Notes under the pieces: generated by a model
The model's input: the letters and a program-made list of their open reading frames with translations, nothing else
Database searches by the model: none
Told to the model about the DNA's origin: nothing
Shown here: positions 1 through 37,287 of the stretch, one piece after another
Numbering within the stretch: the first letter of the stretch is position 1
Layout: every line of letters starts with the position of its first letter
NCBI GenBank assembly: GCA_003553245.1
Contig: PWDX01000049.1
Coordinates: 1-37,287, forward strand
Source: Phycisphaerae bacterium
Lineage (GTDB): Bacteria; Planctomycetota; Phycisphaerae; Sedimentisphaerales; Anaerobacaceae
Length of the DNA stretch: 37,287 nt
Direction: 5' to 3'
Position numbers and translations under genes: made by a program

Positions 1-1
1 T

Positions 2-112
2 AGAACTGAATCGCAGTTAATAACAGCCATTGCCCAAGCGATGGAGTATGTGGCACCACAGGACGTGAAAGGGTGGTTTAAATCTTGCGGCTATGCGAAT
101 ATTAAAAATTGA
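2..112 (+). CDS. IS630-type transposase, C-terminal tail (cut by window start)
   Basis: An open frame runs in from the window edge to a TGA and encodes 36 residues ending in DVKGWFKSCGY followed by a short tail. A tryptophan-phenylalanine pair and a closing HCGY/SCGY motif are typical of the extreme C terminus of IS630/Tc1-mariner DDE transposases. The catalytic domain would lie upstream, outside the window, so I cannot tell whether the element is intact. About 95 bases downstream the sequence ATAATGGGACAGTAC could be part of the terminal inverted repeat, but the other end is not visible. The family call rests on a short match. Confidence 0.5.
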   Translation, partial: RTESQLITAIAQAMEYVAPQDVKGWFKSCGYANIKN

Positions 113-220
113 AATGCTCTAAAACAAGCACTTACGACAAATCATTATGATTTTAAAGAGCAACATAACTGTAACCAACTGTCATTATTCGACTTATAAT
201 GGGACAGTACTGGTTTGTAA

Positions 221-643
221 TTATTCGTGCGCCGGATACATAAATTCTGGTATCCGTTGAACTTTGCCCTTTCCGTTTATGCACGCAAGGATTGTCCTGC
301 TTTCGGCAATTAAACGGCCGTCACAGAGGCTTTTGAAGGTGTATGTATGCTCAATTTTAGCGGGTGTTATTTTCGAGCAGGTAGTAGTCAGCAGGACTTT
401 CTGGTCATAAAAACACCCGCTACGGTATTTTATGTTAAGCTCGGCTACGACAAAATAGATATCTTCCTCTTCAAGTTGCCTATAGGAAATACCGTTGGCC
501 CGGAGAAGTTCGGTCCTGCCCATTTCCATCCAGATTGGATAAACGCTGTGATGTATCCGTCCGCCCTGGTCCGTTTCGACATATCGCGGCAATATTTCAA
601 TCGTATGGCTGTTTATCGTTAATCGGCCTTTGGGTATATTCAT
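221..643 (-). CDS. acyl-CoA thioesterase, 4HBT/YbgC-like hotdog family
   Basis: This protein of about 140 residues has the hotdog-fold layout of 4-hydroxybenzoyl-CoA/YbgC thioesterases, which hydrolyse acyl-CoA thioesters in the cytoplasm. Near the N terminus the segment RYVETDQGGRIHHSVYPIWM matches the usual helix-start motif in which an Asp near a Gly/His-rich turn is catalytic (family form D-x-x-G-x-v-h/n-n-x-x-Y). The FVVAELNIKYRSGCFYD and ILACINGKGKVQRIPE segments are the expected later strands. A TTG at 655 would extend the frame, but AAGGA sits just before the ATG at 643, so I take 643. It is divergent from the PPIase gene. The substrate cannot be told from sequence. Confidence 0.8.
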   Translation of the reverse strand: MNIPKGRLTINSHTIEILPRYVETDQGGRIHHSVYPIWMEMGRTELLRANGISYRQLEEEDIYFVVAELNIKYRSGCFYDQKVLLTTTCSKITPAKIEHTYTFKSLCDGRLIAESRTILACINGKGKVQRIPEFMYPAHE

Positions 644-742
644 AATATCCTTCAAGAGTTTCTTTAAGCGAGTAACTGGAATCGGAGAGAAAATCCAATT
701 GTTCCCAACAAAATCAATAGTTTACACATTTTGCGGAACCTG

Positions 743-771
743 AAAATACTTTAGGGCGTAGAATTTGTCAA
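743..771 (-). promoter_or_regulatory. promoter for the thioesterase gene
   Basis: On the minus strand TTGACA (766-771) is followed after 17 bases by TATTTT (743-748). The -35 lies inside a perfect palindrome. Transcription would start near 736 and give a leader of about 90 bases. Confidence 0.4.
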
Positions 772-778
772 TTGACAA
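765..778. repeat. 14-bp perfect palindrome, operator candidate
   Basis: TTGTCAATTGACAA is a perfect inverted repeat in the divergent intergenic region. It overlaps the -35 element of the thioesterase promoter and lies about 35 bases upstream of the -35 element of the PPIase promoter. No regulator gene is adjacent. Confidence 0.4.
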
Positions 779-812
779 GAAAAATTGAAAAGATGATCAA
801 ACGAAGTAAAAC

Positions 813-841
813 TTGACAATAGTTAAAGACTTTGCGAGAAT
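813..841 (+). promoter_or_regulatory. promoter for the PPIase gene
   Basis: TTGACA (813-818) is followed after 17 bases by GAGAAT (836-841). This gives a leader of about 38 bases before the ATG at 886. The -10 matches only four of six positions. Confidence 0.4.
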
Positions 842-885
842 AAATATTATCAACAGCATTAAATTAAGTTTAAGGAAACTCTATT

Positions 886-1899
886 ATGAAAAAGTATTGG
901 ATTATTATTTTGGCTGTGGTTATTGGATTTTCAGGGATAATGACTGCCCGTGCAGATCACCATAAAGCCGAGGATGAAGTTGCTGTAACTGTAAATGGCA
1001 CAGATATTTATGAAAACCAGGTGCAGCAAATGCTCCAGCCCCAGCTAAACCAGATGCAACAGCAAGGCCATGAGCTTCCCCAGGAGTTTATGGACCAATA
1101 TGTTCTCCAGCTTCGCCAGCAGGTACTCGATCAGCTTATTACAGAGCAATTACTTGATCAAAAGATAGAAGAAATCGGATTAGAGGTTACAAAAGAACAG
1201 GCCGAGGAAGAACTTGCACAAATAGCAGCTCAGCAACAGCCCCCGATGACAATTGAAGATGTTAAGCAGATAATAGCCGTTTCTGGCGAGAGTTATGAAA
1301 CAGTAATTGATGATATGAGGCAGAGACTGGGTTATACAAGGTTGCTCGAACAACAGTGGGAAGGCAAGATTGATGTTACTGAAGAACAGGCCAGGCAATA
1401 CTATCAGAAGAACGAGGAACAATTCGCTGTGCCTGAACATGTTCGAGCAAGTCATATTCTGATAACACCTGATCCTTCTGCTGACAACGCCGAAGCGGCT
1501 AATGAGGATGCAAGGGAAAAGGCACAAAATTTGTTGGCACAGATCAGAGAAGGCGCCGATTTTGCAACCATGGCAGGTGAACATTCCGAGTGCCCCTCGT
1601 CAGCTAATGGAGGAGATCTTGGCGAATTCGGCAAAGGACAGATGGTTCCAGAATTTGAACAGGTTGCATTTGCTATGGAGCCCGGTCAGGTCAGCGACCT
1701 TGTACAGACGCAATTCGGCTGGCATATTATAAAGCTTACGGGAAAAGAAGGCGCCTCAGTAACCTCCTATGAGGATATACAGCCTCAGCTTATTGAAATG
1801 CTCAAACAGCAGCAACAGGCTGAAATTGCAGAGGCATATATCCAGCAACTCAAAGATGAAGCGGAAATTATTTACGCTGATTCCGAATTGGCTGACTAA
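886..1899 (+). CDS. secreted parvulin-type peptidyl-prolyl cis-trans isomerase (SurA/PrsA-like)
   Basis: A 337-residue exported folding catalyst. Residues 1-23 form a signal peptide (MKK, a hydrophobic stretch and a TARA cleavage site), followed by a His/Asp-rich linker. Residues about 30-165 are a helical, Gln-rich SurA_N-like chaperone domain. Residues about 183-281 are the PpiC rotamase domain, with RASHILI at its start, GGDLGEFGKGQMVPEFE in the centre and FGWHIIKL at its end, all hallmark parvulin segments. A Gln-rich helix closes the protein. AAGGAAA lies 7-8 bases before the ATG. It probably helps fold outer-membrane or periplasmic proteins. It is a single gene ending at a strong terminator. 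Confidence 0.92.
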   Translation: MKKYWIIILAVVIGFSGIMTARADHHKAEDEVAVTVNGTDIYENQVQQMLQPQLNQMQQQGHELPQEFMDQYVLQLRQQVLDQLITEQLLDQKIEEIGLEVTKEQAEEELAQIAAQQQPPMTIEDVKQIIAVSGESYETVIDDMRQRLGYTRLLEQQWEGKIDVTEEQARQYYQKNEEQFAVPEHVRASHILITPDPSADNAEAANEDAREKAQNLLAQIREGADFATMAGEHSECPSSANGGDLGEFGKGQMVPEFEQVAFAMEPGQVSDLVQTQFGWHIIKLTGKEGASVTSYEDIQPQLIEMLKQQQQAEIAEAYIQQLKDEAEIIYADSELAD

Positions 1900-1922
1900 A
1901 CAGCAGTGATATAATGAAAATG

Positions 1923-1957
1923 AAAGCAGGAGGCCCCTATTAACCTCCTGCTTTTTT
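1923..1957 (+). terminator. rho-independent terminator, shared between convergent genes
   Basis: AAAGCAGGAGG (1923-1933) pairs with CCTCCTGCTTT (1944-1954) around a 10-base loop, followed by a run of six T. It ends the PPIase transcript. Because the leftward SIS gene stops at 1957 it can also act as that operon's terminator, although its T-run in that direction is interrupted. Confidence 0.9.
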
Positions 1958-2973
1958 CATTCAATCATTTCGTTGCCGACTTTGCGGGCTCTTTCGGGCT
2001 TATCAAGGTTGATCCCGCAGGCCAGGCCTATTTCAACTAAGACATTCCACCCGGCAGCCAGATAAACATAAGGACTCAGTTCGCCAGCGTCAGGTACTTG
2101 TATTGTTGAGAAAGGTGTGGGACGGTTAGCTATGGCAATGACTTTTAATCCGACGCATTCAACCAGAACCTCCCTGAACTTTTCGATTTCCTCTTTGATT
2201 GGGTCAATTACAAATATGATATCGGCAGGGTCCATTACCTCTTCAATTCCGTGAATCGCGTAAGTACCTTCGAGATAATCCGATTTTTTTCGAGTTATCT
2301 CGTTAGTCTTTAGGGTAAGCTCCTCAGCTACGCCGTCGTTATAGCCGGCAAAATAAATCGTTGGTGCTTTAGCTGCCGTTTTTACAATATCGCTGTCAAT
2401 CGGCATTGTAAGGGCTTTTTCAATCATTTGCGCTAACGACTTGCAGTCTATTTTATCTGCTGAGCCGCCGATATGCCGAATAATTGATTCGTAGAACAGA
2501 CCCTGCTCAATAACGCTTTTCGTAGCGGCCACTGCCTGTTCCCAGCCGCAATTAAGTGTAAAAGCCTTGGCGCAAGCCTTTTCCAGTATTGTTTCGGCAT
2601 TAGCCGAAAGGGAAAATCGTTTATTGTTTCCTATCTCGGCAAGTTTTTTCGCAAGAAGTACGACTTCCTTTGTTCTGCCGGAATTTGACGCCAGAAATAC
2701 CGCGAACTTTGACAAATCATATGTCGCCGCCTGGCGAGAGCCTTCTGTAAAAACGGCAAGGTCTAGCCCCAGAGTAAGGCTTTTTCGAATTGCGTTTTTC
2801 GCGGGGAATATTCTGCTTGAGCCTTCACCGGTAAGCATCAGCCTGCCTGCCGAGGCAATCTCCTCTGCTACATTGGCTGTGGCGGCGGCGTCGAAATCGC
2901 TGACAGTACTGATTGTATCCATCATCTCACGAACTAAGGCATACTGCGAATATTTGGCATCCTGTAGATTCAT
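1957..2973 (-). CDS. SIS-domain phosphosugar isomerase/deaminase-like protein
   Basis: A 338-residue protein with two tandem SIS (sugar isomerase) domains, the architecture of the GlmS isomerase half and of AgaS/FrlB-type enzymes. The first domain holds GEGSSRIFPAKNAIRKS and LASNSGRTKEVV, the phosphosugar-binding Ser/Thr loops. The second holds EGTYAIHGIEEVM, where GlmS has its conserved His-Gly. The C terminus INLDKPERARKV resembles the GlmS tail (NPDKPRGLxKV). There is no glutaminase domain. AAGGAG precedes the ATG by about 6 bases. The gene follows the DUF4954 gene by 18 bases and is co-transcribed with it, so both probably act on one sugar phosphate. The exact substrate is unknown. Confidence 0.82.
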   Translation of the reverse strand: MNLQDAKYSQYALVREMMDTISTVSDFDAAATANVAEEIASAGRLMLTGEGSSRIFPAKNAIRKSLTLGLDLAVFTEGSRQAATYDLSKFAVFLASNSGRTKEVVLLAKKLAEIGNNKRFSLSANAETILEKACAKAFTLNCGWEQAVAATKSVIEQGLFYESIIRHIGGSADKIDCKSLAQMIEKALTMPIDSDIVKTAAKAPTIYFAGYNDGVAEELTLKTNEITRKKSDYLEGTYAIHGIEEVMDPADIIFVIDPIKEEIEKFREVLVECVGLKVIAIANRPTPFSTIQVPDAGELSPYVYLAAGWNVLVEIGLACGINLDKPERARKVGNEMIE

Positions 2974-2991
2974 ACCTGCTCCTTGAGTCTG

Positions 2992-5193
2992 TTAGCTTCT
3001 TTTGGCAATTTTAGCGGCTTGTTTACGGAATTTTTCGGTATCTGCTTTCAGCCGCTTTACGAAATCATTATCATCAACTGTTCCAATGGCAGCGAACATC
3101 TCCTCGGCATTACGGAAAGTGGCTTGCCGGAACGGATTTTCAAAATCTTTCTGCCGCGAAATATAAACCTGGTCTCGGATATATTCCTGTATTTCGACGG
3201 CCTCATCCAGTGCCTTTAGCCATCTCTGCCGGGAAATTCCATTTGCTCCGCAAATTTTGGTCAGGCACGCAAAGGCGTGCCTCTGTTTTTGCAGACCGTA
3301 GCCCTGCCATATCTGTTGGTAACGCTTGTGAATCGCCTCCCATGAATCAAGCAGGCCTGATCCGATTTCAGCCCTTATCTGGTCAACATCGCTTTCCAAA
3401 ATCAACTGACCTCCAAGGTTTACCCATTTTATTTGACGCGGGCCGTCCAGCGTTTTTTGCATCTGAGCGAAGTTGCTTTCTGGATGCTCGTCCATATAAG
3501 CCATCAGGTTTTTGACGGCGTAGTATCGAATCATCTGTTCGTAAGCGTTATAGGCCTGGTGAACTTTACTGATGACAACCTTTCGATAGGATTTTTCCAT
3601 ATTCTCGCCGAGTATTTCTAAGTCCTTCACCGGTTCAGCGGGACCGGTCAGGAGTTTTTTGCCTATATCAGCGGCTTTTTCTTCGCTCAATTCCGTAAAT
3701 TGGCCAGTTCGAGAAAACTCAGCCTTGCCTGTCCATATCTCCAGCAGGCGTCTGGCTTTGAAAATTTCCTCAATTGTATCCGGTGCAAGACAATCAAATT
3801 CAACCTGCTGAATCTTATTGATCCTTTTATCACGGTTCTGGAATTTCCAGGTGTTACGCGCCAGGGCATACATATTATAAAGCCACCAGAAAGCGGGAAT
3901 AACATCGAGAGTATTTTTCGAGCAATTATTGTTCAGCAGCGAAAACGGCAGCGGGATATCCAGTTCAAAAGGATAATCACCCTTTGAAAGGAGTACAAAG
4001 GACGCGAACCGGCAGGAGTGTTTTATGCTTGTGCACAGGCCGGGCCAGAAGCCGCGCCCCGCCTGTATTTCATTGTCATTTGCCCGGCTGTTATGATTGG
4101 AACCAATCGTTGCCCCGGCAGCCATGTTGCTTTGGCCCATAGTAAGCGAAGCAATAAGAAAAGAATTATTGTGATGCTGCTCATGGGCAGGGAAAATCAG
4201 ATTGTTAAGCACTTCACAACAGGAAATGGTAGAATTATCACCAAGAAATGAATGAATGAGTCTGGCGCCGTATTTCAGGCTTGAATTATTACCGAGAATG
4301 AAGCGCACAGCCTTGCAGCCATAGAATATATGGCAGCCGAAGCCCATAATTCCGTTGACCAGCTCAACGCCTTCGCCTATCTGGCTTGGCTCGTCTTCAG
4401 AGGAGTTAATCGTGAGGTTTTTGAGCTTGTTAGCACCTTTTATGTAGCAGTGTCTGCCAATTTTGACATCTTTAAGAATTCGACTATTTTTTATTACACA
4501 CTGATCGCCGACAGTGCCGTAATAGCCCCGGCGGCTGTCATGTTGTTTTTGGGTCAATTCCTTGAATTTCTTAAGCATAGCCTTATAATCACGATACTTA
4601 GCCCAGAGATACGCATCGGCAGGTATCATACCGTCAAAAGGCAGTATCTTGCGGCAACCGCTTTCGTTAATTAAATCCAACCAGACTCGAACTTCTTCTT
4701 TCTCGCCATCTTTGAGTATGCCATTGCCGAACTTTGCGTAATTGGTCGTGTGCATCTCGTCAATATTCGTAAGAATGCATCGATCTCCGATTATATAATG
4801 TGCAAGATAGCGAACATCATGAATTGCCACATCATCACCTATATCGCACGAAACGATAAAACTGTTACTCATTCCGGTGCGAAGCTTAAGGTCGTGATGC
4901 TCGAGTACTACATCGCGCAGCCTGCCTACGCGGACAAGGCCGAAGAACTCACAGTTCTTTATCTGTCCTGCGTCAAATTCATCACTGACAAGCAAATCAT
5001 CCCAGTTTTCGGCCTTGTTGCCATTTTTTACAAGCTCTTCCACCTCGTCGGCGCGAAGATGACGCCAGTGGCGCATATCAGCTCCAACTTGTTTATCACG
5101 AAGGTAAAACTCGTCCTTTCCGGTCGGTAGATATTTCTCAGGAATAAAATTCCTGCCGAGACTCCCGCTTGGGCGAATTAAAACATTATCCAC
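2992..5193 (-). CDS. DUF4954 family protein (left-handed beta-helix, acyl/nucleotidyl-transferase-like)
   Basis: About 733 residues. The N-terminal half has hexapeptide-like stretches (IGDDVAIHDVRYLAHYIIGD, IKNSRILKDVKIGRHCYIKG, IGEGVELVNGIMGFG, LGDNSTISCCEVLNNLIFPA), the look of a left-handed parallel beta-helix as in GlmU/LpxA transferases. HEQHHNNSFLIAS and GSNHNSRANDNEIQAGRGFWP are the most conserved-looking blocks and recall DUF4954 proteins of Bacteroidetes and planctomycetes. The C-terminal third is helical. Function is not established. TTG at 5205 opens the frame, but GGAGG lies five bases before the GTG at 5193, which I prefer. Clustering with a SIS isomerase suggests a sugar-phosphate or nucleotide-sugar step; that is inference. 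Confidence 0.75.
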   Translation of the reverse strand: MDNVLIRPSGSLGRNFIPEKYLPTGKDEFYLRDKQVGADMRHWRHLRADEVEELVKNGNKAENWDDLLVSDEFDAGQIKNCEFFGLVRVGRLRDVVLEHHDLKLRTGMSNSFIVSCDIGDDVAIHDVRYLAHYIIGDRCILTNIDEMHTTNYAKFGNGILKDGEKEEVRVWLDLINESGCRKILPFDGMIPADAYLWAKYRDYKAMLKKFKELTQKQHDSRRGYYGTVGDQCVIKNSRILKDVKIGRHCYIKGANKLKNLTINSSEDEPSQIGEGVELVNGIMGFGCHIFYGCKAVRFILGNNSSLKYGARLIHSFLGDNSTISCCEVLNNLIFPAHEQHHNNSFLIASLTMGQSNMAAGATIGSNHNSRANDNEIQAGRGFWPGLCTSIKHSCRFASFVLLSKGDYPFELDIPLPFSLLNNNCSKNTLDVIPAFWWLYNMYALARNTWKFQNRDKRINKIQQVEFDCLAPDTIEEIFKARRLLEIWTGKAEFSRTGQFTELSEEKAADIGKKLLTGPAEPVKDLEILGENMEKSYRKVVISKVHQAYNAYEQMIRYYAVKNLMAYMDEHPESNFAQMQKTLDGPRQIKWVNLGGQLILESDVDQIRAEIGSGLLDSWEAIHKRYQQIWQGYGLQKQRHAFACLTKICGANGISRQRWLKALDEAVEIQEYIRDQVYISRQKDFENPFRQATFRNAEEMFAAIGTVDDNDFVKRLKADTEKFRKQAAKIAKRS

Positions 5194-5251
5194 AGAAACC
5201 TCCAATTAAGACTATAAACAAGGCCGGGCGTTATGCCGTGAAGAGAAAAGC

Positions 5252-5950
5252 TCAAACAGTGGTATTTTCGGCAATTTTTTCTTTCAAGTCAAGCGATTGG
5301 GACTCTGTTTTGAGCCACTCCATCGTAGATTCGGCCTGTTTGAGCCGATTTGCCGCGATTTGACGGACAGACTCGAAGCGAAAACTATCTTTAAGCCGGG
5401 CCTGCCAGTATTTGTAATCAATCTTCTTCTGCCAGCTATCAACGGCAAAAGCAATGCCTTTGCCTTCAAAAGCGTAGCGACGATTTTCGCTAAAAATACC
5501 CACCAGCCCCATATCATCAAGATTTCTTGCGTCAGAAAGAATCATTGCCTCAGCTATCTCAGTGAACCTGCCTTTGCTTTCTTTAATAATATTTATGCTT
5601 TTTTCAAGCTCGGATGAAGAAAGAATATGCCCAAGACTGCGGCGCATTAGCTGCTCGCATAATTTGTCGGTACTTTCCTCTGTGGCGTTGCCGGGATTCA
5701 TCGCAATCATAGAATTATGGGACCAAAGCAGGCGAGCATAACCAGAATCGCAAAAATATGTTGCCGCATAGAGACTTAGGCGATCCATCGGCAGCTCCAG
5801 CCTCGCAACCTCGGGAAGTTTACATATCAATTCTGTATTGCGCACAAGCCGTTCGGCTCTGTCTAATAAAGAAGTGTCGGTTTTGCAGGTGGGGGTCTTG
5901 ATGGTCAGATTCTGCTCCGCTACATTTTTTATGCCCTTGAACTTATCCAT
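5252..5950 (-). CDS. HD-superfamily-like protein with degenerate metal site
   Basis: About 232 residues, mostly helical. The order of segments resembles YedJ/YpgQ-type HD phosphohydrolases: a helix with LSLYAATYFCDSGYARLLW where active enzymes have AAxLHDxG, then a central EAMILSDARNLDDMGLVGIF (family form E-A-K-I-L-x-D-A-D-x-L-D-A-x-G), and a closing KDSFRFESVRQIAANRL helix. The first metal-binding His appears to be Cys, so hydrolase activity is doubtful. AAGGATGAG and the ATG at 5950 follow a good promoter closely. It is the first gene of an operon with DUF4954 (gap of about 58 bases) and the SIS isomerase. The family assignment is tentative. Confidence 0.5.
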   Translation of the reverse strand: MDKFKGIKNVAEQNLTIKTPTCKTDTSLLDRAERLVRNTELICKLPEVARLELPMDRLSLYAATYFCDSGYARLLWSHNSMIAMNPGNATEESTDKLCEQLMRRSLGHILSSSELEKSINIIKESKGRFTEIAEAMILSDARNLDDMGLVGIFSENRRYAFEGKGIAFAVDSWQKKIDYKYWQARLKDSFRFESVRQIAANRLKQAESTMEWLKTESQSLDLKEKIAENTTV

Positions 5951-5977
5951 CAAAACTCATCCTTAAATTCAAGATGT

Positions 5978-6006
5978 TCTATACCAAATATCTGACCCGG
6001 TGTCAA
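5978..6006 (-). promoter_or_regulatory. promoter for the HD-like/DUF4954/SIS operon
   Basis: On the minus strand a perfect TTGACA (6001-6006) is followed after 17 bases by TATAGA (5978-5983). The expected start near 5971 leaves a short leader of about 20 bases that contains the ribosome binding site of the first gene. Confidence 0.55.
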
Positions 6007-6084
6007 GTAATTTATAAAAACAAATCCGAAAGAACAACATAATAGATTTTCTTGCTTTTTTCCAAAAAAACTACAGTAATTTCT

Positions 6085-6112
6085 TGGCAAACGCCGATAT
6101 CTCAAATATATT
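6085..6112 (+). promoter_or_regulatory. promoter for the amidase-like gene
   Basis: TTGGCA (6085-6090) and TATATT (6107-6112) are 16 bases apart and each has one mismatch to consensus. It is divergent from the promoter at 5978-6006, and its leader would be about 45 bases. Confidence 0.4.
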
Positions 6113-6164
6113 GTTTTGTATCGGTTCCGTAAAGATTCATGCGAATTGGGGAGCATTTTCAGGG

Positions 6165-6731
6165 ATGAATAGTATGGCAAATCAGCCAAGGGTGGCAAAA
6201 GTTCTTGTGGCGCTGTTAGTGTCAATGACAACCGGCGCAATCGTGCTGATGGCTTTGGGAAACAACCCTCCGTCAGCAGGGGCCTTTTGTCTTAGCAGCT
6301 ATTACAGGCTGGATCCGGTAAATGACGCTATACTATCAAGGCAGTCCCAGTCGGCGGATAGGTGGAACAGCATAGAAGTGTTTTATACAGGAACGAAAGC
6401 CGGCAACATCGAGCAACTTGCCGCGTTAAGCGGTCTTGCCCAGGCCGAAGACCTCAATTGCCATTTCGTTATCTGCAACGGATTGGGCGGCCCTGATGGT
6501 GAGATACTCACTACGGAAAAATGGCAAAGGCAATGGTCGGCGATACCTGGAGGAACATGGTACGGCAGCGGCCAGACTATCAGAATCGCTGTAATTTCCG
6601 ATGGAAACGGTAATATGCCCACCGATGCGCAAATAAGTAGAACAGAAGCGCTTGTCCAGAGTCTCTATCGAAGATTTAATCTCCACCCAGAACACATATA
6701 CTATCCCCAGAACTGGCACCTTACAAATTAA
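6165..6731 (+). CDS. N-acetylmuramoyl-L-alanine amidase/PGRP-fold-like protein, probably without zinc site
   Basis: About 188 residues with an N-terminal membrane segment (VLVALLVSMTTGAIVLMALG) that anchors it or serves as a signal. The rest follows the order of an Amidase_2/peptidoglycan-recognition domain: RWNSIEVFYTGT (active enzymes have I-x-I-H-H-T), NCHFVICNGLGGPDGEI (usual Y-H-F-x-I-x-x-x-G-x-I), SGQTIRIAVISDGN (usual I-G-I-x-x-x-G) and TEALVQSLYRRFNLHPEHIYYP (usual final helix plus zinc His). The first His pair reads Tyr-Thr, so catalysis is doubtful. A TTG at 6084 opens a longer frame, but GGGGAG sits 11 bases before the ATG at 6165; ATG 6174 is also possible. The gene stands alone. 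Confidence 0.55.
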   Translation: MNSMANQPRVAKVLVALLVSMTTGAIVLMALGNNPPSAGAFCLSSYYRLDPVNDAILSRQSQSADRWNSIEVFYTGTKAGNIEQLAALSGLAQAEDLNCHFVICNGLGGPDGEILTTEKWQRQWSAIPGGTWYGSGQTIRIAVISDGNGNMPTDAQISRTEALVQSLYRRFNLHPEHIYYPQNWHLTN

Positions 6732-6804
6732 ATGTTCGAATTTATTGAGTTGGCACAGAGTTGTGTTGCTCAAACCTGTGTTTGAACCTCAGATTTCAAA
6801 GCTG

Positions 6805-7680
6805 TCAGTGGATTATCTTGTTCAGAGGATATGTTATTATTCCTGATGCTCCTGCGCGCTTAAGGGCAGGAATGAGCATTGTCTGAGCATTTTCTTCTAT
6901 GATGACCTCCACAGCCGAATAATCTCCTTCTGCTAGGCTCGAAATCGTCGGACTTTTTTCTGAGGGTAAAATATCCAGAACGGCAGGCAGATCCGACTTT
7001 TTGATATTCATCTTAAGCCCGAGTTTATTACGCGCCTCAATCGCAGCACGCAGCATTATTGTGATGCTTTCGATTTTCTGCCTCTTGAATTCGTCCTGCC
7101 AGGCGCCTTTATTGGCAATAAAACGAGTGGTGGAAGTTAAAAGGGTGTCAATGATTCGCAACTTATTCGCACGCAGCGAACCGCCCGTCTCGGTCAATTC
7201 CACAATAGCGTCAACCAGCCGGGCTTTTACTTCAGTGGCGCCCCAACTGAATTCGATCTTGACATCTATCCCTTTGTTTTTGAAGTAGTTGCGCGTTACA
7301 TTTACCAACTCAGTGGCAATAATTCCGCCTTGGAGGTCTTCAGGCTTTTGCTCGGGCGATTCATCCGGGACGCAAAGCACCCACTTGGTCGGCCTTGTTG
7401 TGGCCTTGCTATAGGCAAGCTCGCAAATCTCATGCACATCGGATTCATTTTCACAAATCCAGTCATATCCGGTGATGCCGGCGTCAAGAATTCCATCGGC
7501 TACATAGCGGCTCATCTCCTGAGCGCGAAGACATATAGCCTGTATTTGCTCATCAGCGATATGCGGCAAATAGCTGCGAGCCGAACTTGTTACATGGAAG
7601 CCGGCCTTATCGAAAAGCTCCATCGTTGCTTTCTGAAGGCTGCCGGCGGGAATACCAAGTTTTAGCACTTTATCGGACAT
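6805..7680 (-). CDS. hisG: ATP phosphoribosyltransferase, long form
   Basis: HisG catalyses the first step of histidine synthesis: ATP plus PRPP gives phosphoribosyl-ATP and pyrophosphate. At 291 residues this is the long, self-sufficient form that needs no HisZ. LKLGIPAGSLQ opens the catalytic domain, DAGITGYDWI is the periplasmic-binding-protein-like motif, and DAIVELTETGGSLRANKLRII with STTRFIAN covers the PRPP-binding region. The last 75 or so residues (SLAEGDYSAVEVIIEENAQT onward) form the ACT-like regulatory domain where histidine feeds back. It lies 21 bases after the endonuclease III-like gene and shares its promoter. No other his gene is in the window. The Shine-Dalgarno is weak. Confidence 0.95.
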   Translation of the reverse strand: MSDKVLKLGIPAGSLQKATMELFDKAGFHVTSSARSYLPHIADEQIQAICLRAQEMSRYVADGILDAGITGYDWICENESDVHEICELAYSKATTRPTKWVLCVPDESPEQKPEDLQGGIIATELVNVTRNYFKNKGIDVKIEFSWGATEVKARLVDAIVELTETGGSLRANKLRIIDTLLTSTTRFIANKGAWQDEFKRQKIESITIMLRAAIEARNKLGLKMNIKKSDLPAVLDILPSEKSPTISSLAEGDYSAVEVIIEENAQTMLIPALKRAGASGIITYPLNKIIH

Positions 7681-7701
7681 AGTTCAGGAACGCCCCTTTC
7701 G

Positions 7702-8424
7702 TTATTTTTTTGTCTTCGTCTTTTTTGCCTTTTTTCGCGTTTTTTTTGCTTTTTTAGTGGTTTTCTTATGGGATTTACTTGTTTTTTTTGTTTTGGGGGT
7801 TGAACTCGACCTTAGGCCAAGTTTAGAACCTTCGCTTTCCCGCCTGAGCAAAACATAAAAATCATAAGTGTCATCGGCGGACACCAGCCTGGTAAGAAAG
7901 CCCTCAATGTCGGCTTCATCCGACTCGGGATTTACCAGCTCATTTTCCCGCAGATAGTTAATCATCGCCTCATTTAGTGCAATAGCGTGCGCATCCAGTG
8001 CGGTAAGAGCTATGTAGTTGGCGACAAAATGGCTGATTTGCTCATATTTTTCAAGATTTGCTTTGGCCTGCCTTTTGCCTGTTTTCAGCAGATGTTTCAG
8101 TGAAAGGCAATTATGCTCGACAAAAATCGCATTCAGGGCGTGATAAAGCTCAATACCCGCTTTTTTGGCCTGTGCCGAGCCGTCCAGAACCTCTGCCGTT
8201 TCGATGGCCGAGGCCACTCGGAGATCGTTGTAATCAACGAAATGTCTGTCAATTTCCTTTATCCCATCTAAAGCCTGCTTTTCAGAGAAATTTTCCAGCA
8301 ATACACCAAAAACCAGAGCATCCACAGGATCTTCATATTCAGGCTTTTCCGGTTTCTTATATTTTTTCTGCAACTTACGGTACAGTTTCTGTACCTTATC
8401 CGAATATACCTTGCTGTTTTTCAT
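7702..8424 (-). CDS. endonuclease III (HhH-GPD)-like protein with lysine-rich tail, probably non-catalytic
   Basis: About 240 residues. The segment DPVDALVFGVLLENFSEKQA and the later VANYIALTALDAHAIALNEAMINYL follow the fold order of HhH-GPD base-excision glycosylases, where the latter would read A-x-x-L-x-x-x-G-x-x-A-x-P-V-D. The catalytic Asp appears to be Asn (ALNEAM), and the iron-sulphur cysteines are absent. The last 35 residues are a Lys/Thr-rich tail (TKKAKKTRKKAKKTKTKK) like histone H1 tails, which should bind DNA non-specifically. The frame opens at 8514, but GAGG lies five bases before the ATG at 8424 and a promoter sits upstream, so 8424 is preferred. It is co-transcribed with hisG. 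Confidence 0.6.
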   Translation of the reverse strand: MKNSKVYSDKVQKLYRKLQKKYKKPEKPEYEDPVDALVFGVLLENFSEKQALDGIKEIDRHFVDYNDLRVASAIETAEVLDGSAQAKKAGIELYHALNAIFVEHNCLSLKHLLKTGKRQAKANLEKYEQISHFVANYIALTALDAHAIALNEAMINYLRENELVNPESDEADIEGFLTRLVSADDTYDFYVLLRRESEGSKLGLRSSSTPKTKKTSKSHKKTTKKAKKTRKKAKKTKTKK

Positions 8425-8482
8425 AACTGCCTCTGCTAAAATGAGCGATATAATTTGCCCAAGCACTAACACGGAACACCGA

Positions 8483-8511
8483 ATTATAAGCGCATAGCGT
8501 GCATTTAGCAA
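8483..8511 (-). promoter_or_regulatory. promoter for the endonuclease III-like gene and hisG
   Basis: On the minus strand TTGCTA (8506-8511) and a perfect TATAAT (8483-8488) are 17 bases apart. Transcription would start near 8476, about 50 bases before the ATG at 8424. This rules against the longer ORF start at 8514. Confidence 0.55.
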
Positions 8512-8549
8512 CAATGCATCAGAAAAATACCGGTGAAGAGTTGATTTTG

Positions 8550-10046
8550 CTAACCGGCGGTTTTGGCTGGTTTCTTTTGTAACAGATACTCGTTCATCGC
8601 AGCCGCGGCGATTCGGCCCTGTCCCATCGCCAGTATTACCGTTGCTGCGCCGGAGACAATATCACCGCCGGCATAAACACCCTCTATCGAAGTGGCGAAG
8701 TTGTCGTCAACCTCAATTGTGCCCCATTTGTTGAATTTCAGGCCAGGCGTTGTGTCTTTTAGCAGTGGGTTGGAGCTGTTGCCGATAGCGATTATGACCG
8801 TATCGACATCGATAGTAAATTCAGAGCCTTCGATGGGCACAGGTCTGCGCCTGCCCGAATCATCCGGCTCGCCAAGCTCATAATGCAGACACTCGATGGC
8901 CTTTACCCTGCTGTCTTCGTCACCGAGGATTCGCACGGGATTTTGCAGAGTATGGAACTCGACACCCTCCTCTTTAGCGTGGTGGACTTCTTCGATACGA
9001 GCGGGCATCTCTTTTTCGCTTCGCCGGTAAATCAGATAAACTTTCTCTGCCCCCAGCCTAACAGCGGTGCGAGCGGCGTCCATCGCGACATTCCCGCCGC
9101 CGGTGACGGCGACTTTCTGCGAATTGCTGATAGGGGTGTCGGCTCCTTTTCCAAAATCATACGCCCGCATCAGATTAGCTCGGGTGAGGTATTCATTAGC
9201 CGAATATACCCCGATAAGAGACTCGCCCTCGATACCCATAAACTTAGGAAGTCCGGCCCCGACACCGATATAAACGGCGTCAAAGCCATCCTCGTGCATC
9301 AATTGCTGGATTGTGCGCGTCTTGCCGACAATAAAATTGGTTACTATTTTAACGCCCATCTTCTCCAGCACATCAATTTCTTTTTGGACAATTTTTTTTG
9401 GCAGTCTGAATTCCGGTATCCCGAAAATCATAACCCCGCCGGGCTTGTGAAATGCCTCGAACAAAGTCACATCGTGGCCGGCTCTTCTCAAATCCGCCGC
9501 TGCCACAATGCCGCCGGGACCGGAACCGATTACCGCTGCTTTTAGACCGGTGGGCGTACCCACTTGTGGGACGCTCTGTTGGTCTGCATGGAAATCAGCG
9601 GCGAACCTTTCCAGCCGGCCGATAGAAACTGCCTTTGTAGGGTCTTTGTAGCGTTTGGCAAGTGTACATGTTTCCTGGCACTGGACTTCCTGCGGGCATA
9701 CCCTGCCGCATACTGCCGGCAGCAGGGAATTCTCTTTGATTATACCGGCGGCGGTTTTGTAATTACCCTCGGCGATGGCGGTTACAAAATCCCGTATCCG
9801 TATTCGCACCGGACAGCCTTTTACGCAAGGAGCGTTTTTGCACCGGAGACATCGCATAGCTTCGAGCCGGGCCTGCGTCTGCGTATATCCAAGGGCTACT
9901 TCATTTACATTATAAACCCGTTTGGCAGGGTCCTGTTCGGGCATATCCTGCGGCGGGATTTTCAGGCGGTCAGCAGGTTTAAGCTGGCCTGCCGCTTCTT
10001 TTTCAAGCAACTGCCGGAGTAATTCTTTTTGTTCGTTCTCGGTCAT
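8550..10046 (-). CDS. nfnB: NADH-dependent ferredoxin:NADP+ oxidoreductase beta subunit (GltD-like)
   Basis: A 498-residue flavoprotein of the glutamate synthase small-subunit family. The N-terminal third carries Cys motifs CLRCKNAPCVKGCP and CGRCVCPQEVQCQETC-like spacing for two [4Fe-4S] clusters. GSGPGGIVAAADLRRAGHDV is the FAD Rossmann motif, VTGGGNVAMDAARTA the NADPH-binding motif, and GVYAGGDIVSGAATVILAMG the C-terminal FAD contact. It lies five bases after the nfnA-type gene. That pairing, and the absence of a glutamate synthase large subunit, points to NfnB (or the equivalent SudA) rather than GltD. Together the subunits couple NADH and reduced ferredoxin oxidation to NADPH formation. 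The start ATG overlaps no SD stronger than GGAT, so translation is probably coupled. Confidence 0.85.
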   Translation of the reverse strand: MTENEQKELLRQLLEKEAAGQLKPADRLKIPPQDMPEQDPAKRVYNVNEVALGYTQTQARLEAMRCLRCKNAPCVKGCPVRIRIRDFVTAIAEGNYKTAAGIIKENSLLPAVCGRVCPQEVQCQETCTLAKRYKDPTKAVSIGRLERFAADFHADQQSVPQVGTPTGLKAAVIGSGPGGIVAAADLRRAGHDVTLFEAFHKPGGVMIFGIPEFRLPKKIVQKEIDVLEKMGVKIVTNFIVGKTRTIQQLMHEDGFDAVYIGVGAGLPKFMGIEGESLIGVYSANEYLTRANLMRAYDFGKGADTPISNSQKVAVTGGGNVAMDAARTAVRLGAEKVYLIYRRSEKEMPARIEEVHHAKEEGVEFHTLQNPVRILGDEDSRVKAIECLHYELGEPDDSGRRRPVPIEGSEFTIDVDTVIIAIGNSSNPLLKDTTPGLKFNKWGTIEVDDNFATSIEGVYAGGDIVSGAATVILAMGQGRIAAAAMNEYLLQKKPAKTAG

Positions 10047-10051
10047 ATCTA

Positions 10052-10906
10052 TTAATCCAGGCCGATTTTACATCGGTGGTTTTCGTACATTTTATGAGCT
10101 TTTTGTTCCTGATCACTGTAAGCCTGAAGCCTTTTAATCATCAGATCGAAATTAACCTTCTGACCGTCGAATTCAGGCCCGTCAACGCAGACAAACTTCG
10201 GCTGGCCGTCATATTCTATCCGGCAGCCGCCGCACATCCCCGTGCCGTCTATCATTATCGTATTAAGAGAGACAGTTATCGGCACATCGTATTGTTTTGT
10301 AACTTTTGAGCAGAACTTCATCATAATCGCCGGGCCTATCGCAAAGGTATGGTCAGGTTTTTGGCCGGACTTGCATATCTGCTCAAGAGGCTCGGTAACA
10401 AGGGCTTTTTTGCCGGCGGAGCCGTCGTCAGTAACTACTATAACCTCGTCGCTTGCCTGTTCAAATTCGTCCTGTAAAACCAGCAGTTCAGCGTTTCTGG
10501 CGCCTAAAATAGTGGTGATGCGGTTGCCTGCCTTTTTAAGAGCCTCAACAATCGGCAAAAGCGGCGCCGCGCCGATTCCGCCGGCCACAGCAACAACATA
10601 CCCGAAATTTTTTATTTCAGTGGGATTGCCAAGAGGCCCTGCCACATTCGCTATTTCGCTGCCGACTTCCATATCTGCCAGATGTGCGGTGGTTTTGCCC
10701 ACTCGCTGGAAAATAAGCCGAATAGTTCCTTTATCAGCATCAGCATTGGCGATTGTAAGAGGTATCCGCTCGCTTTGATCGCTGTCAATGCTCAATATGA
10801 TGAACTGCCCGGGTTTGCGGGCTTGTGCCACCAGCGGAGCTTCAACTTCTATGCTGAAAACATTTTCACTAAGCTGTTTTTTATTTTTGATTTTATGAGT
10901 CACCAT
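10052..10906 (-). CDS. nfnA: NADH-dependent ferredoxin:NADP+ oxidoreductase alpha subunit
   Basis: A 284-residue ferredoxin-NADP+ reductase-family flavoprotein, the partner of nfnB. RIPLTIANAD is the FAD-binding motif and VAVAGGIGAAPLLPIVEAL starts the NAD(H)-binding domain. Near the C terminus IMIDGTGMCGGCRIEYDGQP and KFVCVDGPEFDG supply three cysteines and an Asp, the set that holds the [2Fe-2S] cluster in Thermotoga NfnA. The homologous PyrK has a related reductase fold but pairs with PyrD, which is absent here. AGGA stands four to five bases before the ATG. The gene leads a two-gene operon with its own promoter. SudB (sulfide dehydrogenase) is an alternative name for the same family. Confidence 0.88.
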   Translation of the reverse strand: MVTHKIKNKKQLSENVFSIEVEAPLVAQARKPGQFIILSIDSDQSERIPLTIANADADKGTIRLIFQRVGKTTAHLADMEVGSEIANVAGPLGNPTEIKNFGYVVAVAGGIGAAPLLPIVEALKKAGNRITTILGARNAELLVLQDEFEQASDEVIVVTDDGSAGKKALVTEPLEQICKSGQKPDHTFAIGPAIMMKFCSKVTKQYDVPITVSLNTIMIDGTGMCGGCRIEYDGQPKFVCVDGPEFDGQKVNFDLMIKRLQAYSDQEQKAHKMYENHRCKIGLD

Positions 10907-10931
10907 TACATCCTGTAGGTATTGTTAGAAA

Positions 10932-10951
10932 TTCTTATAATACTATAAGAA
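10932..10951. repeat. inverted repeat overlapping the nfnAB -10 element
   Basis: TTCTTATA (10932-10939) and TATAAGAA (10944-10951) are perfect inverted copies separated by ATAC. The repeat covers the -10 box of the nfnAB promoter, where a bound repressor would block RNA polymerase. It does not match a Rex, Fnr or Fur consensus that I know. Confidence 0.4.
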
Positions 10952-10965
10952 AAGATATTTGTCAA
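10937..10965 (-). promoter_or_regulatory. promoter for nfnAB
   Basis: On the minus strand a perfect TTGACA (10960-10965) and TATTAT (10937-10942) are separated by 17 bases. The leader to the nfnA ATG would be about 24 bases. Confidence 0.6.
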
Positions 10966-11054
10966 TTGGTGATAACCTAGAAATATACCGTTCTGATAAA
11001 ACAAAAGTTTCCAGAAACGCTGGTATTACCCATCAGGTGCTCGGTAGATTTTTA

Positions 11055-11079
11055 TGAAAAATCGCTTTTCAGGCGATTT
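11055..11079 (-). terminator. weak terminator at the trxA stop codon
   Basis: Read leftward, AAATCGC (11073-11079) pairs with GCGATTT (11059-11065) and runs into five T. The trxA stop codon lies in the loop. The stem is short and AT-rich. Confidence 0.4.
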
Positions 11080-11395
11080 CATCGATTGCAGCGGTGATAT
11101 CGTCTTTGCTGGTAAGGCCTACCCATTTTTTCTGAACCTGGCCGCCCTTAAATAGGATAATGGTGGGAATTGCGCTGATGCCGAATTCCACGGCGCTGTC
11201 GCGTGCTTCATCTGTATTGAGTTTGCAGATTTTGGCTTTGCCCTCATATTCACCGGCGATTTCCTCAATCATAGGGGCTATCATTTTACACGGGCCGCAC
11301 CACGGAGCCCAGAAATCAACCAGAACCGGCACATCGGAATTGTTTACTATTTCATCAAAGCTTGCGTCGTTTAATTCGATCACATTTTCAGCCAT
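11069..11395 (-). CDS. trxA: thioredoxin
   Basis: A 108-residue cytoplasmic disulfide reductant. It has the canonical WAPWCGPCK active site near residue 30, the buried Asp before it (VLVDFWAPW) and the cis-proline loop ISAIPTIILFKGG. The length and lack of a signal peptide are those of classical TrxA. AAAGG lies seven bases before the ATG. It is the last gene of the trpS-DUF2007-scpA-trxA group, 71 bases after scpA, so it may also have its own promoter. A likely client in this window is the ribonucleotide reductase NrdJ, whose reduction by thioredoxin is established for the family. Confidence 0.96.
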   Translation of the reverse strand: MAENVIELNDASFDEIVNNSDVPVLVDFWAPWCGPCKMIAPMIEEIAGEYEGKAKICKLNTDEARDSAVEFGISAIPTIILFKGGQVQKKWVGLTSKDDITAAIDEIA

Positions 11396-11466
11396 TATTT
11401 AACCTTTCGAGATTTAGACAGTTACGCAAAATGCACATTTTATTATTGGATGGTCAGAAGGATTTG

Positions 11467-12375
11467 TCAAATACTTTCGTTGGGTATTTGTTCGTCGTCT
11501 TGAGTTTCTACATCGGATGTTTTACTTTTCCTGCCCGAATCAGCCGGTATTTCCTCAATAGGAATTGGGGGTTTGTCGGCCTGGCCGTCATACTCATCCT
11601 GGCGGGAATAAATAGCCTCTCTAACCGCCTTTTCAGCCGGTTCATCAGTAAGCGAGCGTACATATATTCCGCTTTGCCCTTGTTCCTGCTGAGCCCAGGC
11701 AAGTCCTTCTCTCAGAAGTTCCAGAAGCGCCAGGAACATGCCCACAAGCTCTGCTCTGTTTGTGCCGCTTTGGAAAAGCCGTGCAAAGGTCATTGGCCCT
11801 TCTCTCTGAAGCCTGTCGAGAATTTCAATCTGATAAATGTCGATAGGGGTCTCATCGGTGATATGGCTGTAATCGGCGTAACTGCCCGTTGCTTTTAGCA
11901 GGTTGTCGAAAGCCTCAAGCAAGTCCCAGGTGCTTATCTGGTCAAGGTCAAGTTCCGGCTCGGAATCCTGTTTTAATTGTTCGATTACGGTATCGGGTCT
12001 GCCATGGCGCTGGCTCTGAGCCTGCTGCGCCTCATCAAGCTGATTGGCAGCATCCTTAAATCGCTTGTATTCCAGAAGCTGACGTATTAACTCTGCACGC
12101 GGGTCGGCGTCGGTATCCTCATCATCGGCACCATCAAGATCATCCTTGGGCAGGAGCATTTGCGACTTTATCTGCATCAGAGTTGCCGCAAGCACCAGAA
12201 AATCACCCGCCAGTTCGATATCAAGCTGCCGGAGCATATCAAGATAGCGAAGATACTGATCGGTGATCTTAGTGATGGAAATATCATAGATATCAACCTC
12301 GTCCTTTTTGACAAGGTAAAGCAAAAGGTCCAGCGGACCTGAAAATATATCAAGATCTACACGATATGCCGCCAT
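11467..12375 (-). CDS. scpA: segregation and condensation protein A
   Basis: A 302-residue kleisin subunit of the bacterial Smc-ScpAB condensin. The N terminus YRVDLDIFSGPLDLLLYLV with DEVDIYDISITKITDQYLRY is the diagnostic Smc-neck-binding region, followed by LAGDFLVLAATLMQIKSQMLLP. An acidic linker (DDLDGADDEDTDADPRAEL) leads into the winged-helix C-terminal domain (GPMTFARLFQSGTNRAELVG onward), which contacts the Smc head. The last 60 residues are a polar extension beyond the usual family end. The gene starts four bases after the DUF2007 gene with only a weak SD, which fits translational coupling. No scpB is in the window. Confidence 0.93.
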   Translation of the reverse strand: MAAYRVDLDIFSGPLDLLLYLVKKDEVDIYDISITKITDQYLRYLDMLRQLDIELAGDFLVLAATLMQIKSQMLLPKDDLDGADDEDTDADPRAELIRQLLEYKRFKDAANQLDEAQQAQSQRHGRPDTVIEQLKQDSEPELDLDQISTWDLLEAFDNLLKATGSYADYSHITDETPIDIYQIEILDRLQREGPMTFARLFQSGTNRAELVGMFLALLELLREGLAWAQQEQGQSGIYVRSLTDEPAEKAVREAIYSRQDEYDGQADKPPIPIEEIPADSGRKSKTSDVETQDDEQIPNESI

Positions 12376-12378
12376 TTG

Positions 12379-12600
12379 CTATTCCGATTCTTCAAGTAGC
12401 TTTAGTGCTTCATCGGCCTGGTCGGAGAGAACCTGCAACTCGGCCTCCTGTATGCCCGGAATTGAATAAACATTGGCGGTATTTTCACCGGACACAACGG
12501 CACGGATCCCGTTATCCTCAAGCGTCTGTTTGGCCATTTCGGCCTGTATATAGCTTTGGTACTTCCTTATCGTGATGAGTCTTTCGCCTTTATCCGCCAT
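12379..12600 (-). CDS. DUF2007-type small signal-transducing-like protein
   Basis: A 73-residue protein with one ferredoxin-like alpha/beta domain: a short strand (LITIRKYQS), a helix (YIQAEMAKQTLEDNGI), strands around RAVVSGE and AELQVLSDQ, and a closing helix. This matches DUF2007 (putative signal transducing protein), which is sometimes fused to other domains and has no settled function. AGGAG sits seven bases before the ATG. It is wedged two or three bases from trpS and scpA, so it is co-expressed with both. Confidence 0.75.
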   Translation of the reverse strand: MADKGERLITIRKYQSYIQAEMAKQTLEDNGIRAVVSGENTANVYSIPGIQEAELQVLSDQADEALKLLEESE

Positions 12601-12602
12601 TT

Positions 12603-13568
12603 CTATGCTCCTAACCCCACAGCCTGCCTTGCCCTACGCAGGGTTTCAGCAGCTGCGGCTTTGGCTTTTTTGGCTCCATCTGTCAGTACCTGTTCAACCT
12701 GAGACAAGTTCTGCTGAAGTTGCTGTCTTTTTTCGCGGTAAGGCGCGAAGCACTCGATTACAAGCTCTGCCAGGCGTTTTTTGGCCTCGCCGTAGCCCAT
12801 ACCGCCCTTGGTGTAACGCTGCCGCCATTGTTCGATTTCGTCAGGTTCGGCAAAGAGTTTCAACAGTGCAAATACATTGCATTTGTCAGGATCTTTGGGT
12901 TCATCCACGCCCGTCGAGTCGGTGACTATCCGCATAATTTTCTTTTTCAGCGATTTTTCCGGTTCGAATATCTCGATAGTATTGTCGTAACTTTTGCTCA
13001 TTTTACGGCCGTCAATACCCGGCACTGTCGCCACCGTCTTGTGAATCCTTTCTTGCGGAATCCTGAATATTTCACCATAAGCGCTGTTGAATTTAATAGC
13101 TATGTCGCGCGTAACCTCTATATGCTGCTTCTGATCCGCTCCGACCGGTACAAGTTCACTGTCGAAAATAAGTATATCCGACGCCTGCAAAACCGGATAC
13201 GCAAAAAGTCCATGATTAGGCAGCAGGCCCTGCTCTACCTTATCTTTATAGCTGACGCATCGTTGCAGCAGTCCCATAGGTGTAACGCAGGAGAGTAGCC
13301 AGGTCAGCTCTGTTACCTCCGGCACATCTGATTGACGCCAGAACACCGTCTTTTCCGGCTCCAGCCCAAGCGCAAGATAATCCATTGCTACATTCAGGCT
13401 GTTCTCTGTCAGGGCTTTGGGTTCCGGCAGACTCGTAAGAGCGTGGTAGTCAGCTATAAAATAAAAGCACTCATTTTCCCTCTGCAATTCGATATGCTGA
13501 CGCATAGCGCCAAAGTAATTGCCTATATGCAGCCTTCCCGACGGCTGGATACCTGAAAGAATTCTCAA
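12603..13568 (-). CDS. trpS: tryptophanyl-tRNA synthetase
   Basis: A class I aminoacyl-tRNA synthetase of about 321 residues that charges tRNA-Trp. ILSGIQPSGRLHIGNYFGAM holds the HIGH-type motif (HIGN) and GRKMSKSYDN holds the KMSKS loop. The length is normal for the bacterial enzyme. The frame could open at a TTG at 13574, but GGAG directly abuts that codon. It stands six bases before a second TTG at 13568, the more likely start. It is the first gene of the trpS-DUF2007-scpA-trxA group and has a good promoter overlapping a palindrome. No T-box or trp attenuator is visible in the short leader. Confidence 0.95.
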   Translation of the reverse strand: MRILSGIQPSGRLHIGNYFGAMRQHIELQRENECFYFIADYHALTSLPEPKALTENSLNVAMDYLALGLEPEKTVFWRQSDVPEVTELTWLLSCVTPMGLLQRCVSYKDKVEQGLLPNHGLFAYPVLQASDILIFDSELVPVGADQKQHIEVTRDIAIKFNSAYGEIFRIPQERIHKTVATVPGIDGRKMSKSYDNTIEIFEPEKSLKKKIMRIVTDSTGVDEPKDPDKCNVFALLKLFAEPDEIEQWRQRYTKGGMGYGEAKKRLAELVIECFAPYREKRQQLQQNLSQVEQVLTDGAKKAKAAAAETLRRARQAVGLGA

Positions 13569-13625
13569 ACGCAACTCCTTTTTTAGCTTCTGAAATAATA
13601 TTAATTAGTTTTTTTGCAACCTGTA

Positions 13626-13654
13626 AGAATACCTTTCTGACATACCAATGTCAA
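13626..13654 (-). promoter_or_regulatory. promoter for the trpS operon
   Basis: On the minus strand TTGACA (13649-13654) and TATTCT (13626-13631) are 17 bases apart. The expected leader is about 50 bases. Confidence 0.5.
13638..13653. repeat. palindrome on the trpS -35 element, operator candidate
   Basis: TGACAT (13638-13643) and ATGTCA (13648-13653) are perfect inverted copies separated by ACCA. They cover most of the trpS promoter -35 box, a typical place for repression. Confidence 0.35.
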
Positions 13655-13751
13655 GATATTTGGCTCGCCTGCATCTGGTTTAAGGCACTTATACCTCCTC
13701 ATCGTCGTTATGCGCATTTGTTGTTCTGCTTGCAAAATAATAAACTTGTTG

Positions 13752-13768
13752 TTGTGATAAGTTCACAA
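13752..13768. promoter_or_regulatory. TTGTGA-N5-TCACAA site, possible Crp/Fnr- or Rex-like operator
   Basis: The half-sites TTGTGA and TCACAA are perfect inverted copies with TAAGT between them. Crp-type and Rex-type sites share these half-sites but have six bases between them, so this one is one base short. Its centre lies about 75 bases before the predicted hydrogenase transcription start, a position compatible with class I activation. Confidence 0.35.
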
Positions 13769-13799
13769 AGCTAAAGCGTGACGGGACACAATTATTTTC

Positions 13800-13828
13800 T
13801 TGAATGATGTTTCAGAGAGTGATATAAT
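13800..13828 (+). promoter_or_regulatory. hydrogenase operon promoter
   Basis: TTGAAT (13800-13805) and a perfect TATAAT (13823-13828) are 17 bases apart, and TGA directly before the -10 makes it an extended -10. This is one of the best promoters in the window. The start near 13835 leaves a leader of about 200 bases. Confidence 0.65.
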
Positions 13829-13950
13829 CCCTCCGAATTTGTGACAGCCAGTAACAAGAAAATAGGTCATATATTGAAAAAAAAGCTGAAAAGCTAAGTT
13901 GTTTATTGTAACCTGTAAGACATTGAGTGACTGCATGAATTTGCGAACGA

Positions 13951-13970
13951 GGCATTTGAACTAAAATGCC
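13951..13970 (+). other. hairpin in the hydrogenase leader
   Basis: GGCATTT (13951-13957) pairs with AAATGCC (13964-13970) around a six-base loop, 63 bases before the first start codon. An A-run follows it rather than a T-run, so it is not a terminator in this direction. It may affect message stability. Confidence 0.3.
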
Positions 13971-14033
13971 GAAAAAACATAGCAAAAAGCAGACTGGACT
14001 TATTATTTGGAATCTTTTAGGCAGGAAGCGAAA

Positions 14034-15083
14034 ATGAGTATTAAGAAACTTAGTGAACAGGCACTTGCCAAATGGGTGGATAAAATGATTGCCGAACAGT
14101 CGCAGGAGGTGTTTGGCATTCAGGCAAAAGGCGACAGGTTCAGCTTCGAAAAGCTCGAACAAGCTAAAGACCTCAGACTTGATTACGATGTCAGTCTTCA
14201 GCCGCCCAAAAAATTCTTTCAACCGCCAATCGAGACACTTCTTACTTTCCAGGTAAAAGGCGGCTATGACTCGGTTACTGATGACACGAAGTTCATCCTT
14301 CTGGGTGTTCATCCCTATGATATGATCGCTCTGAACCAGATGACCACGATCTTCCAGCAGGATTTCTACGATGATCATTATATGACCCGAAGAAAAAACG
14401 CCACCATAATAGCCTGCGATGTTCAGACTCCTTCTGAACATGTATTTGCCGCCACAATGGGCAAGGCCGTCGTTCATGAAGGTTACGATATTCTGCTTAC
14501 AAAGACAAACGGCGGATATGTCGCTGAGGCTGCTACTGAAAAAGGAAAGTCTCTCCTTGCCAAAGCTACAGACGCCCAGGATGTCACTGATCAGGACTTA
14601 GCGGCACGCCAGCGCACCTGGGAGGATAACAAAAACAGACTTAACAAACACGAGTTGAAAAGTCATTATTCATACATTGGGCGGCTGCTGGAGAAACCCG
14701 GTGTTTATGAGCATCCCGTATTCGAGGAAAAGGCAAAGACCTGTTTCAGTTGCGGAAGCTGCACACAGGTCTGCCCGACCTGTTATTGCTTCAGTGTTAG
14801 TGAAGATGTCAACTGGGATCTTAAGAGCGGCCAAAGACAGCGAAGCTGGGACGGCTGTATGCTCGACGGTTTTACCGAAGTTGCGGGCGGCCATGAGTTC
14901 CGCAAGAAAAGAAGCGACCGCTTCCGTCACCGAATATACCGAAAGGGCAAATATGTCCCCGGCAAAATCGGAGAGGAGGTCGCTTGTGTCGGTTGCGGAA
15001 GATGCGTAGGCGCCTGCCTTCCGGACATCGCAAATCCGGTGAACATATATAACCAACTCATTGAAGATTTCGGCATAGCCTGA
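14034..15083 (+). CDS. hydB: [NiFe] hydrogenase/sulfhydrogenase beta subunit, two [4Fe-4S] clusters
   Basis: About 349 residues, the electron-transfer subunit of a cytoplasmic group 3b-type hydrogenase. LLGVHPYDMIALNQM in the N-terminal half is characteristic of this family (also in anaerobic sulfite reductase subunit A). The C-terminal part binds two clusters through CFSCGSCTQVCPTCYC and CVGCGRCVGACLPDIANP. It passes electrons between the flavin subunit and the small subunit. A TTG at 14007 opens the frame, but AGGAAG lies five bases before the ATG at 14034. It is first in a beta-gamma-delta-alpha operon with the same order as Pyrococcus hydBGDA. Confidence 0.88.
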   Translation: MSIKKLSEQALAKWVDKMIAEQSQEVFGIQAKGDRFSFEKLEQAKDLRLDYDVSLQPPKKFFQPPIETLLTFQVKGGYDSVTDDTKFILLGVHPYDMIALNQMTTIFQQDFYDDHYMTRRKNATIIACDVQTPSEHVFAATMGKAVVHEGYDILLTKTNGGYVAEAATEKGKSLLAKATDAQDVTDQDLAARQRTWEDNKNRLNKHELKSHYSYIGRLLEKPGVYEHPVFEEKAKTCFSCGSCTQVCPTCYCFSVSEDVNWDLKSGQRQRSWDGCMLDGFTEVAGGHEFRKKRSDRFRHRIYRKGKYVPGKIGEEVACVGCGRCVGACLPDIANPVNIYNQLIEDFGIA

Positions 15084-15104
15084 TAAATATAAGGAGGTTT
15101 TCAG

Positions 15105-15941
15105 ATGGCTCAAGCGTTACACGAAAAAGACATTTATCTGCCGCTGCCGGCAACAATCCAAAAGACCAGGATGATGAATGGTACTGAGCTTTATATGCAT
15201 ATTACCATGGATGACCAGCAGATGGATTATGAGCCCGGCCAGTTCGTACAGGTTTCTGTTCCCGGCCTCGGCGAAGCCCCGATTTCAATTAGCTCAAGCC
15301 CGACACAAGGCGAAGGCTTCGAGCTTGTTATCCGAAAAGCGGGCAATGTTACCGGCGCCATACATGATATGAAAAAAGGCGACAAACTTGGTATTCGTGG
15401 ACCTTTCGGTACAAAATACCCTTACGAGTCCACAAAGGGTAAAGACCTTGTCTTCATCTGCGGCGGTATCGGCCTTGTCCCTCAGAGGTCATTCATAAAA
15501 TATGTACTGGATAACCGTGATGATTACGGACACCTTACAGTATTGATGGGAACAAAATGTCATAGCCAGCGGTTTTTCCATTCCGAGCTTGCTGCATGGA
15601 AAAAGCGTGACGACATTCATCTGCTGGAGACAGTTGACGAAGCGGATGACTGCTGGACAGGTAATGTCGGCGTTGTTACGACACTTATTCCTAAAATAGA
15701 ATCGGAACTTCCAAACTCGGAAATAATGATTTGCGGCCCGCCTGTTATGTATAAATTTGTACTGATGGCGATGGAAGAAGATGATGTTCCACATGACCAG
15801 ATATGGCTCAATCTCGAACGCAAGATGAACTGCGGTGTCGGCAAATGCGGGCACTGCCAGATAAACCAATTCTATGTATGTATGGATGGACCGGTATTTC
15901 GATACAGTGATTTGGGCGTAGCCCCGGAGGCAATTTCATAA
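15105..15941 (+). CDS. hydG: [NiFe] hydrogenase/sulfhydrogenase gamma subunit, FAD/NAD(P)H reductase
   Basis: A 278-residue ferredoxin-NADP+ reductase-type subunit that exchanges electrons with NAD(P)H. PISISSSPTQ is the flavin-binding motif, LVFICGGIGLVPQRSFIKYV begins the nucleotide-binding domain, and MICGPPVMYKFVLMAM closes it. Near the C terminus NCGVGKCGHCQINQFYVCMDG supplies four cysteines for a [2Fe-2S] cluster. AAGGAGG lies seven bases before the ATG. Its stop overlaps the next gene's ATG (TAATG), so the two are coupled. It is unrelated to the FeFe-hydrogenase maturase that is also called HydG. Confidence 0.9.
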   Translation: MAQALHEKDIYLPLPATIQKTRMMNGTELYMHITMDDQQMDYEPGQFVQVSVPGLGEAPISISSSPTQGEGFELVIRKAGNVTGAIHDMKKGDKLGIRGPFGTKYPYESTKGKDLVFICGGIGLVPQRSFIKYVLDNRDDYGHLTVLMGTKCHSQRFFHSELAAWKKRDDIHLLETVDEADDCWTGNVGVVTTLIPKIESELPNSEIMICGPPVMYKFVLMAMEEDDVPHDQIWLNLERKMNCGVGKCGHCQINQFYVCMDGPVFRYSDLGVAPEAIS

Positions 15942-16690
15942 TGAGTAAACCAAGAGTAGCGATTTTTGACTTCGCCTGCTGCGAAGGCTGCCAGCTCCAG
16001 ATTGTGAACTTCGAGGAAGGGATTCTTGATTTGATTGGTGCGGTGGACCTCGTTGAGTGGCGCGAAGGTATGAGCGAACAAAGTCACGAATACGACATAG
16101 CCATTGTTGAAGGTTCAATCACAAGGCCTGAAGATGAAGAAAGGCTTCAGGTTATACGCAGCAGGGCCAGGGTGCTTATCGCACTTGGCGCCTGTGCCAC
16201 AACCGGCGGCGTGAACAAACTAAAAAATAACTTTGACCTTCCTGAGGTTTCGCAGTGTGTTTATGGTGAAGATTCAAAACGGCCGCATCTGAAAGCATAC
16301 CCAACAAAGGCAGCTGACGAGGTGGTAAAGGTTGATTACTATGTTCACGGCTGCCCGATACATCGGCCTGAGTTGACCTATATACTAAGGTGTTTGCTTC
16401 TGGGCAAAAGACCCGACATACCTCAATATCCGGTCTGCGTCGAGTGCAAAGCAAGCGGCAATCCATGCCTTTGGGACTATGGAGAGGTATGTCTTGGTCC
16501 TATTATAAGGGCAGGCTGCGGATCGAGGTGCCCAAGCAAAGGGTTCAGATGTTTCGGCTGTCGCGGTTATGTTGATGATCCGAATGTTGAAGCAGCAAAA
16601 GAAGTCATAGATAAACATAATCTCAGCGTCGAAGACCTGAAGAGTAAAATGGTATTATTTGGCAGTAAACAGGGGCCTACCAATGAGTAA
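15941..16690 (+). CDS. hydD: [NiFe] hydrogenase/sulfhydrogenase delta (small) subunit
   Basis: A 249-residue small subunit that carries the electron relay beside the NiFe site. FDFACCEGCQLQIVNFEE opens it with the proximal-cluster cysteines, and GACATTGGV and YYVHGCPIHRPE complete that cluster. The C-terminal CVECKASGNPCLWDYGEVC and RCPSKGFRCFGCRGY hold the medial and distal clusters. There is no twin-arginine signal, so the enzyme is cytoplasmic, as expected for group 3. It begins one base inside the end of hydG and overlaps hydA by eight bases, which fits stoichiometric translation. Confidence 0.93.
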   Translation: MSKPRVAIFDFACCEGCQLQIVNFEEGILDLIGAVDLVEWREGMSEQSHEYDIAIVEGSITRPEDEERLQVIRSRARVLIALGACATTGGVNKLKNNFDLPEVSQCVYGEDSKRPHLKAYPTKAADEVVKVDYYVHGCPIHRPELTYILRCLLLGKRPDIPQYPVCVECKASGNPCLWDYGEVCLGPIIRAGCGSRCPSKGFRCFGCRGYVDDPNVEAAKEVIDKHNLSVEDLKSKMVLFGSKQGPTNE

Positions 16691-17984
16691 AGTCAATATA
16701 AATGTGCATCATATAACAAGAGTCGAAGGACACGGAAACATTGTCTTGAACGCCGAAAACGGCAAAATAGAAAAGCTTCAGTGGCAGGTGCCCGAAGCTC
16801 CACGCTTTTTTGAAGCGATGGTGCGGGGCAGGCACTACAGCGATATTCAGCTTATTGTCAGCAGAATCTGCGGTATATGTTCCATAAGCCATTCGCTGGC
16901 TGCAATTAAGGCTGTCGAAAAAGCTTTGCGCATAAATGTTTCCGAACAGACGGACAAGCTGCGCAATCTTATGCACTACTCCGAACATATGCAAAGCCAT
17001 AGCCTGCATATCGGATACCTGGCCGTGCCGGACTTTTTCGGTGCCCCGTCGGTTGTGCCGTTGGTGGCCAAAGCCCCCGAAGCGGTAAAGAAAATTATCA
17101 AGGTTCATCGAATTGCTAACACTTGGTCGGAAATAACTGCCGGCAGGCCGACCCATCCGAACACTATAATACCGGGCGGGTTCGCGAGCATACCAACGGA
17201 AAAACAGCTGCTCGAACTGAAGGACCAGGTAGAAGAAGCTCATAAAGAGCTGCACGATATAGCTCAGGTTGTCCTTTCTGTTGCTGAGAATATTCCCGAC
17301 TTCCAGCGCGATACCGAATATGTTTCACTGGCGACAATTCCGCCCAGCTACACTCTGTATCACGGCAACATTACTTCTACGGACAACAACGGCAAGTCCG
17401 TGTCTGTCAGTGAATGGCAGGATGTCGCGAATGAATATGTAATTGACCAGTCAACAGCGAAATGGACAAAATGGAACCGTGACGCTTATGCCGTAGGCGC
17501 ATTGGCGAGGTTCAACAACAATGCTGATCATCTTACCGATGGCGCGAAAGCGGTGGCCAAAATGTTCGGTCTGGAAAAAGGCTGCTGCAATCCATATTTC
17601 AATACTATCGCCCAGCTTGTGGAGACAGTCCATATCTGTGAGTCCAGCCTTGAGCTCATTGATGAAATTCTTACAAAGGGCTTAAAACCTGAAAAGGTAA
17701 ATACAAAACCTCGTCCCGGCAAAGGTGACGGTGCGGTTGAAGCGCCCCGCGGAATACTCTTCCACCAGTACGAATTTGACAGCAAGGGCAATTGTGTCGC
17801 GGCTGATATCTGCATCCCGACGAACCAAAACCATGCCAATATCCAGCTTGATTTCGAGAAGCTCGTTCCCGAAATACTCGATGAAAGCCAGGATGACATC
17901 AGGCAAAAACTGGAAATGCTCGTACGGGCTTATGATCCCTGTATTTCCTGCTCAACTCATATGCTCGATGTTAAATTTGTATAG
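16683..17984 (+). CDS. hydA: [NiFe] hydrogenase/sulfhydrogenase alpha (large, catalytic) subunit
   Basis: A 433-residue large subunit with the active-site ligands. ITRVEGHGNI is the N-terminal motif, RICGICSISHS the L1 motif (Cys63 and Cys66) and DPCISCSTH the L2 motif (Cys420 and Cys423). The protein ends MLDVKFV after His426, the peptide that a maturation protease removes after nickel insertion. A TTG at 16659 opens a longer frame, but AGGGG lies seven bases before the ATG at 16683. The cluster of subunits with an NAD(P)H reductase points to group 3b (H2 plus NADP+ interconversion, possibly sulfur reduction). Group placement is inference until a tree is made. No hypABCDEF genes are in the window. 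Confidence 0.93.
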   Translation: MSKVNINVHHITRVEGHGNIVLNAENGKIEKLQWQVPEAPRFFEAMVRGRHYSDIQLIVSRICGICSISHSLAAIKAVEKALRINVSEQTDKLRNLMHYSEHMQSHSLHIGYLAVPDFFGAPSVVPLVAKAPEAVKKIIKVHRIANTWSEITAGRPTHPNTIIPGGFASIPTEKQLLELKDQVEEAHKELHDIAQVVLSVAENIPDFQRDTEYVSLATIPPSYTLYHGNITSTDNNGKSVSVSEWQDVANEYVIDQSTAKWTKWNRDAYAVGALARFNNNADHLTDGAKAVAKMFGLEKGCCNPYFNTIAQLVETVHICESSLELIDEILTKGLKPEKVNTKPRPGKGDGAVEAPRGILFHQYEFDSKGNCVAADICIPTNQNHANIQLDFEKLVPEILDESQDDIRQKLEMLVRAYDPCISCSTHMLDVKFV

Positions 17985-18004
17985 TCTCAGACACTGGAAT
18001 ATTC

Positions 18005-18038
18005 AAAGCCCCTGCCGGATAAGGTCGGGGCTTTTTTT
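18005..18038 (+). terminator. terminator between hydA and the maturation protease
   Basis: AAAGCCCC (18005-18012) pairs with GGGGCTTT (18027-18034), with inner GCC/GGT pairing, and is followed by a run of seven T. It should end or attenuate most hydrogenase transcripts. The downstream protease gene starts only 15 bases later, so it would be made at lower levels by read-through. Confidence 0.85.
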
Positions 18039-18052
18039 ACAGGTGATGATAA

Positions 18053-18526
18053 ATGGATAGCACAGGCGGCAAAAAAACAATTGTTCTGGGCTTGGGTAAC
18101 CCGCTGATGGGCGACGAAGGCATCGGCCAGGCTGTAATCAAAAAACTGCAAACCAGGCAGACAGAATTTCCTAATGCAGAATTTGTTGACGCCGGAACCG
18201 GCGGGATGAACATTCTCCATCTTATCGCCGGTAAAGACAAGGCTGTAATTATCGACTGCGCACTCATGCAAACCGCTCCCGGCACAATAAAAAGGTTTAC
18301 TCCCGAGCAGGTGCAAAGCGTAAAAAAGCTCACTCACCGTTCACTGCACGAAGCCGATATACTCAAAGTCATCGACTTGGCAGGACAGCTTGGCCAGTGT
18401 CCTGATGAAATTGTTTTTTTCGGCATCGAACCGCAGGCACTAGAACTCCGGGAGAAATTAAGCCCCGCACTTAACGACCGACTGGACGAATACGCCGAGC
18501 AGGTTGCTAAAGAGCTTTGCCGCTGA
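18053..18526 (+). CDS. hydrogenase maturation endopeptidase (HycI/HybD family)
   Basis: A 157-residue nickel-dependent endopeptidase that trims the C terminus of the hydrogenase large subunit. VLGLGNPLMGDEGIG is the family signature, with Glu22 as a probable nickel ligand. VDAGTGGM and AVIIDCALM follow (second acidic ligand), then HRSLHEADIL (His ligand) and FFGIEPQ. The target here is presumably HydA in the preceding operon, cutting after its L2 histidine. AGGTGA precedes the ATG. The gene is separated from hydA by a strong terminator. Confidence 0.92.
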   Translation: MDSTGGKKTIVLGLGNPLMGDEGIGQAVIKKLQTRQTEFPNAEFVDAGTGGMNILHLIAGKDKAVIIDCALMQTAPGTIKRFTPEQVQSVKKLTHRSLHEADILKVIDLAGQLGQCPDEIVFFGIEPQALELREKLSPALNDRLDEYAEQVAKELCR

Positions 18527-18560
18527 ATCAACCTCTGCCGATGGATTTCATATACCGCTA

Positions 18561-18653
18561 CAGGGCAATCAAATGAAATATTCCTTTAGATGGTTTTACC
18601 TTTAACATTTTTGCTTTTTCTCAACAACCTACAACTCTCATGCGATTGCCCTG
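18561..18653. repeat. imperfect inverted repeat next to the uvrC fragment
   Basis: CAGGGCAATC (18561-18570) is repeated inverted at 18644-18653, and the match extends to 13 of 15 bases. The copies enclose 73 AT-rich bases with no gene. The right copy ends eight bases before the duplicated uvrC fragment, so both may mark one old rearrangement. Confidence 0.45.
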
Positions 18654-18660
18654 GCTAATA

Positions 18661-18723
18661 TCCCAACATTCTTTTGTTTCTCGGCAGTTTATGGTAGTGT
18701 TGTGCGAAGCGGTGGGCTTCGTC
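18661..18723 (-). pseudogene. duplicated fragment of the uvrC 3' end
   Basis: This 63-base stretch matches 19939-20001, the 3' end of the intact uvrC, at 61 of 63 positions. Read leftward it still encodes DEAHRFAQHYHKLPRNKRML, with one substitution against uvrC, and then meets a stop two codons later. It is a remnant and not a gene. Together with the intact copy it brackets the DUF21 gene in direct orientation. Confidence 0.85.
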
Positions 18724-18823
18724 GCTCATCATAATGTTGCGAACTTTGGCTTGACACTTCTTTCGTTAACACAATTGCTTAACGAGGACGAGCATTTTTT
18801 TGTTTTACAGGAGTATATCTGTT

Positions 18824-19843
18824 ATGGCTCTGATTAACTGGATTGGCATTTTTTTCTGTTTGTCGCAATCAGCCATGCTTTCGGGTCTTAATTTGGCGCT
18901 GTTCTCACTCAGCAAGCTGGAATTGAATGTTGAGGCTAAAAAGCAAAACTCGGGTGCGAAACATATTCTTTACTTCCGGGAAAATGCGAATTTTGCCCTG
19001 GTTACTATTCTCTGGGGTAATGTAGGCGTAAATGTATTGCTTGCGCTGTTATCCGGCTCTGTATTAAGCGGACTCGGCGCGTTCTTCTTTTCGACCGTTG
19101 TAATAACCGTATTTGCTGAAATTATTCCACAGGCCTGGTTTTCACGCCAGGCTCTTCGGGTGGTCCCCGTACTGTCGCCAATACTACGCTTTTACCAGAT
19201 CATCCTATACCCCATCGCCCGTCCTACTGCTTGGATATTGAATAGTTGGCTGGGCGGAGAAGAGATACGCTATTTTCGAGAGCGGGACCTTCGATGGGTG
19301 ATCAAATTCCATATGGAAGCATCCGAAAACGAAATTGAACGGATGGAGGGTCAGGGCGCATTAAACTTTCTGGATATCGATGATGTGCCTTTGTTTGAAG
19401 AAGGCCAAAGTGTTGATCTGGAAAGCATAATACAAGTTGAGTTTGACGGTGATCGAGCTTTGTTCCCCGAGATAGTACCCAGTATTGAAGACGAGTTACT
19501 GCAGAAGATTAATAGATCAGGTAAGAGCTGGGTAATAATCGTTGATCCTGGAAATGAACCGAGGCTTGCTTTAAATGCGAATAGCTTCCTCAGAGAAGCT
19601 TTGTTTGGGCCTTATGGTTTCAATCCATACAGGCACTGCCATAAGCCGATTATTGTCCGAGATGAAAACAAGAAACTTGGTGATTTGATCCCGCGTTTTC
19701 GAGTAAGCTCCCGCAATGTCGGCGATGATATTGTGGAGGATGATGTGATCTTGCTGTGGTCCAGTCAGAGGCGTATCATTACAGGCACTGATATAATAGG
19801 TCGCTTGCTGCGCGATATAGCACGCCCTGTAACAGCCGCTTAG
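18824..19843 (+). CDS. CNNM/DUF21-domain membrane protein (CorC/HlyC-like ion transporter)
   Basis: A 339-residue protein. The N-terminal half is a DUF21/CNNM transmembrane domain: AMLSGLNLALFSLSKLEL matches the usual start (GLFSGLNLALLS), followed by two or three more hydrophobic helices and FAEIIPQAWFSRQAL (family E-I-I-P-Q-A). The C-terminal half looks like a diverged CBS pair (EDELLQKINRSGKSWVIIVD and IITGTDIIGRLLRDI). The family is linked to Mg2+/Co2+ export. AGGAG lies ten bases before the ATG at 18824; a TTG at 18800 is less likely. The gene is flanked by the two copies of the uvrC tail and so appears to be an insertion at this site. A TTGACA at 18751 lacks a good -10. Confidence 0.8.
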   Translation: MALINWIGIFFCLSQSAMLSGLNLALFSLSKLELNVEAKKQNSGAKHILYFRENANFALVTILWGNVGVNVLLALLSGSVLSGLGAFFFSTVVITVFAEIIPQAWFSRQALRVVPVLSPILRFYQIILYPIARPTAWILNSWLGGEEIRYFRERDLRWVIKFHMEASENEIERMEGQGALNFLDIDDVPLFEEGQSVDLESIIQVEFDGDRALFPEIVPSIEDELLQKINRSGKSWVIIVDPGNEPRLALNANSFLREALFGPYGFNPYRHCHKPIIVRDENKKLGDLIPRFRVSSRNVGDDIVEDDVILLWSSQRRIITGTDIIGRLLRDIARPVTAA

Positions 19844-19932
19844 AATTAGATATGAAAGATAGCTTTTAACAAAAACCAAGCTTGGATAGTGATCACCATA
19901 AGGACAGCAAAAGCCTGTTATAACTTTATACA

Positions 19933-21267
19933 TTACTCTCCCAGCATTCTTTTGTTTCTCAGCAGTTTATGGTAGTGTTGTGCGAAGCGGTGGGCTTCGT
20001 CTCGGACATATTGCAGCAGTTTTCTTGCCGGGTTGGCCGGTGATAGCTTTATGGGTGTTTCTCTTCCTTTGAGGTAGATATCCTCTTGTTTTTTGGCGAT
20101 TGCTGCAAGGTTGACAAAGGGTGCGTCCATTTCTTTCAGAGCAGCTTCTGCAGCGTGAAGCTGGCCCAGTCCGCCGTCAATTAATATAAGCCCCGGCCAA
20201 AGTTCCTCGCCTTTAATGGCGTATTTATAGCGGCGTTTAACGACCTCGGCAATCATCGCGTAATCATCGATGCCATCGACGGTTTTAATCCTGAATCGAC
20301 GATAGCCTTCTTTGAACGGTCTGCCGTCGATAAATTTGACCAGTGAGCCCACGGCGTCGGTGCCGCTGATATGCGCGATGTCGATACCCTCGATCGTCCG
20401 TATCGGCTGTTCGGACCGCAGCATTTTTGTCAGTCTCTCAAGCGCCTCTGTCGGGTCGGCGGCGAATACTTCCGGCTGGACATGCTCCGAGGGCGTTCCC
20501 CGCCGGTCGAGCCTTTCAATAAGGCCGATGCGGTCGCGATACATCGCCGCTTTTTCATATTTACGCTCGGCGGCGGCTTCTTCCATCTGCTGCTTTAATT
20601 GCCGCAGGATTTTGCTGCGTTTTGATTTAAGGAAACTGACCAGATCGGAAATGATTTTTTTATAGTCTTTCTGGCTTATGTTGTCGGCACAAGGAGCGGT
20701 GCAGCGCTTTATGCTGTAGAGCAGACAAGGCCGAAAAAACCGCCTCTTCGGGTCGTCTTTGCGGATGTCCAGGTTGCAGGTGCGAAATTTGAAAATCTGC
20801 TGAAGCAGCACCAGCAGCGGCCTCAGGTCTTTGGCGTTTGTAAACGGCCCGAACAGCCGTGCCCCTTTGCGCGGCTTGCGGGTAATATAAACGCCGGGAA
20901 AGTCATCTCGAGTGGTTATTTCCAGATAAGGAAAGCTCTTGTCGTCTGCCAGTGCGGTGTTGTAGGGCGGTTTTATGTCCTTTATCAGACGGGCTTCCTG
21001 CAGGACGGCATCCACTTCACTTTTGGCTTCGATGAAATCGATCGAGTGGATTTTGTTCAGCATCTCGGCAATTTTTGGCCCGCGGCTGGCCGCTACATCG
21101 GCAGAGGGCTGGAAATAACTGGCGGCTCTGCTTCGCAGACTCTTAGCCTTGCCGATATAAAGCACCTTGTCCCGTGCGTTTTTCATAACATAAAGGCCCG
21201 GCCCGGTCGGGAAAGCTTTTATCTGCTCTCGGATATTTTCAAGTCTGTCGTTGTCCTGCGATTGCAT
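19933..21267 (-). CDS. uvrC: UvrC-type excinuclease subunit without HhH domains
   Basis: A 444-residue nucleotide-excision-repair nuclease. The N terminus GPGLYVMKNARDKVLYIGKA is the GIY-YIG domain for the 3' incision. A UVR motif (LKQQMEEAAAERKYEKAAMY) contacts UvrB. The RNase H-like domain for the 5' incision keeps its Asp, Asp and His in EGIDIAHISG, LILIDGGLGQ and RDEAHRFAQHYH. The protein stops soon after that His, whereas full-length UvrC (about 600 residues) continues into two helix-hairpin-helix motifs. So this is a short variant. Its 3' end is the source or copy of the fragment at 18661-18723. A weak purine stretch precedes the ATG. Confidence 0.9.
   Translation of the reverse strand: MQSQDNDRLENIREQIKAFPTGPGLYVMKNARDKVLYIGKAKSLRSRAASYFQPSADVAASRGPKIAEMLNKIHSIDFIEAKSEVDAVLQEARLIKDIKPPYNTALADDKSFPYLEITTRDDFPGVYITRKPRKGARLFGPFTNAKDLRPLLVLLQQIFKFRTCNLDIRKDDPKRRFFRPCLLYSIKRCTAPCADNISQKDYKKIISDLVSFLKSKRSKILRQLKQQMEEAAAERKYEKAAMYRDRIGLIERLDRRGTPSEHVQPEVFAADPTEALERLTKMLRSEQPIRTIEGIDIAHISGTDAVGSLVKFIDGRPFKEGYRRFRIKTVDGIDDYAMIAEVVKRRYKYAIKGEELWPGLILIDGGLGQLHAAEAALKEMDAPFVNLAAIAKKQEDIYLKGRETPIKLSPANPARKLLQYVRDEAHRFAQHYHKLLRNKRMLGE
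19939..20001 (+). repeat. direct repeat, intact copy within uvrC
   Basis: This segment is 61/63 identical to 18661-18723 in the same orientation. Here it is the true 3' end of uvrC; the other copy lies 1,278 bases away on the far side of the DUF21 gene. Confidence 0.85.
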
Positions 21268-21316
21268 ACTTTCTTTACTTAAATGAATGAAAAGTCAGTA
21301 TTTGTCTCAGAAAATA

Positions 21317-21345
21317 TTTATAGTATTGTAGTTATACAGGTTCAA
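21317..21345 (-). promoter_or_regulatory. promoter for uvrC
   Basis: On the minus strand TTGAAC (21340-21345) and TATAAA (21317-21322) are 17 bases apart. The leader to the ATG at 21267 would be about 43 bases. Confidence 0.5.
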
Positions 21346-21497
21346 AGGAAAAGTGGTTTTTATTTACTGACAGGCTTCAAGTCAAAGGAGGATCAAGGCG
21401 GGATATTTTTATAAAAAATTTCTTTGCTCTATATCTCGAACAGCAAAGGGATTAGGCAATTGGCGGTGTCACTGTGCGGGTTTTTCTGAAAAATGGT

Positions 21498-21525
21498 TTG
21501 ACGGCTTTCAAAAAACACCTATGAT
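21498..21525 (+). promoter_or_regulatory. promoter candidate for nrdJ
   Basis: TTGACG (21498-21503) and TATGAT (21520-21525) are 16 bases apart, each with one mismatch. The NrdR-like boxes would lie just downstream of its start. A second candidate, TTGAAA (21525-21530) with TATAGC (21548-21553), would place the first box on the -10. Confidence 0.45.
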
Positions 21526-21539
21526 TGAAAAATGATTCG

Positions 21540-21586
21540 CACCAAGATATAGCTTTATGCGTAGTAATAATTACTATATGTAGTAT
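21540..21586 (+). promoter_or_regulatory. pair of NrdR-box-like sites upstream of nrdJ
   Basis: The NrdR box consensus core is CwATATATwG. CAAGATATAG (21543-21552) and CTATATGTAG (21574-21583) each match nine of ten positions, and their starts are exactly 31 bases apart. Natural NrdR boxes usually occur in pairs about 31-32 bases apart, three helical turns, upstream of ribonucleotide reductase genes. Location, spacing and sequence agree. The outer flanks of the first box are poor matches. Confidence 0.6.
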
Positions 21587-21609
21587 ATTTATACCGAGGA
21601 GTCGTTATT

Positions 21610-24600
21610 ATGTCTGAACACACCACCAACAGCAAATCTCACAGGGAAAACACCAATCACTCCGGCCTGAAAGTAGAGCAGAACTTCTCAACCCCGGGTG
21701 TTCATCCGTTCGACGAGCTCGAATGGGATATCAGATCGACAAAAATCGCCGGTGATAACGGCCAGACAATATTTGAACAGGACAACATCGAAGTGCCGGC
21801 TTCCTGGAGCCAACTCGCCACCAAAGTCGTAGCAAGCAAGTATTTCTACGGCGATATCGGCGGCGGAGTCCGCGAAAATTCCTTAAAGCAACTGTTTCAT
21901 CGCGTCTGCCGGACAATCGCGGACCGCGGAATGAAAGACAGCTATTTCGCCAGCTACGCCGACGCCGACAAATTTTATCACGAGCTTACTTGGCTTTGCG
22001 TAAATCAGTACGGCTCGTTCAACTCTCCGGTATGGTTCAATGTCGGTCTGTATGATGTTTACGGAATCGGAGGAAGCAGGCACAACTATCATTGGGACAG
22101 TGCCAAAGGCAAGGCCATACCGTGTGAAAACGGATACGAATATCCGCAGGCTTCGGCGTGCTTTATACAGTCGGTCGACGACTCAATGGAAGATATTATG
22201 CGACTGGCAAACAGCGAGGCGATGCTCTTTAAGCACGGTTCGGGAACGGGAACAGACTTATCAACCCTGCGCTCCAGCAAAGAAAACCTCTCAGGCGGCG
22301 GCAAACCGTCCGGGCCTTTAAGCTTTATGCGGGTGTACGACCAGATAGCGGCGGTTATAAAGTCCGGCGGCAAAACCCGTCGCGCAGCCAAGATGCAATC
22401 GCTGATGATAGACCATCCGGACATAAAGGAATTTATCACCTGTAAGACCGAAGAAGAGGAAAAAGCCCGATGCCTTATCGAGGCAGGCTATAGCGGCGAT
22501 TACAATAACGAAGCTTACGGCAGCGTGATGTTCCAGAACTCCAATCTCTCCGTAAGAGTAACCGATGAGTTTATGAAGGCGGTTGATAAAGACGCCGAGT
22601 GGACAACAAAGGCGATAACCACGGGTGAACCGCTGGATAACTACAAAGCCCGTGAACTTATGGACCTTATCGCCGAGGGTACGAGAGTCTGTGGCGATCC
22701 GGGCGTTCAATATCACACTACTATAAACAAATGGCACACCTGTCCGAATTCCGGCCCGATTAACGCCTCTAATCCATGCAGCGAGTATATGTTCATAAAT
22801 GACTCTGCCTGCAACCTGGCCTCGCTGAATCTGATGAAGTTCCGCAAAGAAGACGGCACTTTTGACATAGAGCGATTTCAGCACGCTGTAAGGCTGTTTA
22901 TCATCGCACAGGAAATCCTCGTTGACAACGGCAGCTATCCCGAAGGGCGAATCGCAAAAAACAGCCACGATTTCAGGCCGCTGGGACTGGGCTACGCCAA
23001 CCTCGGCTCCTTGATGATGAGTCTTGCATACGCTTATGACTCCGACGACTCAAGGGCGATGGCCTCGGCCATAAGCGCGATACTGACCGGCACTGCTTAT
23101 AGCGTAAGTGCTGAAATCGCTTCTCAGATGGGCCCGTTTGCCGAATTTACCCGAAATCGCGAGCCGATGCTCAAAGTCCTAGCGATGCACCGCGAACAAG
23201 CCTACAATATACCGGAAACACATTGTCCAAGATACCTGCTCGACGCGGCCAAAGAGGCCTGGGACCAGGCGGTTGACGCCGGCGCCAGAAGCGGTTTCAG
23301 AAACGCACAGGCCACTGTCCTGGCTCCGACAGGGACAATCGGCTTTATGATGGACTGCGACACCACCGGAATAGAGCCGGATATAGCGCTGGTAAAATAT
23401 AAACTGCTGGCAGGCGGCGGAATGCTCAAACTCGTAAACAAAACAGTACCGATGGCGCTGGAACGGCTGGGCTACAGTCCGGAAGATATAAAACAGATAT
23501 GCGACTATATCGACAAAAATGACACAATCGAGGGATCGCCGAAGCTCACGGATGAGCATTTATCTGTTTTTGATTGTGCATTTAAGCCCAGAACGGGCAA
23601 ACGGCATATTTACTGGGAGGCTCATCTGAAAATGATGGGCGCGGTCCAGCCGTTCATTTCCGGAGCGATAAGCAAGACGATTAATATGCCCCGCGAAGCC
23701 GACAAAGATGAAATTGCCACCGCGTATATGGAAGGCTGGAAGCTCGGCCTAAAAGCCGTCGCGATTTACAGGGACGGCTCGAAAATGCTTCAGCCGGTTT
23801 CCACGAAAAAGCACGAGGACGGCAAGACCAAGGCAAAGGCCGCAGAGGAACCTGTAAAAGCAAAACCGCCGCGGCGAAGACTGCCGGATACAAGGCAGAG
23901 CATCACGCACAAATTCTCGGTCGCCGGCCACGAGGGTTATCTGACGGTGGGCTTATACGAAGACGGACAGCCCGGTGAATTGTTTATCACTATGGCCAAG
24001 GAGGGCAGCACCGTTGGTGGATTGATGGATGTCATTGGAACCTGCACATCGCTGTCGCTGCAATACGGTGTGCCTCTGGTAACGCTGGTCGATAAGTTCC
24101 GTCATGCGAGGTTTGAGCCGGCGGGGATGACCTCCAACAGAGACATTCCATTTGCCAAGAGCGTTATAGACTACATCTTCTGCTGGCTGGGCTGTCAGTT
24201 TATTCCCGGCTATGCCGAGCGCAATACGCCCAACCGCGGCGCATCATCCGGCGAAAACAAAAGCAACGCTACCGCGAAACAACTCGTCGAGAAAACCAAG
24301 AACCTTACCGAGAAAATCGCAGAGGCAAAGGGAAAAAACGAAAAGCCCAAAAAACCAGCACCCAAACAGCACAAAGATGTTTCCGTTACGAACAGTGACC
24401 GTATGAGCCGATTTTCCGGCAGGGTCGAAAACCTTGTAGGTTCGGCGATTACCGAAACAGGAGCTCAGAATCAGCAGGAAGTTATGAAACACTTTAACGA
24501 GCAGTTCGAGCATTTCCAGGACGACGCACCCGCCTGCGATGTCTGCGGCTCGATAACTGTCAGAAACGGAACATGCTATAAATGCTTCAACTGCGGAAAC

Positions 24601-24618
24601 TCAATGGGTTGTTCCTAA
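21610..24618 (+). CDS. nrdJ: adenosylcobalamin-dependent ribonucleotide reductase (class II)
   Basis: A 1,002-residue enzyme that reduces ribonucleotides to deoxyribonucleotides, generating its thiyl radical from coenzyme B12 and needing no oxygen. ASACFIQSVDDS and INDSACNLASLNL carry the redox cysteine pair, NPCSEYMF the radical cysteine (Cys390), and LAPTGTIGFMMDCDTTGIEP the substrate-phosphate loop. After a Lys/Pro-rich linker comes a TSCPD domain (about residues 765-870, with ITHKFSVAG and FCWLGCQFIPGY). A second linker and a C-terminal zinc-ribbon-like CDVCG...CYKCFNCGNSMGC follow, the thiol-exchange tail. GAGGAG lies eight bases before the ATG. The gene is monocistronic. Thioredoxin is the expected reductant. 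Confidence 0.96.
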   Translation: MSEHTTNSKSHRENTNHSGLKVEQNFSTPGVHPFDELEWDIRSTKIAGDNGQTIFEQDNIEVPASWSQLATKVVASKYFYGDIGGGVRENSLKQLFHRVCRTIADRGMKDSYFASYADADKFYHELTWLCVNQYGSFNSPVWFNVGLYDVYGIGGSRHNYHWDSAKGKAIPCENGYEYPQASACFIQSVDDSMEDIMRLANSEAMLFKHGSGTGTDLSTLRSSKENLSGGGKPSGPLSFMRVYDQIAAVIKSGGKTRRAAKMQSLMIDHPDIKEFITCKTEEEEKARCLIEAGYSGDYNNEAYGSVMFQNSNLSVRVTDEFMKAVDKDAEWTTKAITTGEPLDNYKARELMDLIAEGTRVCGDPGVQYHTTINKWHTCPNSGPINASNPCSEYMFINDSACNLASLNLMKFRKEDGTFDIERFQHAVRLFIIAQEILVDNGSYPEGRIAKNSHDFRPLGLGYANLGSLMMSLAYAYDSDDSRAMASAISAILTGTAYSVSAEIASQMGPFAEFTRNREPMLKVLAMHREQAYNIPETHCPRYLLDAAKEAWDQAVDAGARSGFRNAQATVLAPTGTIGFMMDCDTTGIEPDIALVKYKLLAGGGMLKLVNKTVPMALERLGYSPEDIKQICDYIDKNDTIEGSPKLTDEHLSVFDCAFKPRTGKRHIYWEAHLKMMGAVQPFISGAISKTINMPREADKDEIATAYMEGWKLGLKAVAIYRDGSKMLQPVSTKKHEDGKTKAKAAEEPVKAKPPRRRLPDTRQSITHKFSVAGHEGYLTVGLYEDGQPGELFITMAKEGSTVGGLMDVIGTCTSLSLQYGVPLVTLVDKFRHARFEPAGMTSNRDIPFAKSVIDYIFCWLGCQFIPGYAERNTPNRGASSGENKSNATAKQLVEKTKNLTEKIAEAKGKNEKPKKPAPKQHKDVSVTNSDRMSRFSGRVENLVGSAITETGAQNQQEVMKHFNEQFEHFQDDAPACDVCGSITVRNGTCYKCFNCGNSMGCS

Positions 24619-24993
24619 CTGTTAAGTTGCTCAATATTCGAACAATTCCGATGGCTAAAGGACTAATATTGGGTTTTTGATAAAAAGCATGAATGTTAAA
24701 ATAAATAGTTTTATGCTATCTCATGCTGTACTCTCCTCTTAAAGGGCAGTACCAGCACAGAACAGCGGTATTGTATCAGCTTATATTCGCCAAAGCAGGA
24801 TATGACAAAAAGACCTGCTGACTCTTTTGGGGTTTAACGCAAAAAAGCAAAACCCATCTAAGGAATATCTCATACGGTTGCCCTGAGAGGAAAAAATTTG
24901 TCTGAAGATTGGGGGCGGAAATGTTATAATCATATTTACCCGTTTTTGAATTGTTCATTTTGCAGTTTTTCAGATTTTTCAGGGATAGACAGA
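24619..24993. other. intergenic region between nrdJ and hydE
   Basis: This 375-base stretch has no supported gene until hydE. It is AT-rich, without an obvious nrdJ terminator. An antisense frame at 24776-25168 is a shadow of hydE. The only signal I can support is the hydE promoter near 24902-24930. Confidence 0.5.
24902..24930 (+). promoter_or_regulatory. extended -10 promoter for hydE-mnmA
   Basis: TGTTATAAT (24922-24930) is a perfect extended -10 (TGnTATAAT). The -35 at 24902-24907 (CTGAAG) is weak. Transcription would start near 24937, after the longest-ORF start at 24898, which favours the downstream start codon. Confidence 0.5.
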
Positions 24994-26088
24994 TTGTGTG
25001 ATAATGCTGAACTTGCGGCTGTTGTGGAATGGTTGAAGGCCGAAGATGAAAGCCGGCTTGAGAGGCTCTGGCAGGCGGCGGACCAGGTGCGCCGTGAGAA
25101 TGTCGGCGATGGTGTGCATTTGCGCGGGTTGCTGGAGATATCGAATTACTGCGTGCGGCGGTGCGCATATTGCGGTATCAACACCGAGCGGAAAGGGCTG
25201 CAGCGGTATCGGATGTCGCGGGATGAGATACTTGCCGGGGCGGAGCAGGCGGCGGAGTATGGTTATGGTACGGTTGTGATACAGGCCGGAGAGGATTACG
25301 GGATAACGGCGGAGTGGCTTGGTGAGATAATACGGACGATTAAATCTGATACGGCACTGGCCGTTACGCTTAGTATGGGTGAGCGGCCTGTTGAGGATTA
25401 TCGGTTATGGAAAGAGGCTGGTGCGGACCGTGTGCTGCTTCGGCTTGAGACGACGGATGAGCAGCTTTATGAGCGGATTCATCCTTCAAGCGGACGCGGC
25501 GGGGCCGGCAGAAAAGAGATACTGGAGGCGTGTGGCCAGATGGGTTATGAGATCGGCAGCGGCGTGATGGTCGGGATACCGGGGCAGAGCTATGAGAGTC
25601 TTGGTCGTGACATATTGACATTCGACCGGATGGATCTGGACATGATAGGGGTTGGGCCATACATCGCTCATCCTGACACGCGGCTGGGCGGGGCGGCGAC
25701 CGGCGAGACCGAGCAGGTTCCGGCGACGGAGCTGATGACATATAAGGTTGTCTCACTTAGTCGTTTAGTTCGGCCTGACGCTAATATTCCCGGGACGAGC
25801 GCTCTTGCGACGCTGAATATCGGGACTGGGCGTGAGAATGCGCTTTGTCGTGGCGCTAATGTTGTGATGCCGAATCTTACGCCGGTGTGTTATCGCAGTA
25901 TGTATGAAATCTATCCGGCGAAGGCCTGTATAAATGAGACCGCGGTGCAGTGTCGTGACTGTCTGCGGGGCAGGATTGAGTCACTGGGCAGGTATGTAGC
26001 GGCTGGGCCGGGCAACAGGGTCAGAAAGAGTGTAAATGGTAATGTGTTGTCGAGATTAGGGGGCTTAGATGGCGGCGGATTTGTATAG
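24994..26088 (+). CDS. hydE: radical SAM protein HydE, [FeFe] hydrogenase H-cluster maturase
   Basis: About 364 residues. HydE helps build the dithiolate-bridged diiron site of FeFe hydrogenases. The radical SAM cluster motif is ISNYCVRRCAYCGI (Cys53, Cys57, Cys60, counting from TTG 24994). VVIQAGEDYG, LAVTLSMGERP, GSGVMVGIPGQS, MIGVGPYIAHPDTRL and CRGANVVMPNLTPVCYRSMY track characterised HydE along its whole length, unlike PylB or BioB. The frame opens at TTG 24898, but the promoter and an AGGGA eight bases before TTG 24994 favour the shorter start. It overlaps mnmA by 20 bases. HydF and HydG maturases and an FeFe hydrogenase are not in the window. Codon use is richer in CGG and GGG than in flanking genes. 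Confidence 0.88.
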   Translation: MCDNAELAAVVEWLKAEDESRLERLWQAADQVRRENVGDGVHLRGLLEISNYCVRRCAYCGINTERKGLQRYRMSRDEILAGAEQAAEYGYGTVVIQAGEDYGITAEWLGEIIRTIKSDTALAVTLSMGERPVEDYRLWKEAGADRVLLRLETTDEQLYERIHPSSGRGGAGRKEILEACGQMGYEIGSGVMVGIPGQSYESLGRDILTFDRMDLDMIGVGPYIAHPDTRLGGAATGETEQVPATELMTYKVVSLSRLVRPDANIPGTSALATLNIGTGRENALCRGANVVMPNLTPVCYRSMYEIYPAKACINETAVQCRDCLRGRIESLGRYVAAGPGNRVRKSVNGNVLSRLGGLDGGGFV

Positions 26089-27196
26089 GGTCAGGGACAG
26101 CGTGGTGCTGATGCCGGCGAGCCTGCGGCCTTATGAGCCGTCTGCGCCGCCTGAGAAGCGGATAGCGGTTCTTATGAGCGGGGGCGTTGACAGTTCTGTT
26201 TGCGCGGCGCTGCTGAAGGAGCGGAGCTGGGATGTGCTTGGAATAACGATGAAGGTTCCAAGCTGCGACAGCGGTGTTAGCGGCTGTTGCGGGGCGGACG
26301 CGGCGTTTGTGTGTGATGAGTTGGGTATATCTCATTATTTTGTCGATGTTTGCCGGGCTTTTACGGAGTTGATAATCAAGCCGTTTAAGTTGGCCTATCA
26401 GCAGGGGCAGACTCCGAATCCTTGCGCAGATTGCAATACATACCTGAAGTTCGCTCTGGTTTGGGATTTGGTGCTGCAGGAGTTTGGGATCGAAAATCTT
26501 GCGACGGGGCACTATGCGGAAATTAGGGAGTATGACGGTCATAAAGCGCTTGGTCAGGCAACTGATAAGACGAAAGATCAAAGTTATTTCCTTTACGGCA
26601 TAAAGCGGGAGCGGCTTGGTCGGCTGGCGTTTCCACTTGCGGGTATAGCTAAGACGCGGACCCGCCAGATAGCGGCTGGGCTTGGCTTGAAGGTTAAGGA
26701 AAAGCCTGAGAGTATGGAGTTGTGTTTCGCCGGGCAGGGGGATTATCGTGATGTTTTAGGGGTGGGGGATTCCGGCAAGCCTGGGCCGGTGGTTGATACA
26801 AGCGGTAATGAGCTTGGAGAGCATAAGGGGCTTGGCAATTATACGCTTGGTCAGCGTAAGGGTATCGGCATTGCATCGACGCAGCCGCTGTATGTTGCGA
26901 AGATTGATATCGCGGCCAATACGCTGGTGCTTGGTCGTAGAGAAGAGGTGCTGATTAAGGAGATTCGGGCTGATAGTTTGAATATACTGATGCCGTCGCT
27001 GCTGGGAGAGGGGCAGGAGTTCCTCGGTAAAATCCGGTCCTATACCGGCGGTCAGCAGTGCAGGATTACGGATATAGGAGATGACAGGCTAACGGTGCAG
27101 TTTGATAAGCCGGTATTTGCGCCATGCCCCGGCCAAAAGCTGGTGCTTTATGATAGCCGGGGCAATGTCGTAGTCGGTGGAACAATTATCAGTTAG
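26069..27196 (+). CDS. mnmA: tRNA-specific 2-thiouridylase
   Basis: A 375-residue enzyme that thiolates U34 of tRNAs for Lys, Glu and Gln. VLMSGGVDSSVCAALL is the PP-loop for ATP (residues 36-43), NPCADCNTYLKF carries the first catalytic Cys119, TGHYAEI and DQSYFLYGI are family blocks, and ELCFAGQGDYRDVL carries Cys219, which forms the persulfide. The C-terminal beta-barrel begins near NYTLGQRKGIGI. About 30 residues precede the PP-loop motif, longer than usual. GGGGG lies five bases before the ATG. It starts inside the end of hydE, and its stop overlaps the convergent secDF stop by eight bases. Codon use resembles hydE. Confidence 0.92.
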   Translation: MAADLYRVRDSVVLMPASLRPYEPSAPPEKRIAVLMSGGVDSSVCAALLKERSWDVLGITMKVPSCDSGVSGCCGADAAFVCDELGISHYFVDVCRAFTELIIKPFKLAYQQGQTPNPCADCNTYLKFALVWDLVLQEFGIENLATGHYAEIREYDGHKALGQATDKTKDQSYFLYGIKRERLGRLAFPLAGIAKTRTRQIAAGLGLKVKEKPESMELCFAGQGDYRDVLGVGDSGKPGPVVDTSGNELGEHKGLGNYTLGQRKGIGIASTQPLYVAKIDIAANTLVLGRREEVLIKEIRADSLNILMPSLLGEGQEFLGKIRSYTGGQQCRITDIGDDRLTVQFDKPVFAPCPGQKLVLYDSRGNVVVGGTIIS

Positions 27197-30100
27197 CCGT
27201 TGCCGGTTTTGACGAAACTGTCGTTCTGGCCGGTTTTTTCTCATTGGCTGTTTTGCCGGCGCCTATCAGCAGCAGCGGTGCTGCGATGGCGATTGAAGAG
27301 TAACTACCAACGATTACACCCAGACCTATCGCGAATGTGAACCCTCGCAGTTCTGCGCCGCCGAATATATACATAACCAGGACAACCAGGAAAGTTGTAA
27401 GCGAGGTCAGTATTGTTCGCGGTATTGTTTCGTTGATACTGTCCGAAACTGTCTGCGGAACAAGCTGTTTCTTCTTTCGATTTTCACGGATTCGGTCAAA
27501 GACGACGATAGTGTCGTTAAGCGAATAACCGATTAGTGTCAGAAAGGCCGCGATTATGGTAAGGTCAATGTTGAAGTCCCTTATCAGCAGCGCATCGCCG
27601 ATAGCGGTTCCGGCGATATATGTGCAGGCCACCAAGGCGCCGAGCGTAATAGTAACATCGTGAACCAGCGCGGCGATAGCAGCGAGGCCATAACGGGCGC
27701 TTCCAAATCTAACCCATATATATCCGATAATCGCCAGAAGTGACAGGAATATAGCTATAACTGCCTGTGTTTTGGCTTCGCCGCCTATTGACGGATCAAT
27801 CTGTGTTACACGAGGTAAAGACGCCTCAAGCTGCATAGCCTGAGTGATCTTTTGCTCTTCGGCGGCAGCGAACTGTTGCCATTGGTCGTCAGGCATTTGT
27901 GCACCTGCTTCGGGTGAAGAGCTTATATAAACAAATTCCGAATATTCTCTGTCAGCTTCAAGAGGCCTAAGATTTTCATCTAATAGACGATGCTCGTACC
28001 ATTGCATATCTTCCACATCGTCGTCCCTGAAGCGTATGTCACGAAGGCGATTTTCTATTGTTGATCTTGTCGCCGGTATTTGCAATGAAGTCGTTATTCT
28101 TACGCCGCCGAGGAAATCTGCAAGTTCGGGATAGGCGCCGATGTCTTCTTCGTCTATTCTTTCAATGTTTGCGATTTCCGGCTGAAGATTCCGCTCAAGT
28201 TCGAGATATTCACCGAGCGCCTGCATGACAGCTTCGTTAACGACCTGATTGATATACGGATCGGATACATCAGCCTGTGGAAATGCCTGCGTGAGAACTT
28301 CACGGACAATAGCGGTATTCATCTGCCCTGTTGAGACGGTGAAAGTGTTTTCGTTATCCGCTCTTACATTCAATTCCGATAATTGGTATCCGGTCTGCCG
28401 GGCTGCCTGAGCTATTTGCGCACGAACCTGCGTAGCGGCGAGTTGCTGCTCAGCGGGCAAGGTTATAGTGGCAACGGTTTCGTTTGTGGCCGTGGTGGTA
28501 ATCTCGTAACGATCACCCGTCTGGCCCACACTGTAAACGCCTGCGGCGGCAAGGGCTGGGTTATTGATTTCCCTGCCGATGGCGTGAATTCTATCGGCTA
28601 CATCCTGTCTGGCAAGTTCTGCGCCTTCGCGGAGGGTTACCTCGACGGAAGTCCCGCCGGTAAACTCAATTCCGTATTTGCTGTTGGTCGCTTCGTCCCG
28701 TGACAAGAAAGCTCCTATTCCGGCGAGAATCAGAATTGCCGAGACAGTAAAGAAGTACTTGCGAGCGGCCATCCAGTTTATGGAAGTTTTACCGAAGAAA
28801 GCGAGCATTGAGAGTTTGTCTTTGAGTATTTTTCTGGTCGTGAGCCAGTCGAAGAATACTCTTGTTACGAACAGAGCTGTGAACATACTTGCTACGATAC
28901 CGAGCATCAGGACGATGGCGAAGCCTTTGACTTCTTCCGGCGCCTGCCACAGGAGTATCGCTGCGGTTATGAAAGTTGTAACATTAGCGTCAAAAATGGT
29001 TCTAAAAGCTCGCTCGTAGCCGTTTTTGATAGCGATCCTAAGTGACGAGCCGCGTTTTTGTTCTTCACGGATGCGCTCGAAGATAAGCACATTCGCATCC
29101 ACGCTCATGCCGATTGTAAGAATAAGGCCCGCAATACCGGGCAGAGTAAATGTAGCACGCAGAAGCACCATAAAGCCGAGCACAAAAAGCACATTCAAAA
29201 ACAGCGCGACATTGGCCAGTACTCCGGCGATCAGGTAATATACAATCATAAATGCCGCGACGAGGAAAAAGCCTACAATAACGGCTGTTATGCCCTGGTC
29301 TCGGTTTTCGGCGCCTATCGATGGCCCTACCGTCCTGACGGATATTGGTTGTTCGATGAGCCTTGCCGGCAGGGAGCCTGCGTTAAGCTTATCTATCATA
29401 TCATTTATTTCTGTTTGACTGAAATTGCCGGTAATTGTGCCTTCGGTGGTGATTCGAGATTGTATCGTTGGGGCTGACAACGCCCTGTTATCAAGCATTA
29501 TACCGAGTTGTCTTTCGAGATTGTCTCCGGTTATGCGTCCGAAGGTAGCTCCGCCTCGCTGGTCGAGTCTGAATGCTATCGCTCGGCGTCCCATCTGGTC
29601 TGAGGTTGGACGAGCGCGTTCTAATTGCCATTGTCTTTGTTGGCCGTCCTGGAGCATTTTTTCGTTGTCAAGATTACTTGTCAGAACATATTCTCTTGCG
29701 CCAAATGGTGCTGTTATAGAGCCTGGAACATTCCATTCTTCCGGATCTTCGATTTCGAGCCAGACATAGCTTTCATCCGAGGCGTAGCGCGGACCTCTTT
29801 GGGTAAGATTTTCCACATAGGTATCAATCTGTTCGTCACGAAGCACATCCTCAAATCTTGTCGGTATAATCCTGAATTCGAGAATTCCGGCTCCCTCAAG
29901 CATTCGCTGTAAGTCTCTTGGATCGTCGAGCCTGCCTCTGAAAGGCTGGTATTGCTCAAAGGTAGTTGCGACCAGTCTGATTTGTTCTGCGCGTTCGGGG
30001 AATTGCTCTTTAAGCTGCTCGAGAGCGTTTCGCTGTTCGTTTTCATTAGGAGTCTCCAGCACCGCTATCATCTGTTCGCGAGTGACGTTCAGGTCATCCA

Positions 30101-30887
30101 GTTCGCTTCGAGCTCTTTCATAGCGGATGTTTAAGCCTTCTTCAGGGTCAGTAAGCTCATCCACCGCTTCGGCCCAGCCGCGGTAAGCTTCGACATATCT
30201 GGTCAGCAATTCGAGCTTTTCGGCATCGTCCTCATCAAGATAGTCTCTCAATGTTTCTGCCAGTTCCTGCTCGGAAAGCTGCGACCAGCCGTGAACCTCA
30301 TCTTCGACATCGGCAATGTTTATCCCGACCTCAGAAACCTCATCGGCCAGTTCGTCAAGTTCCGCCTGATACTGGTCTCGCTGGCTGCGCAGTTGCTGTC
30401 TCTGGTCATAAATGGATGCAAGCTCCTCGAATATGCTCATAGTATCTTCGCAGCCGTGCGCAAGTCTTTCGAGAGACTCCTTCCGCTGTTGCTGAGGCTG
30501 GTCGAGTATTCGCATTACGGCGGCGGGATTGACATTTCTTGCCATCAACTCGTCCATCGCGACTTCAAAATTTTCGCGTTTTTCGCGAGCTTCTGCGCTT
30601 GCTAAAGGCATAACTACCTCAAAGCGCGTCGCTCCCTGGGGCCTCCATAACAGATTTCGCACATTATGCGGATCGACTCGCCTTTGAAGTACCGCAATCA
30701 TCCTCTGCGATAGGCCGTGCCTTTCGGCATCTGCAAGGCCTGTCGGGTCTATTTCATAAGTAAGGCTTGTTCCACCTGCCAGGTCGATTCCAGGCTTGAT
30801 TGTTCTACTGGGTGGGTAGAGAGTCCAGAATGCTACGACAGCTAACACGACGATTAAGGCGAATTTCCAACCAAGATTCCTATTCAT
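27189..30887 (-). CDS. secDF: protein translocase SecD-SecF fusion with coiled-coil insertion
   Basis: A 1,232-residue membrane protein joining SecD and SecF, which use the proton-motive force to pull exported proteins through SecYEG. The first transmembrane helix is near residues 8-24. KPGIDLAGGTSLTYEID is the SecD start motif, and GAGILEFRII ends the P1 base. Between them is a Glu/Gln-rich, coiled-coil-like insertion of roughly 200 residues absent from standard SecD. SVDANVLIFERIREE marks TM4 of SecD. YGIEFTGGTSVEV begins the SecF half, also with an enlarged periplasmic domain, and GYSLNDTIVVFDRIREN is its counterpart motif. Fused SecDF also occurs in Bacillus, but there without this insert. 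It follows yajC in the leftward operon. Confidence 0.95.
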   Translation of the reverse strand: MNRNLGWKFALIVVLAVVAFWTLYPPSRTIKPGIDLAGGTSLTYEIDPTGLADAERHGLSQRMIAVLQRRVDPHNVRNLLWRPQGATRFEVVMPLASAEAREKRENFEVAMDELMARNVNPAAVMRILDQPQQQRKESLERLAHGCEDTMSIFEELASIYDQRQQLRSQRDQYQAELDELADEVSEVGINIADVEDEVHGWSQLSEQELAETLRDYLDEDDAEKLELLTRYVEAYRGWAEAVDELTDPEEGLNIRYERARSELDDLNVTREQMIAVLETPNENEQRNALEQLKEQFPERAEQIRLVATTFEQYQPFRGRLDDPRDLQRMLEGAGILEFRIIPTRFEDVLRDEQIDTYVENLTQRGPRYASDESYVWLEIEDPEEWNVPGSITAPFGAREYVLTSNLDNEKMLQDGQQRQWQLERARPTSDQMGRRAIAFRLDQRGGATFGRITGDNLERQLGIMLDNRALSAPTIQSRITTEGTITGNFSQTEINDMIDKLNAGSLPARLIEQPISVRTVGPSIGAENRDQGITAVIVGFFLVAAFMIVYYLIAGVLANVALFLNVLFVLGFMVLLRATFTLPGIAGLILTIGMSVDANVLIFERIREEQKRGSSLRIAIKNGYERAFRTIFDANVTTFITAAILLWQAPEEVKGFAIVLMLGIVASMFTALFVTRVFFDWLTTRKILKDKLSMLAFFGKTSINWMAARKYFFTVSAILILAGIGAFLSRDEATNSKYGIEFTGGTSVEVTLREGAELARQDVADRIHAIGREINNPALAAAGVYSVGQTGDRYEITTTATNETVATITLPAEQQLAATQVRAQIAQAARQTGYQLSELNVRADNENTFTVSTGQMNTAIVREVLTQAFPQADVSDPYINQVVNEAVMQALGEYLELERNLQPEIANIERIDEEDIGAYPELADFLGGVRITTSLQIPATRSTIENRLRDIRFRDDDVEDMQWYEHRLLDENLRPLEADREYSEFVYISSSPEAGAQMPDDQWQQFAAAEEQKITQAMQLEASLPRVTQIDPSIGGEAKTQAVIAIFLSLLAIIGYIWVRFGSARYGLAAIAALVHDVTITLGALVACTYIAGTAIGDALLIRDFNIDLTIIAAFLTLIGYSLNDTIVVFDRIRENRKKKQLVPQTVSDSINETIPRTILTSLTTFLVVLVMYIFGGAELRGFTFAIGLGVIVGSYSSIAIAAPLLLIGAGKTANEKKPARTTVSSKPATAN

Positions 30888-30989
30888 AGCACGGTATTCC
30901 TAAAGTAAAATTCATAAAATTTAAGTTTGTCATCCTGAAGTACTCGTCTGAAAGTTTTATTTCGTCAGAATAGCTCTACGCTTTGAGCG

Positions 30990-31418
30990 CTATTTTGTTT
31001 CCTTCGAGAGATTAGCTGCGATAGCACTCGGTATTATTTTCATTTTTGTGTTCGTAGATTCATCTATTTTGACTGTGATCTGATCGTCTTTTACATCAAC
31101 AACTGTGCCGATAATCCCGCCGATGGGGCGTATTTTGTCGTTTTTCTCAACGCTTTGGACCATCTTCTGGTGCTCCTGCTGGCGTTTTTTCGGGCCCCTG
31201 AAAAGCAGAAAGTACATAAGCAATGCGATCGCAGCAAAAAACAGTATGTTGTGAAGCCCGATTTGCTGTTGTGGTGGTGCTTCTTCGTCCAGTTGCTCAT
31301 TATCGGGTTGGATTGTGTGAGTTTCGGTTTCCTGTTGATTTAGCGGCTCGCCAAAAATGACTTCTTCCTGGTTTTCGGCCTGCGCTTGTGCCTGTGCAAG
31401 TATCCATAATTTGTTCAT
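30990..31418 (-). CDS. yajC: preprotein translocase accessory subunit YajC
   Basis: A 142-residue single-span membrane protein that associates with SecDF. One transmembrane helix (NILFFAAIALLMYFLLF) is followed by RGPKKRQQEHQKMVQSVEKN and GGIIGTVVDVKDDQITVKI, the YajC signature. About 50 Gln/Glu-rich residues precede the helix, an extension not seen in the roughly 110-residue E. coli protein. AAGGAA lies five bases before the ATG. It sits between tgt and secDF, the classical tgt-yajC-secD-secF order. Confidence 0.94.
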   Translation of the reverse strand: MNKLWILAQAQAQAENQEEVIFGEPLNQQETETHTIQPDNEQLDEEAPPQQQIGLHNILFFAAIALLMYFLLFRGPKKRQQEHQKMVQSVEKNDKIRPIGGIIGTVVDVKDDQITVKIDESTNTKMKIIPSAIAANLSKETK

Positions 31419-31512
31419 ATCTGTTCCTTCCTTATATTCTGCTTAAAAGTCGCTTTTTTTGGTAACCGGTTTTATAACCGAAAAATTCCCAAAATAACAG
31501 TAAAAATTACTT

Positions 31513-32652
31513 TTAGCCGTTTTTGCCTGGTTTCGGGACAGAATTGAAAACCTTGTATTGCGTGATTTTTTCTTCTGCCCAGTCTGCAAATTGCCCCGTA
31601 TCTATTTTATCCCGGATATTTTTCATTAACCTCTGGTAAAATGCCAGATTGTGCAAGGATAGCATTATGGGACCCAGCATTTCCTTTGTATTAAAAAAAT
31701 GCCTTATTGATGCCCTGCTGTATGTTTGGCAGCAGTAGCAATCACAGCCGGGTTCGATTGGGTTTGTATCCTCTATAAACTTATTGTTTCTCAGTCTTAT
31801 CGGGCCGTTTTCGGTGAATGCGCATGCGTTTCTTCCGTTTCTGGTTGGCAAAACACAATCGAACATATCCACGCCCGATTTAACAGCCTCGATAATATCC
31901 GCTGGGGTTCCTACGCCCATAAGGTAGCGAGGTTTGTCTTTAGGCAAAACTTGTGCGGTATGTTCTACTGTTTTTTTCATATTTTCGTGTCCTTCACCAA
32001 CGCTCAGGCCTCCGATTGCATAGCCGTCGAAATCCATTTTAATCAGTTCCTCAGCGCAATAGCTTCGCATTTGGAGGTCTATTTCGCCCTGTACAATACC
32101 GAAAAGCATTTGGCTGCGGTCTTTATGGGCTTTTTTGCATAGCTGGGCCCATCTTAAAGTTCGCTCGAGGGCCTGTTGAAGTTGGTCTTTCGGGCAGGGG
32201 TAGGGTGTGCATTGGTCGAAAGCCATAATTATATCGGCTCCAAGCTGGTTCTGGATTTTTATGGCTTCTTCAGCGGTGAGGTAAAATCGCTTTCCGTCAA
32301 TATGGCTTGCAAATTCGACGCCGTGGTCATCGATTCTGGTGAGCGCTTCAAGCGAAAAAACCTGATATCCTCCGCTGTCGGTCAGTATCGGGCCATCCCA
32401 GGCCATAAGTTTGTTGATTCCGCCGAGTTTTTCAACAATTTCCGCTCCCGGACGCAGCATCAGATGATAAGTGTTTGCCAGGACAACGCTTGCACCGGTT
32501 TGTCTGAGTTGCTCCGGCGTAGTGCCTTTCACGGCAGCGGCTGTTCCGATGGGCATAAACACCGGTGTTTGCACGCTTCCATGTTCCGTATTGAGCAAGC
32601 CCAGCCTGGCACTGGAATGAGTATCTGTTTTTGTAAGCTGAAACGCTGGCAT
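31513..32652 (-). CDS. tgt: queuine tRNA-ribosyltransferase
   Basis: A 379-residue enzyme that swaps guanine 34 for preQ1 in tRNAs with GUN anticodons. GTAAAVKGTTPEQL and ANTYHLMLRPG open the barrel, TDSGGYQVFSL is the substrate loop, and DMFDCVLPTRNGRNACAF carries the catalytic Asp. CDCYCCQTYSRASIRHFF provides the zinc ligands (C-x-C-x2-C and a later His). The length is that of bacterial Tgt. It starts four bases after the SpoIID-like gene with no clear SD, so translation is probably coupled. No queC/D/E/F genes are in the window. Confidence 0.96.
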   Translation of the reverse strand: MPAFQLTKTDTHSSARLGLLNTEHGSVQTPVFMPIGTAAAVKGTTPEQLRQTGASVVLANTYHLMLRPGAEIVEKLGGINKLMAWDGPILTDSGGYQVFSLEALTRIDDHGVEFASHIDGKRFYLTAEEAIKIQNQLGADIIMAFDQCTPYPCPKDQLQQALERTLRWAQLCKKAHKDRSQMLFGIVQGEIDLQMRSYCAEELIKMDFDGYAIGGLSVGEGHENMKKTVEHTAQVLPKDKPRYLMGVGTPADIIEAVKSGVDMFDCVLPTRNGRNACAFTENGPIRLRNNKFIEDTNPIEPGCDCYCCQTYSRASIRHFFNTKEMLGPIMLSLHNLAFYQRLMKNIRDKIDTGQFADWAEEKITQYKVFNSVPKPGKNG

Positions 32653-32656
32653 TGTT

Positions 32657-33940
32657 TTAGTAGAGTTTTAGAATTTCTGAGCCCGGATAGTAATAGTAAA
32701 GTATCTGCTCGGCTGTGTAGCCTCTTCTCGCTATTGCCTGGGCGCCGCATTGGCACATTCCGACAGCGTGGCCGTATCCTCTGCCGTTTGTAACCGCCCA
32801 TTTTTCGCCTGCGTCAGTTATTTTAAAGGCGGTGCTTTTTATTCTGCTGCCGGTCGGGTCAATGGTCAGGCGGAAATCTTCAGCGCGAATATTGTGTGTT
32901 TTTTCGTTTATGCCGGTGAGTTTTAGCGAAGTGATGCGCTGGAAGTCGCCGTAATCAGATTTGCGGGCTACGGCTATATCGACGATTTGCTCGAGGTTTT
33001 TCAAAGAGGGGTACTTCTGGAGCAAAGCGCTGCTGACATACTTTTTGTCAAATTTCACAGTCGGCCAGTAGAATACGCTGGTTTTCGCTATTTCATAGCA
33101 ATATGGACACGGAACACCTGAAAGAGGTGGAAGGTGTTCGCCAAAGACATATTCGCTGTTTTCCGTATGGCCTCCACAGGCAGAACTATAGAACGCAGTG
33201 AACAATTCAGGCTTTTCATTTTCGCTGCGATAGTGCAAAAATTTTCCTTTGGTGCGGTTTACTGCCTGCCAGGTCCTCGCTGTTTCAGCACGCATACCGT
33301 GATAAACTTGGCTGGCCTGTGTGCGCGTAACATCAAAGTGTCTGCGCGGCCCAAAACGGTTCTTAATATACATTGCGTATGTTCTGGCAGCGATGGTCTG
33401 GGCTTTTAGAGCTTCCATTTCCCAATATTGAGGCATTTCCGCGCTAATTACCCCGGCAAGATAAGGTTCCAGTGGCAGATGATTTATGATGCTGAAAGCA
33501 GTTGCCTCGCTGTTTTGAATTAAAAGGATGTTGCCTCTGTAACGGCTATTGTTCACGGCAAGTATGTGAGGTTCGTCAGTAGTCAGTAAAACTTCACTGC
33601 TTTCAACAAAAAAATCTCCGTCAATTTTAAATTTGCCGCTTTCCAGTGCAATATGAAACGCTTCGTCCCGGCCTGGAAGTTGTTTTTCCTTGCCGGTTTG
33701 TGGGTTCGAAACGATTAGTGCTGATTCGGATGAGAGCTTGAATTCTGTAACACCGTTGGATAAAAGAACCCTCATCCAGTAATCCGTTTCTGTTTCCATT
33801 TCAGGAGTTGTGCGTGATATATATCTTTCGGGGCAGCTTATCATCACAGCGATAATAGAAATACCGGCCGCTATAATCAACAGCAGCCGGTATTTTTTCA
33901 GTTTACCAAGGCCGGGCAATGCAAAACTGTCGCATCTCAT
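32657..33940 (-). CDS. SpoIID/LytB-domain protein, probable peptidoglycan lytic transglycosylase
   Basis: A 427-residue protein with a short cytoplasmic start, a membrane anchor near residues 19-36 (LLLIIAAGISIIAVMIS) and an extracytoplasmic SpoIID domain. LEPYLAGVISAEMPQYWEMEALKAQTIAARTYAM contains the conserved Glu and A-x-x-A-R-T-Y motifs (only key parts quoted). FTAFYSSACGGHTENSEYVF carries the SxxGG motif, and GRGYGHAVGMCQCGAQAIA with YYYYPG closes it. SpoIID cleaves denuded glycan strands in Bacillus. Here it stands outside any sporulation locus, so a role in cell-wall turnover is more likely. It lies between the TPR/alpha-CTD gene and tgt in one operon. The SD (AAGGA) is about ten bases from the ATG. 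Confidence 0.88.
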   Translation of the reverse strand: MRCDSFALPGLGKLKKYRLLLIIAAGISIIAVMISCPERYISRTTPEMETETDYWMRVLLSNGVTEFKLSSESALIVSNPQTGKEKQLPGRDEAFHIALESGKFKIDGDFFVESSEVLLTTDEPHILAVNNSRYRGNILLIQNSEATAFSIINHLPLEPYLAGVISAEMPQYWEMEALKAQTIAARTYAMYIKNRFGPRRHFDVTRTQASQVYHGMRAETARTWQAVNRTKGKFLHYRSENEKPELFTAFYSSACGGHTENSEYVFGEHLPPLSGVPCPYCYEIAKTSVFYWPTVKFDKKYVSSALLQKYPSLKNLEQIVDIAVARKSDYGDFQRITSLKLTGINEKTHNIRAEDFRLTIDPTGSRIKSTAFKITDAGEKWAVTNGRGYGHAVGMCQCGAQAIARRGYTAEQILYYYYPGSEILKLY

Positions 33941-33978
33941 TTGAATATGTCCTTGCCTTTGCCGGCTTCGATCAGGTT

Positions 33979-35295
33979 TTAATCAATTTTTCTAAGGGAC
34001 AGACCGAGATCGGCTAAGGCTTTTTTAACTTCGTTAAGACTTGTAACGCCGAAATTTTTACAGCCAAGCAGTTCGGCTTCTGTGATTTGAGCTAAGTCGC
34101 CGATTTTTTTGATATCCAGCTTTTCGAGGCATTTTTTTGCCCTTACAGACAGTTGTAAATCTTCGATCGGATTTTCATAAAGAGCCTTGAACTGCTCTTG
34201 TTGCTGTTCCTGCTGATCGTTGGATTCCGACGAATCTGTGTCCTCTCTTGCCATTCCCAGATATAGCCCTTTTGAGTCAAGGATTTCTTTGATTTCCTTT
34301 AGTGAAGTTTCACCGAAGTTTTTATATGACAGCAATTCACTCTCGGTTATATTGAGCAGGTCGCCGATTGTTTCGATGTTCATTTTCTGGAGGCAGTTTC
34401 TGCTTCTTACCGACAGCTCGAAGTCCGTCAAAGGCGTTTCGAGCATCTGGTTTTTCCGGTCAATTCGTTTTTCCCATTCCTCGTCGTAGAACATTGTCCT
34501 TGAGCTTCGTATGTCTTTCTCAAAGAGCCTTGCTCTTTTATGGTTTGGGTGGTTTTTTAGCACCTTTCTGACGCAGCTGAGGGCTTTTTCATATTCGGCT
34601 TTGTCTTCGTATATCACCGCGAGGTTCAGCATAGCGTTTACATAAACAGTTCCTTGGCCTTGCAACTGCTTGTAATGTTCAATTGCGGATTCTTCATCGC
34701 CAAGCAGATCGCATCTATATGCCAGATGGAATCTTGCCTGTGCGTGTTTGGGTTCGAGTTCAATTGCCTTTTCGTAGTTTTTCGCAGCTTTTATATAAAG
34801 TCCCTGGTCTTCGAGCAGTCTTCCCAGCTGATAATGGTACTCTGCGCTTACGCCATCATAGTTTGAGCAGGCTTGCAGTTCTTTTTCCGCCTTTTCGAAA
34901 TTATCTGCCTGGCGATATGTTGAGGCTTTCTCGAATGCCACCGTGAGCTTGTCGGCGTCATTCTTACTGGCCTTATCAAGGTTTTTCACAGCATCTTCGA
35001 AGTTCCCAAGCTCTCGGTTAGCGAATGCAAGGTACATAAATTTTTGTGCGCAGTCGTCGGCTTTTTCAAGTTTTTCCGCTGCCTGAGCATATTCTCCGAG
35101 TATGTAGTAGCCGATTCCGCCGGTCAGATTGGCCTTTGCCGATCTTTTCTGAGCGTTCTGTTCAACCAATTCGGCGAACTCCATCGTATTCTTCTCATCT
35201 GAATATACATTCAGAGATATTTGTTCGATCTCATTGGGTTGTGGTATTGTTTGTCCAAAAAGATCAGCTTCTGTCTGTGTGGCAACCTGTTCCAT
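33979..35295 (-). CDS. TPR protein with two RNA polymerase alpha-CTD domains
   Basis: A 438-residue soluble protein. Residues about 40-265 are tetratricopeptide repeats (GGIGYYILGEYAQAAEKLEK and AEYHYQLGRLLEDQGLYIKA are examples). Two copies of the RpoA C-terminal domain follow, about 287-355 and 370-438. In copy one LSVRSRNCLQKMNIETIGDL keeps the Arg and Asn (Arg297, Asn300) that bind UP-element DNA in E. coli (Arg265, Asn268), and NFGETSLKEI keeps the Gly and Ser. In copy two the Arg is kept (Arg385) but the Asn is Lys388. A Glu/Gln linker separates the copies. There is no polymerase assembly domain. AGGAG lies seven bases before the ATG. It leads the spoIID-tgt-yajC-secDF operon. Role unknown. 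Confidence 0.9.
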   Translation of the reverse strand: MEQVATQTEADLFGQTIPQPNEIEQISLNVYSDEKNTMEFAELVEQNAQKRSAKANLTGGIGYYILGEYAQAAEKLEKADDCAQKFMYLAFANRELGNFEDAVKNLDKASKNDADKLTVAFEKASTYRQADNFEKAEKELQACSNYDGVSAEYHYQLGRLLEDQGLYIKAAKNYEKAIELEPKHAQARFHLAYRCDLLGDEESAIEHYKQLQGQGTVYVNAMLNLAVIYEDKAEYEKALSCVRKVLKNHPNHKRARLFEKDIRSSRTMFYDEEWEKRIDRKNQMLETPLTDFELSVRSRNCLQKMNIETIGDLLNITESELLSYKNFGETSLKEIKEILDSKGLYLGMAREDTDSSESNDQQEQQQEQFKALYENPIEDLQLSVRAKKCLEKLDIKKIGDLAQITEAELLGCKNFGVTSLNEVKKALADLGLSLRKID

Positions 35296-35380
35296 ATAGT
35301 CGCTCCTGATAATATTTTGCTATTCGCAAGTCAATAACCTAATTTAATGAAAAGCAGCACTGCTCAAACTTGAACCCAGT

Positions 35381-35408
35381 ATTATAACCTCAACGCCAGA
35401 CAATGCAA
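35381..35408 (-). promoter_or_regulatory. promoter for the TPR/alpha-CTD-led operon
   Basis: On the minus strand a perfect TATAAT (35381-35386) lies 16 bases after TTGCAT (35403-35408). The leader would be about 80 bases. The -35 is weak. Confidence 0.45.
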
Positions 35409-35480
35409 CTGCTTTTGAGCGGTGTAAATGGCGATGATGTTAAGTTTTGCGTAATTAGGCTTTTTGCGGCAGGGCAAAAA

Positions 35481-35489
35481 TGCTATATT
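35481..35489 (+). promoter_or_regulatory. extended -10 element for hemA
   Basis: TGCTATATT is an extended -10 (TGn plus TATATT). No good -35 stands at the right distance. A start near 35497 would leave a leader of about 45 bases. Confidence 0.4.
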
Positions 35490-35541
35490 ACAGCTTTTAT
35501 GCGATTTTTAATGACGATAAACAAATCAAGGTGTCGATTTA

Positions 35542-36816
35542 ATGAAGCTTGTGGTTTATAGCATAAGCCATCAGAATTGCCCTGTGCCGTTGCGTGAAAA
35601 GGTTAGCCTAAGTGCCGGGCATCGCCGGACGCTACTGCGCAGAATGCATGCGGAAGATAATATAAGCGAGGCTGTATTGCTCAGTACCTGCAACAGGATC
35701 GAGTTTTATGCTTATGTGCGAGCTGATTTTGACGCAGGGCAGTATTTTGCTGATTTGCTGGATGAAATTGGAGAGGATATGGGGCAGGTCTGGCGCCAGT
35801 ATAGCAGCTTGCTCGAGCAGGCCGGTGCCGTCAGGCATTTGTTTGAGGTTTCCGCGGGGCTTGATTCTCAGATTCCCGGGGAAAATCAGATACTTGCTCA
35901 GGTGAAAGAGGCCTACACCGAGCCGGCAAATTGTCGGATGAGTAAGGTTATATTTCACCGGTTGTTTCATATGGCCTTCCGGGCGGGCAAAGCTGTTCGT
36001 GCCCAGACGGGTATAAACTGTGGTGCGGTCTCAGTTAGTATGGCGGCGGTGGAGGTTGCTCGCCAGCGTCTAAATATCGAGGATTGTTCGGCTATGATTA
36101 TTGGCGCCGGTGATAACGCAGAACTCGCGGCCAGATATCTGTTTAAGGCCGGGCTCAGAGATTTGGTTATCGCCAACCGCAGTGCTAAAACCGCTAAGGA
36201 AATGGTCACTCGGCTTGGCACCGGTCAGGTCATTAGTCTGGGTGAGATCGCAGGGCGGCTTAGTGATATTGATATTGTTATCAGTTCGACTGGTTCTGAA
36301 AAAGTCATATTAAAGGCCGAGACGATTGGCAGAACAGTGGCCGATAGGGTAGGGCCTTTGCTGATGTTGGATGTAGCGGTGCCGCGTGATATTGATCCGG
36401 CAGCGGGTGATTTTGAAAATGTTGTGCTGTACAATATTGACGATTTGACAGCTAATGTCGAGTCTAATCAAATGCTTCGGTCAGAGCGATGCGAGCAGGC
36501 AAGGGTGATAGTCGCCGATTTTGTGGATAAGTTTATCGGCGGGTATGAGTCGCTCGATGTTGTGCCAGTTATCAGCGAATTGTTGGAGCAGGGTAAGGCC
36601 ATGGCGCGTGAAGAGGCTCGGCGGTACGCTTCCGGTTTTGGAAAGGCTAATTCTAAAAGGCTGGAGGTTTTTGCAGAGTCGCTGGTGCAGAAGATATTGC
36701 ACGGCCCGGTTGATTTTTTGAAAGCGGGCGGTGAAGGTGAACCAAGCGAGGAGCAGCTTCGTGCAGCGGAGATGATACAAAAGATATTTTCATTGGACAA
36801 AGAACAGCAGGATTGA
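35542..36816 (+). CDS. hemA: glutamyl-tRNA reductase
   Basis: A 424-residue NADPH-dependent enzyme that turns glutamyl-tRNA into glutamate-1-semialdehyde, the first step of the C5 haem/cobalamin pathway. VLLSTCNRIEFYAYV carries the catalytic Cys50, and FEVSAGLDSQIPGENQILAQVKEAY the substrate and dimer region. AMIIGAGDNAELAARYL begins the NADPH Rossmann domain, and LLMLDVAVPRDIDP follows. A helical dimerisation tail ends it. AAGGTG lies eight bases before the ATG. hemC begins directly after the stop. Its tetrapyrrole product could feed the B12 that NrdJ needs, but that link is inference. Confidence 0.96.
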   Translation: MKLVVYSISHQNCPVPLREKVSLSAGHRRTLLRRMHAEDNISEAVLLSTCNRIEFYAYVRADFDAGQYFADLLDEIGEDMGQVWRQYSSLLEQAGAVRHLFEVSAGLDSQIPGENQILAQVKEAYTEPANCRMSKVIFHRLFHMAFRAGKAVRAQTGINCGAVSVSMAAVEVARQRLNIEDCSAMIIGAGDNAELAARYLFKAGLRDLVIANRSAKTAKEMVTRLGTGQVISLGEIAGRLSDIDIVISSTGSEKVILKAETIGRTVADRVGPLLMLDVAVPRDIDPAAGDFENVVLYNIDDLTANVESNQMLRSERCEQARVIVADFVDKFIGGYESLDVVPVISELLEQGKAMAREEARRYASGFGKANSKRLEVFAESLVQKILHGPVDFLKAGGEGEPSEEQLRAAEMIQKIFSLDKEQQD

Positions 36817-37287
36817 ATGAGAAAACTGACTGGAGCAACTCGCGCGGGTCGGCTGGCGGTACGGCAAACTGATATCGTTACGGAGGCTCTGCGCCGAAGT
36901 TGTGCAGGTCTGGATATAGACATAATGCAGGTAAGCACTTCCGGCGACAAGGATCGTCAGACGGCGTTGTGGGAGCTTAAAGGCAGCGGGTTTTTTACAA
37001 GTCAGCTTGAGCAAGTACTTCTGCACGGTCAGGCTGATTTCGCGGTTCACAGTTTGAAGGATTTGCCGGTAAAACAGCCTGAAGGGTTAGAATTGGCGGC
37101 GATTTGCTTTCGGGATTATCCGGAGGATTGCCTTTTGAGCAATACCGGTATATCCGATATCAAAAAGTTGCCGGTTGGTGCAAAGGTGGGGACATCGAGT
37201 TTGCGGCGGGCGTCTCAGATACGACGGATGCATAGAGATATTGAAGTGTCGGCGATAAGGGGTAATGTTCCGACGCGGATAGAGAAA
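36817..37287 (+). CDS. hemC: porphobilinogen deaminase (hydroxymethylbilane synthase), 3' end beyond window
   Basis: The ATG follows the hemA stop with no gap, and the frame stays open to the window end (157 codons; the full enzyme has about 310). HemC condenses four porphobilinogens into hydroxymethylbilane. RAGRLAVRQTDIV resembles the N-terminal S-x-L-A-x-x-Q motif, FTSQLEQVLLHGQADFAVHS plus LKDLP is the substrate loop, and GTSSLRRASQIRR with AIRGNVPTRIEK carries the arginines that hold the growing chain. The cofactor Cys lies beyond the window. No separate SD, so translation is probably coupled to hemA. Confidence 0.95.
   Translation, partial: MRKLTGATRAGRLAVRQTDIVTEALRRSCAGLDIDIMQVSTSGDKDRQTALWELKGSGFFTSQLEQVLLHGQADFAVHSLKDLPVKQPEGLELAAICFRDYPEDCLLSNTGISDIKKLPVGAKVGTSSLRRASQIRRMHRDIEVSAIRGNVPTRIEK

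Follow-up and report, generated by a model that had tools for sequence, protein, structure and literature searches.

The TPR/alpha-CTD gene and its operon

The window, i.e., the whole stretch of 37,287 nucleotides of Phycisphaerae DNA that was analyzed, carries on its reverse strand an ORF that starts with ATG and encodes several TPR repeats followed by two copies of the C-terminal domain of the RNA polymerase alpha subunit (alpha-CTD; Table 1). The next gene, spoIID, follows after a gap of 38 bp, and hemA lies upstream in divergent orientation. The product of the secDF fusion has 1232 residues, its conserved domains being separated by long additional segments.

Table 1. Coordinates of the operon genes and of the domains of the TPR/alpha-CTD protein within the window
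Feature	Position	Strand	Evidence
TPR + tandem alpha-CTD protein, 438 aa, first gene of operon	33979..35295	-	ORF, Pfam, orthologues in 294/297 Planctomycetota genomes
TPR solenoid, residues about 51-266	34498..35145	-	Pfam TPR matches; AlphaFold helices 20-266
alpha-CTD copy 1 (CTD1), residues 279-340	34276..34461	-	Pfam, PDB sequence search, predicted fold
Flexible linker between CTDs, residues about 352-366	34198..34242	-	pLDDT <50; least conserved stretch
alpha-CTD copy 2 (CTD2), residues about 365-428	34012..34203	-	Pfam, PDB sequence search, predicted fold
SpoIID/LytB-domain protein, same operon	32657..33940	-	TIGR02669 E 1.7e-60
tgt, tRNA-guanine transglycosylase	31513..32652	-	TIGR00430 E 2.5e-150
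yajC	30990..31418	-	TIGR00739 E 8.9e-20
Fused secDF	27189..30887	-	Pfam + NCBIfam

The preliminary description had placed the gene at the head of a Sec/tRNA-modification operon. As a statement about gene order on one strand this is correct, apart from the SpoIID gene, which had been missed; as a clue to function it carries little weight, because the gene has ruvA or ruvC as neighbor elsewhere. The order in the window, with the TPR/alpha-CTD gene first and spoIID-tgt-yajC-secDF behind it, is that of Sedimentisphaerales, and in Pirellulales the gene is followed by tgt-yajC-secDF. In most other classes, the gene is situated directly upstream of ruvA (22 loci) or ruvC (two genomes of one family). 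One family has the gene at the head of ruvA-ruvB-queH-spoIID-tgt-yajC, another at the head of ruvC-ruvA-ruvB-queH-spoIID-tgt, and all these arrangements look like pieces of one ancestral ruvCAB-queH-spoIID-tgt-yajC-secDF cluster that began with the TPR/alpha-CTD gene. In the genome of the window, ruvC is found at another site. A functional tie to Sec or queuosine was rejected as the main reading because the gene precedes ruvA or ruvC in other classes, and the cluster as such says little about function, since the neighbors are housekeeping genes of several pathways. The operon region yielded no match in Rfam, and a scan for promoters and terminators found no more of them than in shuffled sequence.

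Domain architecture and predicted fold

The Pfam family RNA_pol_A_CTD (PF03118) matched the 438-residue protein in two stretches behind the TPR repeats (whole-protein E 1.7e-42; 143.4 bits against a curated cut-off of 23.8), and each copy alone, at 80 and 77 bits, surpassed this threshold. Several TPR families were also matched above their cut-offs, down to E 4.9e-18. No Pfam match was obtained for the alpha-NTD (PF01000/PF01193), the assembly and dimerization domain of alpha, and the RpoA equivalog TIGR02027 was not reached (139.9 bits against a cut-off of 227.8), the matching parts being the CTDs. NCBIfam and PADLOC contained no family covering the full architecture. PADLOC returned, besides weak matches, only the CTD of PglW, and the corresponding NCBIfam family was matched far below its cut-off (42.8 bits against 990), again in the CTD region only.

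When each CTD was queried alone against the sequences of the PDB, only RpoA chains were retrieved (best E 3.3e-15 and 3.8e-13). The AlphaFold model of the full-length protein (mean pLDDT 84.8) consists of a confident solenoid (residues 20-266) and two compact tails separated by a disordered linker. The fold search with this model was swamped by TPR matches, and the C-terminal half was therefore folded by itself (mean pLDDT 75.8). Both tails of that model superpose on the solved alpha-CTDs of E. coli, B. subtilis, and Caulobacter with Z scores of about 12-13 over 67-75 residues. This comparison, which had been set as a check beforehand, rules out that the tails are generic HhH domains. Thus, the earlier view of two genuine alpha-CTDs that lack the assembly domain and are joined to a TPR scaffold is borne out by Pfam, the PDB matches, and the predicted fold, and the protein is a free-standing tandem alpha-CTD protein rather than an RpoA.

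That the 34-residue TPR repeats form a solenoid is supported by the Pfam families above cut-off and by the AlphaFold model, of which residues about 4-267 align with the TPR domain of OGT (1w3b_A; VIA-align Z 21.7, rmsd 5.5, 244 residues aligned). The conserved TPR positions are mostly in the last repeats (155-271), adjoining CTD1, and N224, at repeat position 6, is invariant. The helical repeat fold and an invariant Asn at this position are shared with OGT and with consensus TPR proteins; in contrast to OGT, the protein has no enzymatic domain and its C terminus consists of alpha-CTDs. Position 6 is the one that contacts the peptide backbone in OGT and HOP, and by analogy N224 would fit a peptide-binding groove.

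An alpha-CTD-like domain outside RNA polymerase has been described in the BREX kinase PglW (PMC12839542), the family that the window protein matches in part. However, PglW belongs to a defence system and is a large kinase, whereas the window protein has no kinase match and housekeeping neighbors. The alpha-CTD is reused outside RpoA in Verrucomicrobiota and Poribacteria as well, but these fusions are sporadic, have no TPR, carry one to four copies (four in the Poribacteria locus L182), and have other partners. In one Verrucomicrobiota genome (G244), the ORF L180:1034-2257 encodes a complete sigma-70 factor (regions 1.2, 2, 3, and 4) with a C-terminal alpha-CTD (PF03118 E 3.4e-16). At two further loci of Verrucomicrobiota (L181, L189) and three of Poribacteria (L182, L183, L185), one to four N-terminal alpha-CTDs precede other domains, with a motif resembling the HTH of sigma region 4 discernible by eye behind them. 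Within the family of the window itself, one genome (G018) encodes a protein of 546 residues (L186:1778-3418) with a single CTD1-like alpha-CTD, in which the R265 helix is altered (LSDNTKNFL).

Distribution, constraint, and origin of the alpha-CTDs

A profile of the whole protein detected it in 294 of 297 Planctomycetota genomes, in all cases with E 2e-52 or better; the genomes were at least 95% complete, and that of the window (91.6%) was also included. This recurrence indicates that the architecture did not arise by chance. Of the three genomes without a match, one contained a truncated frame (G488) and two only rpoA-sized frames (G432, G497), which may reflect loss of the gene or gaps in the assemblies. 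The same profile found the protein in none of 144 Verrucomicrobiota genomes (best match 3e-26); among the matches listed for this phylum, almost all were the CTD of RpoA-sized frames and one was to TPR only. A survey of the CTD family agreed with this picture: 141 of 148 Planctomycetota genomes gave at least three matches, usually one in rpoA and two in the TPR/alpha-CTD gene, whereas Verrucomicrobiota, Poribacteria, and 14 assorted non-planctomycete genomes usually gave one or none. In a general genome collection, full-length relatives came exclusively from planctomycetes or unassigned MAGs, although the exact-peptide scan used there is insensitive. Most genomes have one copy, generally on top of a normal rpoA, and nearly all relatives have rpoA as a gene of its own. 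No rpoA was detected in the window's own assembly (no PF01000 match); because the relatives carry a normal rpoA including its CTD, this is attributed to an assembly gap, and the idea that the TPR/alpha-CTD protein substitutes for a missing RpoA CTD in this organism was rejected on the same grounds.

Residues of the two copies were compared, in the numbering of E. coli alpha, across 62 orthologues for CTD1 and 60 for CTD2. Both tails share with the CTD of RpoA not only sequence, fold, and hydrophobic core but also R265, N294, G296, and E302, and CTD1 additionally N268 and E261; the protein differs from RpoA in that it lacks the alpha-NTD and carries two CTDs, joined to the TPR, in one chain. 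CTD1 of the window retains D259, E261, R265, N268, C269, N294, G296, S299, and E302, of which E261, R265, N268, C269, N294, G296, and E302 are invariant in 62/62 sequences. It departs from E. coli at K291 (Ser), K297 (Glu), and K298 (Thr), as does the family, with Ser or Ala at 291 in 59/62, Glu at 297 in 59/62, and Thr at 298 in all 62. CTD2 of the window keeps R265 and E302 but has Lys at 268 and Gln at 261; across its family, R265 and E302 are present in 60/60 and N294 in 54/60, and residue 268 is Lys or Arg in 50/60. The Arg and Asn noted earlier in the first copy, and the Arg and Lys in the second, hence correspond to R265/N268 and R265/Lys268, and both traits are family-wide. On the list of minor-groove and backbone DNA contacts (R265, N268, N294, G296, K298, S299, and E302), CTD1 lacks only K298, where it has the Thr of planctomycete RpoA, whereas CTD2 departs at K298 and, with Lys or Arg, at N268.

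The contrast drawn between the copies at the outset also holds for their rates, CTD1 being near-frozen and CTD2 drifting. In the same 17 genomes, mean identity between genomes was 74% for CTD1, 64% for the RpoA CTD, and 47% for CTD2, and CTD1 was more conserved than the RpoA CTD in 88% of the 136 comparisons. The set of DNA-contact positions (265, 268, 269, 294, 296, 298, 299, and 302) showed far stronger conservation in CTD1 than did random polar positions (none of 20,000 random sets was as low), and it exceeded them even in the fast-evolving CTD2 (P 0.00015). In contrast, the surfaces around 261 (sigma contact) and 287 (activator contact), taken as sets, were no better conserved than random polar positions, so that contact with sigma or activators has no specific support beyond E261 itself. 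CTD1 does not simply duplicate the RpoA CTD: R267, K272, M273, E297, K310, and R313 are near-fixed in it and rare in RpoA. In one genus (loci L151 and L152; genomes G105, G161, and G180), the protein is shortened and contains CTD1 only, indicating that CTD2 is dispensable there.

In the closed complex of E. coli, R265 and N294 insert into the minor groove, and the phosphates are contacted by K291 and K298 (PMC7822876). CTD1 has kept the first pair and lost the second. Given this loss and the charge reversal from Lys to Glu at 297, it may bind DNA more weakly than the alpha-CTD of E. coli does.

Residue 298 also bears on where the CTDs came from. It is Lys in 22/22 RpoA sequences of other phyla and Thr in 45/45 of planctomycetes, and Thr is likewise found in 62/62 CTD1 and 53/60 CTD2 sequences. 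Because T298 unites the two CTDs with planctomycete RpoA and is absent from outgroup RpoA, both CTDs probably derive from the phylum's own alpha subunit; parallel adaptation is a possible alternative. In a tree of CTDs, built to date the duplication, CTD1 forms one group (99/98), while the deeper order is not separable with about 80 columns. As to RpoA itself, the 45 Planctomycetota loci (e.g., L005, L011, and L090) have Thr in place of the DNA-phosphate contact K298 and, in 21/45, Ser in place of N294; with these exchanges, recognition of promoter upstream DNA may differ in Planctomycetota.

Possible role in transcription

We favor, with a probability of roughly 0.5, the interpretation that the protein is a DNA-binding accessory transcription factor, a core protein of Planctomycetota that provides alpha-CTDs in trans. 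With R265 and N294, CTD1 would enter the minor groove at A+T-rich sites that probably lie close to promoters, and it could expose to sigma region 4, or to activators, the surface that these factors normally meet on alpha-CTD. The flexibly linked CTD2, with Lys or Arg at 268, would make a second, less specific DNA contact, and the TPR groove would serve as docking site for another protein, which may be a regulator or the RNA polymerase. In this way, the protein would bring the polymerase, or a regulator, to certain promoters or stabilize it there. This interpretation is based on the alpha-CTD identity of both tails in sequence and predicted fold, the conservation of the DNA-contact set in both, the retention of R265 and N294, the constraint on CTD1 above that on the RpoA CTD, the presence in 294/297 genomes, the T298 common with the phylum's RpoA, and the invariant N224 of the TPR. 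Speaking against it, the absence of K291 and K298 and the Glu297 of CTD1 would argue for weaker DNA binding, the 261 and 287 surfaces are not specifically conserved as sets, and the neighbors in the operon are housekeeping genes, ruvCAB among them.

The same exchanges in CTD1 would suit binding of protein more than of DNA, and CTD1 keeps E261, R265, N268, and N294 in a protein that has no alpha-NTD. Both facts would fit a decoy or competitor that occupies UP-like DNA or alpha-CTD-binding activators in the absence of polymerase and so dampens activator- or UP-dependent transcription. We consider this rather unlikely, because near-universal presence and a constraint tighter than that on RpoA's own CTD look like a core function, and a pure decoy has no obvious need for a conserved TPR groove. 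An adaptor in transcription elongation or translation coupling, whose CTDs bind NusA, NusG, or Spx-like factors instead of DNA while the TPR links another machine, appears unlikely. Besides DNA, regulators are known ligands of alpha-CTDs (PDB complexes with Spx and activators), and the near-fixed residues that set CTD1 apart from RpoA, from R267 to R313, point to a partner of its own; yet the DNA-contact set is kept even in the drifting CTD2. The position directly upstream of ruvA or ruvC could be taken to mean that the protein is a repair or recombination factor tied to RuvCAB, with the CTDs serving as HhH DNA-binding modules unrelated to transcription. This is quite improbable, as Sedimentisphaerales and Pirellulales have no ruv genes left in the cluster, where the gene has remained together with tgt/secDF, the window's genome has ruvC elsewhere, the cluster as a whole is an operon of housekeeping genes, and the CTDs are specifically alpha-CTD-like and have K298T in common with the phylum's RpoA.

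An extension of the accessory-factor interpretation, which we regard as doubtful, is that the protein is a dedicated phylum-wide auxiliary factor that gives the RNA polymerase of Planctomycetota extra alpha-CTDs in trans, i.e., a general transcription factor that became established at the root of Planctomycetota.

The domain types are already known. In the literature searched, no paper describing their combination, TPR with tandem alpha-CTDs, was found, in agreement with the initial statement that it has no known experimental function, and the main text of the P. limnophila Tn-seq paper did not yield the gene. Together, the data suggest a phylum-wide transcription factor that lacks an experimental description in the literature searched. 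The molecular hypothesis is testable, because it is well established how alpha-CTD contacts DNA, sigma, and activators, which allows the direct design of point mutants. The cell biology of planctomycetes is unusual, and many of their core genes have no known function (PMC10632474). The TPR/alpha-CTD protein, which about 99% of the phylum retains and which is constrained more tightly than the housekeeping alpha-CTD, makes a strong candidate for a component of the planctomycete transcription core that has so far gone undescribed. If it were indeed a general auxiliary factor, then, together with the K298T exchange in RpoA, promoter upstream recognition in this phylum would differ from that of all bacteria studied.
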